Notes under the pieces: generated by a model | What the model saw: the letters and a program-made list of their open reading frames with translations, nothing else | What the model was told of the DNA's origin: nothing | Database searches by the model: none | In this document: positions 1 to 43,952 of the stretch, in pieces | How positions within the stretch are numbered: the first letter of the stretch is position 1 | Layout: every line of letters starts with the position of its first letter | Program-made: the position numbers and the translations under genes | IMG/VR virus record: IMGVR_UViG_3300020171_000059 | Coordinates: 1 to 43,952 of that record | Origin: a virus | Reading direction: 5' to 3' (one strand) | DNA length: 43,952 nucleotides

Positions 1-1
1 T

Positions 2-172
2 GGCCGCACGGTGACGGCCACGTATGGCCGCACGCCGCAGTTGTGCGCCTGCGCTGACGCCTTCGGCAAGGCGGCAATCGCTGGCATATCGAGCGCGATT
101 GAGGCGGCGGAGGCTGGTATTGCGAACGCCTGGGTTGAGCGTTTGCCAACCCTCGAAGGAGGTTTGAAGTGA
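2..172 (+). CDS. C-terminal part of a MAWNP-family small cassette protein (5' truncated by window edge)
   Basis: Open from the window edge to TGA at 170-172, 56 residues. It aligns with the middle and C-terminus of the complete gene at 43490-43921: an RT..ATYG.T..QC.A...G.AA core followed by an I-rich helix. It is therefore a paralogue of that family, whose function I do not know. The right edge of the window stops ten codons into a further copy of the same gene, so this piece may be that copy's C-terminus, with about 70 nt missing between the two edges. The last codons (from AACGCC at about 125) are supplied by the attC-like palindrome that follows. The stop overlaps the GTG start of the next gene. 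Confidence 0.6.
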   Translation, partial: GRTVTATYGRTPQLCACADAFGKAAIAGISSAIEAAEAGIANAWVERLPTLEGGLK

Positions 173-217
173 AAAAGACAAAGCGGGTTGGCAATACGCT
201 CCGACCCTTGGTTCGCT
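121..217 (+). repeat. attC-like recombination site (97 nt, large loop)
   Basis: Left box TGCGAAC (121-127) is matched by right box GTTCGC (211-216). Inner arms CCTGGGTTGAGCG and CGCTCCGACCCTTGG pair with one extra base on the right arm, and a further stem GTTTGCCAACCC/GGGTTGGCAATAC lies inside. The loop carries an AAGGAGG ribosome-binding site and the GTG start of the next gene. The same architecture recurs from 39879 to the right edge. Confidence 0.65.
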
Positions 218-366
218 TCCGCCGTCCTCGCCGCAAATGTGTTTACTGCGGGCACTGGATTAAAAGAGGGGAAGGGATGGTGCATACAGGATATGGACGA
301 GTTATGCATAGCGAAGCGCATTTTGCCCACGGCGCTTGTCATATAAAAGCGAACAACAGAATATAA
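169..366 (+). CDS. Small Cys/His-rich cassette protein with attC-encoded N-terminus
   Basis: 65 residues, GTG start, with AAGGAGG just upstream inside the attC-like loop. The first ~14 residues come from the preceding palindrome and closely resemble the peptide encoded in the palindrome at 39921 (shared MKK.KR..NTLR..V pattern). The cassette-specific part has CVYCGH and later H...H...C, which could bind zinc; no family is recognised. The 5' cassette box GTTCGCTT (211-218) is exactly complementary to AAGCGAAC at 347-354 near its 3' end, as expected for the two ends of one integron-type cassette. Confidence 0.6.
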   Translation: MKKTKRVGNTLRPLVRFRRPRRKCVYCGHWIKRGEGMVHTGYGRVMHSEAHFAHGACHIKANNRI

Positions 367-377
367 CGTTTTGTTAT
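347..377 (+). repeat. Degenerate attC-like half site closing the left part of the cassette array
   Basis: AAGCGAAC (347-354) is the R''-type box of the preceding cassette. It is followed by a short palindrome ATAAC-GTTTT-GTTAT (about 366-380) instead of a full pair of arms and R' box. Ordinary phage genes follow, so this probably marks one end of the array. It could also be a simple hairpin. Confidence 0.35.
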
Positions 378-663
378 GTCCTTTAGAAATCACAAGCGAC
401 GCCGGGAAAATGTGTTGCGGAAAATGGCCGCGATGAGGGCAGGGAAAGAGCGGAAACGGATGGCCCAGGTCCATGAGGCGCGAGAGGTGGGGCGGGTCGC
501 GTTCTCGGGCCCGATGTTTGGCGGGGAGCATACGATCCGGTGCCTGGATGCCGGAGATGAATCGCGACTATGGATCGAAATTGACGGGCGGGCGTATCGG
601 TCCCGGACCTGGCGCGGGGTGATGCGGATGGTAGTGAAGAGAATGGTTATTGGAAATGGTTAG
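376..663 (+). CDS. Hypothetical basic protein
   Basis: 95 residues. The N-terminal ~35 residues are strongly basic and predicted helical (RRRENVLRKMAAMRAGKERKR), followed by a mixed segment with IRCLDAG and LWIEIDGRAYR that looks like a small beta-rich fold. No family recognised; nucleic-acid binding is possible from charge alone. The ATG lies just after the half site ending the cassette array, and the gene leads the phage-type block to the right. Confidence 0.5.
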   Translation: MSFRNHKRRRENVLRKMAAMRAGKERKRMAQVHEAREVGRVAFSGPMFGGEHTIRCLDAGDESRLWIEIDGRAYRSRTWRGVMRMVVKRMVIGNG

Positions 664-691
664 GAATGGTTGATGGAAGAAGGGGGGAAAG

Positions 692-898
692 ATGAGTGAA
701 TGGGAGAGGATTCATGAGCATCATGAAATACTAAGGGCGCCGCATGGTCAGGCGCGGCTGAATCGGTGGCAGGATCGGGACGATGAGGGGCACAAGGAAA
801 CGCTGATTGAGGTCACGACGAGCCTGGATGAGTTATCGGCGGACATGGCGCGAATGCTGGTGGAGGATTTGAAATGGCTGATCTCAAAGATGAAGTGA
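692..898 (+). CDS. Hypothetical small acidic protein
   Basis: 68 residues, preceded by GGGGGGAAAG before ATG 692. It begins MSEWERIHEHHEI and ends in a helix (LSADMARMLVEDLKWLISKM). No known domain recognised. Its last 25 bases overlap the start of the TSCPD gene at 874, suggesting translational coupling. Confidence 0.55.
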   Translation: MSEWERIHEHHEILRAPHGQARLNRWQDRDDEGHKETLIEVTTSLDELSADMARMLVEDLKWLISKMK

Positions 899-1374
899 AG
901 AGAGAGAAATTACCGGATACGCGCAGGAGTGTGACGCATAAGGCGGTTATTCATAGTGAAAACAAGAGGATAAAATTCTTTTTCACGGTGGGGTTCTACC
1001 CGGAGGAAGAGGTAGAGGGTGGAGGGTTGAAGGTGGAGGGGAAGAACCGGCCGGGGGAGGTGTTTCTGCACATGGATGAAAGCGGATCTACCCTGGACGG
1101 GTTTGCGGATTCATGGGCGATTGCCATTTCACTTTGTCTGCAACGGGGGGAACCGCTGGCGGAGCTGGTGAAGAAGTTTTCGTACCAGGAGTTTGAGCCG
1201 AAGGGGATGACCGAGAATCCGGAGATCCCGTTTGCGCGGAGTCCGGTGGATTATGTGGTGCGGTGGATGGCGAGACATTGTGGGAAGGTGGAGGGGGAAG
1301 AGGGAAAGGTGGAAGGTGGAGGGTTGAAGGTGGAAGAGAAGAAAGAAGGGGAAAATGGGAACAACAAAAATTGA
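874..1374 (+). CDS. TSCPD-domain protein (like the C-terminal domain of B12-dependent ribonucleotide reductase)
   Basis: 166 residues. The region from about residue 58 to 135 matches the TSCPD pattern: GEVFLHMDESGSTLDGF, then ISLCLQRGEPLAELVKKF, then FEPKG and SPVDYVVRWMA. In cellular proteins this domain sits at the C-terminus of class II ribonucleotide reductases; phages also carry it alone, with no firmly known role (nucleotide metabolism is an inference). Two segments rich in KVEGGGLKVE (nt 1008-1042 and 1287-1346) are in-frame copies of a dispersed GGTGGAGGGTTGAAGGT repeat, one within the domain's N-terminal side and one forming the C-terminal tail. It overlaps both neighbours. Confidence 0.7.
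   Translation: MADLKDEVKREKLPDTRRSVTHKAVIHSENKRIKFFFTVGFYPEEEVEGGGLKVEGKNRPGEVFLHMDESGSTLDGFADSWAIAISLCLQRGEPLAELVKKFSYQEFEPKGMTENPEIPFARSPVDYVVRWMARHCGKVEGEEGKVEGGGLKVEEKKEGENGNNKN
1008..1042 (+). repeat. In-frame GGTGGAGGG/TTGAAGGT dispersed repeat
   Basis: Purine-rich unit encoding EVEGGGLKVEGK in the TSCPD gene. Related copies lie at 1287-1346, 3448-3497 and 4030-4096, always in the frame that reads KVEGGG or a close variant. Confidence 0.7.
1287..1346 (+). repeat. In-frame GGTGGAGGG/TTGAAGGT dispersed repeat, tail of TSCPD gene
   Basis: About three degenerate units encoding KVEGEEGKVEGGGLKVEEK at the C-terminus of the 874-1374 product. Confidence 0.7.
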
Positions 1375-2113
1375 GTGGTGCGATAAGGTGTGGAACCCGG
1401 TAACGGGCTGTACGCCGGTCAGCGAGGGATGCAGGAATTGTTACGCAAAGAGGATGGCGAATCGGTTACAGGGGCGATATGGGTATCCGGCAGGTGATCC
1501 ATTTCGGGTGATATGGCATGAGGATAAATTAAAGCAACCTGCACATTGGCGGAAACCACAAAAGATATTTGTCTGTTCGATGGGCGACTTGTTTCATGAG
1601 GACGTGCCCGATGAATATATCTGGCGAGTGTTTCAGGAAGCGACATTTGGGAACCGGCGGCACACATATCTATTTTTGACGAAGCGGCCGGAGAGGATGA
1701 GGGATTGGTTTCTGGCTAACCAACACCGCTTTTGGAACTTCAAACCAAGTCCGTATATTTCTGTGCCATGGCCTGATCCGTGTCTCTGGCTCGGCGTGAC
1801 AGCAGAGAACCAGATCCGGGCGGATGAACGGATCCCGATTCTGCTTTCAATTCCGGCGGCGAAGCATTTTGTATCCGTGGAGCCGATGCTGGGGCCGGTG
1901 GATTTGAGGAGATGGCTAAGAGAGCCTATAAGCGATGGATTGCTAGATTTCTCTCCGAAACTGGATTGGGTAATTGCCGGGCCGGAGACTGGTTCGGGCA
2001 AGAGGGAATGCAAGGATGAATGGATTAGAAACCTGTTCGTGCAATGCCAGCAATCCCATGTTCCGTTCTTCGATAAACGGAAAATCCATTGTTTGCGGGA
2101 ATGGCCGAAGTGA
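1355..2113 (+). CDS. Phage Gp37/Gp68 family protein (DUF5131)
   Basis: 252 residues. The N-terminus has the family hallmarks: IEWCDKVWNPVTGC, then SEGCRNCYAKRMA (a C..C cluster resembling a radical-SAM iron-sulphur motif), then FVCSMGDLFH, FLTKRPERM, LWLGVTAENQ and a C-terminal WVIAGPETG. The family is common in phages and plasmids. Radical-SAM-like chemistry has been suggested from the cysteines, but I cannot assign a reaction. The ATG lies inside the end of the upstream gene. Confidence 0.88.
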   Translation: MGTTKIEWCDKVWNPVTGCTPVSEGCRNCYAKRMANRLQGRYGYPAGDPFRVIWHEDKLKQPAHWRKPQKIFVCSMGDLFHEDVPDEYIWRVFQEATFGNRRHTYLFLTKRPERMRDWFLANQHRFWNFKPSPYISVPWPDPCLWLGVTAENQIRADERIPILLSIPAAKHFVSVEPMLGPVDLRRWLREPISDGLLDFSPKLDWVIAGPETGSGKRECKDEWIRNLFVQCQQSHVPFFDKRKIHCLREWPK

Positions 2114-2189
2114 TCTATGATTCTGGCTTTGCTGGCGCGCGCCGGCGGGGATCGAGATTCGGGAGAAGTGTAACCTTGGGAGGATATTT

Positions 2190-2396
2190 ATGAAGATGAG
2201 AAGGTTCAAGGATGTTAATACGCGGATACCGTCGGATTGGGTCAAGGCGAGAAGGAAAATTCGTCGTATATTCTCGAAGCGGTTACAGAGGAATGCGAGG
2301 AGAAGATTGAATTTTCTTTATAAGAAAATGTTGAGTGGGAGATATAGGAAGATGGGAAAACGGAAACACGTCCAACGCGCAACGAAAGGGGATTAG
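2190..2396 (+). CDS. Hypothetical very basic small protein
   Basis: 68 residues, preceded by GGGAGG at a normal distance. Rich in Arg/Lys throughout (KARRKIRRIFSKRLQRNARR). No domain recognised. The charge suggests nucleic-acid binding. It ends four bases before the terminase start, so both are probably on one message. Confidence 0.5.
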   Translation: MKMRRFKDVNTRIPSDWVKARRKIRRIFSKRLQRNARRRLNFLYKKMLSGRYRKMGKRKHVQRATKGD

Positions 2397-2399
2397 GGG

Positions 2400-4673
2400 A
2401 TGCAGGGGATTAAGGGACATGCGCGGGTGCCGCCGCCGGGATGGGAGGATATCCGGGCGGAGGCGATAATATCCGGGATCACGGAGGAAGCGGCGGCGAT
2501 TAAGCTCCTGGGGATGCGCGCGCTGGAGTTGGACCTGGAGGCGACGGATCCGTTCTGTAATGGCTGGGAACCGCCGATCTGGCACGTCTGCGATGCGTTG
2601 CTGGGATTTCCGTGGTGTTATGATAAGTCGTTTTTGAAGAAGTGCAGGACGCGGATGGGAAAGGAGGAGGTGGAGAAAGAGGAGGGTCGGAAGTCGCAAG
2701 TCGAAGGTCGAATGGAGGAACCGACGGATCAAGAAGTGTGGGATTGGTTTTGCGAACGGATGCGGAAACACCTGGGCTATGAACGGGCGGTGAAGATGCT
2801 CTTGATCCTGGGGGGGAATAGGTCGGCAAAATCGGAGTATGCGGCGAAACGCTGTATGATGATGGTGGCGGAGAAGGAGAATGCGCGGGTCTATGCGATG
2901 CACATGAGCGAAGCGCGCAGTAAGCGGGATCAGCAGCCGCTCTTCTGGAAGTATATGCCGTTGGCCTGGCAGGTTCAAGTGGCGAGTGTGAAGGCGTATA
3001 TCAAATTTAAGGCGAAGACGGGGTTTGCGGAGAATAGTTTTATCGCGTTTAATGGCAGTACGGCAATTTTCCTGAATTACACGCAGGATAAGGATAGGGC
3101 CTTGCAGGGGATGGAAGCGGATATGGTGGCGCCGGATGAACTGATCCCGGTGGATTGGATAGAGGATATTCTGTTGCGCCTGGCGACGCGGGCCGGTATG
3201 GGAATTCCAACCTTTACGCCGATTAATGGCTACACGCCGACAGTTAAGATATTTTGCGATGGGGCGAAGGTTATGCAGACGATCCCTGCTTCTCTTTGTC
3301 CGCGGGATGGCGGGGAGCCGGATGAGGCGCGGGCCTTGAACTTGGCACCGGAAGAATACACGGATTTATGGAAGGCGGTGGACGAGAAGCGGGCGGCCAT
3401 GGGGCCGCAATCCAATCCAGAAGAAGTCCTGGATTGGATTGCGGAAGGGAAGGTGGAGGGTGGAGGGTTGAAGGTGGGGGGGGAGGGCGGAGGGGGAAAG
3501 ACGGATCGCGTATTCGATGAAGTTCCGCGAGTGATGAAGTGCAAGGATCCACGGAAGGCGGTGGTGTTCTTTAATCCGAGCGATAATCCGTATGGGAATC
3601 CGAAGGAAGTCATAGCGGACTTGCGTAAGAAGTCGAGGGCATACGTTCGGGAACGGTTTTACGGGCAGGCAGAGAGGACGATTTCTGTACTTATCCCGAA
3701 GTTTCGCAGGAATATCCACGTTATACCGGCCAGCCAGATCCCCGAGGGCGGGACGAATTACTTTTTATACGATCCGGCGGCTAATCGGAATAGTTTTATG
3801 AGCTGGTTCAAGCGGAAGGGGCCGAACACTTATCTATACCGTGAATGGCCGGGGAATTATGCGATACCCGGGGTAGGGGTCCCGGGGCCCTGGGCAATCC
3901 CGTCAGGCAAGAAGGACGGGAAAAATGACGGGGCACCAGGAGAAGGACAGAAGCCGTCATTCGGATTCGGGAATGCGCGATATAAGTTCGAGATGGCGCG
4001 ATTGGAGCGGTGGGGGGACTGGAGGAAGTGGGGGGAAGGGAAAAAGGTGGAAGATGGAAGGTGGAGGGTGGAAGGTGGAGGGGGGAAGGGAGAGGAGTAT
4101 CCGGCGGATGAGGATTTGGCGGAATGGGACGAGCGGAACGGGGCGGAGGAAGTTATTACGTCACGCTTCATTGACAGCCGGGCGGCGAGTACGCCGCGGA
4201 TCGAGAATGACCGGCCGGTGACGTTGCAGACATTGTACGACGAACTGAATATATTTTTCTTTCTGACACCCGGGGCTGATATTACGGATGGAGTGAGCAA
4301 GATCAATTCAGCGCTGGACTATGAGGAAGAGGATCAGAGGTCAGAGGTCGGAGCCACAGAGGGGGAGAGGGCGGAGGTCGGAGCCACGGAGGGGCAGTTG
4401 GGCAGGTTTAAGAATCCGCCGCATTACTTTATATCGGAGGATTGCGAGAATTCGATTTACGCGGTTGAGAGCTGGATGAACGTGGACGGACAGGAGGGGG
4501 CCGTAAAGGATCCGGTTGACCTGATGAGATACTTCTTCACGGCGGAATGCGAGGACGTGGGGCCGAACGATTACCGGGCGCGGGGCGGGGTGGCGTATGG
4601 GGGGAAGGGAGACAGTGGCCGGGGAGAGAATAGGGTTTATCGGGGACCGAGGAGGTTGCCCGTCTCCGCTTAA
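2400..4673 (+). CDS. terL: Terminase large subunit (DNA-packaging ATPase/nuclease)
   Basis: 757 residues. The ATPase domain has a P-loop-like LILGGNRSAKSEYAAK around residues 136-150 (Ala143 replaces the usual Gly before Lys144-Ser145) and a Walker-B-like MVAPDE with Asp246-Glu247. The second half has NYFLYDPAANRNSF..W..., consistent with the RNase-H-like nuclease domain. Length is above the usual 450-650 residues because of in-frame low-complexity insertions: KVEGRMEE-type near residue 100, KVEGGGLKV at nt 3448-3497, a GGGWKVEGGGG-type stretch at 4030-4096, and a direct repeat reading RSEVGATEG/RAEVGATEG at 4332-4396. It heads the packaging/head block. Confidence 0.85.
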   Translation: MQGIKGHARVPPPGWEDIRAEAIISGITEEAAAIKLLGMRALELDLEATDPFCNGWEPPIWHVCDALLGFPWCYDKSFLKKCRTRMGKEEVEKEEGRKSQVEGRMEEPTDQEVWDWFCERMRKHLGYERAVKMLLILGGNRSAKSEYAAKRCMMMVAEKENARVYAMHMSEARSKRDQQPLFWKYMPLAWQVQVASVKAYIKFKAKTGFAENSFIAFNGSTAIFLNYTQDKDRALQGMEADMVAPDELIPVDWIEDILLRLATRAGMGIPTFTPINGYTPTVKIFCDGAKVMQTIPASLCPRDGGEPDEARALNLAPEEYTDLWKAVDEKRAAMGPQSNPEEVLDWIAEGKVEGGGLKVGGEGGGGKTDRVFDEVPRVMKCKDPRKAVVFFNPSDNPYGNPKEVIADLRKKSRAYVRERFYGQAERTISVLIPKFRRNIHVIPASQIPEGGTNYFLYDPAANRNSFMSWFKRKGPNTYLYREWPGNYAIPGVGVPGPWAIPSGKKDGKNDGAPGEGQKPSFGFGNARYKFEMARLERWGDWRKWGEGKKVEDGRWRVEGGGGKGEEYPADEDLAEWDERNGAEEVITSRFIDSRAASTPRIENDRPVTLQTLYDELNIFFFLTPGADITDGVSKINSALDYEEEDQRSEVGATEGERAEVGATEGQLGRFKNPPHYFISEDCENSIYAVESWMNVDGQEGAVKDPVDLMRYFFTAECEDVGPNDYRARGGVAYGGKGDSGRGENRVYRGPRRLPVSA
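3448..3497 (+). repeat. In-frame GGTGGAGGG repeat inside terminase gene
   Basis: Encodes GKVEGGGLKVGGEGGGG. Same family as 1008-1042, inserted between the ATPase and nuclease parts of the terminase. Confidence 0.7.
4030..4096 (+). repeat. In-frame GGTGGAAGGTGGAGGG repeat inside terminase gene
   Basis: Several degenerate units encoding a Gly/Trp/Glu/Lys-rich stretch in the nuclease half of the terminase. Confidence 0.65.
4332..4396 (+). repeat. In-frame CAGAGGTCAGAGG repeat inside terminase gene
   Basis: Degenerate GAGGTCAG/GAGGTCGGAGCCAC units encoding EDQRSEVGATEG and RAEVGATEG. Other members of this family are at 5664, 7706, 8964, 9654, 12757, 19405, 23482, 23907, 25187 and 28550. Confidence 0.7.
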
Positions 4674-4720
4674 GAAGCTACGCCGGGCGCGGCCCGCGAT
4701 GATGGAAACAATCTATTCTT

Positions 4721-4741
4721 CCGCCGGGATAAACCCGGCGG
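4721..4741 (+). repeat. 8-bp-stem palindrome CCGCCGGG-ATAAA-CCCGGCGG after terminase
   Basis: Perfect inverted repeat with a five-base loop between the terminase stop and the next gene. Closely related hairpins lie at 13195-13215 and, inside a coding region, at 27356-27376, so it is a dispersed repeat. It lacks a T-tract, so I do not call it a terminator. Confidence 0.7.
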
Positions 4742-4754
4742 GGAAAGGTAAAGA

Positions 4755-4943
4755 ATGGAATTACCGGACACGATCTTTGTGAGGGCGAAGGACATCTGCC
4801 GGTGCCTGGGGATAACGAAGGATGATCTACGGAAGGCGGCGCGGGCGGGATTGATCCACCGGATCAAGTTTGCGCGTCGGAGACGTGGGAAGTATTTGCG
4901 GAAGGAAATAATCAGGGTATTTTTGAAGGGAGTCAGTTTATGA
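4755..4943 (+). CDS. Small helix-turn-helix protein (MerR/excisionase-like)
   Basis: 62 residues. FVRAKDICRCLGITKDDLRK followed by AARAGLIHRIKF and a basic wing-like end (RRRRGKYLRKEIIRVF) has the layout of a small MerR/excisionase winged helix. Preceded by GGGGAAAGGTAAAG. The stop overlaps the next start in ATGA. A second small DNA-binding-type gene at 35109 has a similar plan, and the leader AAAGGAGTCAGTTTATG just before 34945 closely matches the sequence before 4940. Confidence 0.55.
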   Translation: MELPDTIFVRAKDICRCLGITKDDLRKAARAGLIHRIKFARRRRGKYLRKEIIRVFLKGVSL

Positions 4944-5326
4944 AATTTTGGGGAAAACGAATCGTGATAGTGGAGAAGACGCCGGCAATGAGTTCGGATA
5001 AACTGCTGGAATGTTTCGCGGTGGATCCGGATACGCCTCTTTTGAAGGGTGTGTTGAGTGTGCTGGCGGGGATCGAAGAAATGGGGACGGAAAACGTGAG
5101 TACCTGCGCGTTGAAGGATTCGGAGCGGACGTTTTACGCCGGTGGGATCAGTTCGATGGCGGAAGCGCAGGGACGGATCATCGATTTGGTGAAGGACGGG
5201 AATGCGGCGAAACGCGGCGAGGGGACCCCCCGACGCTCAGGGAGCTATGGGGGGCAGGCGCGCCGGCCGCAAGGTGAAGGACCGCGGCCGGGGGAGGAAG
5301 GCGGAGGGAGGAGGTTGCCGGAGTAG
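4940..5326 (+). CDS. Hypothetical protein with a repeat-derived C-terminus
   Basis: 128 residues. Residues 1 to about 92 look like an ordinary folded protein (IVIVEKTPAM, LLKGVLSVLAGIEEMG, MAEAQGRIIDLVKDG). The rest, GTPRRSGSYGGQARRPQG and on, is translated from the dispersed palindrome at 5224-5257 and following low-complexity DNA. The original C-terminus was probably replaced or extended by repeat insertion. No family recognised. Confidence 0.5.
   Translation: MKFWGKRIVIVEKTPAMSSDKLLECFAVDPDTPLLKGVLSVLAGIEEMGTENVSTCALKDSERTFYAGGISSMAEAQGRIIDLVKDGNAAKRGEGTPRRSGSYGGQARRPQGEGPRPGEEGGGRRLPE
5224..5257 (+). repeat. Dispersed palindrome CCCCCCGACGCTC..GAGCTATGGGGGG
   Basis: C6...G6 stem with inner GCTC/GAGC. 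Other copies: 11827-11858, 23798-23851, 24685-24753 (two), 26651-26684 and 35346-35383. Confidence 0.75.
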
Positions 5327-5607
5327 GCGAAACTTTCAAATGAGGATGGAGCCCATGCTTCGCCCAAGGGGCTACGCAGGGCGATTTTGTAAAACAAAAA
5401 TAGCCCATTCGACGCGGCGCGCAGGCGCCTTGCTCAGGGCGATTTTGAGGCAAAATCGGTTCTAATGGCATCGAAAATGGCGAATTGGGCGGATTGGGGG
5501 AGCGGACTATTGCGGAATGAGACGAGGAATGAGATTTTAATATCAAAAGACCTAACTATGCGGTCATGTAAAAAGCATAGGCAACCTAAATGATGAGGAG
5601 AAACATC
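5327..5607. repeat. Intergenic region made of dispersed repeat pieces
   Basis: No convincing gene. It contains CATGCTTCGCCCAAGGGGCTACGCAGGGCGATTTTG followed by a related copy ...CTTGCTCAGGGCGATTTTG, each with an internal GATTTTG...CAAAAT inverted pair. The AT-richer last 80 bases precede the scaffold gene and could hold its promoter, but I cannot define the boxes. Confidence 0.5.
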
Positions 5608-6591
5608 ATGCCGAAAGGAACAGACACTAAAACAGCAGGTGCGGCAGAGGCGAGCGGGGAAGAGGGTCAGAGGTCAGAGGTCAGAGATCAGTTAGGAGAC
5701 CGGAACCCACCCACCCAAGTCGGAAATGCTGTGATGAGTATCGCGGAACGGTTGGCAATGGCGGGTGCGGCGCCGAGTCGCAAGGAGTCGGACGCCGATG
5801 ACAAATCGGACGACAAATCGGACGACAAATCAGATGACAAATCAGATGACAAGTCAGATGACAAGTCGGATGACAAGTCAGATGACAAGTCGGACGACAA
5901 GCCACCGGAGAACGCGGACGAAGAAACGACTGACGGGGAATTCAAGGACGATGAGGTTGAAGGGGTGAGCGCGAAAGCGCAAGCCAAGATCAACGCGCGG
6001 ATCCATGAGATCAACGTCAAGCGGAAAAACGCAGAGGCTAAGACCGAAGAGGCGGAAGCGCAACTCGCAGACCTGGGTAAGAAGATTCGGGATGAGAATA
6101 TCCAGGCGGTGATGAAGATGGGAGTGGATCCCGAATACATCAACGCCGAGGAAGCGAAGACGCTGACCCGGTTTAAGAATCTGCGGGAGTGGAAGAAATG
6201 GCTCCGGACACATCGCGACGGTTATGAGGGATCGGGAACGAAGGAAGATCCGTCAATGACCGTGGCGGACGTGGCGGAAAAGGAAGGGGCAGTCGAGGAC
6301 GAATTATTGGATATCGGGGCTGTGTCTCAGACGTTATGGATGGATCGCGCGAAATTGATGCGCGAGGACATGGCGGTGGGACGGAAGATCCGATTGGAGA
6401 AAGCCAAGAAGCCGACAGGGAAGCCCGATCCGAAGCCGCCGAAATTGCCCGAAGCCGCAGGCGCTACACGCCGGCCGCCGGTAAGCGCCGGGACCAAGGG
6501 AAAAGCGACGTTCGATCAAAAGGAATTCTCCGAGGGTGGAGGAGATGAAGAAGCCCTGGAGAAACAATACGATAAAGTGTTTGGGGGCTGA
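5608..6591 (+). CDS. Capsid scaffolding-like protein with DDKS repeats
   Basis: 327 residues from ATG 5608, chosen because GAGGAG lies 7 bases upstream (an upstream in-frame ATG at 5590 lacks a site). Directly upstream of the major capsid gene, highly charged: an acidic N-terminal third with eight tandem DDKS units, a helical coiled-coil-like centre (INVKRKNAEAKTEEAEAQL) and a Lys/Pro-rich tail. That position and composition fit an assembly scaffold, but no sequence signature proves it. An in-frame GGTCAGAGGTCAG repeat (5664-5698) encodes EGQRSEVRDQ near the N-terminus. Confidence 0.6.
   Translation: MPKGTDTKTAGAAEASGEEGQRSEVRDQLGDRNPPTQVGNAVMSIAERLAMAGAAPSRKESDADDKSDDKSDDKSDDKSDDKSDDKSDDKSDDKSDDKPPENADEETTDGEFKDDEVEGVSAKAQAKINARIHEINVKRKNAEAKTEEAEAQLADLGKKIRDENIQAVMKMGVDPEYINAEEAKTLTRFKNLREWKKWLRTHRDGYEGSGTKEDPSMTVADVAEKEGAVEDELLDIGAVSQTLWMDRAKLMREDMAVGRKIRLEKAKKPTGKPDPKPPKLPEAAGATRRPPVSAGTKGKATFDQKEFSEGGGDEEALEKQYDKVFGG
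5797..5904 (+). repeat. Tandem 12-bp repeat encoding (DDKS)8-DDKP
   Basis: Nine uninterrupted 12-base units, GAYGACAARTCR, varying only at synonymous positions apart from the last (DDKP). Such tracts change length easily by slippage. Confidence 0.9.
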
Positions 6592-6592
6592 A

Positions 6593-6640
6593 AACGCGAA
6601 GCGCGAGATTCCTCACTACGTTCGGAATGACAAGTGGAGG
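6593..6640 (+). repeat. Dispersed intergenic repeat (CGAAGCGCGAGATTCCTCACTACG type)
   Basis: Sequence AGATTCCTCACTACGTTCGGAATGACAAG resembles a repeat unit common in several bacterial genomes (from memory). It occurs once here, between scaffold and capsid genes. Confidence 0.45.
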
Positions 6641-6692
6641 AGTGGAACGCAAAGCAGATCAGCTCTCATAAACGGAAAAACGGAGGTGTGTG

Positions 6693-7700
6693 ATGGCTGG
6701 AATTTATGAAGCTGATCAAGTGCTGAAGGTGGCGGAAGTTGGGGACTCCATTTTCATAGCACAGAGTACGAAAGTGCCGTTTTCGCGTCTGCTGAAACGG
6801 GGCAAGAAACCGACGAATATGCTGAATTCATGGCCGGTGCAGGTCTATCCGGACCGTAAATTCACCGGGACGCTGGATGGATCGGATATTGCGTCATTCA
6901 ACCATACGAACCGCGAGCAGATCGAGGCGTATGCGATGTGGATGCGGACCGAAGGCTGGATGGCGAGCCGCCTGGCAAACCTGACAGCGACCTGGGGCGT
7001 AAAGGGCAAGGAATCGTCCAAGCAGGCATCGGACGACGGATTGATCCTGGGTCAGATGATCGAGAAGCAGTTGCTCTCCAGTGACGATACGCGGGTGGAA
7101 TCAGGGGCAAATCCTTACCGATCGCGCGGCGCGTTCAGTTGGGTGGCTACGGCGGCCCAGGGAGTCAAGCCGGTGCCGGCGAATTACCGGCCGTCCGCGG
7201 GTTGTGTAAACACGGGGACGATCGCGGCCTTCCTGCCGGCGGTGCTGGAAGCCATGCTGGCGGCGGCGGCGACCCAAAAGAAGGAGAAGGTGGATCTGAC
7301 GGGTTATGTCGGACTCTCGCTCAAGACGCAGATGAGCGCATGGGCCCAGCGGCATGTTGAAGACATAAACACGGCGCAGGCGCTGACGCGCTATAACCTG
7401 GACGCGGAAGATAAGAAGCTGATGCAGATCGTGGATTTCTTCCAGTTTGACGCGGGTAACGTCAAGGTCTTCCCGAGCTGGTATCTGCTCCACACGGAAG
7501 CGACCGGAGTGGCGACGGCGAGCAGTTCGCGGAGCGGATTGTTCCTGGACATGAACATGTGGGAGATAAGATTCCTGGATAATCCCGCGGCTTGGATCGA
7601 GCCCCCGAAGTCGGGTGGCCCGCGCGGCTACCACGATGCCGTGTATATCCTGGTGTGCCACAACCCCACGGGACAGTGTAACGCGCAAATCGCGAGCTAA
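6693..7700 (+). CDS. Major capsid protein (SU10/DUF5309-like)
   Basis: 335 residues from ATG 6693, with GGAGG six bases upstream. The order is as in SU10/DUF5309-type capsids: an N-terminal TPF-like segment (STKVPFSRLLKRGKKPTN), a W..D../EAYAMWMRTEGW region, a central LPAVLEAMLAAAATQ helix, VDFFQFDAGNVKVFPSWYL, and a C-terminal LFLDMNMWEIRFLDNPAAW strand. It lies between scaffold and portal-region genes. Its synonymous GC is high and uniform, and unlike its neighbours it carries no repeat insertion. Confidence 0.75.
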   Translation: MAGIYEADQVLKVAEVGDSIFIAQSTKVPFSRLLKRGKKPTNMLNSWPVQVYPDRKFTGTLDGSDIASFNHTNREQIEAYAMWMRTEGWMASRLANLTATWGVKGKESSKQASDDGLILGQMIEKQLLSSDDTRVESGANPYRSRGAFSWVATAAQGVKPVPANYRPSAGCVNTGTIAAFLPAVLEAMLAAAATQKKEKVDLTGYVGLSLKTQMSAWAQRHVEDINTAQALTRYNLDAEDKKLMQIVDFFQFDAGNVKVFPSWYLLHTEATGVATASSSRSGLFLDMNMWEIRFLDNPAAWIEPPKSGGPRGYHDAVYILVCHNPTGQCNAQIAS

Positions 7701-7824
7701 AGGAAGAGGGTCAGAGGTCAGAGGTCAGAGGTCAGTCGGAAAATGATCCCTGAAACTCTGATCTCTGAAACTCTGATGATCTATACTTTGATCGAGTAAA
7801 AACCAAAAGTGGAGGACAAGAACG
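7701..7824. repeat. Intergenic inverted array of (AGAGGTC)n and (CTCTGATCT)n
   Basis: Four AGAGGTC units at 7706-7736 are followed by CTCTGATCTCTGAAACTCTGAT at about 7754-7775. The two halves are roughly complementary and could form a long imperfect hairpin between the capsid gene and the next gene. No gene is seen. The bases before ATG 7825 contain GGAGGACAAGAACG as ribosome-binding site. Confidence 0.65.
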
Positions 7825-8958
7825 ATGAAAAGGAAGAAAAAAAGCAAAGTATTGGCCTGGACGATGATTTCGCTTCTGTTCCTGGCAACGATGCCGGCAG
7901 GGGCGTCTTCGGTGCATCCGGTCACGGAGCAAGAGCGCGGATTTGTTGGCGCGACGCACGTAGCGACCATCACGTATGCGGATCTGACGGAAACGAACGT
8001 GAACACGGCGCAGACGTTGACCGACGTATTCAACGTGACGGCCAATCAGCGGATAGAACTGATCGGCATGGAGCTCATAACAGCATTCGATGCCGGCAAC
8101 AACGCGACGGGATCCGTATTGGTGACGGTAGGCGATGCCGCGGCGGGCACAGACTTCTATCTGGACAGCGCAGAGCTGAACAGCAATAAGACCGAAGTCT
8201 GGATGAAGTACGGGCGCGGGTTCCAGGGCGTGACCACCGCAACGCGGACAAACGTAACGGCGGTGAGCCAGCAGACCACGACCCTGAACTACGCCGGGAC
8301 GAATGCGCCCACGGTGACGGTGACGCCGCAGACGACGACCTTGAACTACGCCGGGACGAATGCGCCCACGGTGACGGTGACGCCGCAGACGACGACCTTG
8401 AACTACGCCGGGACGAATGCGCCCACGGTGACGGTGACGCCGCAGACAACGACCTTGAACTACGCCGGGACGAATGCGCCCACGGTGACAGTTGTTCCAG
8501 TCCTGGCCACCAACACCATCGTGTACCTGGATGGATCCAGTAATATCGTCACCAACACTATTGTCTATGTGGCCAGCGCCACGGCCACGGCGACCCTGAC
8601 GGCGGGATCCCTGGCGGTGGCGACGAATGCCACGGCCACGGCGACCCTGACGGCGGGATCCCTGGCGGTGGCGACGAATGCCACGGCCACGGCGACCCTG
8701 ACGGCAGGATCCCTGGCGGTGGCGACGAATGCCACGGCCACGGCGACCCTGACGGCGGGATCCCTGGCGGTGGGCACGAATGTGGCCGTGACCACGGCGG
8801 CCCAGGCGAGCGTGACCGCGCTGACGGACAGCGCCCAGGGGCGCAAGGTCTATACGGTGGATGACACGATTGACTTTGTGTTCACGCCGAATGCGGCGAA
8901 CGCACTTTCGGAGAACACCACCGGCGAAGTAAAGTTCTACTTCAAGGTGATCCGGTAA
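7825..8958 (+). CDS. Repeat-rich exported-type virion protein (head fibre/decoration candidate)
   Basis: 377 residues. The N-terminus is a typical Sec signal peptide: KRKKK, a hydrophobic core (LAWTMISLLFLATMPAG) and ASS. Then a beta-rich domain, four 19-residue repeats (QTTTLNYAGTNAPTVTVTP), four 17-residue repeats (ATATATLTAGSLAVATN), and a C-terminal domain ending VKFYFKVIR. The position between capsid and portal suggests a head decoration or fibre, but a cleavable signal on a virion component is odd. Alternatively it is a surface-exported accessory protein. Confidence 0.6.
   Translation: MKRKKKSKVLAWTMISLLFLATMPAGASSVHPVTEQERGFVGATHVATITYADLTETNVNTAQTLTDVFNVTANQRIELIGMELITAFDAGNNATGSVLVTVGDAAAGTDFYLDSAELNSNKTEVWMKYGRGFQGVTTATRTNVTAVSQQTTTLNYAGTNAPTVTVTPQTTTLNYAGTNAPTVTVTPQTTTLNYAGTNAPTVTVTPQTTTLNYAGTNAPTVTVVPVLATNTIVYLDGSSNIVTNTIVYVASATATATLTAGSLAVATNATATATLTAGSLAVATNATATATLTAGSLAVATNATATATLTAGSLAVGTNVAVTTAAQASVTALTDSAQGRKVYTVDDTIDFVFTPNAANALSENTTGEVKFYFKVIR
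8272..8499 (+). repeat. Four tandem 57-bp coding repeats
   Basis: Each encodes QTTTLNYAGTNAPTVTVTP, nearly identical at DNA level, implying recent duplication. Confidence 0.9.
8578..8781 (+). repeat. Four tandem 51-bp coding repeats
   Basis: Each encodes ATATATLTAGSLAVATN; copies differ by one or two bases. Confidence 0.9.
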
Positions 8959-8963
8959 CGAGG

Positions 8964-9034
8964 AAGAGCCACAGAGGTCAGAGGTCAGATGGTCAGGAAG
9001 ACTGATCTCTGAGGCTCTGATCTCTGAGGCTCTA
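8964..9034. repeat. Intergenic inverted array of AGAGGTCAG / CTGATCTCTGAGGCTCT
   Basis: AGAGGTCAGAGGTCAG faces CTGATCTCTGAGGCTCTGATCTCTGAGGCTCT, forming a potential hairpin between the repeat protein and the portal. Composite of the same family as 7706-7790. Confidence 0.7.
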
Positions 9035-9053
9035 GGCGGATCGGAGGCCAAGA

Positions 9054-11417
9054 ATGCCGGATGAACGCAGACCGATAGACGAGGTGCCGGGGGATGGTGG
9101 AACTTCACTGGTGACGGAACCGACCCTGGCGGAGTTAAAGAGTGAAGTGGACCAGATCGCATTCGAAGCGAGGGATACGGTCTGGACGACGCGGGTGGAC
9201 ACGGATGCCATCCGTTTTTGCCGCTGGGACAAACAATCCGCAGATGGACTGAAACACGCGGCGGCGAACGACGACGAAGAGCCTGAGCCGTTTGAGGGCG
9301 CATCGGACATGCGCGTTAGAACGGCGGATATGCTGATCAACGAGCAGGTGATGCTCCTGTTGCTGGCAACCATGCGGGCACAAATCAACTTCAGAGGCAC
9401 GGAATTCTCGGATATCCAGAAAGCCGGTAACATGGCGATCGTTATGCGCTGGATTATCCGGAATCACTGGGGCGTAAAATGGGTTCATGAATTACTCAAA
9501 TTGGCGAACTACTTTACCGGGGACAGTCCGGCGGTGGCGTTATTGGGGATCTGCTGGCGGCGCGAGACGGCGTTGAAGATGGAGACTCTGACGGCTGACG
9601 GGCTGATGGAACTTTACATGGCCCAGGTGGTCGCGGTGCTGGAGGAGGCGGGAAGAGCCACAGAGCCACAGAGGTCAGAGATCAGTCAGGATCAGATGGG
9701 AGGCCCCTCACCCCAGCCCTCTCCCGGGGGAGAGGGAGAGGGTGGGACCCCCCTACGCGCAGGCGCTACGGCGGGGCAGGTGGCGGAGATTGAGGGGCAG
9801 GCTCGGCAGGCGGCGGAGGATTTTAAGGTAGCATTGGCGTCGGAAGAATTCGGGGAAGAGATACTTGCAGGGAAACTGTTGGAATACTTTCCCGGGATCC
9901 GGCCGGCGCGGGCGAAGAAGGTGATCCGTGAATTACGCACGACGGGGCAGGCAGAATTTCCGGCGCCGTATGTCAAGCAGGACGGACCGGATATCCAGGC
10001 GAAACGGTTATACGAGGATTGGTTCATTCCGCTTAACACGCGGGAATTTCAGAATGCGCGAGTTTATTTCGAGGCCGAATGGCTCTCCAAGCCACAGATC
10101 ATCGAGCGTAAGATCAGCGAGGGCTGGAGCGATGCGTTTGTTGCAGGTGTGATCGGGAAACGGGAAAAGGACGGATCGCGCCAAGGCGGTCATGAAGGCG
10201 CTGCGGCTTTTCCGGAATATGTCCGCAACGATAGTAGCGACATAGTTGTCCGCGAGGAAAAATATTACAAAGGGCTTTACCAGATCCTGACGGCCTATTA
10301 CCAGGCAACGAATGAAGACGGAGTGCCGGGCAAGTATTTCGTGGTCTTTCATTATGACGTGGATGAGACGGCCACGGGCCGCAACCTGATCGACTACGCA
10401 CACGGCGGTTATCCGGGTCATGCGTTTCAACGGGAAGTATTGACGGCGCGGCTAAGCGATTCGCGCGGGTTATCGGAGTTGGCCGGACCGTACCAGGGGC
10501 TACTCAAGATATATTCCGATAGTCACGGGGATCACGCGCAGATCGCCGGGGTGCCGCCGATCATTACGCGGAACCGGCAGAGGATGGGCGCACTTCATAT
10601 CAAGCCGTTAATCGAACTCCAGGCGAAGCGGGATGGGGATTTTAGCTGGATGAAGCCGCCGGATTATCCGCGGACGGTGGTGGATATGGTCAAGGATCTG
10701 CGGCGGCAGGTGGATGAATACTTTGGCCGGACGAACGAGGACGTGGCGGAGGACCTGGTGCAACTGCACCGCGAATTCAAGGTATTATGGTGGCTGATGA
10801 ACGTGCGCCAGGCGTTGACGCAAGTATTCCAACTGTTCCAACAATACGCATCGGATGAAATGATCCAGCGTATCACGAACAAGAAAGGTAAGCCGATCTT
10901 CCGAAGTCGGGCGGAGATACAGGGTCAATTTGACCTGGACCTGCAATTCGATCCGCGCGACCTGGATCCGGAATATCTGGAGAAAATCGGCGGGATCGTC
11001 AAGGACATGCTCCTGGCGATAGACCGGGATAAGACCATCCAGACCGCGCCGATCGTGTCCGCCTTGTTATGGCGGCTTTCACCCGAACTGGCGGAGGCTT
11101 CTTTAATGGACGTGGCGCAGGCGAATCAGACGGAAATAGCGGCGGAGAGCAAGGCGTACCAGGAGATCCGGTCGGGGACGGAACCGGAATTACCGGATGA
11201 TGGGAGCATAAACTACGAATTACGGCTGGAACTCTATCGAAATATGGAACAGATGAATCCGGCGATATATCAGGACATGGCGCCGGATAAGTTGACGATC
11301 ATGCAAAGCCGGTTACAGCGTATGCAAGTGCTGGCGCAACAGTATGGGGAGAATGTGCAGATTGGGCGCGAGGGCGGGGCGCGGGCGTTGCCGGCAGGGG
11401 GGCCGGCTTCGCCCTGA
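9054..11417 (+). CDS. Portal protein
   Basis: 787 residues following the capsid region. N-terminal W..... RFCRWDKQSADGLKH, a long central mixed region, then a helical stem-type segment (TVVDMVKDLRRQVDEYFGRTNEDVAEDL..LHREFK) and a C-terminal helical crown-like part with Gln-rich coiled segments. Size and position fit the large portal proteins of podovirus-like phages. An in-frame insertion at 9652-9780 reads PQRSEISQDQ then GGPSPQPSPGGEGEGG, which is plainly two dispersed nucleotide repeats translated. The C-terminal REGGARALPAGGPASP also runs into repeat DNA. Confidence 0.7.
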   Translation: MPDERRPIDEVPGDGGTSLVTEPTLAELKSEVDQIAFEARDTVWTTRVDTDAIRFCRWDKQSADGLKHAAANDDEEPEPFEGASDMRVRTADMLINEQVMLLLLATMRAQINFRGTEFSDIQKAGNMAIVMRWIIRNHWGVKWVHELLKLANYFTGDSPAVALLGICWRRETALKMETLTADGLMELYMAQVVAVLEEAGRATEPQRSEISQDQMGGPSPQPSPGGEGEGGTPLRAGATAGQVAEIEGQARQAAEDFKVALASEEFGEEILAGKLLEYFPGIRPARAKKVIRELRTTGQAEFPAPYVKQDGPDIQAKRLYEDWFIPLNTREFQNARVYFEAEWLSKPQIIERKISEGWSDAFVAGVIGKREKDGSRQGGHEGAAAFPEYVRNDSSDIVVREEKYYKGLYQILTAYYQATNEDGVPGKYFVVFHYDVDETATGRNLIDYAHGGYPGHAFQREVLTARLSDSRGLSELAGPYQGLLKIYSDSHGDHAQIAGVPPIITRNRQRMGALHIKPLIELQAKRDGDFSWMKPPDYPRTVVDMVKDLRRQVDEYFGRTNEDVAEDLVQLHREFKVLWWLMNVRQALTQVFQLFQQYASDEMIQRITNKKGKPIFRSRAEIQGQFDLDLQFDPRDLDPEYLEKIGGIVKDMLLAIDRDKTIQTAPIVSALLWRLSPELAEASLMDVAQANQTEIAAESKAYQEIRSGTEPELPDDGSINYELRLELYRNMEQMNPAIYQDMAPDKLTIMQSRLQRMQVLAQQYGENVQIGREGGARALPAGGPASP
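9652..9780 (+). repeat. Composite repeat inserted in frame in the portal gene
   Basis: AGAGGTCAGAGATCAG-type unit, then the palindromic CCTCACCCCAGCCCTCTCCCGGGGGAGAGGGAGAGGGTGGG unit, then CCCCCTACGCGCAGGCGCTACGGCGGGGCAGG. All three are known-type bacterial dispersed repeats (from memory) and the portal frame continues through all of them. Confidence 0.8.
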
Positions 11418-11470
11418 TCACGCGTAAGCGCGTATCGGGACTACGCCGTGGCGATTCGCGGCGAATCGGA
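11406..11470. repeat. Dispersed repeat GGCTTCGCCCTGAT..GGGACTACGCCGTGG
   Basis: Overlaps the last portal codons and the short gap. Related to the TTCGCTCAAGAGCTACGCCCTGGC units at 23741-23790 and 24942-24966. The following GATTCGCGGCGAATC is a perfect short palindrome. Confidence 0.6.
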
Positions 11471-11478
11471 GGATAACT

Positions 11479-11820
11479 ATGAATGAAGACAGGATGCCGT
11501 TGGAATTAGATGCGATATACCAGCAGACGCGGGAAGAGCGACGGAAGACGCTGGCGGCGGCGCGGGAGTTGGATGGTGGATTGGCGGCGAAACGCGGGGA
11601 GTTGCGGCGGTTTGGGGAGAGCGGCCGGCTGACACGCCAGATTTCGACGGTGGCGGTGATGAACGCGGTGGACACGGAGGGTCGGGAGGTTCTGACCACA
11701 GCCGCGGAGGGGTATTGGAAGGACCAGGATCGGAGAGAATTCGGGATCAGCGAAGGATCTCGATCGGTCAAGGTAATGAAGAATCGGCACGGCCGGGTTT
11801 CATTTAGAAAAGTGTATTGA
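11479..11820 (+). CDS. Hypothetical head-region protein
   Basis: 113 residues between portal and neck-region genes. N-terminal coiled-coil-type helix (LDAIYQQTREERRKTLAAARELDGGL), then a mixed C-terminal half ending VKVMKNRHGRVSFRKVY. No family recognised. Preceded by GGAGGATAACT. Confidence 0.5.
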   Translation: MNEDRMPLELDAIYQQTREERRKTLAAARELDGGLAAKRGELRRFGESGRLTRQISTVAVMNAVDTEGREVLTTAAEGYWKDQDRREFGISEGSRSVKVMKNRHGRVSFRKVY

Positions 11821-11826
11821 TCAGAC

Positions 11827-11875
11827 GACCCCCCGACGCTCAAGGAGCTATGGGGGGTGATTTTGAAACAAAATC
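11827..11875 (+). repeat. Dispersed C6...G6 palindrome plus GATTTTG/CAAAATC hairpin
   Basis: CCCCCCGACGCTCAAGGAGCTATGGGGGG followed by GATTTTGAAACAAAATC. The second hairpin ends at the ATG of the next gene; both parts also occur at 5224-5460. Confidence 0.7.
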
Positions 11876-12745
11876 ATGAAAACAATAACAACAAAGAGCG
11901 TATGGGAAGCGATTGTGCTGATGCGCGGGGTCGATCCGGCGACGGCGGCATATAGCGCGGCGCAGAATGCGCTGATCGCGGTGTATATCAACGAGCGAGT
12001 GGTCAAAGCCTGGCAACGCGCATTCTGGGCGGAGATCATGCTGGCGGAACAGCGGCAATATCGGGCGACCTGGGATGCTACATTGAATTACGCGACGGGG
12101 GATGAGGTATATTACGAAACGTCGGATGGGAGCGAGCTTTATTACATCAGTTTGCAGGACGGGAATGTGAATTATAATCCGGAGACGGAGACGGACTGGT
12201 GGGAAGAGGTTGGAGATGGTTTTCTACGGACGATAGATTTTGAGCAGGAGGGGGAGACGGAAATCGGCGCGGTGGATTTGCAGTTCTGTATATTCGATCA
12301 GGATCCCCGGATATATCGGTTCTCCGGATTGGTCCTGGATGTGATGTTCTATGGCGATGGGATCCTGCTGAGTTCAAACACGGCGCCGGCGCGGCCGTGG
12401 GTGTGGTTTCGGCCGCCGGTGCGGGCATTTTCGCTTACGGAATGGTCGGGGGCGACGTTGTACGCGATCGGGGACTTGTCTTATTTGGCGTCCACCGGAT
12501 TAAGTTATAAGGCGCTCCAGACTTCGACGAATAAGAATCCGGAGTCGGAGACGGATTACTGGGAGCCGGTGGAGTTTCCGGCGTTCCTGAAGACGTATGT
12601 TTCCAACGGGGCGCACGCGGATTACCTGGTGGATCCGGTGGAGACCGCGAAGTTCGAGAATAAGGCGGAAGCGGAGTTGGAGAGTTTGGAGCAAAGATTG
12701 TTGGATCAGCAGGGAGTGGAACGGAAGGCGGTGTTCGGGAGGTAG
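11876..12745 (+). CDS. Neck/tail-region structural protein with two CBM5/12-like modules
   Basis: 289 residues. Two similar modules, at about residues 63-115 and 184-223, each read W....Y..GD..YY.....YI/KALQ....N..PE.ETDWWE, the pattern of chitin-binding type-3/CBM5-12 modules often found in virion adsorption proteins. Between and after them are unassigned regions ending in a coiled-coil (KAEAELESLEQRLLDQQG). A role in the connector or in surface-sugar binding is inferred. No clear ribosome-binding site, because a repeat hairpin abuts the start. Confidence 0.55.
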   Translation: MKTITTKSVWEAIVLMRGVDPATAAYSAAQNALIAVYINERVVKAWQRAFWAEIMLAEQRQYRATWDATLNYATGDEVYYETSDGSELYYISLQDGNVNYNPETETDWWEEVGDGFLRTIDFEQEGETEIGAVDLQFCIFDQDPRIYRFSGLVLDVMFYGDGILLSSNTAPARPWVWFRPPVRAFSLTEWSGATLYAIGDLSYLASTGLSYKALQTSTNKNPESETDYWEPVEFPAFLKTYVSNGAHADYLVDPVETAKFENKAEAELESLEQRLLDQQGVERKAVFGR

Positions 12746-12860
12746 GGGGAAGAGGATCAGAGCAGTAGGAAGAGGTCAGAGCCACAGAGGTCAGCCCCCT
12801 ACGCCCGGTTCCGGAGGGCCAGGGAGATCAGTCGGAAATAAATAAAGGAGGAATGGCAGG
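12746..12860. repeat. Intergenic dispersed repeats (GGTCAG and CCCCCTACGCCCGG types)
   Basis: AGAGGTCAGAGCCACAGAGGTCAG followed by CCCCCTACGCCCGGTTCCGGAGGGCCAGGGAG. The same two-part composite occurs inside the polyvalent gene at 28550-28615. AAGGAGG at about 12845 serves the next gene. Confidence 0.7.
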
Positions 12861-13184
12861 ATGAATACGAGAGTGTCAAATCTGGATAGTTCGTTGAGGC
12901 CGACGCGGAATAGCGTGTTGGGCCAGGAATTGGCGGTGGGCGGCGCCGCAGTGGCGGCGGCGGCGTTGGACGCGAAGGTGAGCCATTGTTATGTGAGCGT
13001 GAAGACCTTTGCGGTCTTAGCGACTTTCGATGGCACGGCGCCAGTAAGTTCCGGGGCTGGGGTGTATCTGCCGGTGACTTCCGCGCCTATGAAATGGCAC
13101 CGGGAGACGGTAGGGTATGCCCGGTTCATCGAGGCGGTAGGCGGGAGTGCCGGGGTGGTCCGGATTGAGCCGTTTTCGGAATGA
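12861..13184 (+). CDS. Hypothetical virion protein
   Basis: 107 residues, AAGGAGG upstream. N-terminal Ser/Arg-rich start (SNLDSSLRPTRNSVLG), then Ala/Gly-rich and beta-type segments (KTFAVLATFDGTAPVSSGAGVYLPV) and FIEAVGGSAGVVRIEPF. Its small size, beta content and position suggest a stabilisation or decoration protein, but no family is recognised. Confidence 0.5.
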   Translation: MNTRVSNLDSSLRPTRNSVLGQELAVGGAAVAAAALDAKVSHCYVSVKTFAVLATFDGTAPVSSGAGVYLPVTSAPMKWHRETVGYARFIEAVGGSAGVVRIEPFSE

Positions 13185-13194
13185 TTCTTGAATA

Positions 13195-13215
13195 CCCGCC
13201 GGACAAGCCGGCGGG
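13195..13215 (+). repeat. 8-bp-stem palindrome CCCGCCGG-ACAAG-CCGGCGGG
   Basis: Perfect hairpin between 12861-13184 and the fibre gene, a sister of 4721-4741 and 27356-27376. Confidence 0.75.
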
Positions 13216-13235
13216 GGATTGAGAAGGCTCAGATT

Positions 13236-16139
13236 ATGAAGAAAGTGGGCATTATAATGCTGATGCTGGCGGGCCTGGTGGGAACCGGGCTCGCACAGTA
13301 TTACCCCAGCGTGGCGACGAAGGGGCGGGTTGATGCGGGGGATGTGGCGATCTTCGATAGCGCCGGCGGCCGATTTATCAGCTCCGGTAGTATTATACCC
13401 GGATTGCGGGTGGGGATTCAGACCCAGACGGGCACGAATCTCTGCACGTTGACGAGTGTTTATACGGGAGTAGTGGCGGTGGCGGGAACAGCATTCACGG
13501 GTACGGTGCCGATTGTAGAGGGCACCCTGTATATGGCCGGATTCAGTAAGAGCGCTAGTTACGGCAACGTAACAATGAGCGTGGCGAATTTGACGTTTTG
13601 GGGGAGCGCGGCGGGAGCGATTAGTAACTACTTTGTGGCGCCAGGTACGGCGACGACGAATGTTATTATAGGGATTTATGGGAATGGGCTCAATAAGTCG
13701 GATGTGAGTAACGTCTATGTGAGCGCGATTACAGGCGGACATGTGTATATCGCCGGCCGGTTATGGGTGAGCGGGACGGAAGTCGTCGGTCTGGGTTCGA
13801 CGAATGAGCCCTTGTGGATAGCGGCGAGCAATGGAGTTGTTTATGACGCGGAGACGAACGGCTGGACGGTTTCTGCCCATTCCGCGTGGCTCACGAACGA
13901 GGCGTTGTGGATCGCGGCGAGCAATGGAGTTGTTTATGACGCGGACACGAACGGCTGGACGGTTTCTGCCCATTCTGCGTGGCTCACGAACGAGGCGTTG
14001 TGGATCGCGGCGAGCAATGGAGTTGTTTATGACGCGGACACGAACGGCTGGACGGTTTCTGCCCATTCTGCGTGGCTCACGAACGAGGCGTTGTGGATCG
14101 CGGCGAGCAATGGAGTTGTTTATGACGCGGAGACGAACGGCTGGACGGTTTCTGCCCATTCCGCGTGGCTCACGAACGAGGCGTTGTGGATCGCGGCAAG
14201 CAATGGAGTTGTTTATGACGCGGAGACGAACGGGTGGACGGTTTCTGCCCATTCCGCGTGGCTCACGAACGAGGCGTTATGGATCGCGGCGAGCAATGGA
14301 GTTGTTTATGACGCGGAGACGAACGGGTGGACGGTTTCTGCCCATTCCGCGTGGCTCACGAACGAGGCGTTATGGATCGCGGCGAGTAATGGAGTTGTCT
14401 ATGACGCGGACACGAACGGCTGGACGGTTTCTGCCCATTCCGCGTGGCTCACGAACGAGGCGTTGTGGATCGCGGCGAGTAATGGAGTTGTTTATGACGC
14501 GGAGACGAACGGGTGGACGGTTTCTGCCCATTCCGCGTGGCTGACCAACGAGGCGTTGTGGATTGCGGCGAGTAATGGAGTTGTCTATGACGCGGACACG
14601 AACGGCTGGACGGTTTCTGCCCATTCTGCGTGGCTCACGAACGAGGCGTTGTGGATCGCGGCGAGCAATGGAGTTGTCTATGACGCGGACACGAACGGTT
14701 GGACGGTGGCGGCACACCAGGCGTGGCTGACCAATGAGGAGTTATGGATCGCGGCAAGTAATGGAGTTGTTTATGACGCGGACACGAACGGTTGGACGGT
14801 GGCGGCACACCAGGCGTGGCTGACCAACGTGGCCTATGGCACGTCGGACGCAACGGCCTATCGCGGTGACTGGGGCGCAAGCGTGAGCGGGCAGGTGGCG
14901 ATTTTGAATACAAATACGGCTCCGCTACAATCGTATTTGAGTACATCGAACGCTTTGGGAATTGTGCTGACGAATTACTTCCCGTTGCAATCGGGGTTGT
15001 CGGGATCGAACGATCTTGCGATAATCAAGACAAACTATACAACCATCCCAATATTCACGGCGCACACGAATAACAGCGGGGCGAACATCCTACACCTTAC
15101 GACGGCTGAAAAGGCAATAGCTACCAATGCGCCCACCTTGGTCGAAGTGCTGACCCGAAGCAATGACGCTGGCAGCGGCTCAATCAGCAACCTGTTAATT
15201 CTCGACTTCGGAAGCGGTTGGCAAATCCGAAACAATTTGGGTTATCTCTTAATCGAAAACACCAACGGCCTACAGCTTGAATTTGATCCCACTACGCCCA
15301 AGTTCAAGTTCAACGAGCCTATTTACGTTGACGATAATGTGGTTTTGACCAACGCAATTCAAGGAGCCACAATCGCCGCATCTGATGCAGACGCTATCAC
15401 AACGAACTCGGGCATTTTATCCATTACCTGGAATACTAATGCGGCTGGCGGCGGAGCAAGTTCTGGGTTTCCGCTGATAGAAAATGGTAACATGGCCGGA
15501 TACTATCTAACCAACGGGGGATTTATTGGGGCAACCGGAGATTTTACTAAACTGACTGCGGGTAACTCTACCACGTGGACTGCGAGCGCATCGTCGAAGG
15601 CATATCTGCCAATCACATTCACTAACACGGGGATAGTATCCGCCTTGCAGGTCACGGGCGGGAGTCCGACGAATGGTGCGTTGTTGACGGCGACTAACAA
15701 TTCGGGACAACTAGGGTATATCTTTTCTCCTTCGTTTCATGCAACTGGAAACGGCACAGATTTTTCAATAACGACAGGAACTTGGACAGTAAAAACATTT
15801 CCCGTAGAAGAATTTGATTATGGTAATTGTTTTGATGGCACTAATTTCACGCCTTCTGTTGCTGGACGTTATTTGTTATCAGGGCAGGTAACATGGCGAG
15901 CTGTTCCCGATCAAAGTCAGATACTTGTAGGACTATACAAGAACGATGTACAATTCAAAACTTGCGAGGTGGTAGCGGGAGTTGGAGACGCGTGGGTTTC
16001 TCCAAATATCACCGTAATCGTTGATGTAAATTCGACCGGCACCAATTATTTCACCATCAAAATGTATGCAAGAGCTACAGGGACTAATATTCTAAACTCG
16101 GCGGTAGCTTCGTTCTTTTCAGGTTCAAGACTCCCATGA
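13236..16139 (+). CDS. Tail fibre-type protein: signal peptide, eleven 31-residue repeats, C1q-like tip
   Basis: 967 residues from ATG 13236. An upstream in-frame start at 13188 is rejected because it would translate the palindrome at 13195. It begins with a Sec-like signal (KKVGIIMLMLAGLVGTGLAQ). After a beta-rich domain come eleven repeats of EALWIAASNGVVYD.. (13806-14828), then Thr/Asn-rich fibre segments. The C-terminal ~130 residues (from FHATGNGTDFS) have the C1q/TNF-like layout: FPVEEFDYGNCFD..NFTPSVAGRYLLSGQVTW. Such tips trimerise and bind receptors. DNA from about 15000 on is AT-richer than the repeats, suggesting a swapped tip. Confidence 0.7.
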   Translation: MKKVGIIMLMLAGLVGTGLAQYYPSVATKGRVDAGDVAIFDSAGGRFISSGSIIPGLRVGIQTQTGTNLCTLTSVYTGVVAVAGTAFTGTVPIVEGTLYMAGFSKSASYGNVTMSVANLTFWGSAAGAISNYFVAPGTATTNVIIGIYGNGLNKSDVSNVYVSAITGGHVYIAGRLWVSGTEVVGLGSTNEPLWIAASNGVVYDAETNGWTVSAHSAWLTNEALWIAASNGVVYDADTNGWTVSAHSAWLTNEALWIAASNGVVYDADTNGWTVSAHSAWLTNEALWIAASNGVVYDAETNGWTVSAHSAWLTNEALWIAASNGVVYDAETNGWTVSAHSAWLTNEALWIAASNGVVYDAETNGWTVSAHSAWLTNEALWIAASNGVVYDADTNGWTVSAHSAWLTNEALWIAASNGVVYDAETNGWTVSAHSAWLTNEALWIAASNGVVYDADTNGWTVSAHSAWLTNEALWIAASNGVVYDADTNGWTVAAHQAWLTNEELWIAASNGVVYDADTNGWTVAAHQAWLTNVAYGTSDATAYRGDWGASVSGQVAILNTNTAPLQSYLSTSNALGIVLTNYFPLQSGLSGSNDLAIIKTNYTTIPIFTAHTNNSGANILHLTTAEKAIATNAPTLVEVLTRSNDAGSGSISNLLILDFGSGWQIRNNLGYLLIENTNGLQLEFDPTTPKFKFNEPIYVDDNVVLTNAIQGATIAASDADAITTNSGILSITWNTNAAGGGASSGFPLIENGNMAGYYLTNGGFIGATGDFTKLTAGNSTTWTASASSKAYLPITFTNTGIVSALQVTGGSPTNGALLTATNNSGQLGYIFSPSFHATGNGTDFSITTGTWTVKTFPVEEFDYGNCFDGTNFTPSVAGRYLLSGQVTWRAVPDQSQILVGLYKNDVQFKTCEVVAGVGDAWVSPNITVIVDVNSTGTNYFTIKMYARATGTNILNSAVASFFSGSRLP
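13806..14828 (+). repeat. Eleven tandem 93-bp coding repeats in the fibre gene
   Basis: Unit EALWIAASNGVVYDA[E/D]TNG + WTVSAHSAWLTN. The first has EP and the last two read TVAAHQAWLTN. Copies are nearly identical at DNA level, with E/D alternation, pointing to recent unequal exchange. Confidence 0.95.
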
Positions 16140-16163
16140 CCAAAAATACAAAGGAAAACAGGT

Positions 16164-16916
16164 ATGAAACGAATCTTTCTAATTGTCATTCCGATCATTT
16201 GCTTGACGCTGATTGCCGCCAACAAGTACGTGGTCGTTAATGATGCGGAACAGATGCCGTGGGAAACCATAGCCAACCCGCCGGGGCAAGTCACCAACCC
16301 GGTCGGATCGCACGTCAACTGGAACAACATGAACGCAACTAACGTGGGGTTCCTCGGGGCACTCACAGCGTCAGTTTACTCGGCTTCAGTATCCAATCTG
16401 GCCGTCACCAATCTGCAGGTCACGGGCGGTGTCACGAATGGTGGGATATTGTACTCGACGAACGCTCTCGGGCAACTCGGAATGCTGGGTGGATTGTTGG
16501 CAAATCGAAAACTATTTGTCAATGAGGCCGGAACCGCACCTGAATACGCAACAGGGGTTGCCACAGCGGAATTGACAATTAGCGCCACTAACGTCTCCAC
16601 GACCACCGCGTTTGTCACGTTGGGATTCAGACCATCGTCCGTGTTATTTTTAGCGTCAAATCAAGGATTCTTAACTCAATGTTCGGTGGGTTTTTCCGAT
16701 GCCGCCGGAAATGCTTATTGTCTTTATAATGACACTGGAACCACCGCTGGAAATTGGAATATCGGCGGGGGCGTTCCGATGTATCTTTTTGCGTCGGCCG
16801 GAAACAGTTTTTATGGGCTAATATCCTCCACGGCCACAAATGGGTTTACGTTGACTTTCACGCGAACCGGAACGCCGACGGGGAGTGTTCGGATAGATAT
16901 GTTGGGATTCAGATAA
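16164..16916 (+). CDS. Second fibre/receptor-binding-type protein with signal peptide
   Basis: 250 residues. Strong N-terminal hydrophobic segment MKRIFLIVIPIICLTLIAA (signal peptide or anchor), then Asn/Thr/Val-rich repeats like those in the preceding fibre (NLAVTNLQVTGGVTNGG matches a stretch near its end). The C-terminal domain (FRPSSVLFLASNQGFLTQCS ... NGFTLTFTRTGTPTGSV) looks like a beta-sandwich receptor-binding tip. AAAGGAAAACAGGT precedes the start. AT-richer than the head genes. It probably works together with the larger fibre. Confidence 0.6.
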   Translation: MKRIFLIVIPIICLTLIAANKYVVVNDAEQMPWETIANPPGQVTNPVGSHVNWNNMNATNVGFLGALTASVYSASVSNLAVTNLQVTGGVTNGGILYSTNALGQLGMLGGLLANRKLFVNEAGTAPEYATGVATAELTISATNVSTTTAFVTLGFRPSSVLFLASNQGFLTQCSVGFSDAAGNAYCLYNDTGTTAGNWNIGGGVPMYLFASAGNSFYGLISSTATNGFTLTFTRTGTPTGSVRIDMLGFR

Positions 16917-16948
16917 TCCGGCATCGTGATCGTGAGGTATGAAACACC

Positions 16949-17029
16949 ATGAAAACACCATGTTCAAAATGTTCCTTCCGGTGGACACCGGATTTGTGTA
17001 GGCAGATTAAGTGTAAGTGGAAGAAATGA
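16949..17029 (+). CDS. 26-residue Cys-rich micropeptide
   Basis: ATG 16949 to TGA 17029, 26 residues: CSKC at residues 5-8 and two further Cys at about 17 and 22 (C-X2-C-X8-C-X4-C), otherwise Lys/Trp-rich. Four cysteines in so short a chain suggest a zinc knuckle. GTGAGGT lies upstream. The stop overlaps the next ATG, as with other genes in this cassette, which supports it being real. Confidence 0.4.
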   Translation: MKTPCSKCSFRWTPDLCRQIKCKWKK

Positions 17030-17160
17030 AAAGCGTTATCCTATTTTCGTTGGTGCTCATTGCGGCGGCGGCAGTCCTCGCCGGAATGGTATCGATCCGG
17101 TGTATGGCCTGGTGTTTTGGACGTGGTTATTATTGGGAGCAAAGAAAGGCGGCGGGATGA
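17026..17160 (+). CDS. 44-residue single-pass membrane protein (lysis cassette)
   Basis: ATG 17026 overlaps the preceding stop (ATGA). One hydrophobic segment SVILFSLVLIAAAAVLAGMV followed by SIRCMAWCFGRGYYWEQRK. Size and place next to other small membrane genes suggest a holin, antiholin or spanin part; no sequence proof. Confidence 0.45.
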   Translation: MKSVILFSLVLIAAAAVLAGMVSIRCMAWCFGRGYYWEQRKAAG

Positions 17161-17161
17161 T

Positions 17162-17389
17162 ATGACGTTAAGCAACTCTCCGAATCTGGTTTGGGCCGCC
17201 AATGCGTTGCTTGCGTTGGTCATGGGCGTCTGTGGTTGGAACATCAACCGCGAGTACGACAGGAACGATGACCAGGACCGGCGCATTCAGGCTGTGGAAC
17301 GGGCAATCGTCAAGCTGGATTTTATGTCTGACGACCTCAAGGAAATCAAGAGTGACGTGAAACGACTCAATCGGGATAGATCGCCATGA
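17162..17389 (+). CDS. Small membrane protein with C-terminal coiled coil (holin/spanin candidate)
   Basis: 75 residues from ATG 17162. The longer upstream reading would overlap the 17026 gene and lacks a site. N-terminal transmembrane segment (LVWAANALLALVMGVCGW) then a charged helix (DQDRRIQAVERAIVKLDFMSDDLKEIKSDVKRL). The topology fits a holin of the one-helix plus coiled-coil type, or an inner-membrane spanin-like protein. The stop overlaps the next ATG. Confidence 0.5.
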   Translation: MTLSNSPNLVWAANALLALVMGVCGWNINREYDRNDDQDRRIQAVERAIVKLDFMSDDLKEIKSDVKRLNRDRSP

Positions 17390-17679
17390 TGGACGAGTTT
17401 GTCAAGAAGCATACCGATCACCTCGCGTTTCTGAAGAACATGCTGAAGAATGTCCACGACAAGGCCGACCATTTCGAGATCGAGCGTGACATCGCCACGC
17501 TGGAAAAGAACATTGAGGCGATGCAAAAGTGGCAGGAGTCACAGGTGAAGATCAAATCCCAAACGCAGATGCTGGCGGAGTGCTCGGAGAACGGAGACGT
17601 GCGACTGGACTATCCATACTCGCATCAACCGAATGGCGTAAAGCCAGAACCAAGAACGATCAGGCCGGAGGATCAATGA
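17386..17679 (+). CDS. Coiled-coil protein of the lysis cassette
   Basis: 97 residues, no membrane segment. Long charged helix (KKHTDHLAFLKNMLKNVHDK..FEIERDIATLEKNIEAMQKWQ) and a Pro-rich tail. ATGA overlap with the upstream gene and four-base overlap with the DUF1353 gene. Function unknown; it may partner with the upstream coiled-coil membrane protein. Confidence 0.5.
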   Translation: MMDEFVKKHTDHLAFLKNMLKNVHDKADHFEIERDIATLEKNIEAMQKWQESQVKIKSQTQMLAECSENGDVRLDYPYSHQPNGVKPEPRTIRPEDQ

Positions 17680-18146
17680 AAAAACTTTCCGATATGCATG
17701 ACGCCTCAAAAGGGGGACTGCACATTCGCGTATCCGATCCCGAAAAGCGGTTTATCGGTTGGCTGATTACCGGGTATGTTGATGGACAACGCGCAGTACT
17801 CAATAACAATTTCGGGTACATGACCAAAGCCGGGGAGATCACGACGGCACGCAAGGGGTTTATCTTCGACTGGGCCAGCATTCCGCGACCCCTGCAGATC
17901 ATCTATCCACCGGCTGGGGATGGGACGAATTTTTACGGGGTGGCGGCGTGTTTTCACGACTGGCTTTACAGTCATCGGAAGATAGGGGGCAGGCCGATCG
18001 AACGCCGGGAAGCCGACGATCTATTCTATGAGGTCATGCGCTATGTTGGGTGCCGACGGACGCTGGCCTGGACAATGTGGGCGGCGGTGCGGACGGCGGG
18101 CTGGATTCCCTGGATGCAGAGAAAAAAGAAGGACATCATTCCGTGA
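17676..18146 (+). CDS. DUF1353 family protein
   Basis: 156 residues from ATG 17676, with GGAGG upstream. An earlier in-frame start is rejected because it lies wholly inside the preceding gene. The family core is clear: GFIFDWASIPRP, then GVAACFHDWLYSH, ADDLFYEVMRYVGC and AVRTAGW. DUF1353 proteins are common in phage lysis/tail regions; their activity is not established to my knowledge, though the conserved His/Asp pairs (HDWLY) hint at an enzyme. Part of the tightly coupled lysis cassette. Confidence 0.85.
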   Translation: MKKLSDMHDASKGGLHIRVSDPEKRFIGWLITGYVDGQRAVLNNNFGYMTKAGEITTARKGFIFDWASIPRPLQIIYPPAGDGTNFYGVAACFHDWLYSHRKIGGRPIERREADDLFYEVMRYVGCRRTLAWTMWAAVRTAGWIPWMQRKKKDIIP

Positions 18147-18322
18147 GTGAGATGACCGTACCGAAATCTATAATTCGCGTTACCAACGATGAAATCGCGG
18201 CAGTGTCACGGATGGTGGCAATGGATATTCAGAGTCAATACCCGAAAGTAGATTATCTTTCAACCACCGTTGCGATATCCGTTACTGCCGCTATGAAAAT
18301 TGTTTTCAAGACGGAGAAATAA
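18143..18322 (+). CDS. Hypothetical small protein
   Basis: 59 residues from GTG 18143 (GTGA overlap); ATG 18152 is an alternative. Reads TVPKSIIRVTNDEIAAVSRM...DYLSTTVAISVTAAMKIVF. Helical, no family recognised. Confidence 0.45.
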   Translation: MSEMTVPKSIIRVTNDEIAAVSRMVAMDIQSQYPKVDYLSTTVAISVTAAMKIVFKTEK

Positions 18323-18323
18323 A

Positions 18324-18476
18324 ATGACGAACATCAACGGCATTGCGGACATTGTGCGGGTGGTTTCCCAGGCGGCGAACGACGATTGGAGAATATCAGC
18401 CGGGATGGTGGGAGCCGGGATTCTGCTGGGATTGTTTGAGGGTGTCCGACGCTGGCGCAAAAGGAGAAAGAAGTGA
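18324..18476 (+). CDS. 50-residue membrane protein (holin-like)
   Basis: One hydrophobic Gly-rich segment (ISAGMVGAGILLGLFEGV) followed by a strongly basic tail RRWRKRRKK, the layout of small holins and of phage rz-region proteins. Starts one base after the preceding stop; its stop overlaps the GTG of the glycosidase-like gene. Confidence 0.5.
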   Translation: MTNINGIADIVRVVSQAANDDWRISAGMVGAGILLGLFEGVRRWRKRRKK

Positions 18477-19234
18477 AACCACTGCTGATAAATAATTCCC
18501 TCTTCTGGCAATACGAAGGCAAGGTGGCCTGCTCCTGGTATCTCTGCGGGGATGGAGTCAATGACGCCATGCGCGACGCTCATATCCTGTGGTGCATTGA
18601 CCACGGGTGCGACGGAACAATTCTATGTTTGAACAACGAGGAATTGATGACCCTGTTTGCGGATGAGTACATGAGGACGCTGGACATGCGAAAGTACGAG
18701 ACGCTGATATGTTACCTGGACACGCTGAAAGATAACGGCGCCAAGATCGTTTTTGCGTTTTTTGACGGCCCGGCAATTCCTGGCGCGAAGTATCCATGCC
18801 TGAAATACATGGACCGACATGAAGGTTTCATTGCGGCGGCGTGTAAGACCTTGAACCCTTACGCTAGCGCCTATCTGATCGGTTGCGAAACCAACCGCTA
18901 CTGGTCAACCGATATTGTGCGACAGGCGATTGCTTGCACAAAGCAACATGCCGGACTGATCCCGGTTGGGACGCATGAGCAATGGAACCCGCATGAACGC
19001 GAATTTCCGGGCGGTGACTTCTGCTGTTATGAAACCCGGAATCATCCGAAGGACGGCGATTCAATCTCCGTGGCCGATATGGTGGCCGAGATTCAGCATA
19101 TCCAAACCCACTTGCCACCGGGATTCCCCGTGTGGGTTGCCGAGCACAACCTGAACAACAGCCGGCGCGGGCTGGACCAGGCGCGGGCAATGGCCGAGAT
19201 TCCCGGCGTGGTGGGAGTGGGAGCGCCGATATGA
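18473..19234 (+). CDS. Putative TIM-barrel glycoside hydrolase (candidate endolysin/depolymerase)
   Basis: 253 residues, GTG start overlapping the upstream stop. Alternating strand/helix pattern with a start like GH catalytic domains (NNSLFWQYEGKVACSWYLCGDG). Two candidate catalytic glutamates end predicted strands: Glu139 in LIGCETNRYW and Glu224 in VWVAEHNLN, about 85 residues apart as in clan GH-A retaining enzymes. Its place right after a holin-like gene suggests it degrades the cell wall or a surface glycan. No standard lysozyme, amidase or peptidase motif is present, and I cannot name the GH family. Confidence 0.5.
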   Translation: MKPLLINNSLFWQYEGKVACSWYLCGDGVNDAMRDAHILWCIDHGCDGTILCLNNEELMTLFADEYMRTLDMRKYETLICYLDTLKDNGAKIVFAFFDGPAIPGAKYPCLKYMDRHEGFIAAACKTLNPYASAYLIGCETNRYWSTDIVRQAIACTKQHAGLIPVGTHEQWNPHEREFPGGDFCCYETRNHPKDGDSISVADMVAEIQHIQTHLPPGFPVWVAEHNLNNSRRGLDQARAMAEIPGVVGVGAPI

Positions 19235-19327
19235 AGGAAGAACGGCTTGCTTTGCTTCGCGCGCGGCGCCGGAGCAAAACGCTCGGGTAGCTACGGAGGG
19301 GCAGGCAAGTTGGCAGGGAGCAAAATT
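19235..19327. repeat. Gap with dispersed repeat fragment upstream of the tRNA
   Basis: CGGCGCCGGAGCAAAACGCTCGGGTAGCTACGGAGGGGCAGG is a degenerate member of the GCTC..GAGCTA..GGGGCAGG family. No gene seen. Confidence 0.45.
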
Positions 19328-19399
19328 TGCGGGGAGGGAAAACGGGAATCCACCGGGTTCATAGTCCGGAGAGAGCTGGTTCGACTCCAGCCCCCGCTA
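19328..19399 (+). tRNA. tRNA-Met (anticodon CAT)
   Basis: 72 nt cloverleaf read by eye: acceptor GCGGGG/CCCCGC with a T-T mismatch at the outermost pair, a D-arm with GGG in its loop, anticodon stem CCGGG/TCCGG with loop TTCATAG (anticodon at 19360-19362), variable AGAGA, T-arm GCTGG-TTCGACT-CCAGC, discriminator A, no encoded CCA. The mismatched first pair and three G residues at the base of the anticodon stem are initiator-like features, so elongator Met, initiator or Ile2 cannot be separated by eye. Confidence 0.7.
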
Positions 19400-19404
19400 T
19401 TTAA

Positions 19405-19442
19405 GAAGAGGTCAGAGGGTCAGAGGTCAGAGGGTCAGTAGG
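19405..19442 (+). repeat. AGAGGTCAGAGGGTCAG repeat
   Basis: Three to four units between the tRNA and the next structural gene; family as at 4332. Confidence 0.75.
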
Positions 19443-19454
19443 AGATGATGGGAA

Positions 19455-21191
19455 ATGACAGAACTATCAGATGCGAGTCTAGCGGAATTACTGGCTGAGA
19501 ATAAGGCGCAACTCAGCGACCTGGATGAAGACCAGGGGCTGGGTGAGGATGTCTTGGTTCGGACCTGGACGGTGGGTCAGGACGATCTGAACGGATGCCT
19601 GGCCTATCTGAAGGCCCAGACTACGATTGCAAGTCCCATGACGGGGACTCGGTGGGCCCGGACCGGGACCTGGTATGCCGGCGAAGTGAAGTATAAGCCC
19701 GGTAATGTCAATCCCCTGGTGGCGAGTGGCGCGGGTGGCTTGGTATGGGTCCTCTATCAGACGTTAAGCAAAGGCGATAAGATCATCACGATCAACGAGG
19801 ACAATGCTGCCTTTACGAGGCAGACGATCATCCACACTTATAATCCGGATATCCCGTCCGGCACGGCGGCAGCGGGTAAGATTGTCAGGGTAGAGGCCAG
19901 TCCGACGGAGCTGGGCCGGGAACGGACCAGCCAGGAGACTACAACGCCTAAGGACCAGGTGGCGACGGCTTATGATCGGAGCAAGGCGGCCGATGCCACG
20001 AAGATCCTGCATACCGAGAACGCCACGCCATTGACCCTGCCGGCAGATATTAAGGGGACAATCGTGCGGCAGTCGGCCCAGCCGACGGAAGCGGGGAATG
20101 ACCGGACGACGGTGGATACGATTGTGCCGAAGGACCAGGTGGCGACGGCTTACGATCGGAGTAAGGCGGCGGATGCGACGAAGGTGGTTCATTCGGAGAA
20201 TGCGACGCCGTTGACCCAGCCGGCGGACGTGAAGGGTACAATCGTGCGTCAGAGCGCGGCGCCGACGGAAGCGGGGAATGACCGGACGACGGTGGATACG
20301 ATCGTGCCGAAGGACCAGGTGGCGACGGCTTATGACGATAGCGCGGCGGCGGCGGCTACGAAGGTCGTGCATACGGAGAATGAGACGCCCTTGGTTGCGC
20401 CAACACCGACCCCGGGGACGATCGTGCGGCAGTCGGCCCAGCCGACGGAAGCGGGGAATGAGCGGACGCAGGTGGAGACGATCGTAGCGATTGACCAGGT
20501 GGCGACGAGCGGGGAGGATACGGCGCTCCATTCGGCGCTCAAGACGGTGAATACGGAGAACGCTTCGCCGCCGGCGGCGCCGCCGACGCGCGCTACGAAT
20601 ACGACGGTGGAGACGGATTCCCAGCCAACCGAATCCGGCCGCCGGCGCACGATGTCGAACGTGAGGACGGCGAAGCCGGTTAACGTGGCGGAATATGTTT
20701 CACGGTACGGGGCGGATGCGACGGATTATCTCACGGAGATACATCATGATCCTAACGCGCCGGCGATCGTGGATCAGACAGCAAGCGGAGTTGAGACGGC
20801 GGTGTTATCGCATGAGCTGGACGATTACCTGACGCGGAATTACCGGAAGTTACGGTCGGTGAAGAAGTATCCGCTATCGGCCGAAGAGAACGTATCAGGA
20901 ATATCATGGGTAGTTTACGGCGATTATGAACTGGCTACATCCCAGGTATTTTCCGTGCCATTGGGCCGGTATTGGAATGACCATACTTACGTTTATCAGC
21001 GGATTGCGACCTACACGATGAGGTATTTTGCGACGGCGACACTGGCGGCGGCATTTATCGGCGGAACGGTGACGGTGGACAACAGCGGGAGCCATATCAG
21101 CAATACGGGCCCCTTTGAATGGTTGGGAATCAAGATCGTGCATACGAAGACGCTGATCACAACTTACAATTACACGGAGCCGACAGTATGA
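19455..21191 (+). CDS. Structural protein with four 60-residue repeats
   Basis: 578 residues. The N-terminal ~140 residues are mixed, with a domain around TWTVGQDDLNGCLAYLKAQ. They are followed by four tandem 60-residue units (19881-20600), each IVRQSAQPTEAGNDRTTVDT + IVPKDQVATAYDRS..., and a degenerate fifth. The C-terminal ~190 residues (from NVAEYVSRYGADA) are non-repetitive and beta-rich. Probably a tail or baseplate-associated fibre part given the context; no family recognised. ATGA overlap with the next gene. Confidence 0.55.
   Translation: MTELSDASLAELLAENKAQLSDLDEDQGLGEDVLVRTWTVGQDDLNGCLAYLKAQTTIASPMTGTRWARTGTWYAGEVKYKPGNVNPLVASGAGGLVWVLYQTLSKGDKIITINEDNAAFTRQTIIHTYNPDIPSGTAAAGKIVRVEASPTELGRERTSQETTTPKDQVATAYDRSKAADATKILHTENATPLTLPADIKGTIVRQSAQPTEAGNDRTTVDTIVPKDQVATAYDRSKAADATKVVHSENATPLTQPADVKGTIVRQSAAPTEAGNDRTTVDTIVPKDQVATAYDDSAAAAATKVVHTENETPLVAPTPTPGTIVRQSAQPTEAGNERTQVETIVAIDQVATSGEDTALHSALKTVNTENASPPAAPPTRATNTTVETDSQPTESGRRRTMSNVRTAKPVNVAEYVSRYGADATDYLTEIHHDPNAPAIVDQTASGVETAVLSHELDDYLTRNYRKLRSVKKYPLSAEENVSGISWVVYGDYELATSQVFSVPLGRYWNDHTYVYQRIATYTMRYFATATLAAAFIGGTVTVDNSGSHISNTGPFEWLGIKIVHTKTLITTYNYTEPTV
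19881..20600 (+). repeat. Four tandem 180-bp coding repeats
   Basis: Units begin at 19881, 20061, 20241 and 20421 with ATYGT(G/C)(C/A)GG; the central two are most similar, the outer ones diverged. Confidence 0.9.
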
Positions 21192-22249
21192 CACTGAAAG
21201 ATGAAGCATTAGCCAGGGAATTGAAGCGGCCGGCGCGGGTGGCGGCGGCAGTGCCGGCGGAGCAGAGGAACCCACCCCTGTCCCCTCCAAGGAGGGGAGA
21301 GGAGTTTGCCGAACTGGATAAGTGGTATGCGAAGAAGATGGAGGAAGTGGAGGTTAAACGGGCGGAGAAGGAAGCGAAGACATTTCTGACGATGCCGACG
21401 CGGGCGGAGGTGTTTGGGGCGATCCAGGGGGTAGTGCGTGGGATCCAGGACAGGTTTGCCAGCCGGGAGGACGTGGGGAAAGTGGTGGGCGGGGTGATCC
21501 GGGACCTGAATCAACGCCAATATGTGACGAAAGAGGAGGCAAAGAAGATAGCGCGCGACGCGGTGCCCAGCACATTGCGGGGCTTGGACGCTTCGGGGGA
21601 CAAGCGGACGGGGAACACGTTGCTCCTGGCGGTGGGGGGAGCGAGTGGTACGGATTCGGCGTATTGGGGGCAGTTGGCGGCGGGTGGCGGGGTGGACTTC
21701 TCCAAAGTGGCGCTGGGTTTTACGAAAAGCGGGACGACGATCACGATCCTGGCGGGTGAGATTGACCGGATCGCGGTGGGGTCGGCGGCGCTGGTGGTGG
21801 CGAATAATGGCATTATCTATGTACGGCGGACAATAGCCGATAATACGATGCTGGTGGCAACGGCGGCAAGTGTGCCGGCGAATGACGCGACGTATGGGTA
21901 TTACCGATTATATCAATTCAGCGTTACGGGGACTGCACCGAACGAAGTGGCGACACTTAAAATGGCATTCAGGCCGTTCGATATTGACGGAATCAAGATT
22001 CCATTTGGGACCGCGGGATCACCTCACCTTATATGGAGTGCGGCGGCGGGGGCATGGGGAATAGGACTTGTTGTTCCAAGTGGTACGGCCGAAACGCCGC
22101 ATTTGATATGGAATGCAGGAACGAGTGCCTGGACCGCGGGATTGATCGAATCCGATTGCCTACCCGAAGGCGGGATTCAATATCAGGTATTACAACGGAA
22201 TGGATCGGGAGATGCCGTGTGGGATTGGACTCGGTGGGCGATTGTATGA
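21188..22249 (+). CDS. Tail/structural protein with inserted palindrome
   Basis: 353 residues from ATG 21188, overlapping the upstream stop. N-terminal helical charged region (LDKWYAKKMEEVEVKRAEKEAK), a Gly/Thr-rich beta region (AVGGASGTDSAYWGQLAAGG) and a C-terminus with two copies of GTA.(S/T)PHLIW. Residues ~26-37 (NPPLSPPRRGEE) are the translation of a CCCCTCCAAGGAGGGG palindrome, a dispersed repeat. Function unknown; fibre or baseplate part by context. Confidence 0.55.
   Translation: MTLKDEALARELKRPARVAAAVPAEQRNPPLSPPRRGEEFAELDKWYAKKMEEVEVKRAEKEAKTFLTMPTRAEVFGAIQGVVRGIQDRFASREDVGKVVGGVIRDLNQRQYVTKEEAKKIARDAVPSTLRGLDASGDKRTGNTLLLAVGGASGTDSAYWGQLAAGGGVDFSKVALGFTKSGTTITILAGEIDRIAVGSAALVVANNGIIYVRRTIADNTMLVATAASVPANDATYGYYRLYQFSVTGTAPNEVATLKMAFRPFDIDGIKIPFGTAGSPHLIWSAAAGAWGIGLVVPSGTAETPHLIWNAGTSAWTAGLIESDCLPEGGIQYQVLQRNGSGDAVWDWTRWAIV
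21268..21304 (+). repeat. In-frame CCCCTGTCCCCTCCAAGGAGGGGAGAGGAG palindrome
   Basis: Stem CCCCTCC/GGAGGGG inserted near the N-terminus of the 21188-22249 gene without disturbing the frame. Confidence 0.75.
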
Positions 22250-23286
22250 CACCATTTACTCCAGTTGCAAATTGGCCTTTAGGCGGACAGGATTTGACAG
22301 CCGCCAATGAGATTATTACGTCCTATTTTGAGCATCGGAAGGTGCTGGGGCATGTGCCTAGTATGTATTCTCTTTTAGCGGCGGGTGATAATGCCCAGCG
22401 CGTCTATAACAATCCGAGTTGGGGCGGGGACGGGCAAGGTGAAAGTGTATTTCAGGAAATGCAAAAATGGATGGAAGATAACTGTGGAAGTTTCTTGAAT
22501 ACAACTAACGCTACCAGCTTTTTGACCGAAGATAAGAGCGATTTTGTGTATTTCACAAGAACGACTTGGCAGGAAGCGGCGGGGTTGAATGTGAGTGCAA
22601 TCCAATTTGAAAGTTACCGGCGCAAGGTAGCTATGGTTGATGATTGGAGTTACGGCACATTTTTACCGGGGGATATACGGGGGCCGTGGTGTTTCGAGGA
22701 TTTGCAAAAGGGGTTGAACGCTTTGAAGCGGACGAAGTGCGGAGGGTGGGACGATCAGTATGGCTGGGTATATCCTTATAGTGAACATAAATATGTGCAT
22801 TGGTACGGATATATCAATCCTCCCTGGCCGGATTTCCCGACGGCTGCCGAAATGCGGGCGACTATTAAGGCGCAGTTTGATGCGCAGGAGTGGCATTATA
22901 ATCAGGCGGAGGGGTATTTTTTAATCAGTGCCTCGGAAAAATTTATCACCAGTCCCTATGGCAACTATGAATTACACGCGGAACGCAATAGATTATATCA
23001 ATCCCTAGGCTTGCCGGAGGTGAATCGAAAGGTTGATATTTATATTTTTACCAACTCGGATCCAAATTATTTCGATCTCGACGGAAACAATCTGGTTCCA
23101 GACAAGTGGACACTTTACCGAAGTGACGATGAAACGTCCGAAACCCCTATCATTTTGAATTGGATCAGCGATGTTGCCGCTTGTCCGCTCCATGATGGTC
23201 CGGGAGCATGGATTCAGAGTTCGCAGAGCCCGTATAGTTTTCCGAGATATGTGCTCAAATGGCAGTTCTCAAACGGCGAAGATTAA
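22246..23286 (+). CDS. Hypothetical virion-associated protein
   Basis: 346 residues from ATG 22246 (ATGA overlap). Aromatic-rich with WSYGTFLPGDIRGPWCFEDL, GWVYPYSEHKYVHWYGYINP and KVDIYIFTNSDPNYFD. DNA is AT-richer than the flanking genes, as in the fibre tips at 15-17 kb. No family recognised; a receptor-binding or enzyme-like tip is possible from position and composition. Confidence 0.5.
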   Translation: MTPFTPVANWPLGGQDLTAANEIITSYFEHRKVLGHVPSMYSLLAAGDNAQRVYNNPSWGGDGQGESVFQEMQKWMEDNCGSFLNTTNATSFLTEDKSDFVYFTRTTWQEAAGLNVSAIQFESYRRKVAMVDDWSYGTFLPGDIRGPWCFEDLQKGLNALKRTKCGGWDDQYGWVYPYSEHKYVHWYGYINPPWPDFPTAAEMRATIKAQFDAQEWHYNQAEGYFLISASEKFITSPYGNYELHAERNRLYQSLGLPEVNRKVDIYIFTNSDPNYFDLDGNNLVPDKWTLYRSDDETSETPIILNWISDVAACPLHDGPGAWIQSSQSPYSFPRYVLKWQFSNGED

Positions 23287-23303
23287 ACTGAAAGGCGGGA
23301 AAT

Positions 23304-24914
23304 ATGGCTATACTTGACATACCAGGAAACGAGACGCGGGCTGAACGATTGGCGCGATTGCGGAGGGGGACGTTCGTGCCGGGGACGAGTTTCGAGAATC
23401 AGGGTGGGATCGGACCGGGCCGATTCTTCAATCCGGGCCGGATCGCCGGCACGGTGCCGCAGGCGGCGGGAGAATGGGGAAGAGGTCAGCGGTCAGAGAT
23501 CAGAGATCAGATAGGAGCGGGCCCGCCTGCCGGCGCGGCGAGGCCGCCCGTTACCGAACCCCAAGCTGTATCGCCGGACCAGCGGGCGCAATTTGACAGG
23601 GCACAACAGGAATTCAAGGCTCTTGAATGGGGTGGCGGGACGCGTGTGACTCCCGCTTTCGGACCGCCGGGCGCTTCCATGCTGCAAGCCCCAGGGCCAA
23701 GTGCGGTGACGACGGTGCATCCGGGCGGCCAGGCTCCAGGCTTCGCTCAAGAGCTACGCCCTGGCACGCCAGGCTACGCCCTGGCAGGGCAGGCGCCCCC
23801 CGTCGCTCCCCCCGTCGCTCCCGGAGCTATGGGGGGCAGGCAAGGAGCTATGCCGGGGCAGGCCCCGGTGTCAATGGTGGATCAGATGCTGGCTGGACCG
23901 CCTGGAAGAGGTCAGGGGAAAGAGGTCAGAGCCACAGAGGTCAGAGGTCAGACGGAGGGAATGGGACCTTCAGGCTTTGGCGGGACTATGCGGCCGATTA
24001 ACCTGCCGGCTGGGACGGATTTACTGGCGGTTAAGGCGCCATTGACCGGCGTAGAAGATGATCCTGTATTGGCGACACGCCGACAAGAGTTCGATCGGAA
24101 CTTGGTGGACTATCTGCGGCGTCCGGATTGGAAGAGCCGGGAGGAATATGAACGGGGCTTGACGCAGATACCGGGGGCTGGGCAGGAGATCATGGCGCAT
24201 ATCCAGCAGAGGGCGATGGAGAATATGCCGACGGGGATGCGGCAGGAATGGGAACAGACGGAGGCGAATCGGGTGGCGTCAGCTAAGGCGTTGAGCGCGG
24301 CGGCGGCGAGTGAGGCGGCATACCAGCGCTTTATGAATACCCCGAATGTTACAGAGGCGCAACGGACGGCATTCCATGAGAATTTTGAGCGGACGCCGGA
24401 AGGCTGGAAGCCGGCGAAGTTGTCGTCGTGGGAGAAGAGGGAAATGTCGATGAAGAATTTCATGGAGACGGCATCTCCAGCAGCTATTGCGGAATACGAG
24501 AAGGAATATATGATGACGCCGGAAGGGTCGCGGCGGCGAGTGACGCAGATGGATGCTTTTATGCGGTCGGAGGAGTTGGGAAGGAGGGCAAGCGGAGCGG
24601 GTGCGGCGCCGGCGGCGGCGCCGGAGGATAAACGCGGATATTTGGCTCGGCAGTTTGGGACGCCGGCGGCGCCGGCGGCCGCGCGGCCCCCCGTCGCCGG
24701 GGAGGCTATGGGGGGCAGGCCCTCCGTCGCCGGGGAGGCTATGGGGGGCAGGCCGGGAGAGTTTGCTTTGGGAGAAGAAGCAGCGGGGTCTCCATTGCCG
24801 ACGGCCGCATCGGGCCCGACTTCAATGCCAGTGATAGGGGAAGTCCGGAAGGGATACAGATATAATGGTGGGGATCCGGGTCGGCCGGGGAGTTGGGAGA
24901 GAATATCGGAATGA
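23304..24914 (+). CDS. Hypothetical protein heavily invaded by repeats, upstream of the polyvalent protein
   Basis: 536 residues. Conserved-looking parts: the N-terminus (AILDIPGNETRAERLARL), a helical centre (about 250-400: FDRNLVDYLRRPDWKSREEY...) and the C-terminus (EVRKGYRYNGGDPGRPGSWE). Between them lie translated repeats: GQRSEIRDQ (23482), PGFAQELRPGTPGYALAGQ (23741), PPVAPGAMGGR (23798), GKEVRATEVRGQ (23907) and two PPVAGEAMGGR-type units (24685-24753). The C-terminal YRYNGGDPG..GSWE is a motif I associate with internal virion or ejection proteins only by memory. The stop overlaps the giant gene's ATG. Confidence 0.5.
   Translation: MAILDIPGNETRAERLARLRRGTFVPGTSFENQGGIGPGRFFNPGRIAGTVPQAAGEWGRGQRSEIRDQIGAGPPAGAARPPVTEPQAVSPDQRAQFDRAQQEFKALEWGGGTRVTPAFGPPGASMLQAPGPSAVTTVHPGGQAPGFAQELRPGTPGYALAGQAPPVAPPVAPGAMGGRQGAMPGQAPVSMVDQMLAGPPGRGQGKEVRATEVRGQTEGMGPSGFGGTMRPINLPAGTDLLAVKAPLTGVEDDPVLATRRQEFDRNLVDYLRRPDWKSREEYERGLTQIPGAGQEIMAHIQQRAMENMPTGMRQEWEQTEANRVASAKALSAAAASEAAYQRFMNTPNVTEAQRTAFHENFERTPEGWKPAKLSSWEKREMSMKNFMETASPAAIAEYEKEYMMTPEGSRRRVTQMDAFMRSEELGRRASGAGAAPAAAPEDKRGYLARQFGTPAAPAAARPPVAGEAMGGRPSVAGEAMGGRPGEFALGEEAAGSPLPTAASGPTSMPVIGEVRKGYRYNGGDPGRPGSWERISE
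23741..23851 (+). repeat. Cluster of in-frame dispersed repeats (TTCGCTCAAGAGCTACGCCCTGGC and C5...G6 palindrome)
   Basis: Two CTACGCCCTGGCA units, then CCCCCGTCGCTCCCCCCGTCGCTCCCGGAGCTATGGGGGGCAGG. Encodes FAQELRPGTPGYALAGQAPP and APGAMGGRQGA. Confidence 0.75.
24685..24753 (+). repeat. Two in-frame copies of the C5...G6 palindrome
   Basis: CCCCCGTCGCCGGGGAGGCTATGGGGGGCAGG twice in tandem, encoding PPVAGEAMGGRPSVAGEAMG. Confidence 0.8.
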
Positions 24915-27900
24915 GTGAGCCTTGGGAAGATTTTGCGTCAGGCTTCGTAGGACTACGCCCTGACAAGCCAGATGGAGTGGCTACGGCGACTGAGCGGCCG
25001 CCATGGGAGGATTTTGCCCTGGCGGGGTCTCCAGGAAGCTATATCGAGGATCAGCAGGGGCGGCGGGTGACGCCAGGCCGCGGGACGAGCTATGTTGCCC
25101 AGCCGGCGACGGGTCGGGCTGTGTTTTTCGAGCCTGAAGAGGTGGGAGCGGCCAGGACAAGGGAGAGTGTGGTGCCGGGCTTTCCAGAAGAGGTCAGAGG
25201 TCAGAGGTCAGAGGTCAGCCGGAGGCCGCTAGTGGCGCCAGAAGCCAGGCCGATCGAGCAGAGACCGCTGCCGCTGGGACCGGGCCTGCGTGGGCCTCCG
25301 GCGGTGACGGGTGTGACGCAGAATGTGCCCTGGATGGCGGAAGCTGACTTGGGGGCGCGACCGCCTCCGCCTGCCCGCGTGCCATTGCTGAAAGCGCGGG
25401 GGATCGCAGGGGACGTGGCGCGGACGGCGGTGAGCGCGGGAGCCGTGCTGGCAGAGAAGGGCGCGCAAATCGTGGGGGGCCTGGAAGAGACAGCCGAGAG
25501 CATTACCGGCCTGCCACAGGCAATCCGGAACAGGGCATTCACCTTTTTATGGCAGGCGTTTCCCGATCAAATGCAGGAGTTTCAGGCAAGCCGGGCTACG
25601 CCGCCAACCCAGCCGCTGGCAGAATCGAGGTTGCAACAAATCAGGGGACAAGGGGAACAAATCGCCGGCGGATTTATGACGGCAGTAGAGGAGACGCACC
25701 GGGAGGCGCTGGATGAGATTCGCAAGCAGGGTGGGATCCCGGCCTACGTGGCGCAACAGATCGGGGAAGGAGCGCTATCGCTGGCCGTTGACCTGGCAAT
25801 GCTGAAGGGGATCAGCGGGGCCCAGCCGGGGGAATTGACGGGGACCATCTCCAGGATGCGAGAAGCGGCGTTGCAGAACGCGAAAATATCAACAGCGGTC
25901 TATGCGAGCACACCCGGGACACCAGAAGAGAAATTAAACTCCGCAATGCGAACCGCAGCCTACCTGGGCGCACCCACGGCGGCATCGCAATTAACTCGGA
26001 CGTGGATGGCGAAGACAGCAGCAGTCCTGGCATTGGCCGGATTGAACACGGAAAATTATGTCAAGGGGCTCCAGTCGGCACACCAACAGGCGGAGGCCTC
26101 GGGGCGGCCGGAGGATTGGCCGAAGTATGCCATAGCAACGATCGGCGTCCAAGGCATGACGGATCTGATGTTTGGCATCCTGACACAAGGGAAGAAAGAT
26201 ATCAACGCGCAGGATTGGATCCGGCAGGTCCGGGCCAAGAGCGATGTACTGGCCGATGAAGCCTGGGTGCGGAATCGGCAGACCATTCTTTACCGATCCC
26301 GGCATGGCACACCTACCGAGAAAGCGTCGGCCTTTGAGGAATTAAGGAAAATGGATGTAGGGATCGTGAGTCCGGAAGCAGCGCCGGCGGCGGAAGCACG
26401 AAGAGCGGAAGGATTATTGCCAGTACAAGGAGGTTTATATGATCAGGCAAGTCAAAGGGGGATGGAAGGTATTGTCGGAAGAGGGGCGGAACCTGGGCGG
26501 GCCGTACCCGAGCCGGGAGCAGGCGCAGGAGCGGTTGCGCGAGGTGGAGTACTTCAAGCACCGCCCTTCGCAAGGGCGGCTACGGGGGGCAGGCCGGTGC
26601 CCGCGCCGGTCCCGGGTGGAATTAGAGGCGCAGCGCCTGGGCAGATAGGCAGACCCCCCGTCGCTCCAGGAGCTATGGGGGGCAGGGGCGTGGCGGTTGG
26701 GGCGGTAGGACCGCCGGCGGCGGGGCTGGCGCCGATCGCACCGGAGTTGATGACGCGGGAAGTATCATTGGAAGATCGTGTTGTTTGGCTTGGTCCTAAA
26801 CAGATACGCAATGCCGCCAAAGAACTAATGTTACACGGGTTGTCGGTTGGTGAAATTGAAAATTATCTTACAGGCAAAATAAAAGCATCAGATTTAATCC
26901 CCAGAAGTCCGCCTGAAGCTAAAGAGGATTGGTATAATCTTTTAGCAGAAATTGAAATACGACGCGATGCTTTTTTCAAACGCCCATTAAAAGTATCTGA
27001 ACTTGAGTATTATAAAACTGCTCCTCCTCCTGGCTACGTTCGCGAAGGCGACCGCTATGTGTTTAAGCCTGCACCCGAAGTCCCTGCCGCGGCGGCGGAA
27101 TGGCCTATTGAGCGGATTACGGCACGGTTGCAAGAACTTGGTATTCCGGCGGATGCGGCGCCACGGACAGCCGCCGCAGTCCAGAAGGTCCTACAAACCG
27201 GAGATCTTACGGGCGGGATCCTTGATCCGAGGAATAATAATGCAAGAGGCCTCTTCGTCGAGATTACCGGGGTTATGTTGCCGAAGACGATTAAGGGCAC
27301 GAAGGCGGCGGTTGCGGAATGGTATGCGGGGAAGGCGGCGGCGGTATCTGGCGTTCCGGCCGGGCAAGCCGGCCGGGGCGCGGAAGTTGCGGGGGCACCG
27401 GTGCCGATAACAGCCGCTCAGGCCGCGGATCAGAAGGAGAGTGTAAAGCGGATTAAGGCTAGTACGGGATTTCCGAAGGCGCAGCCGCTGGTCACGGTCA
27501 TGGGGAAGGCGATTCCGAAAAGAATGACTCTGCCGGTCCTTGCAACGATGCACGTGCAGGATGGGGTGGGGATGGCGACGGACCTGGAAACGACGGTGCG
27601 GATGAAGTCGGTGCTGAAGAATGGGCTGTATGAGAAGGTGGGGACGGAGTTTGTGCGGTCTTCGATCGAGCCGGAAGAATTCCCGCCGGCGCCGGCTCTG
27701 ACGGGCGAACGGGCTATGATCCGGTTTCCGGATGGGCCGGCCCTGCTGGATGCTTTGAAGAAGGTGGGGATGGCGCAATCGGAAGATGAAACGCGCCATG
27801 TTCTGATGCACACTTTATTTGAGGTTGGGGAAGGCGGGATCTGGCTGGTGGCGACGGATGGCCGGCGGCTGACGCGTAGTTTTGTGCAGGGCGATACCGG

Positions 27901-30900
27901 GGGATTAAAGGTCGGAGAACGGTACATTGTGCGGAGCGGAACAACGGAGATGTTGCAGGCTGATAAGGCGGCGCCGGCGTGGCAGATGAACGTGGAGGTG
28001 GAGGCGAAGGAGACTGGCGGCCTGATCCGGATCGAGAATGGGAATATGGAAGTGACCGGGAAGTTGATGGATGGAACGTATCCGAATTTCCGGCAGGTTA
28101 TCCCGGCGCAACAGGATGTGTCCTGGACGGTGGATAAGGAGAAGGTGCTGGCGGCGCTGAAACAGCTCAAACCGTTTTTGAAGAAACAGAAGAATCCGCA
28201 AATCGCCTTGGAGATTGTTCAAGGGAAACTGAGCATCCGGAATATATCGGAAGAAAAGGAATACGCGCGGACGATCGAGGTGCCGGTGGAAGTCGGCGGG
28301 TTGATGAAGCCGGCGGATAGTATGACGATCCTGATGCCGCTGAAGACGGAGGGCGGACCGGCGCCGGAAGTAAAGGAAGGTGAAAAGCCGGTTGCTGCAG
28401 TGGCTCCGCATATCACCCTTAATCCGGATTTCTTTGCGGATGCGTTGAACGCGGTGGGCGAGGCCCAGGTGAAGCTGGGGGTAGGAGCTGGTGAGGACCG
28501 GTATCTGACGCCAATGATTATTCAGGGGGCGATGTTACCGGCGGCCAGGGAAGAGGTCAGAGCCGCAGAGGTCAGCCCCCTACGCCCGGCTCCGGAGGGC
28601 CAGGGAGGTCAGCCGGAAAAGAAGAGGGGGCGGAAGGCGGGGAAGGCCATGGCGGCGCCGGAGGAGGAGTTGCGGGTGGGACGGGAGGGAATCACGCCGG
28701 AACAGGATGCGATCTATCTGGATGCCGTGAACCGGGGCGATACGGCGACCATGCAGAGGATGGTGGACGAGGCGGCAAAGAAGGCGGGATATAATGTTGG
28801 GCCGATTGACGATCTGTATATTCGTACAAAGGCGCACATTCCCGATAAACCAAGTGGTGCTTTGCTGGATGCGTGGAAACTCGGACAGGAAGTGGCGAGG
28901 GCAGGAGAACGTCACGGATTCGAAACCATCTATATTACAGGAACAACAATAGATCATACGACATTAGAGAGCGAGTTACGGGATGTCGGCGAAGAGAATT
29001 TGGCCGATAGGTTGGCTGAATATTACGAGAAAAGCGATGATGCCCCAGGAGAGTTCGCTGCATATAAAGATGGACTTCGTTCTGCAGATGAATCATGGGA
29101 TATCCCCGAATTTCGCGTTGCATGGCGTTATTCTCTTCCTCCTGAAAGCGGTGCGTCCTTTAACTATCGTGACCAAGAAATACAAGATGGTGTCAGTACT
29201 GTTGCGCTTCTGACCATAAAGAATCAAACAGGGGAAGGCACTGCGGACTGGTATCACGCCGGAGGTGCTGATGCTTCCGTAAAATGGAAAAAAATATTTA
29301 TCGGAGGATGGTATTTTGGTGCCAGGGGATCAGATGGAGAGCCATTACTTTCGCAACCAGTCGTCTTAACGCAGGATATCCGCGATATTAAATCCGCTAA
29401 CTCTTTGACTCGAGACTCCGCCGACAACGTGATTCCGCTGTCGAGGCGATTTGATACGGGTGAAGCTCTTGAGGGCACTTCTATGCCAGGCAAGCCGGCG
29501 CCGAAGGGCAAGAAGGCTGGGGCGGCCATGGCGGCTCCGGAGGAGGAGTTGGCGATACCGATGCCGGGCAGGCCGGAAGAAGGCGCGCCAGCAGTGGCGG
29601 GCCCGGCGGAGCAAGTCCGGCCGCCGCCGGTGGCGGCTGGGTTGACGGAGATTGGCGCGGAATATGGCAAGGCGGCGCCGGCGTTGCCGCCGGAGGACGA
29701 TCCGGGGTATAGCGTCTTCCCGCTGGAGTTGCCGGAGATGGTGCGGCTGGCGAAGACGTTGACGGGGAAATACCCGGTGGTGCGGCGCAGGGGGATGCGC
29801 GGGGCGGCTGGGTTGTACCAGGGTGGCGGGAAGCCGGGTGAGGGTCAGCAGATCAGTATCCTGGCGAGTCTGTACGATCGAGTGACGAAGTTCGAGAAGG
29901 CGATGAAGCTGATGGAGTTGTCGGGCCTGGCGCGGGAGGAAGGGCTGGCGTTGAGCGATCCGGGAACCAGGGCCGGGATCAAGGCGGAATATGAGGCGTG
30001 GCTGGCACAGAAGCGTGAGGAACGGAAGGATATGCCGCCGGTGTTTGCCCTGAAGACGCTGGCGCATGAGATTGGGCATGCGAAGGATTATGAGCCGCTG
30101 GAGGACGTGAAGGGGCGTGGTAATATATTCGCGCATATCGGGAGTCTGGCGGACTATATCAAGCAGTCGTTTCCGAAGAAGCCGGGGGACGATATGGGGC
30201 TGTTGCCGGAGACGCGGCGGAAGTTACGGAATGAGGCGCAAAGGGAGGCCCGGGCGGAATTGGGGAAGCAGGCGGAGAAGGAAGAGGTTGCGGCGCGGAC
30301 GAAGGAAATTTACGCGGGGTTGATTAGTGACAAGATGGCGGAAGAGGGGCTGGCAACCTATGAGGAGCTGATGACGGAGTTGAAGCCGATGATCGCCTGG
30401 TGGCATGGGGCGGAGACTATCCCGGAATACTATGACAGTGATCCGTCGGAGATGTACGCGGAGGCGTTGTCGGTCTGGTTGAATAACCCGGCGGCGGCCC
30501 AGAAGCGGGCGCCGGCGTTTAATGCAATGCTCTATGCCTATATGGAACGCAAACCGGAGTTTAAGGCGGCATATGAGAAGGTGATGGATTTGATCGGGCG
30601 GAGCGCGGTTTATGAAGAACGCGACCGGATAATGACGATGGAGATGAAGCAGGCTAATAAGGACGTGCAGGCTTGGCTGGAGTTACAGCATACGCGGACT
30701 TGGCGGGAACGGAAGGACCTGATGCGCCGGCAAATAGATCGGCAGTTGGGGCCAATCCAGCAGAGGGTGGTGGCGCTGATGTCGAAGCCGATCCTGAAAC
30801 AGATGCAGGCGGCGGCGGTGGATCGGGCCCGGGGCGAGCTGGGGACGGATGCCCAGCCGGCGGCCGTGGACGCCCTGGCGGCCAGGCATTACGCGGAGGC

Positions 30901-33373
30901 GGTGGAAGGGGTTAAGAATACGATGTGGGCTGCGTTGGGCGGGATGGATCGGTTTTTGTACCGTCAGACGATGCAGTGGGGCGCGGATGAGCGGATGCGG
31001 CAGGAAGTGCTGATACCCCTGGCGCAAGCCGGGAAGACGGTGACGGAGCTGGATAAATTCCTGTTTCATAAGCGGGTGGTGGAGGATGAGCCGCGGATCG
31101 GGGACGTGGCCCAGCCGTGGGGGTTCGAGCGGCATTCCAGCCAGGCGATGCTGGATGAGATGCGGACGCGGGATCCGGAAGGATTCGCTCAACTGGAGAC
31201 GATCCAGAAGCAGATGCGGACGGTGTACCAGGAGGAAGCGCTGGATCGGTTACGGCATTATAAGATTTTTAGCGAGGAAATGATTGACGATCTGGACCGT
31301 CGGACGGCATACGCGACCTGGCAGGTGTCGCGTAAGGGCGCGCCGCCCGGGGATCCGTTGCGGGCGATGCTGGAATCGCGCTACGGTAAGGGCGTGACAA
31401 GCCATATCTATAAGCAGTACGGGACACACATGCCGGTTGCCAGTCCCTATATGGCAACAACAAGTAAAATGTTGCGCCTGATTTCGATGGCTGAACGGGA
31501 AAATATGAAGCGTACCACGATCCAGGCGTTGACGGCGCCGGATTCGCCGTTTAAGGCGGAATGGGAGCCGGCTAAGTCTGTCTATATTCCCGGCAAGGGC
31601 CGGCAAATACAGATTGTGGACACGGACCGGGTGGGGACGCTGACGATTATGCGCGAGGGGAAATTGCAGGGATGGTATGGTCCGCGGGTGCTGGTGGATG
31701 CGCTGTCGTTTGGGAGTCCGAATGAAATGAATATGCTGGTGAACGGGATGTTCGCGGTTTTGAATGTGCAGAAATCACTTTTGACTAGATGGAATCCGAC
31801 TTTTATTCCGCGGGCCTGGTGGCGGGATGTGCGTGGGTTTAATCAGAGAATGCCAGGAACGGCAGGTGATTGGCTAAATTGGATGCCTTTAACTGGCGGG
31901 GCTTATACCCGGTTCGCGCGATCGTCACTGGTAGCGGCGGCAACTCTTTATGCGGATCGTCCGAATGCACTCGCCCAGGATGCGCTTCGGCGCGGAGTGA
32001 TGATCGCAAAACGACAGGGCTATATGACGATGGGAATGCAAGGCGAGATTGTCATGCCGGACTTATCGAATCGCGGAGCAATCCGGCGCTGGGCGTCCGC
32101 CCTGGGGAATGCCGGACAAATCCTGGAGGCGACGAGTAAGATCAACGGAATGCAATACATGGATTGGAAGTTTCCGGATATGCCGGAGGCACAGAAGATG
32201 AGCGCAGTTCATTCCTGGGCCGGCTCCCCGAATTTCCTGGAGCGGATGGAGGCCGCCCGGCTAGTGGAATGGGCGCGGTTCTTTGCCGGGCCCTGGAAAG
32301 AGGGCTGGCGCTCGACGGGCTGGGCCTGGTTCGGCGGTGGTGGATGGAAAGCGCGACCGTGGGAGCAGGCGATGAACTTTTTCCGGCGTTCGATCCTGAC
32401 GGCGCTGGGCATATACATGCTCTATGGCGGCGGTCTGAAACGCGTGCTTGAGGGGCTGGGGATACGAAATCCTGGGCTGTCAACGGACGCGGAACAGCAA
32501 TATGCAGACGGGCCAAGTGATTTTGAGAAGTCGCGGAATTTCAACATTCCGCTGGGATGGTATAATCAGGCGGAACACAAGGTCTGGTATCTGACACTAC
32601 CCTTGGAGGAGAGCGAACGGAATTTTATGACGATGTTGCGGACGGGCGCCGCGGCGGCGTTTGGCGCCGGCGGACCCGGACAAACGGAACGGCTGAATGA
32701 GCTGGCGGGATATTTATCTGGGGATCTGCCAGGTATTAATCCGATTACGGCGATGATCGGGAATTGGCTGATGTTTATCGGCGGTGGGACGCCGTATGAT
32801 ACATTCCGAATGCGGAAGGCTCTGACCCCGGATCAGGAACGACTCCGGTGGACCGAGGGCCTGAAAGCGATGGCATGGTTCACGGCTAATCAGATGGGAG
32901 GCAGTATCGTAGGACAACTGCGGCCGGAGACGGCGGAAGACCTGCCGAAATCTGCGGTTGAACAGATAATTGCCAGGACGCCGGGCCTGCGTGGTTTGAT
33001 CAAAATATCCGATAATGGATTTAAGGAGCGTTTTAGAAAGTCCACGATGAGCGTCCTGGATCAACAGGCCGAAATCAGAACTGAGATCGAACGCACTGGG
33101 ATCCGGTTGCGGAGGGGCGGGAAGTTGACCGTCGAAGAAGTATCGAGGGTCCAGGATGGCTATACGATTGGCCGGCAAGCTGGAAAGCAAATCCTATCTT
33201 CGGAGCAAGAACTGAAGCGCTATTATTACACGCATTTCGATTATGCCATGAAGGAAGCACAGATCCCCTATCTATCGCCCGAGGCCCGGGTGATCATCCG
33301 GCAACCTTCCCGCGCTGCCCAGGCGGCCGTCCTGGAAGAGATGATCCGCACTAGGCCGCCAGGCCGGCAATAG
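24911..33373 (+). CDS. Giant polyvalent virion protein with DnaN-like clamp, zincin and LPD38-like regions
   Basis: 2,820 residues from ATG 24911 (overlaps upstream stop). N-terminus: PWEDF motifs and helical regions. Residues ~843-1216 form a complete beta-sliding-clamp-like domain (MTLPVLATMHVQDG..MATDLETTVR; WLVATDGRRLTRSF; DGTYPNFRQVIP; YLTPMIIQG). Around 1260-1515 is a domain opening EQDAIYLDAVNRGDTATM and ending SANSLTRDSADNVIPLS, typical of polyvalent toxin/ART modules. HEIGH at 1719-1723 with Glu1847/1851 (PSEMYAEAL) marks a zincin metallopeptidase. The C-terminal third matches LPD38 (RWNPTFIPRAWWRDVRGFNQ near 2292). Probably packaged and ejected with DNA. Linkers carry in-frame repeats. 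Confidence 0.8.
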   Translation: MSEPWEDFASGFVGLRPDKPDGVATATERPPWEDFALAGSPGSYIEDQQGRRVTPGRGTSYVAQPATGRAVFFEPEEVGAARTRESVVPGFPEEVRGQRSEVSRRPLVAPEARPIEQRPLPLGPGLRGPPAVTGVTQNVPWMAEADLGARPPPPARVPLLKARGIAGDVARTAVSAGAVLAEKGAQIVGGLEETAESITGLPQAIRNRAFTFLWQAFPDQMQEFQASRATPPTQPLAESRLQQIRGQGEQIAGGFMTAVEETHREALDEIRKQGGIPAYVAQQIGEGALSLAVDLAMLKGISGAQPGELTGTISRMREAALQNAKISTAVYASTPGTPEEKLNSAMRTAAYLGAPTAASQLTRTWMAKTAAVLALAGLNTENYVKGLQSAHQQAEASGRPEDWPKYAIATIGVQGMTDLMFGILTQGKKDINAQDWIRQVRAKSDVLADEAWVRNRQTILYRSRHGTPTEKASAFEELRKMDVGIVSPEAAPAAEARRAEGLLPVQGGLYDQASQRGMEGIVGRGAEPGRAVPEPGAGAGAVARGGVLQAPPFARAATGGRPVPAPVPGGIRGAAPGQIGRPPVAPGAMGGRGVAVGAVGPPAAGLAPIAPELMTREVSLEDRVVWLGPKQIRNAAKELMLHGLSVGEIENYLTGKIKASDLIPRSPPEAKEDWYNLLAEIEIRRDAFFKRPLKVSELEYYKTAPPPGYVREGDRYVFKPAPEVPAAAAEWPIERITARLQELGIPADAAPRTAAAVQKVLQTGDLTGGILDPRNNNARGLFVEITGVMLPKTIKGTKAAVAEWYAGKAAAVSGVPAGQAGRGAEVAGAPVPITAAQAADQKESVKRIKASTGFPKAQPLVTVMGKAIPKRMTLPVLATMHVQDGVGMATDLETTVRMKSVLKNGLYEKVGTEFVRSSIEPEEFPPAPALTGERAMIRFPDGPALLDALKKVGMAQSEDETRHVLMHTLFEVGEGGIWLVATDGRRLTRSFVQGDTGGLKVGERYIVRSGTTEMLQADKAAPAWQMNVEVEAKETGGLIRIENGNMEVTGKLMDGTYPNFRQVIPAQQDVSWTVDKEKVLAALKQLKPFLKKQKNPQIALEIVQGKLSIRNISEEKEYARTIEVPVEVGGLMKPADSMTILMPLKTEGGPAPEVKEGEKPVAAVAPHITLNPDFFADALNAVGEAQVKLGVGAGEDRYLTPMIIQGAMLPAAREEVRAAEVSPLRPAPEGQGGQPEKKRGRKAGKAMAAPEEELRVGREGITPEQDAIYLDAVNRGDTATMQRMVDEAAKKAGYNVGPIDDLYIRTKAHIPDKPSGALLDAWKLGQEVARAGERHGFETIYITGTTIDHTTLESELRDVGEENLADRLAEYYEKSDDAPGEFAAYKDGLRSADESWDIPEFRVAWRYSLPPESGASFNYRDQEIQDGVSTVALLTIKNQTGEGTADWYHAGGADASVKWKKIFIGGWYFGARGSDGEPLLSQPVVLTQDIRDIKSANSLTRDSADNVIPLSRRFDTGEALEGTSMPGKPAPKGKKAGAAMAAPEEELAIPMPGRPEEGAPAVAGPAEQVRPPPVAAGLTEIGAEYGKAAPALPPEDDPGYSVFPLELPEMVRLAKTLTGKYPVVRRRGMRGAAGLYQGGGKPGEGQQISILASLYDRVTKFEKAMKLMELSGLAREEGLALSDPGTRAGIKAEYEAWLAQKREERKDMPPVFALKTLAHEIGHAKDYEPLEDVKGRGNIFAHIGSLADYIKQSFPKKPGDDMGLLPETRRKLRNEAQREARAELGKQAEKEEVAARTKEIYAGLISDKMAEEGLATYEELMTELKPMIAWWHGAETIPEYYDSDPSEMYAEALSVWLNNPAAAQKRAPAFNAMLYAYMERKPEFKAAYEKVMDLIGRSAVYEERDRIMTMEMKQANKDVQAWLELQHTRTWRERKDLMRRQIDRQLGPIQQRVVALMSKPILKQMQAAAVDRARGELGTDAQPAAVDALAARHYAEAVEGVKNTMWAALGGMDRFLYRQTMQWGADERMRQEVLIPLAQAGKTVTELDKFLFHKRVVEDEPRIGDVAQPWGFERHSSQAMLDEMRTRDPEGFAQLETIQKQMRTVYQEEALDRLRHYKIFSEEMIDDLDRRTAYATWQVSRKGAPPGDPLRAMLESRYGKGVTSHIYKQYGTHMPVASPYMATTSKMLRLISMAERENMKRTTIQALTAPDSPFKAEWEPAKSVYIPGKGRQIQIVDTDRVGTLTIMREGKLQGWYGPRVLVDALSFGSPNEMNMLVNGMFAVLNVQKSLLTRWNPTFIPRAWWRDVRGFNQRMPGTAGDWLNWMPLTGGAYTRFARSSLVAAATLYADRPNALAQDALRRGVMIAKRQGYMTMGMQGEIVMPDLSNRGAIRRWASALGNAGQILEATSKINGMQYMDWKFPDMPEAQKMSAVHSWAGSPNFLERMEAARLVEWARFFAGPWKEGWRSTGWAWFGGGGWKARPWEQAMNFFRRSILTALGIYMLYGGGLKRVLEGLGIRNPGLSTDAEQQYADGPSDFEKSRNFNIPLGWYNQAEHKVWYLTLPLEESERNFMTMLRTGAAAAFGAGGPGQTERLNELAGYLSGDLPGINPITAMIGNWLMFIGGGTPYDTFRMRKALTPDQERLRWTEGLKAMAWFTANQMGGSIVGQLRPETAEDLPKSAVEQIIARTPGLRGLIKISDNGFKERFRKSTMSVLDQQAEIRTEIERTGIRLRRGGKLTVEEVSRVQDGYTIGRQAGKQILSSEQELKRYYYTHFDYAMKEAQIPYLSPEARVIIRQPSRAAQAAVLEEMIRTRPPGRQ
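25187..25222 (+). repeat. In-frame AGAGGTCAG repeat in polyvalent gene
   Basis: Three and a half units encoding EEVRGQRSEVS near residue 95. Confidence 0.8.
26651..26684 (+). repeat. In-frame C5...G6 palindrome in polyvalent gene
   Basis: CCCCCCGTCGCTCCAGGAGCTATGGGGGGCAGG, encoding PPVAPGAMGGRG, about 70 bases upstream of an AT-rich insert-like segment (26758-27075). Confidence 0.85.
27356..27376 (+). repeat. In-frame 8-bp-stem palindrome CCGGCCGG-GCAAG-CCGGCCGG
   Basis: Perfect hairpin encoding PAGQAGRG immediately upstream of the clamp domain; sister of the intergenic hairpins at 4721 and 13195. Confidence 0.8.
28550..28615 (+). repeat. In-frame composite repeat after the clamp domain
   Basis: GAGGTCAGAGCCGCAGAGGTCAG plus CCCCCTACGCCCGGCTCCGGAGGGCCAGGGAGG, encoding SPLRPAPEGQGGQPE; the same composite is intergenic at 12757-12838. 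Confidence 0.8.
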
Positions 33374-33499
33374 TGGCCGCAATCCATGCCGCCCAAGTGC
33401 GGTGGGGAACGGTGCCTCCCCATGATGCGGTTTTGCCCCCTAAAAATAATCTAAAATAGTCCTTGATAAAATCCAGTCTTTTGTAGGACACTCCTTTTC
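33374..33499. promoter_or_regulatory. Gap after the giant gene: hairpin and AT-rich leader
   Basis: TGGGGA-ACGGTGCC-TCCCCA (33403-33422) could be a weak terminator-like hairpin, though no clean T-tract follows. The next ~50 bases (TAAAAATAATCTAAAATAGTCCTTGATAAAATC) are AT-rich and could hold a promoter for the regulatory block; I cannot assign boxes with confidence. Confidence 0.25.
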
Positions 33500-33739
33500 A
33501 TGGACGTAATACTCCAAACATCCAACCAAGAAGAGATAATCCGCGACAAGGTGTCCAGTCTGCCGACGGCTCCCGTTGGTAAGTATTACCTGGCCCTTGT
33601 GCGCGGCCTTTTTTTCGATCCGACTGACCTGTATTGCGTTCTCCGTGCCCAGGCTGAGCGCGAATCCCGAGCACGATGGATTGGTGCTGGCTCGCTCCGG
33701 GATCTGGATCGGCTGGGCGAAATCAAGAGGGAAAAGTGA
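33500..33739 (+). CDS. Hypothetical protein
   Basis: 79 residues: ILQTSNQEEIIRDKVSSLPTAPVGKYYLALVRGLFF then a charged helical end. First gene after the giant structural gene and a probable transcription break. GACACTCC-type leader without a strong Shine-Dalgarno. GTGA overlap with the next gene. No family recognised. Confidence 0.5.
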   Translation: MDVILQTSNQEEIIRDKVSSLPTAPVGKYYLALVRGLFFDPTDLYCVLRAQAERESRARWIGAGSLRDLDRLGEIKREK

Positions 33740-33951
33740 TCCATATTTCCAGCATCATTCCCACCTTGCCGGTTTTTTCCCGGCCCACCGATCTGCCCGA
33801 TGAAATCGAGTTGCCGCTTCCCGGCCGGCCCGCCGGAGAACGGTTCACCCGGGATCAGTCCGGATGCTATCGCTCCAGCGCGGTTCCAGGCGTTGTTTTT
33901 TTCCCAGGACATATCGCCCGTCTTTTTTGGATGTATAAGCATTATGGATAG
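33736..33951 (+). CDS. Hypothetical protein
   Basis: 71 residues from GTG 33736, overlapping the upstream stop; AGAGGGAAAA lies just before. Reads IHISSIIPTLPVFSRPTDLPDEIE ... GVVFFPGHIARLFWMYKHYG. No family recognised. The alternative frame here (start 33800) is rejected in favour of this reading plus the HTH gene start at 33944, which overlaps this stop region. Confidence 0.4.
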   Translation: MIHISSIIPTLPVFSRPTDLPDEIELPLPGRPAGERFTRDQSGCYRSSAVPGVVFFPGHIARLFWMYKHYG

Positions 33952-34738
33952 CCTGATCCAACAGAATGACAAACAACTCCGCCTGCCGATGGATGGATCT
34001 GATCGGATGCCCGATGCGTTTTTTTCTGCCGAGGAATCCGGTGTCACCCCAGAGTTTACCGGGGCGCGTCTTTTTGCGAATAATCCTAATACTTACCGAG
34101 CAATCTGTGCGCTGTCTGCGGAGGGTCTGGGAGCAATCCGCATCGGTCGCATCCTCCATGTCTCGCCTAATACAGTTCTCGCCGTGCGGGAGCGTGAGCC
34201 TCAAAGTATAGATATAGAAAAAAGGAGATTAGCAAGCCTGTCCAGCGCCGGTGCCCGCATGTGCGTCGAGGGTATTATCGAAATGCTTTCCGACCCGGCC
34301 CAGGTAAAGAAGATGACGATCAAGGACAAGGGAATCGTGTTCGGAATTCTCGCGGAGAAGGCCGAGCTGCTTTCCGGATCTCCAACATCCCGGTTGCAAA
34401 CGATTGGAGCGCCGCCGGCGGTCGAGGTGGCCGAGTATCTCCACTGGCTCCGGTCCGAGTATGCCCGGCGAATGGGTTTGGGGGGAGAAAAAGAAGAGCA
34501 AAAGGATCCGGTGGGGATCCTATCAGCCCCAGCCGTGGGCCCCGGCCCGGTGCCAGGTGCAGAGGTTCCGGCGCCAGGTACAGAGCGGGGCACGGAGGAG
34601 ATCGAGGCTCCCGGGCCTATCCAGCCAGCAGGGCGTGCGCCCCACCAGCCGGGAGAAAGTCAATGTTTATCGGGTGTTTCCGAGTGCCAGGTCGGCACGT
34701 CGGATAATGCTATTATGCCGAATTTGTTAAGCCATTGA
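33944..34738 (+). CDS. Helix-turn-helix DNA-binding protein
   Basis: 264 residues from ATG 33944. Residues ~47-80 read YRAICALSAEGLGAIRIGRI then LHVSPNTVLAVREREP, a clear resolvase/Sigma-70-region-4-type HTH. A helical region follows (ARMCVEGIIEMLSDPAQVKKMTIKDKGIVFGILAEKAELL), then a Pro/Gly-rich tail. It could be a small terminase-like subunit or a transcriptional regulator; position far from the large terminase favours regulator. Not repeat-invaded. Confidence 0.6.
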   Translation: MDSLIQQNDKQLRLPMDGSDRMPDAFFSAEESGVTPEFTGARLFANNPNTYRAICALSAEGLGAIRIGRILHVSPNTVLAVREREPQSIDIEKRRLASLSSAGARMCVEGIIEMLSDPAQVKKMTIKDKGIVFGILAEKAELLSGSPTSRLQTIGAPPAVEVAEYLHWLRSEYARRMGLGGEKEEQKDPVGILSAPAVGPGPVPGAEVPAPGTERGTEEIEAPGPIQPAGRAPHQPGESQCLSGVSECQVGTSDNAIMPNLLSH

Positions 34739-34758
34739 TTGATAGGGAGTTGTGGAAA

Positions 34759-34899
34759 ATGAGGAGTAGACATAACGTTTATTATGGGTCGTATGTGAGC
34801 TGGGTATCCAGGGTACGATCGTCCTGGATCCAGACGCCGGCGTGGGTGGTCAGGTGGGCGGGGGGGGGGTTGGATTGTGCGGCGGCCCGCCTGGAATGA
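34759..34899 (+). CDS. Possible 46-residue ORF containing a G10 tract
   Basis: ATG 34759 after GGGAG; Trp/Arg-rich product (YYGSYVSWVSRVRSSWIQ). It contains an internal hairpin ATCCAGG-N10-CCTGGAT (about 34807-34830) and a G10 homopolymer at 34860-34869. No family and no coupling with neighbours; may be non-coding. Confidence 0.25.
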   Translation: MRSRHNVYYGSYVSWVSRVRSSWIQTPAWVVRWAGGGLDCAAARLE

Positions 34900-34944
34900 T
34901 AATGGATTAACACCTTACAGAATTTTATTCAAAGGAGTCAGTTT

Positions 34945-35109
34945 ATGTTCGACCTCTTCAAGTGGTGGCGGAAATATGAGGATAAGATAGAGACGAAGAA
35001 GCCCCTCTTCATGGAAAATGCGGCTTGGATAAACTCTGGCAAGTCAAAGGGGAGTCAGGAGCGGAAACGTCAAAAACGCGCGCGGATGATTACGAGGAGG
35101 TATGCCTGA
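34945..35109 (+). CDS. Small basic hypothetical protein
   Basis: 54 residues preceded by an ideal AAAGGAG. Begins FDLFKWWRKYEDKIETKK and ends KRQKRARMITRRYA. Stop overlaps the next ATG (TGATG). The leader AAAGGAGTCAGTTTATG is almost the same as that before 4940, linking the two small-gene pairs. Confidence 0.5.
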   Translation: MFDLFKWWRKYEDKIETKKPLFMENAAWINSGKSKGSQERKRQKRARMITRRYA

Positions 35110-35615
35110 TGCGAACAGCGTTATTCAACATAGCGGAAGTTGAGGTGGCGAAGAGGTTGGGATTGACCCGGGAAAACATGCGTGATTTACGGGTGGAACA
35201 CCTTTACCAGGACGAGGATTGGGCAAAGATCGGCAGGGAGATCCATTACTCGGAAGATGGGATTGAGAAGCTACGTCAGATACTCAAAAAAAACGCGCCT
35301 GATGGGGTAAAGCTGGGCGATATTGCCATTTTGAGTACAAAGGTCGCTCCCCCCTTCGCCCAAGGGGTTTCGGGGGGCAGGCCAGAGGCGCCGGATGCGC
35401 CTGGGGTCATTCTGGACGCTGTGGTGACGAAGATTTATCAAAAAAACCCGCAATTTCTTGAGGCATTGTTGGGCGGTCAACCGATAACCGTGCGCGTGAA
35501 CAACAACGCCAATTTCCTCCCAGGAATGGTGATTCAATCCCGGCAGTTGGCGATGAAAAACCCGCGGTTATTCGACTTTATCGGACGGTGCCCGCGGGTG
35601 CGGGGGAGATGGTGA
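35109..35615 (+). CDS. Putative DNA-binding protein with repeat insertion
   Basis: 168 residues from ATG 35109. N-terminal region FNIAEVEVAKRLGLTRENMRDLR resembles a small HTH (excisionase-like), followed by DWAKIGREIHYSEDGIEKLRQIL. The middle APPFAQGVSGGRPEAP is the in-frame palindrome at 35346-35383. The C-terminal half (IYQKNPQFLEALLGGQPITVRVNNNANFLPGM) looks like a second small domain common in phages. Precise role unknown. Confidence 0.5.
   Translation: MRTALFNIAEVEVAKRLGLTRENMRDLRVEHLYQDEDWAKIGREIHYSEDGIEKLRQILKKNAPDGVKLGDIAILSTKVAPPFAQGVSGGRPEAPDAPGVILDAVVTKIYQKNPQFLEALLGGQPITVRVNNNANFLPGMVIQSRQLAMKNPRLFDFIGRCPRVRGRW
35346..35383 (+). repeat. In-frame CCCCCCTTCGCCCAAGGGGTTTCGGGGGGCAGG palindrome
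   Basis: Diverged member of the C6...G6 family at the inter-domain linker of the 35109-35615 product. Confidence 0.75.
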
Positions 35616-35624
35616 AAGGAATCA

Positions 35625-35690
35625 ATGAATGAGTTGGCACTTTTCGCAGGGGGAGGAGGCGGGATCCTGGGATCATTGCTCCTTGGATGA
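35625..35690 (+). pseudogene. 21-residue N-terminal remnant of a cytosine methyltransferase
   Basis: ATG 35625 (GAAAGGAA upstream) encodes NELALFAGGGGGILGSLLLG then stop. It matches the motif-I start of the methyltransferase at 35991 (ELALFAGAGGGILGGNLLGW) but differs in sequence, so it is the 5' end of another allele. It stops exactly where the HNH gene begins (overlapping ATG), i.e. at the LG|W codons. Confidence 0.65.
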
Positions 35691-35989
35691 TGCTTGACAA
35701 GATTATAGATGAACCGTCATGCAAGCGGTATCGAAGAAAATTACGGGAAGCCGTGATTCAGCATTATGGGGGAAAATGCGCTTGTTGCGGAGAAACCCAT
35801 ATTGAATTACTTTGCATAGATCACATTACTGGCGGGGGCACACAACACAGAAAGGCGTTGGGAAGAATTACGGTTTATTCTTGGCTCAAAGCAAGTGGTT
35901 ATCCCGCCGGTTTCCGGGTGCTTTGCTGGAATTGTAATAGCAGTCTTGCGCTCTATGGATATTCACCGCTGAACACGGAGTATAAATAG
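35687..35989 (+). CDS. HNH homing-type endonuclease
   Basis: 100 residues (ATG 35687; 35690 also possible). CACCGE near residue 32, then LLCIDHITGGG..HRK and GFRVLCWNCNSS give the two zinc-binding Cys pairs and the HNH core of phage homing endonucleases. It lies between a methyltransferase N-terminal remnant and an apparently full methyltransferase start. That is the footprint of an endonuclease inserted in motif I of the methyltransferase with the displaced 5' end re-supplied downstream. It is translationally coupled to the remnant. Confidence 0.8.
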   Translation: MMLDKIIDEPSCKRYRRKLREAVIQHYGGKCACCGETHIELLCIDHITGGGTQHRKALGRITVYSWLKASGYPAGFRVLCWNCNSSLALYGYSPLNTEYK

Positions 35990-35990
35990 T

Positions 35991-36881
35991 GTGGCATTTC
36001 AACAACAAAAACTTAGAGAACTCGCACTGTTTGCCGGAGCAGGTGGAGGGATACTTGGCGGGAACTTGCTCGGATGGAAATGCGTCTGCGCTGTTGAAAT
36101 TATTGCCTATCGCCGGGAGCGACTTCTGCAACGGCAACGGGAAGGACATCTGCCGGCGTTCCCCATCTGGGATGACGTTACGACGTTCGACGGGCGGCCG
36201 TGGAATGGAATCGTTGACGTGGTATCGGGGGGATTCCCTTGTCAGGACATATCTGCCGCCGGCAAAGGCGCCGGGATCCGCGGGAGCAGAAGCGGATTGT
36301 GGGCCGAGTTTGCCCGGATCGTTGGCGAAGTTCAACCCGGATTCGTATGGGTGGAAAACTCGCCAATGCTTACTATTCGGGGGCTTGATATCGTTTGCGG
36401 GGACCTGGCCGCGCTGGGGTATGATGCAAAATGGGGAGTTGTTTCCGCTGCCGACGCCATCTGGACTCAGTCTCTTGCGTCTGGTCATTTCCCGGCACTC
36501 GACCACCTTCGGGAACGAATCTGGATTTGTGCAACGCGCACCGACGGCGAAGGCAAGTCCAAGCGGACCGGATTTTGCCAGGACCAACCGACCGGGAAGC
36601 GGCGGGGACGACTTGGCGACGGCAGTGGCGAGAGTACCGACGCCGCGTTGCGAAGACTCGCAATGCGCTGGTGGGCACAGGGGGATGGACGATACGCTGT
36701 ACGGGATGATATGCAGGCCGAAGACGGTAAGGATACCGACGGTCACGAAGTCCATGATGACGGCGCAGGACATGGAACAGGCGCGATTTGCGGGGAACGG
36801 CGGGAAGCGTCCGGAGTATGCGAAGATATGCCGGATGCCCACGCCCCGAGCCGCCGAGCATTGCCAGCACAACAGCCATGA
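35991..36881 (+). CDS. DNA (cytosine-5)-methyltransferase, N-terminal two thirds, ended by an in-frame TGA
   Basis: 296 residues from GTG 35991. It has C5-methyltransferase motifs: I (LFAGAGGGILGG), IV (GGFPCQDIS with catalytic Cys), VI (VENSPML) and VIII (RERIWI). The target-recognition and motif IX-X region should follow, but the frame meets TGA at 36879-36881 and then continues in the same frame to 37247, where AIGDGQVPAVV (motif X-like) appears. So either the gene carries one nonsense mutation, or it is a split enzyme. Most of its length overlaps another conserved-looking frame (36205-37221). It probably protects phage DNA from restriction. Confidence 0.75.
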   Translation: MAFQQQKLRELALFAGAGGGILGGNLLGWKCVCAVEIIAYRRERLLQRQREGHLPAFPIWDDVTTFDGRPWNGIVDVVSGGFPCQDISAAGKGAGIRGSRSGLWAEFARIVGEVQPGFVWVENSPMLTIRGLDIVCGDLAALGYDAKWGVVSAADAIWTQSLASGHFPALDHLRERIWICATRTDGEGKSKRTGFCQDQPTGKRRGRLGDGSGESTDAALRRLAMRWWAQGDGRYAVRDDMQAEDGKDTDGHEVHDDGAGHGTGAICGERREASGVCEDMPDAHAPSRRALPAQQP

Positions 36882-37221
36882 CAACGGGATGGCGTTGAGT
36901 GCGGCGGTGAGGATGCCGACGCTTCACGGATTCAGCAAGGATGGGAAGAGCAACGGACCGAGCGGAAACGAGCTGGGGAGAGCGGTGAATCGAATGCCGA
37001 CTTGCCGATCGCAAAAAACAACATCGGAAAATCCGGAAACATGGCAGAAAAGGAAAGATGCCGGGAAAGTATCAACTCCGCCGTTGGCAATGGTGGCTGG
37101 TGGCAGTCTGAATCCGGACTGGGTCGAGTGGCTTCACGGGTGGCCGATCGGGTGGACCGGATCAGCGCCATTGGAGACGGTCAGGTTCCAGCAGTGGTTA
37201 AACTCGCATGGGATTTATTAA
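36205..37221 (+). CDS. Overlapping-frame protein of the methyltransferase locus
   Basis: 338 residues from ATG 36205, in the frame two bases before the methyltransferase frame (equivalent to +1); the frame is open back to 35989. It has features I recognise from a phage protein family often annotated beside or as methyltransferase parts: CGPSLPGSLAKFNPDS, GWKTRQCLLFGGL, GTWPRWGMMQNGE, recurring R(M/V)PTP..., and the C-terminal GGSLNPDWVEWLHGWPIGWT. No methyltransferase catalytic motif lies in this frame. It stays open for 410 codons across a region where the other frame has a stop. Function unknown. Confidence 0.55.
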   Translation: MESLTWYRGDSLVRTYLPPAKAPGSAGAEADCGPSLPGSLAKFNPDSYGWKTRQCLLFGGLISFAGTWPRWGMMQNGELFPLPTPSGLSLLRLVISRHSTTFGNESGFVQRAPTAKASPSGPDFARTNRPGSGGDDLATAVARVPTPRCEDSQCAGGHRGMDDTLYGMICRPKTVRIPTVTKSMMTAQDMEQARFAGNGGKRPEYAKICRMPTPRAAEHCQHNSHDNGMALSAAVRMPTLHGFSKDGKSNGPSGNELGRAVNRMPTCRSQKTTSENPETWQKRKDAGKVSTPPLAMVAGGSLNPDWVEWLHGWPIGWTGSAPLETVRFQQWLNSHGIY

Positions 37222-37247
37222 GAATGAGAAAGGAAGGTTGGAAATGA
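36882..37247 (+). pseudogene. C-terminal part of the cytosine methyltransferase frame, downstream of the TGA
   Basis: Same frame as 35991-36881, open for 121 codons after the TGA. The end reads GRVASRVADRVDRISAIGDG then QVPAVVKLAW, the usual motif IX/X end of phage C5 methyltransferases. Its TGA (37245-37247) overlaps the ATG of the next gene, the usual coupling here, showing this frame was the ancestral gene end. A separate start (TTG 37002 or ATG 37041) could make it a second subunit as in split methyltransferases. Confidence 0.6.
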
Positions 37248-38104
37248 AGAGGGGGACACCGGATCATCCGAAGGTTTTGATGCTGGCGAATCGGCTGGGA
37301 CTTAAAAAATACGCAGCGGTTGGTCTGCTGGAAACCTTATGGCATTTCACGGCCCGATACGCTCCCAGAGGTGACATTGGGAGGTTCTCCGACGGAATAA
37401 TCGCGACAAGTCTCGACTGGGGCGGGAATGTTCCGGACTTGATTGAAGCGCTGGTGCAGGAACATTGGCTGGATCAAAGTAATGAATACAGGCTTGTTGT
37501 TCATCATTGGTCGGACCATGCGGACGACACCTGTGATAAGTATCTGGCGAATCATGGAATGATCTATGCAGACGGAAAAGAGCCCCGTAGAAGTCCAGAA
37601 AAGGGCGTAAAAGTAAAGTCTCTGGCGGAGAAGTCGGGAAAAGTCGGGAAAAGTCGGGAAAAGTTAGCCCTCTCAGAACCAGAACCAGAATCAGAATCAA
37701 AACCAGAATCAGTGCCGTTGCCGGTAGGGGAACCCACGGCGACTACGGAAGATTCCGGAAAAGTCGGGAAAAGTCCGGAACCGGCGACTACGGGGATGCT
37801 GGAACAAGTTCAGAGGATTAAGGGGATTCGGAAGGAATTTGAGGTATTACGGGATGTGGACATTGAAAATGCGCTCAAGGGGTGCCCGGAGGAACACCGG
37901 GAGTCGGCACTTGGAGATTTTGAGAGGGATATGGTGGCGGCATTGGCGATTCCGGATATGCCAGTGAAGGTTTTGCGATCATATCTGGCGGTGGCGGCAA
38001 AAAAAAACAACCCGGGTGCGGTAGGAGCTGGGGAACCGATGTCACGCAGGTTTATCACTGAAAAGGAGAAGAAAACCAATGGAAAAGCAACCGCTATACA
38101 GTGA
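37244..38104 (+). CDS. Replication initiator/helicase-loader-like protein
   Basis: 286 residues from ATG 37244 (GGAAGG upstream; overlap with the methyltransferase end). The N-terminal ~100 residues (GTPDHPKVLMLANRLGLKKY ... VGLLETLWHFTARYAP.GDIGRFSD) form a winged-helix domain I recognise from phage replication proteins encoded before dnaB. A low-complexity linker follows with direct repeats (SGKVGKSRE; GAAAAGTCGG units at 37624-37664 and 37756-37775), then a C-terminal helical domain. Overlap with dnaB supports an origin-binding or loader role. Confidence 0.65.
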   Translation: MKRGTPDHPKVLMLANRLGLKKYAAVGLLETLWHFTARYAPRGDIGRFSDGIIATSLDWGGNVPDLIEALVQEHWLDQSNEYRLVVHHWSDHADDTCDKYLANHGMIYADGKEPRRSPEKGVKVKSLAEKSGKVGKSREKLALSEPEPESESKPESVPLPVGEPTATTEDSGKVGKSPEPATTGMLEQVQRIKGIRKEFEVLRDVDIENALKGCPEEHRESALGDFERDMVAALAIPDMPVKVLRSYLAVAAKKNNPGAVGAGEPMSRRFITEKEKKTNGKATAIQ

Positions 38105-39434
38105 AGAAGCGGAACGGGCAAGCCTGGGCGGGATGTTGCTGGACGCCTCCGCAGTGGGCGAGTTTGCGAGCAACTCGTTAAAGTTGATGGCGGAAGCGTT
38201 TTACGAAAAAAAACACCAGATACTCTACGCGGCGATCATGACGATGCTGGCGGATGGCCGCGCAGTGGATGTTCTGACAGTGGCCGAGAAATTAGAGACG
38301 GACGGGACTTTGGGCCAGGTTGGCGGCCGGGACTGGCTGAACGGATTACTGGAGGCGACGCCGACGGCGGCACATGCGGAGTATTATCTGGACATAGTGC
38401 GTCAAAAACACATCTTGCGGCGGATTGTACAGGAAAGCGTGGGACTGGAGAGCGAGGCGTTGATCTCTGAACGTGGAGATGAGTTGATTCAGACCGTGCC
38501 CGGTAGATTTGCGGATATTATTGAGGAAGTCACACGAAAAAAAACATTGAAATCCATTATCCAGTGGTTGATTGAGAAATGGAAAAAGGCGCATACCGTT
38601 AGACGCGGATTCACCGGATTACCGACGCCCTGGGCATCGTTGAATGAAATAACGTGCGGGTTGCAACCGGGGATCTACATGCTGGCGGCGCGTCCGAGCC
38701 AGGGGAAGACGACGGTGGAAGACCAGTTGACGGACTTTCTGGCACAACAAGGAATCCCGGTGGCGCGGGCGACGCTGGACATGACCGTGGAACGGTTACT
38801 GGCGCGAACAACGGCGCGCCGGGCAGGGGTGAGCTTGCCGAAGTTGAACGCGGGCTACGCCGGAGATAACCAGATAGCCAAAGTGACGGAAGCGGGTGAA
38901 TTGATCAGCGAATACCCGATGTATATCACGGATGAGTTATTCGATGTGAACGCGATCTGCACCTGGGTGCGGGCGATGAAGATCAAACACGATATTCAAC
39001 TATTCACGTTGGATTATGTGCAACAGGTGGAAGTGAGTGGTCGGGCAACGCAATACATGAATGAGAATCAGGTATTGACGCAGGTATCGCGGAAGTTCAA
39101 ACGGTTGGCGTTGCAATTAAAAATCCCCATTATCCTGTTATCACAGTTGAACCGCGGGAGCGATAAAGAGGATCGGATTCCGACTTTGAGCGACTTACGC
39201 GGATCGGGGAGTCTGGAGCAGGACGCGAACGTGGTAATCCTGCTTTATCACGATAAGACGGAAACGGATCAGAACGGGAAACGTCCGCAATGGATGGATG
39301 TGGCGAAGAATCAGGATGGTCCGACGGGGACATTGCCGTTTTGGTTTTGGGCAAACTACTTTCGATTCGATGAGGCCCATGTGGGGGAGGATGAGGTATG
39401 GGCGCCGGCGGGACATATCGAGGTATGCGATTGA
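38079..39434 (+). CDS. dnaB: Replicative DNA helicase, DnaB family
   Basis: 451 residues. N-terminal DnaB domain (EEAERASLGGMLLD) and C-terminal RecA fold: Walker A AARPSQGKTT (Lys at residue 210), Walker B-type LFTLDYVQQV, sensor IPIILLSQLNRG, and the hallmark LSDLRGSGSLEQDANVV. ATP-driven unwinding at the phage fork; the host presumably supplies polymerase and clamp, since no polymerase is present in the window. The 5' end overlaps the initiator-like gene, 3' ATGA overlap with the next. Confidence 0.93.
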   Translation: MEKQPLYSEEAERASLGGMLLDASAVGEFASNSLKLMAEAFYEKKHQILYAAIMTMLADGRAVDVLTVAEKLETDGTLGQVGGRDWLNGLLEATPTAAHAEYYLDIVRQKHILRRIVQESVGLESEALISERGDELIQTVPGRFADIIEEVTRKKTLKSIIQWLIEKWKKAHTVRRGFTGLPTPWASLNEITCGLQPGIYMLAARPSQGKTTVEDQLTDFLAQQGIPVARATLDMTVERLLARTTARRAGVSLPKLNAGYAGDNQIAKVTEAGELISEYPMYITDELFDVNAICTWVRAMKIKHDIQLFTLDYVQQVEVSGRATQYMNENQVLTQVSRKFKRLALQLKIPIILLSQLNRGSDKEDRIPTLSDLRGSGSLEQDANVVILLYHDKTETDQNGKRPQWMDVAKNQDGPTGTLPFWFWANYFRFDEAHVGEDEVWAPAGHIEVCD

Positions 39435-39679
39435 TGAAGATAACCGATCAGATATGGGTGGTGGAGGCGCATGATCTCGGGGCACTCCAGGTGCGGCAGA
39501 TCGGGGATGCGTTGAACTTGAACCGGAAACATTGGCAGGCCGGCGAGAAAGCGGATCGGTTACTGGTGGGGATTGGGGGAACGATCGAGGAGGCATTGGA
39601 AGTGGAGCGGGAGTTGAAGAGGATGAGGAGGGAAGGATGGACCACGGATGAACACGGAGGAAAGAGGGGGGGGGTATGA
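39434..39679 (+). CDS. Hypothetical small protein
   Basis: 81 residues from ATG 39434 (ATGA overlap with dnaB). Reads KITDQIWVVEAHDLGALQVRQIGDALNL..KHWQAGEKADRLLVGIGG followed by a charged helix. It ends in a G9 tract (39666-39674) that also lies just before the next start, where slippage would change the C-terminus and the overlap. No family recognised. Confidence 0.5.
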   Translation: MKITDQIWVVEAHDLGALQVRQIGDALNLNRKHWQAGEKADRLLVGIGGTIEEALEVERELKRMRREGWTTDEHGGKRGGV

Positions 39680-39924
39680 GCGAGTGGATCAATGTCAGGG
39701 ATAGATTGCCGAATGAGGATACGGTCCAGCCTTTGGTTGGCGGTCTTGGCGATGGGCCGCCTTATTGCATGGACTGTTGCGGGTTTGGCTACAAACGGAA
39801 AAACCTCACTCACTTTCCGTTTACGGAGTTTAAATACTGTTCAACATGCGCGAGAACGGGCCGCGCAAAAGATCATCCCGCCAACGCCCCTCTTGAGCGT
39901 TTGCGAGAAAAGGAGATTGAATGA
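39676..39924 (+). CDS. DUF551-like/Cys-rich small protein, first gene of the cassette array
   Basis: 82 residues, ATGA overlap upstream. N-terminal EWINVRDRLPNED resembles the DUF551 start. The middle has CMDCCGFGYKR and CSTCARTG, two Cys pairs suggesting a zinc ribbon. The last ~14 residues (ANAPLERLREKEIE) are encoded by the left half of the first attC-like site (39879), so the cassette boundary lies within its reading frame. Confidence 0.5.
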   Translation: MSEWINVRDRLPNEDTVQPLVGGLGDGPPYCMDCCGFGYKRKNLTHFPFTEFKYCSTCARTGRAKDHPANAPLERLREKEIE

Positions 39925-39969
39925 AAAAGAAACGGTTGTCGAGCAATACGCTCCGAGAGGTTGTTGGCC
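39879..39969 (+). repeat. attC-like site A (91 nt)
   Basis: CGCCAAC...GTTGGCC outer boxes; arms CCTCTTGAGCG / CGCTCCGAGAGG with one extra right-arm base; inner TTTGCGAG/GAGCAAT. The loop holds AAGGAG and the ATG of a 17-residue peptide. Confidence 0.65.
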
Positions 39970-39974
39970 GATGA
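39921..39974 (+). CDS. 17-residue peptide encoded in the attC-like loop
   Basis: MKKKRLSSNTLREVVGR, preceded by AAAAGGAG, with its stop overlapping the ATG of the next cassette gene (ATGA). It resembles the attC-encoded first residues of the gene at 169. It probably acts as a translation leader coupling the cassette gene to a ribosome-binding site carried by the recombination site. Confidence 0.45.
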   Translation: MKKKRLSSNTLREVVGR

Positions 39975-40165
39975 ATCACAACCGATACGAGAAAGTGAAG
40001 CGCTTGGCGGAAGAATCCCCGCAAGAAGGGGAACGATCCGCAGCACGCGAAGCAATGAGGCGCATGGAGACGCGAAGGCCACCAGCTGAACATTGGAAGA
40101 TCGTATGGACGCTGAACATGGTGTGCATGAGACCGTCCGGCATACCGCGGGTTACGACGTGTTAA
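39971..40165 (+). CDS. Hypothetical cassette protein
   Basis: 64 residues, helical and charged (YEKVKRLAEESPQEGERSAAREAMRRMETRRPP). The cassette 5' box TGTTGGCCG (39962-39970) is complementary to CGGCCAACA (40166-40174) just after its stop. Translation is likely coupled to the upstream 17-residue leader. No family recognised. Confidence 0.5.
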   Translation: MNHNRYEKVKRLAEESPQEGERSAAREAMRRMETRRPPAEHWKIVWTLNMVCMRPSGIPRVTTC

Positions 40166-40200
40166 CGGCCAACACGTCGGGGGAGGCTGCCTTACCCGAA
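40155..40200 (+). repeat. Half site: hairpin CGACGTGTT-AACGGCC-AACACGTCG at cassette end
   Basis: Perfect 9-bp stem containing the R''-type box GGCCAAC. The right-hand GTT box of a full attC is missing, so this boundary is a partial or terminator-type element. Confidence 0.45.
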
Positions 40201-40208
40201 AGGAAACC

Positions 40209-40388
40209 ATGAATAATAAATCAAACAGGAAGGGCAGGAGACTTTGCAGAACGTGCGTCTCCTACTATCAGGAACGGTATGGGTATTGCGTGCTAATTGG
40301 GAAGCGCGTGCAAGGGCATATCGGCGGCTGGCCATGCTGGAAACGTCGATCCAAGAAGCCCAACAACAATTTGAGCGGTGGCTCTTAG
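40209..40388 (+). CDS. 59-residue Cys-rich cassette protein
   Basis: ATG 40209 after GAAAGGAAACC. Cys pattern CRTCVSYYQERYGYC...PCW suggests a four-Cys zinc site. The last residues (KKPNNNLSGGS) are encoded by the attC-like site at 40358, showing the stop is supplied by the recombination site. No family recognised; +1-frame alternatives through this stretch are rejected for lack of a start site. Confidence 0.5.
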   Translation: MNNKSNRKGRRLCRTCVSYYQERYGYCVLIGKRVQGHIGGWPCWKRRSKKPNNNLSGGS

Positions 40389-40414
40389 CCATACGCTCCA
40401 AATGCTGGTTGGGC
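40358..40414 (+). repeat. attC-like site C, canonical core boxes (57 nt)
   Basis: R'' box GCCCAAC (fits RYYYAAC) and R' box GTTGGGC (fits GTTRRRY). Arms ATTTGAGCG / CGCTCCAAAT with an extra base, short loop GTGGCTCTTAGCCATA. The best match here to the established attC consensus; outer complement extends to GAAGCCCAAC/GTTGGGCTTC. Confidence 0.75.
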
Positions 40415-40439
40415 TTCCCCGGCCAGCGGAAAGGAAGAG

Positions 40440-40925
40440 ATGATCGAGATTACGAAGAGCGAGACGGCGGACACTCGGGCCTGCGATTTCTCCAAAGTGT
40501 CTGAAGAGACCTTGAAGCAGTCGAGCGAGACGCACATTGGCGACGTGTCACGCGGGCTGGCCTTCTTCGGCGCACTGTTGGCTGAGGCCGCAGTGACCCA
40601 CGATTCGGACAAGCTCAGCGCCCTGGCCCACTTCCATTCCGATTTCGTCACAGGATTCAAAACGACGGGATGGTGGGACAATCACAGGAAGATCACGCGG
40701 CACCATCTCCAGGCCGCGGACGGCGTGCCCCCAGACGTGAACCTGATCGACGTGCTCGAAATGATCGTGGATTGCGTCATGGCGGGAATGGCACGAGCCG
40801 GGAAGCTGTATCCGGTGGCGATCCCCGACGATGTGCTAAAACGAGCGTTCGAGAACACGGTGGAACTACTCAAGGCGCAAGTCGTCGTGAAGCCCAACGA
40901 CAGGGGTGAGGGGCGCGAAGTATGA
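40440..40925 (+). CDS. DUF5662-like phage protein (cassette-borne)
   Basis: 161 residues, AAAGGAAG upstream. Contains VTHDSDKLSALAHFHSDFVT then WWDNHRKITRHHL, the D-x-S-K...H..HH pattern of DUF5662-type phage proteins (a possible metal-dependent hydrolase by its His/Asp content). The C-terminal VKPNDRGEGREV is read from the next attC-like site. Its cassette ends are exactly complementary (40408-40417 / 40889-40898). Confidence 0.6.
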   Translation: MIEITKSETADTRACDFSKVSEETLKQSSETHIGDVSRGLAFFGALLAEAAVTHDSDKLSALAHFHSDFVTGFKTTGWWDNHRKITRHHLQAADGVPPDVNLIDVLEMIVDCVMAGMARAGKLYPVAIPDDVLKRAFENTVELLKAQVVVKPNDRGEGREV

Positions 40926-40951
40926 GCGTACCCTCCACCGCTTTGTTCGCC
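40892..40951 (+). repeat. attC-like site D (60 nt)
   Basis: GCCCAAC ... GTTCGCC; arms GGTGAGGGGCGC / GCGTACCCTCCACC with one unpaired right-arm base. The loop contains ATGAGCG, a possible start for the next gene. Confidence 0.65.
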
Positions 40952-41464
40952 GGTCCGGTTTTCTCCCGTCATTGGGCGATGCCGAGTGCGGATACGTTTG
41001 ATATTCTGCCGATTGGCAACTTTGTGAGGCGGTGGATGGCTGGCGCGGAGGTGTCTGTTGACCCGTTCGCCCGGAACAAGCGATGGGCCACGCACACGAA
41101 CGATCTGAACCCGGCAACGCAAGCCGAACACCACCTGGAGGCGCAGGCGTTCCTGACCATGCTGGTCGAGCGCGGTGTACGCGCCGACCTGCTGATCTTC
41201 GATCCGCCGTACAGCCCGCGCCAAATCAGCGAGTGCTACGCCACGGCTGGCATGAAGGCGGGCATGGCGGACACACAGAACGCGAAGCTGGTCAAGGAGT
41301 GCCGCGACCTGCTGCGCCAGATTGCGCGGCCCGGAGCGGTGTGCCTGTCCTTCGGGTGGAATAGCGCGGGGATGGGCAAGGAGTGGAATCTGGAAGAATT
41401 AATACTGGTGACACATGGCAGCTGTCATAACGACACGATTTGTATGGCCGAACGTCGCGGGTGA
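40922..41464 (+). CDS. Adenine-type DNA methyltransferase-like protein (cassette-borne)
   Basis: 180 residues from ATG 40922 in the attC loop. TTG 40943 or ATG 40979 are alternatives; the conserved-looking VFSRHWAMPSADTF favours a start upstream of 40979. Core: VSVDPFARNKRWATHTNDLNP, then LLIFDPPYSPRQISE (motif IV DPPY of N6-adenine/N4-cytosine methyltransferases), then PGAVCLSFGWNSAGMGK and HNDTICMAE. It is a short phage family with the DPPY motif; catalytic activity not proven. A second probable DNA-modification gene besides the one at 35991. Confidence 0.7.
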   Translation: MSVPSTALFAGPVFSRHWAMPSADTFDILPIGNFVRRWMAGAEVSVDPFARNKRWATHTNDLNPATQAEHHLEAQAFLTMLVERGVRADLLIFDPPYSPRQISECYATAGMKAGMADTQNAKLVKECRDLLRQIARPGAVCLSFGWNSAGMGKEWNLEELILVTHGSCHNDTICMAERRG

Positions 41465-41502
41465 GCCACGCGCTTCGCGTAGGCTCGACCCGCTGGTTCG
41501 CA
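41447..41502 (+). repeat. attC-like site E (56 nt)
   Basis: GCCGAAC ... GTTCGCA; arms GCGGGTGAGCC / GGCTCGACCCGC with one extra C; inner hairpin ACGCG-CTTC-GCGT. From AACGTCGCGG on it is identical to the site at 43151. Confidence 0.75.
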
Positions 41503-41526
41503 GATTGAATTGAAAGGAGAATGACT

Positions 41527-41697
41527 ATGGAGAATAAATTCCTTGTTGGAGTTCTGGCCGGTGACATCGTAATTATGCGCCCGAAACAACGATTGACCAA
41601 GGAAGAGGCGCTGAACCTGGCCGCGTGGATTGTCGCGCTTGCCGACCCATCCGGCGAACAGTGGGGAAAAACGCTTGAGGCGGTTCTCGAAACGTAG
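41527..41697 (+). CDS. MENKFL cassette protein, copy 1
   Basis: 56 residues, AAGGAG seven bases before ATG 41527. MENKFLVGVLAGDIVIMRPK then a helix KEEALNLAAWIVALAD and GEQWGKTLEAVLET. Identical or nearly identical copies at 42196 and 43231. A short beta-hairpin plus helix protein; the family is unknown to me. The cassette begins TTCGCAGATTG and ends at TGCGAAC, perfectly complementary boxes. Confidence 0.7.
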   Translation: MENKFLVGVLAGDIVIMRPKQRLTKEEALNLAAWIVALADPSGEQWGKTLEAVLET

Positions 41698-41754
41698 TGC
41701 GAACGCCAAAAATGAGCGTGAGCGGTAGCGATACGCTCGATTTTCTGGTTCGAC
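41698..41754 (+). repeat. attC-like site F (57 nt)
   Basis: TGCGAAC ... GTTCGAC; arms CCAAAAATGAGCGT / ACGCTCGATTTTCTGG with unpaired right-arm bases, loop GAGCGGTAGCGAT. First bases shared with sites I and L after the other MENKFL copies. Confidence 0.7.
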
Positions 41755-41770
41755 CAGCAGAAAGGACAAC

Positions 41771-41965
41771 ATGAAGAAATGGACGACACTCGAAATGTAT
41801 TTTCGGAGAGCGGTTGCTACCGGACTCATTGACTTTGCCATTAGAGCAGAGTGCAAGGAAGATGGCCGAGTTGTCTTTTATATCCATCCGGCGAATGCCT
41901 CTGGAGAGACGGCTGATTTCGAGGTAAACGAAAACAGGGTTCAACACAATAGAGATATTTCATAG
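41771..41965 (+). CDS. Hypothetical cassette protein
   Basis: 64 residues after AGAAAGGACAAC. KKWTTLEMYFRRAVATGLID then FAIRAECKEDGRVVFYIHPA, a mixed alpha-beta layout. Cassette boxes GTTCGACC (41748) and GGTCGAAC (41965) are exact complements. No family recognised. Confidence 0.5.
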   Translation: MKKWTTLEMYFRRAVATGLIDFAIRAECKEDGRVVFYIHPANASGETADFEVNENRVQHNRDIS

Positions 41966-42038
41966 GTCGAACGCCTCGCATGAGGCTGAGCGAAGGAGCG
42001 ACAGCGTATGAGCGATAGCCTCGATGCGGTGGTTCGGT
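41966..42038 (+). repeat. attC-like site G (73 nt)
   Basis: GTCGAAC ... GTTCGGT; arms CGCATGAGGCT / AGCCTCGATGCG with extra C; the loop contains GAAGGAGCGACAGCGTATG, a Shine-Dalgarno and start codon. Confidence 0.7.
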
Positions 42039-42193
42039 TTCTGCGGTGGTTACAATGCAAGCTTTGGCTTTGTGGAGGGCAAATCGAGCGAGTCCGAGAC
42101 AAGAATGGCGTCGAGTGGCTTGGGCTGCGTTGCACAGCAACCGGAACGTTTCACAACCCAACCAAGTCGCAGATTGAATTGAAAGGAGAATGA
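42008..42193 (+). CDS. Hypothetical cassette protein started from the attC loop
   Basis: 61 residues, with AAGGAG about 11 bases upstream of ATG 42008, both in the loop of site G. The first ~9 residues come from the site. The rest (CKLWLCGGQIERVRDKNGVE WLGLRC by pieces) has three Cys and a beta-hairpin-like look. The C-terminal QIELKGE is read from the leader of the next MENKFL cassette. No family recognised. Confidence 0.4.
   Translation: MSDSLDAVVRFLRWLQCKLWLCGGQIERVRDKNGVEWLGLRCTATGTFHNPTKSQIELKGE
42141..42168 (+). repeat. Truncated attC-like half site H
   Basis: CCGGAACG box followed by CACAACCCAACCAAG and then directly TCGCAGATTGAATTG, the MENKFL cassette start without its GT. The right half of the site is missing or was deleted when the MENKFL copy arrived. 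Confidence 0.4.
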
Positions 42194-42195
42194 CT

Positions 42196-42366
42196 ATGGA
42201 GAATAAATTCCTTGTTGGAGTTCTGGCCGGTGACATCGTAATTATGCGCCCGAAACAACGATTGACCAAGGAAGAGGCGCTGAACCTGGCCGCGTGGATT
42301 GTCGCGCTTGCCGACCCATCCGGCGAACAGTGGGAAAAAACGCTTGAGGCGGTTCTCGAAACGTAG
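42196..42366 (+). CDS. MENKFL cassette protein, copy 2
   Basis: 56 residues, same as copies 1 and 3 except Gly to Glu in QW[G/E]KTLEAVLET (a G-to-A change). Starts with the same leader AGATTGAATTGAAAGGAGAATGACT. The cassette's left GT is altered (AGTCGCAG). Confidence 0.7.
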   Translation: MENKFLVGVLAGDIVIMRPKQRLTKEEALNLAAWIVALADPSGEQWEKTLEAVLET

Positions 42367-42425
42367 TGCGAACGCCCCGGCTCAGGCTGGAGCGGTAGCG
42401 ACTAGCCTGAAGCCGGTTGTTGGAA
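42367..42425 (+). repeat. attC-like site I (59 nt)
   Basis: TGCGAAC ... GTTGGAA; arms CCGGCTCAGGCT / AGCCTGAAGCCGG with one extra A. The right end GTTGTTGGAACAC is exactly complementary to GTGTTCCAACAAC at 42674. Confidence 0.7.
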
Positions 42426-42440
42426 CACGAAAGGAGAAAC

Positions 42441-42725
42441 ATGGATAAATCAGAGATCGAATATGGACAAGCCCCTGCACAATGGGACACGGCAAGTCTG
42501 GCCGGCAAAGTGGCGGAATTGGAAAAGCAGAAGGACGACCTATTGAGGTTATGCGGTGAAATCTTGGCGACCCTGAAAGTGAACCGTGAACGAGAAACGC
42601 TCATTACGATTCACCATGATCACATGGCCAAGTTTGATACATTGGTCGCCGCATGGTGGAAGCGTTTCAATGAGTGTTCCAACAACGGGCGCACCTGCGA
42701 CGCGCCCACCAAGGAGTCAAGATGA
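42441..42725 (+). CDS. Hypothetical coiled-coil cassette protein
   Basis: 94 residues from ATG 42441 (GAAAGGAGAAAC upstream; the earlier in-frame start at 42417 lies in the site). SLAGKVAELEKQKDDLLRLC is a coiled-coil typical of small phage proteins. The C-terminal NNGRTCDAPTKESR is read through the next palindrome. 13-nt complementary cassette ends. Confidence 0.55.
   Translation: MDKSEIEYGQAPAQWDTASLAGKVAELEKQKDDLLRLCGEILATLKVNRERETLITIHHDHMAKFDTLVAAWWKRFNECSNNGRTCDAPTKESR
42674..42715 (+). repeat. Partial attC-like site J
   Basis: GTGTTCCAACAAC plus hairpin GGGCGC-ACCTGCGAC-GCGCCC, but no GTT right box; AAGGAGTCAAGATG (ribosome-binding site and start) follows directly. Confidence 0.45.
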
Positions 42726-42964
42726 AGAAACAACGACAGCGGGCGCGGCGTAAGGTGACGCCCCTGGTTGGCCGTGCATGGGCGTGGAAGATTCAGGACA
42801 TGAGCGGACGATGGAGCCTATGCAACTGGTCAGAACCTTCCCGCGACATGCTCGAACGGTCAAGAAAGAAACCGTCGCCAGAAGCGGTTGCAGTGTGGGT
42901 AAAGATGACGGCCAACCCGCAGGTCAGCGGCCCGACGCCGGGAGGAAGCCATGAAGAAAACTGA
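42722..42964 (+). CDS. Hypothetical cassette protein
   Basis: 80 residues from ATG 42722 (ATGA overlap). Very basic start KKQRQRARRKVTPLVGRAWA, then WKIQDMSGRWSLCNWSEPSR. No family recognised. Overlaps the next start, so the two probably form a two-gene cassette. Confidence 0.5.
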   Translation: MKKQRQRARRKVTPLVGRAWAWKIQDMSGRWSLCNWSEPSRDMLERSRKKPSPEAVAVWVKMTANPQVSGPTPGGSHEEN

Positions 42965-43217
42965 GGCGCAATTTGGCGTCGGTACGCTGCACCAGCTTGT
43001 TGGGGCCGCCCTATTCGTATTATTGATTACTGCATGGTGGTTCGACCATCGCGGGTTTCTACACGGCGTTGCGGTGGGGTTTCAGATCTGGTGGCTTTGG
43101 AGCATTCGCCCGCATAGGACATGCGCGAAGGAAGAACTTTTCGAGGCACAGCATAACGTCGCGGGTGAGCCACGCGCTTCGCGTAGGCTCGACCCGCTGG
43201 TTCGCAGATTGAATTGA
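42951..43217 (+). CDS. Small membrane protein, cassette-borne
   Basis: 88 residues. Two hydrophobic segments (LVGAALFVLLITAWWF and LHGVAVGFQIWWLWSI). The C-terminal ~18 residues (VAGEPRASRRLDPLVRRLN) are the translation of attC-like site K. No family recognised. Confidence 0.5.
   Translation: MKKTEAQFGVGTLHQLVGAALFVLLITAWWFDHRGFLHGVAVGFQIWWLWSIRPHRTCAKEELFEAQHNVAGEPRASRRLDPLVRRLN
43151..43206 (+). repeat. attC-like site K (56 nt)
   Basis: GCATAAC ... GTTCGCA; otherwise identical to site E from AACGTCGCGG to the MENKFL leader, so site plus following cassette form a ~250 bp duplicated block. Confidence 0.75.
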
Positions 43218-43230
43218 AAGGAGAATGACT

Positions 43231-43401
43231 ATGGAGAATAAATTCCTTGTTGGAGTTCTGGCCGGTGACATCGTAATTATGCGCCCGAAACAACGATTGA
43301 CCAAGGAAGAGGCGCTGAACCTGGCCGCGTGGATTGTCGCGCTTGCCGACCCATCCGGCGAACAGTGGGGAAAAACGCTTGAGGCGGTTCTCGAAACGTA
43401 G
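43231..43401 (+). CDS. MENKFL cassette protein, copy 3
   Basis: 56 residues, nucleotide-identical to copy 1 by eye. Preceded by the same attC-like site as copy 1 but followed by a different one (site L), so the conserved block ends at the gene's own TGCGAACGCC box. Confidence 0.7.
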   Translation: MENKFLVGVLAGDIVIMRPKQRLTKEEALNLAAWIVALADPSGEQWGKTLEAVLET

Positions 43402-43461
43402 TGCGAACGCCAGCGGTGAGGGGCGCGAGTTTCGAGCGTCACCTCCGCCGCCTTGTTCGCA
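43402..43461 (+). repeat. attC-like site L (60 nt)
   Basis: TGCGAAC ... GTTCGCA; arms GCGGTGAGGGGCGC / GCGTCACCTCCGC pair imperfectly. The right box starts the MAWNP cassette TTCGCAATCTGAATC. Confidence 0.6.
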
Positions 43462-43489
43462 ATCTGAATCCAAGAAGGAGGGTTAAGTC

Positions 43490-43921
43490 ATGGCATGGAA
43501 TCCGAGTCCGAAGGTGGCCGACTGCCGGGAGATAGCCCGGAAGTGGGGCAACAAGCATCAGGTTATAGTGCTCGCCATAGACCGGGACGCCCGGACGCTG
43601 GAAATGGCGACCTACGGCGCAACGAAGGAACAGTGCAAGGCGGCGCGAGAACTTGGTGACGCGGCGTATGACGCCGTGATTCAAGCGTGCGATCCCGCCA
43701 GCCCGGTAATCACGCAAGCCACCGTGAACGCCCGATGGCTGATTGAGCGGCTGGACCGGGTTCATGACGCGCTGTGTCCCGACAAGTGCGGAACCTGGCA
43801 GCAGCGTGCAGACCGGGCGGCAGAGGCGGCAGAGGGTATCGTGAACGCCGAGCGTCAGGGGCGGCGCGAAGCGACGTACCCTGAACGCTCTTGTTCGCAA
43901 TCTGAATCGGGAGGGAACTGA
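43490..43921 (+). CDS. MAWNP-family hypothetical protein (complete copy)
   Basis: 143 residues, AGAAGGAGG upstream. MAWNPSPKVADCREIARKWG, then VIVLAIDRDARTLEMATYGA, then AARELGDAAYDAVIQAC, a layout (strand, strand, helix) I associate with small phage hypothetical proteins; no function known. The C-terminal ~25 residues (AERQGRREATYPERSCSQSE on) are read through the next attC-like site. Paralogues at 2-172 (C-terminal part) and 43923 (start only). Confidence 0.6.
   Translation: MAWNPSPKVADCREIARKWGNKHQVIVLAIDRDARTLEMATYGATKEQCKAARELGDAAYDAVIQACDPASPVITQATVNARWLIERLDRVHDALCPDKCGTWQQRADRAAEAAEGIVNAERQGRREATYPERSCSQSESGGN
43840..43899 (+). repeat. attC-like site M (60 nt)
   Basis: CGTGAAC ... 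GTTCGCA; arms GAGCGTCAGGG / CCCTGAACGCTC with one extra A. Followed by the same TTCGCAATCTGAATC cassette start as at 43456. Confidence 0.7.
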
Positions 43922-43922
43922 C

Positions 43923-43952
43923 ATGGCATGGAATCCGAGTCCGAAGGTTGCC
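43923..43952 (+). CDS. Second MAWNP-family gene, 3' truncated by window edge
   Basis: First ten codons, MAWNPSPKVA, after GGGAGGGAACTGAC, differing from the complete copy by single bases. The matching C-terminal half may be the piece at 2-172. Confidence 0.65.
   Translation, partial: MAWNPSPKVA

Follow-up and report, generated by a model that had tools for sequence, protein, structure and literature searches.

A back-to-front array of integron cassettes in the genome of an uncultured phage

The genome of an uncultured tailed phage contains an array of at least 13 genuine integron attC sites, and these are assembled into cassettes in reverse: the attC precedes the gene, and the two have opposite polarities. 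We consider it likely that this array is an integrase-less CALIN of true attC sites whose reversed cassettes are moved by a host IntI in the variable region of the phage. Integrons are treated as bacterial elements, with each attC placed behind its gene and the array transcribed from one promoter; the reversed, start-codon-bearing form of cassette appears to be undescribed.

An attC array in a phage variable region

The window (i.e., the whole 43,952-nt stretch of IMG/VR record IMGVR_UViG_3300020171_000059) was searched with a covariance model, R1, trained solely on bacterial attC sites from class 1 plasmids, Lentisphaerales, and IntI-linked Verrucomicrobiota-type arrays. Thirteen sites were detected (Table 1), with E-values from 1.4e-10 for the best to approximately 6e-4 for the weakest, and the model returned no match elsewhere in the 44 kb beyond the array. 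Twelve sites lie at 39,879–43,899 and the thirteenth at 121–217, at the other contig end, because the array wraps across the contig ends; the wrapping follows from two related contigs (L006 and L007) that join helicase to terminase without an array. The array occupies a variable region with a DnaB-helicase operon on one side and the terminase on the other. A preliminary description, made from the sequence alone, had counted about eleven palindromes; the palindromes stand, while the number rises to 13 with the additional site at 121–217. A hairpin at approximately 40150–40170 (a perfect 9-bp stem), which that description had included by position, is not called an attC by the covariance model.

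A structure scan for AAC/GTT boxes, paired arms, and extrahelical bases confirmed that the palindromic array is real: at a score of at least 28, nine sites were found, every one of them inside the array, versus one in 20 shuffled windows. This extrahelical-base scan and the covariance model replaced a first, loose palindrome scan that produced approximately 10 false matches per shuffled window. As previously stated, the site at 40358–40414 fits RYYYAAC/GTTRRRY exactly; it is the only one of the 13 to do so, and the pattern is therefore too strict. The AAC/GTT core is kept in all 13 sites, related bacterial attC sites likewise deviate from the outer GTTRRRY/RYYYAAC boxes, and the window boxes differ from the IntI1 consensus. 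The features of an attC cassette (R and L boxes, extrahelical bases, and variable terminal structure) are all present. The hairpins sit between short same-strand genes, and Rfam at its gathering threshold gives no attC-like match (a tRNA was the sole match), both of which would suit terminator or REP-like palindromes, or substrates of another phage recombinase. Such an origin outside integrons is nevertheless extremely improbable, as the bacterial-attC model reaches 52 bits here and finds nothing else in 44 kb, the extrahelical bases are conserved, box complementarity spans the genes (see below), and a search of the contig for PF00589 revealed no domain of the tyrosine recombinase type.

By the same search, and in agreement with the preliminary description, no integron integrase is encoded on the contig, which is not closed and leaves a small gap unseen; the array is therefore a CALIN, and the contig does not hold a complete integron (intI with attI and Pc). 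With 13 sites, it goes beyond the two closely spaced covariance-model sites by which a CALIN is recognized. The usual order of gene then attC with equal polarity is not found in the window, and this order, while usual, lies outside the definition. A lack of covariance-model matches had been named beforehand as evidence against the CALIN reading; that outcome did not occur, and the 13 sites, the absent integrase, and the box complementarity support that reading.

Table 1. Features of the cassette array in window coordinates; genes are on the plus strand and attC matches on the minus strand.
Feature	Position	Strand	Description
attC 1	39879..39969	-	91 nt; covariance model 44.8 bits; last site, helicase side; loop: AAAGGAGATTGAATGAAAAAG, leader peptide, ends at ATGA overlap with next ORF
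Cassette 1 genes	39972..40388	+	ORFs 39972–40166 (64 aa) and 40209–40388 (59 aa; no match in PHROGs search); no known family
attC 2	40358..40414	-	57 nt; 36.7 bits minus, 15 bits plus; exact RYYYAAC/GTTRRRY
Cassette 2 gene	40440..40925	+	161 aa; weak DUF5662 resemblance
attC 3	40892..40951	-	60 nt; contains ATG of methyltransferase 40922–41464
Cassette 3 gene	40922..41464	+	DNA methyltransferase; phrog_11619, 1e-34
attC 4	41447..41502	-	56 nt; covariance model
Cassette 4	41453..41703	+	251-bp unit, copy 1: attC + 58-aa gene MTMENKFLVGV (41521–41697)
attC 5	41698..41754	-	57 nt; covariance model
Cassette 5 gene	41771..41965	+	64 aa; ORF list
attC 6	41966..42038	-	73 nt; loop ATG at 42008; ORF in frame through GTT
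Repeated gene, copy 2	42167..42376	+	Upstream attC lost; same AAC boundary at end
attC 7	42367..42425	-	59 nt; covariance model
Cassette 7 gene	42417..42725	+	ORF list; ATG start probably further in
attC 8	42677..42773	-	97 nt; AAGGAGTCAAGATG in loop; ORF in frame through GTT
attC 9	42910..43005	-	96 nt; GGAGGAAGCCATG in loop (ORF 42951–43217), in frame through GTT
attC 10	43151..43206	-	Copy of attC 4
Cassette 10	43157..43407	+	Repeated unit, copy 3; identical to 41453–41703
attC 11	43402..43461	-	60 nt; covariance model
Cassette 11 gene	43490..43921	+	MAWNPSPKVA; 143 aa; weak DUF4253
attC 12	43840..43899	-	60 nt; followed by MAWNPSP paralogue, cut by contig end
attC 13	121..217	-	97 nt; 52.3 bits, E 1.4e-10; AAGGAGGTTTGAAGTG in loop (ORF 169–366)
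AAGCGAAC	347..354	+	Cassette 13 end; 8 nt complementary to the right box of this cassette; cassettes presumably enter the array on this side

Cassettes with attC in front of the gene

The exact unit of duplication in the array is attC plus gene. Cassettes 4 and 10 are 251-bp copies with 100% identity, so at least one movement was recent, and the repeat runs C-attC-gene-AA (i.e., the attC leads, the gene follows, and the cut falls within the left AA^C). All three copies of the repeated gene end at AAC, each before a different attC. The 5' box of each cassette is complementary to the next site over 3–10 nt (at least 7 nt in 7/12 cassettes), with a mean of 6.75 nt versus 4.0 nt for unrelated pairs, and none of 20,000 shuffles reached the observed total. 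Cassette starts thus match, as complements, the box that follows the gene, as expected of closed circles; the complementarity reported in the preliminary description is upheld, although not its range of 7–13 nt.

All 13 covariance-model matches in the window are antisense to the genes, and plus-strand scores are much lower (e.g., 12.7 bits for attC 1, versus 44.8 on the minus strand). In the scan, 10/10 window sites had their extrahelical bases on the right arm, and every true class 1 attC site had them on the left arm, with genes on the plus strand; since class 1 sites carry the unpaired base on the left arm, the window sites point against their genes. The recurrent right-arm base had been correctly recognized before, while the polarity that it reveals had been overlooked. 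Genes run against attC in all nine clear intervals of the window and in the attC sense in 15/15 clear intervals of bacterial arrays and 2/2 of phage TJE1 (Fisher p 8e-7). In other viral contigs the reversal has exceptions: 30 clear intervals are opposite and six in the same sense, with some intervals undecided; the phage status of viral contigs G003, G005, L120, L129, L138, and L040 is not confirmed by hallmark genes. A habit of the host group was ruled out as the source of the polarity, as readable bacterial arrays of the same order are canonical.

Translation starts were compared in 93 attC sites from viral contigs carrying such arrays. A ribosome-binding site (RBS) and start codon inside attC, with an ORF reading out, was found in 28/93 on the gene strand versus 1/93 on the attC strand, and GTT is in frame in 20 of these 28; without the RBS filter, the comparison is uninformative (47/93 versus 37/93). 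Start codons within attC are rare (1/24) in the sedentary integrons of Verrucomicrobiota/Lentisphaerota, and several window loops hold the start codon of their own gene. The attC 3 type, together with the methyltransferase N-terminus MSVPSTAL, also occurs in another contig (L139), and the methylase ORFs now depend on attC-encoded N-termini. That in-frame starts fuse peptides onto whatever cassette follows was ruled out once the unit was established as attC plus gene.

These data bear on whether the array is an ordinary CALIN of canonical gene-then-attC cassettes from a host integron, with the reversal a misreading of polarity. Hairpins of attC are near-symmetric, and a phage CALIN of canonical polarity does exist (TJE1, three sites and genes on the plus strand). 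However, the same model and scan read class 1, Lentisphaerales, Verrucomicrobiota-type, and TJE1 sites in the gene sense, and the exact repeat unit and loop start codons, which are independent of the model, agree with the reversal, making such a misreading very unlikely.

Relatives and recurrence in unrelated phages

Presence and content of the array vary between relatives: it is absent at the equivalent place from L006 and L007 (helicase 85% identical), and L008 (45%) has a different array there. The fixed gene order that had been named as contrary evidence was therefore not seen. This variation speaks against a relict array of true reversed attC sites, now immobile and inherited as hairpins that carry ribosome-binding sites and serve as permanent punctuation of the operon, as do the recent movement implied by the identical 251-bp copies and the retained box complementarity. 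The contig has no integrase, one site (between 42038 and 42367) has decayed, such that the array is not wholly intact, and the methylase ORFs rely on attC-encoded N-termini; despite these points, we regard a relict as improbable and favor cassettes that are still mobile.

Back-to-front arrays recur in several unrelated phages, being present in five or more other phage contigs (including G002, G041, G043, G044, and G004) whose structural genes, such as those for heads and terminases, are unrelated; G002 has a terminal repeat and is thus complete. The shared layout points to exchangeable gene cassettes that phages hold in common. Single cassettes are also found in other contexts, namely the 251-bp unit, present twice, and the DUF5662-like gene, which has relatives in 35 viral contigs and is an attC cassette in four (L147, L149, L150, and L164) and an ordinary phage gene elsewhere. 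Relatives of the 58-aa protein (L009–L011) and of the MAWNPSP protein (L141 and L142) have no attC nearby; the 58-aa protein was not found in isolated phages, nor were relatives of the methyltransferase 40922–41464 in viral contigs.

In superintegrons, a minority of cassettes is reverse-oriented, with the gene against the attC polarity; these are scattered exceptions, whereas reversal is the rule for the whole window array and in several phages. Class 1 integron cassettes (aadA, qac, oxa; L043–L046) share with the window the R/L box plan, extrahelical bases, and AAC/GTT core, but have attC at the gene 3' end, left-arm extrahelical bases, and GTTRRRY boxes. The sedentary chromosomal integrons of Verrucomicrobiota/Lentisphaerota (MAGs L048, L099, L105, and L107) share its attC sequence and structure type (e.g., a GAGCGTA..CGCTC stem and CCAG/CAAG spacer), but their genes run in the attC sense, and L099, L105, and L107 adjoin intI. 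According to the excerpted text of Qi et al., CALINs were already known in phages (TJE1, P12002L, PH101, MW202573, and Shewanella M16-3), and five of six phage attC sites tested recombined with attI1 (Qi et al., 2023; PMC9892861). The CALINs in that text resemble the window in having an attC cluster, short cassettes, methyltransferase genes, and no integrase (PMC9892861). TJE1 has three sites of canonical polarity, in contrast to the 13 window sites, all opposite to the genes and with start codons in loops. In our analysis, three weak sites of MW202573 are also opposite to the genes, on which the excerpted text makes no comment (PMC9892861).

Possible movement and significance

IntI is present in 20/31 genomes of the bacterial order with matching attC sites, making a host enzyme acting in trans a reasonable candidate for cassette recombination; the attC resemblance suggests a host in Verrucomicrobiota/Lentisphaerota. 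The plus strand of the window, which is the coding strand, would be the "bottom strand" of every attC and would fold into hairpins that the host integrase could cut at the left AA^C, so that cassettes would be added, removed, or shuffled where the operon ends downstream (near 347–357), the probable point of entry. Because attC polarity would dictate which way round a cassette is inserted, cassettes would lie in sense with the phage operon only if built back to front, which may be why such cassettes were selected. Many bring their own RBS and start codon from the attC loop, which would make any order translatable.

Possible, if short of probable, is a wider reading in which phages keep their own class of cassette, with attC in front carrying an RBS, start codon, and N-terminal peptide, that passes among phages of unrelated kinds and also returns to the integrons of bacteria via host integrases; the DUF5662-like family, with and without attC, might then represent cassettes caught being made. 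If so, the reversal would suit phage operons, and the recombinogenic strand could fall on the lagging-strand template, provided that genes run with the replication fork. Reversed arrays in unrelated phages would imply a separate, phage-adapted cassette pool using host integrases, and a gene family found in phages with and without attC bears on the origin of cassettes. The arrays also bear on the swapping by phages of small genes such as DNA methyltransferases, which may protect against host defence; reversed viral arrays often carry them, and in cassettes with MT-A70, Dam, and C5 methyltransferases the gene unambiguously runs against attC.

attC sites and their polarity

The preliminary description had placed about eleven attC-like palindromes at 39,879–43,952; the sites are real, although they number 13, one of them lying at 121–217. 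Nine sites, all within the array, scored at least 28 in a structure scan that required AAC/GTT boxes, pairing of the outer boxes, three base-paired stretches in the arms, and extrahelical bases on a single arm; 20 shuffled windows together gave one such site. The covariance-model search proposed in that description was performed with a model trained on 22 bacterial integron attC sites, taken from class 1 plasmid cassettes, from one Lentisphaerales MAG, and from intI-adjacent arrays in members of a Verrucomicrobiota order. All 22 were oriented in gene sense, and the window sites were excluded. At default settings 12 window sites were matched (E 1.4e-10 to 6e-4), the 13th (42677–42773) was recovered with filters off (E 1.4e-5), and no further attC sites were found in the 44 kb. 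As first proposed, the array is a real phage CALIN—that is, a cluster of attC sites lacking an integron integrase.

Read in gene sense, the structure scan places the extrahelical bases of class 1 attC sites on the left arm and those of the window sites on the right (10/10 scanned); all 13 model matches fall on the minus strand and the window genes on the plus strand. The longest ORF between neighboring sites was then compared with the attC strand, counting clear intervals: it ran opposite to attC in 9/9 window intervals, versus attC sense in 15/15 intervals of bacterial arrays and 2/2 of phage TJE1 (Fisher p 8e-7). Of the clear intervals in the remaining viral contigs, 30 were opposite and 6 the same. 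This reversed structural twist appears to be both new and recurrent, and a search of the open-access literature found neither reversed arrays nor attC-borne starts described for phages. Qi et al. (2023; PMC9892861) reported 17 CALINs in phages, with 5 of 6 tested virulent-phage attC sites working with IntI1. TJE1, from that set, has canonical polarity, unlike the window; in another published phage CALIN, MW202573 (L192, 2069–3738), three weak model matches lie on minus and the genes on plus, making it a possible reversed array that was not presented that way.

The cassette unit and its start codons

The window holds three copies of a 58-aa gene, and 251 bp are identical between copies 1 and 3. 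The identical stretch begins at the C of the left AAC in the site before the gene and ends with the AA of the next site, thus comprising attC plus gene. Under the canonical gene-then-attC rule, the following attC should be duplicated together with the gene; three different attC sites stand behind the three copies. Box complementarity between cassette start and end (mean 6.75 vs. 4.0 nt; 0/20,000 shuffles as high) is predicted under either attC polarity.

Sites 40892 (attC 3), 41966, 42677, 42910, and 121, named by their starts, have a start codon in the loop, in most cases accompanied by a ribosome-binding site; the resulting ORFs cross the right box, where GTT is mostly a codon. When a Shine-Dalgarno-like match was required, 28 of 93 viral-contig sites had a start within attC on the gene strand, against 1 of 93 on the attC strand; among bacterial sites the count was 1/24 on either strand. 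Gene-strand starts are expected if attC and the following gene form one unit. The N-terminus of the window methyltransferase, MSVPSTAL, comes from attC 3, and contig L139 has an attC of this type with an identical start, followed by a different methylase.

Recurrence, bacterial counterparts, and possible mechanism

Scanning virus contigs by sequence pattern and by protein brought up further arrays. Hallmark genes confirm several as phages: G002 (portal, protease, major head protein, terminase; 38,623 bp, terminal repeat of ~128 nt), G041 (head, terminase, portal), G043 (portal, head), G044 (terminase, protease), and G004 (terminase, portal). The window terminase was absent from every hallmark-confirmed array phage compared. 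Methylase cassettes include four MT-A70 (L137, L138, L139, L064), one Dam-type (L139), and one C5 (L147); all of these genes are encoded on the opposite strand from attC and begin inside it. The DUF5662-like cassette 2 gene has 35 relatives in virus contigs; as read from sequence, it sits between complementary boxes in L147 (10 nt), L149 (8), L150 (8), and L164 (7), and elsewhere is a plain gene, as in L143, behind tRNA-like sequence. A 57-kb contig (IMGVR 3300005512_000040; L062, L064) contains ~20 attC sites, some in each orientation, with most genes running against attC. It encodes a tyrosine recombinase at 8112–8582, and the few ORFs tested included no phage hallmark genes.

Among bacterial genomes, a narrow attC pattern matched two MAGs, one of Verrucomicrobia and one of Lentisphaerales, and strong integron integrases are present in each; IntI occurs in 20/31 genomes of the former's order. 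In the Verrucomicrobia MAG (JABGQM010000096.1; L067, 45–358), an intI-adjacent cassette consists of a phage-type attC and a reversed gene, and its leader, GTTGGGTTTCCCCGATCAGACGGAAAGGAA, resembles that behind window site 40358. This single case suggests exchange between phage and such bacteria, perhaps phage-to-integron.

The folded bottom strand of attC is recombinogenic, unpaired features determining the strand (PMC8946536); judged by attC polarity, the recombinogenic strand of the window would be the coding strand. Cassette excision is raised by lagging-strand placement (PMC5371416), and a lagging-strand advantage for the window array can be hypothesized. A host IntI is inferred to act in trans on the phage attC sites; with the polarity of insertion, reversed cassettes alone would be expressible from the phage operon, a limit that would select a phage pool of reversed cassettes.

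Array position and other window features

The contig ends interrupt the array, with attC 121–217 at one and a truncated paralogue of the MAWNPSP gene at the other. In viral contigs L006 and L007 (helicase 85% and terminase 67–70% identical to the window), these two genes are 2 kb apart, with a small gene after the helicase and a gene matching 874–1374 in the same order; the window ends therefore adjoin in the real genome. The array spans 39.88 kb to ~0.36 kb across the ends, with a gap between them. No attC was found between helicase and terminase of L006 and L007; a distant relative, L008 (helicase 45%), has same-type sites directly behind its helicase. On the presumed entry side, AAGCGAACAACAGAATATAACGTTTTGTTATG resembles an AAC-spacer-GTT double box and might function like attI or as a secondary target.

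In-frame iterations of a GGTGGAGGGTTGAAGGTGGAGGGG-like sequence occur within several genes, the terminase among them (KVEGGGLKVEG); these repeats are low-complexity inserts in otherwise conserved proteins. Tandem GGGAAAAGTC repeats have a 10-nt period.

Coordinates of window features
Feature	Position	Remark
AAGCGAACAACAGAATATAACGTTTTGTTATG	347–380	
GGTGGAGGGTTGAAGGTGGAGGGG-like repeats	874–1374; 2400–4673	
tRNA-Met (CAT) gene	19327–19400	
HNH endonuclease gene	35687–35989	adjoins methyltransferase-like gene
DNA methyltransferase-like gene	35989–37221	phrog_1008; outside array
GGGAAAAGTC repeats	37586–37790	within replication-initiator gene
Cassette 2 gene	40440–40925	DUF5662-like
Cassette 3 gene	40922–41464	methyltransferase
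58-aa gene units	41453–41703; 43157–43407	
MAWNPSP gene	43490–43921	cassette 11
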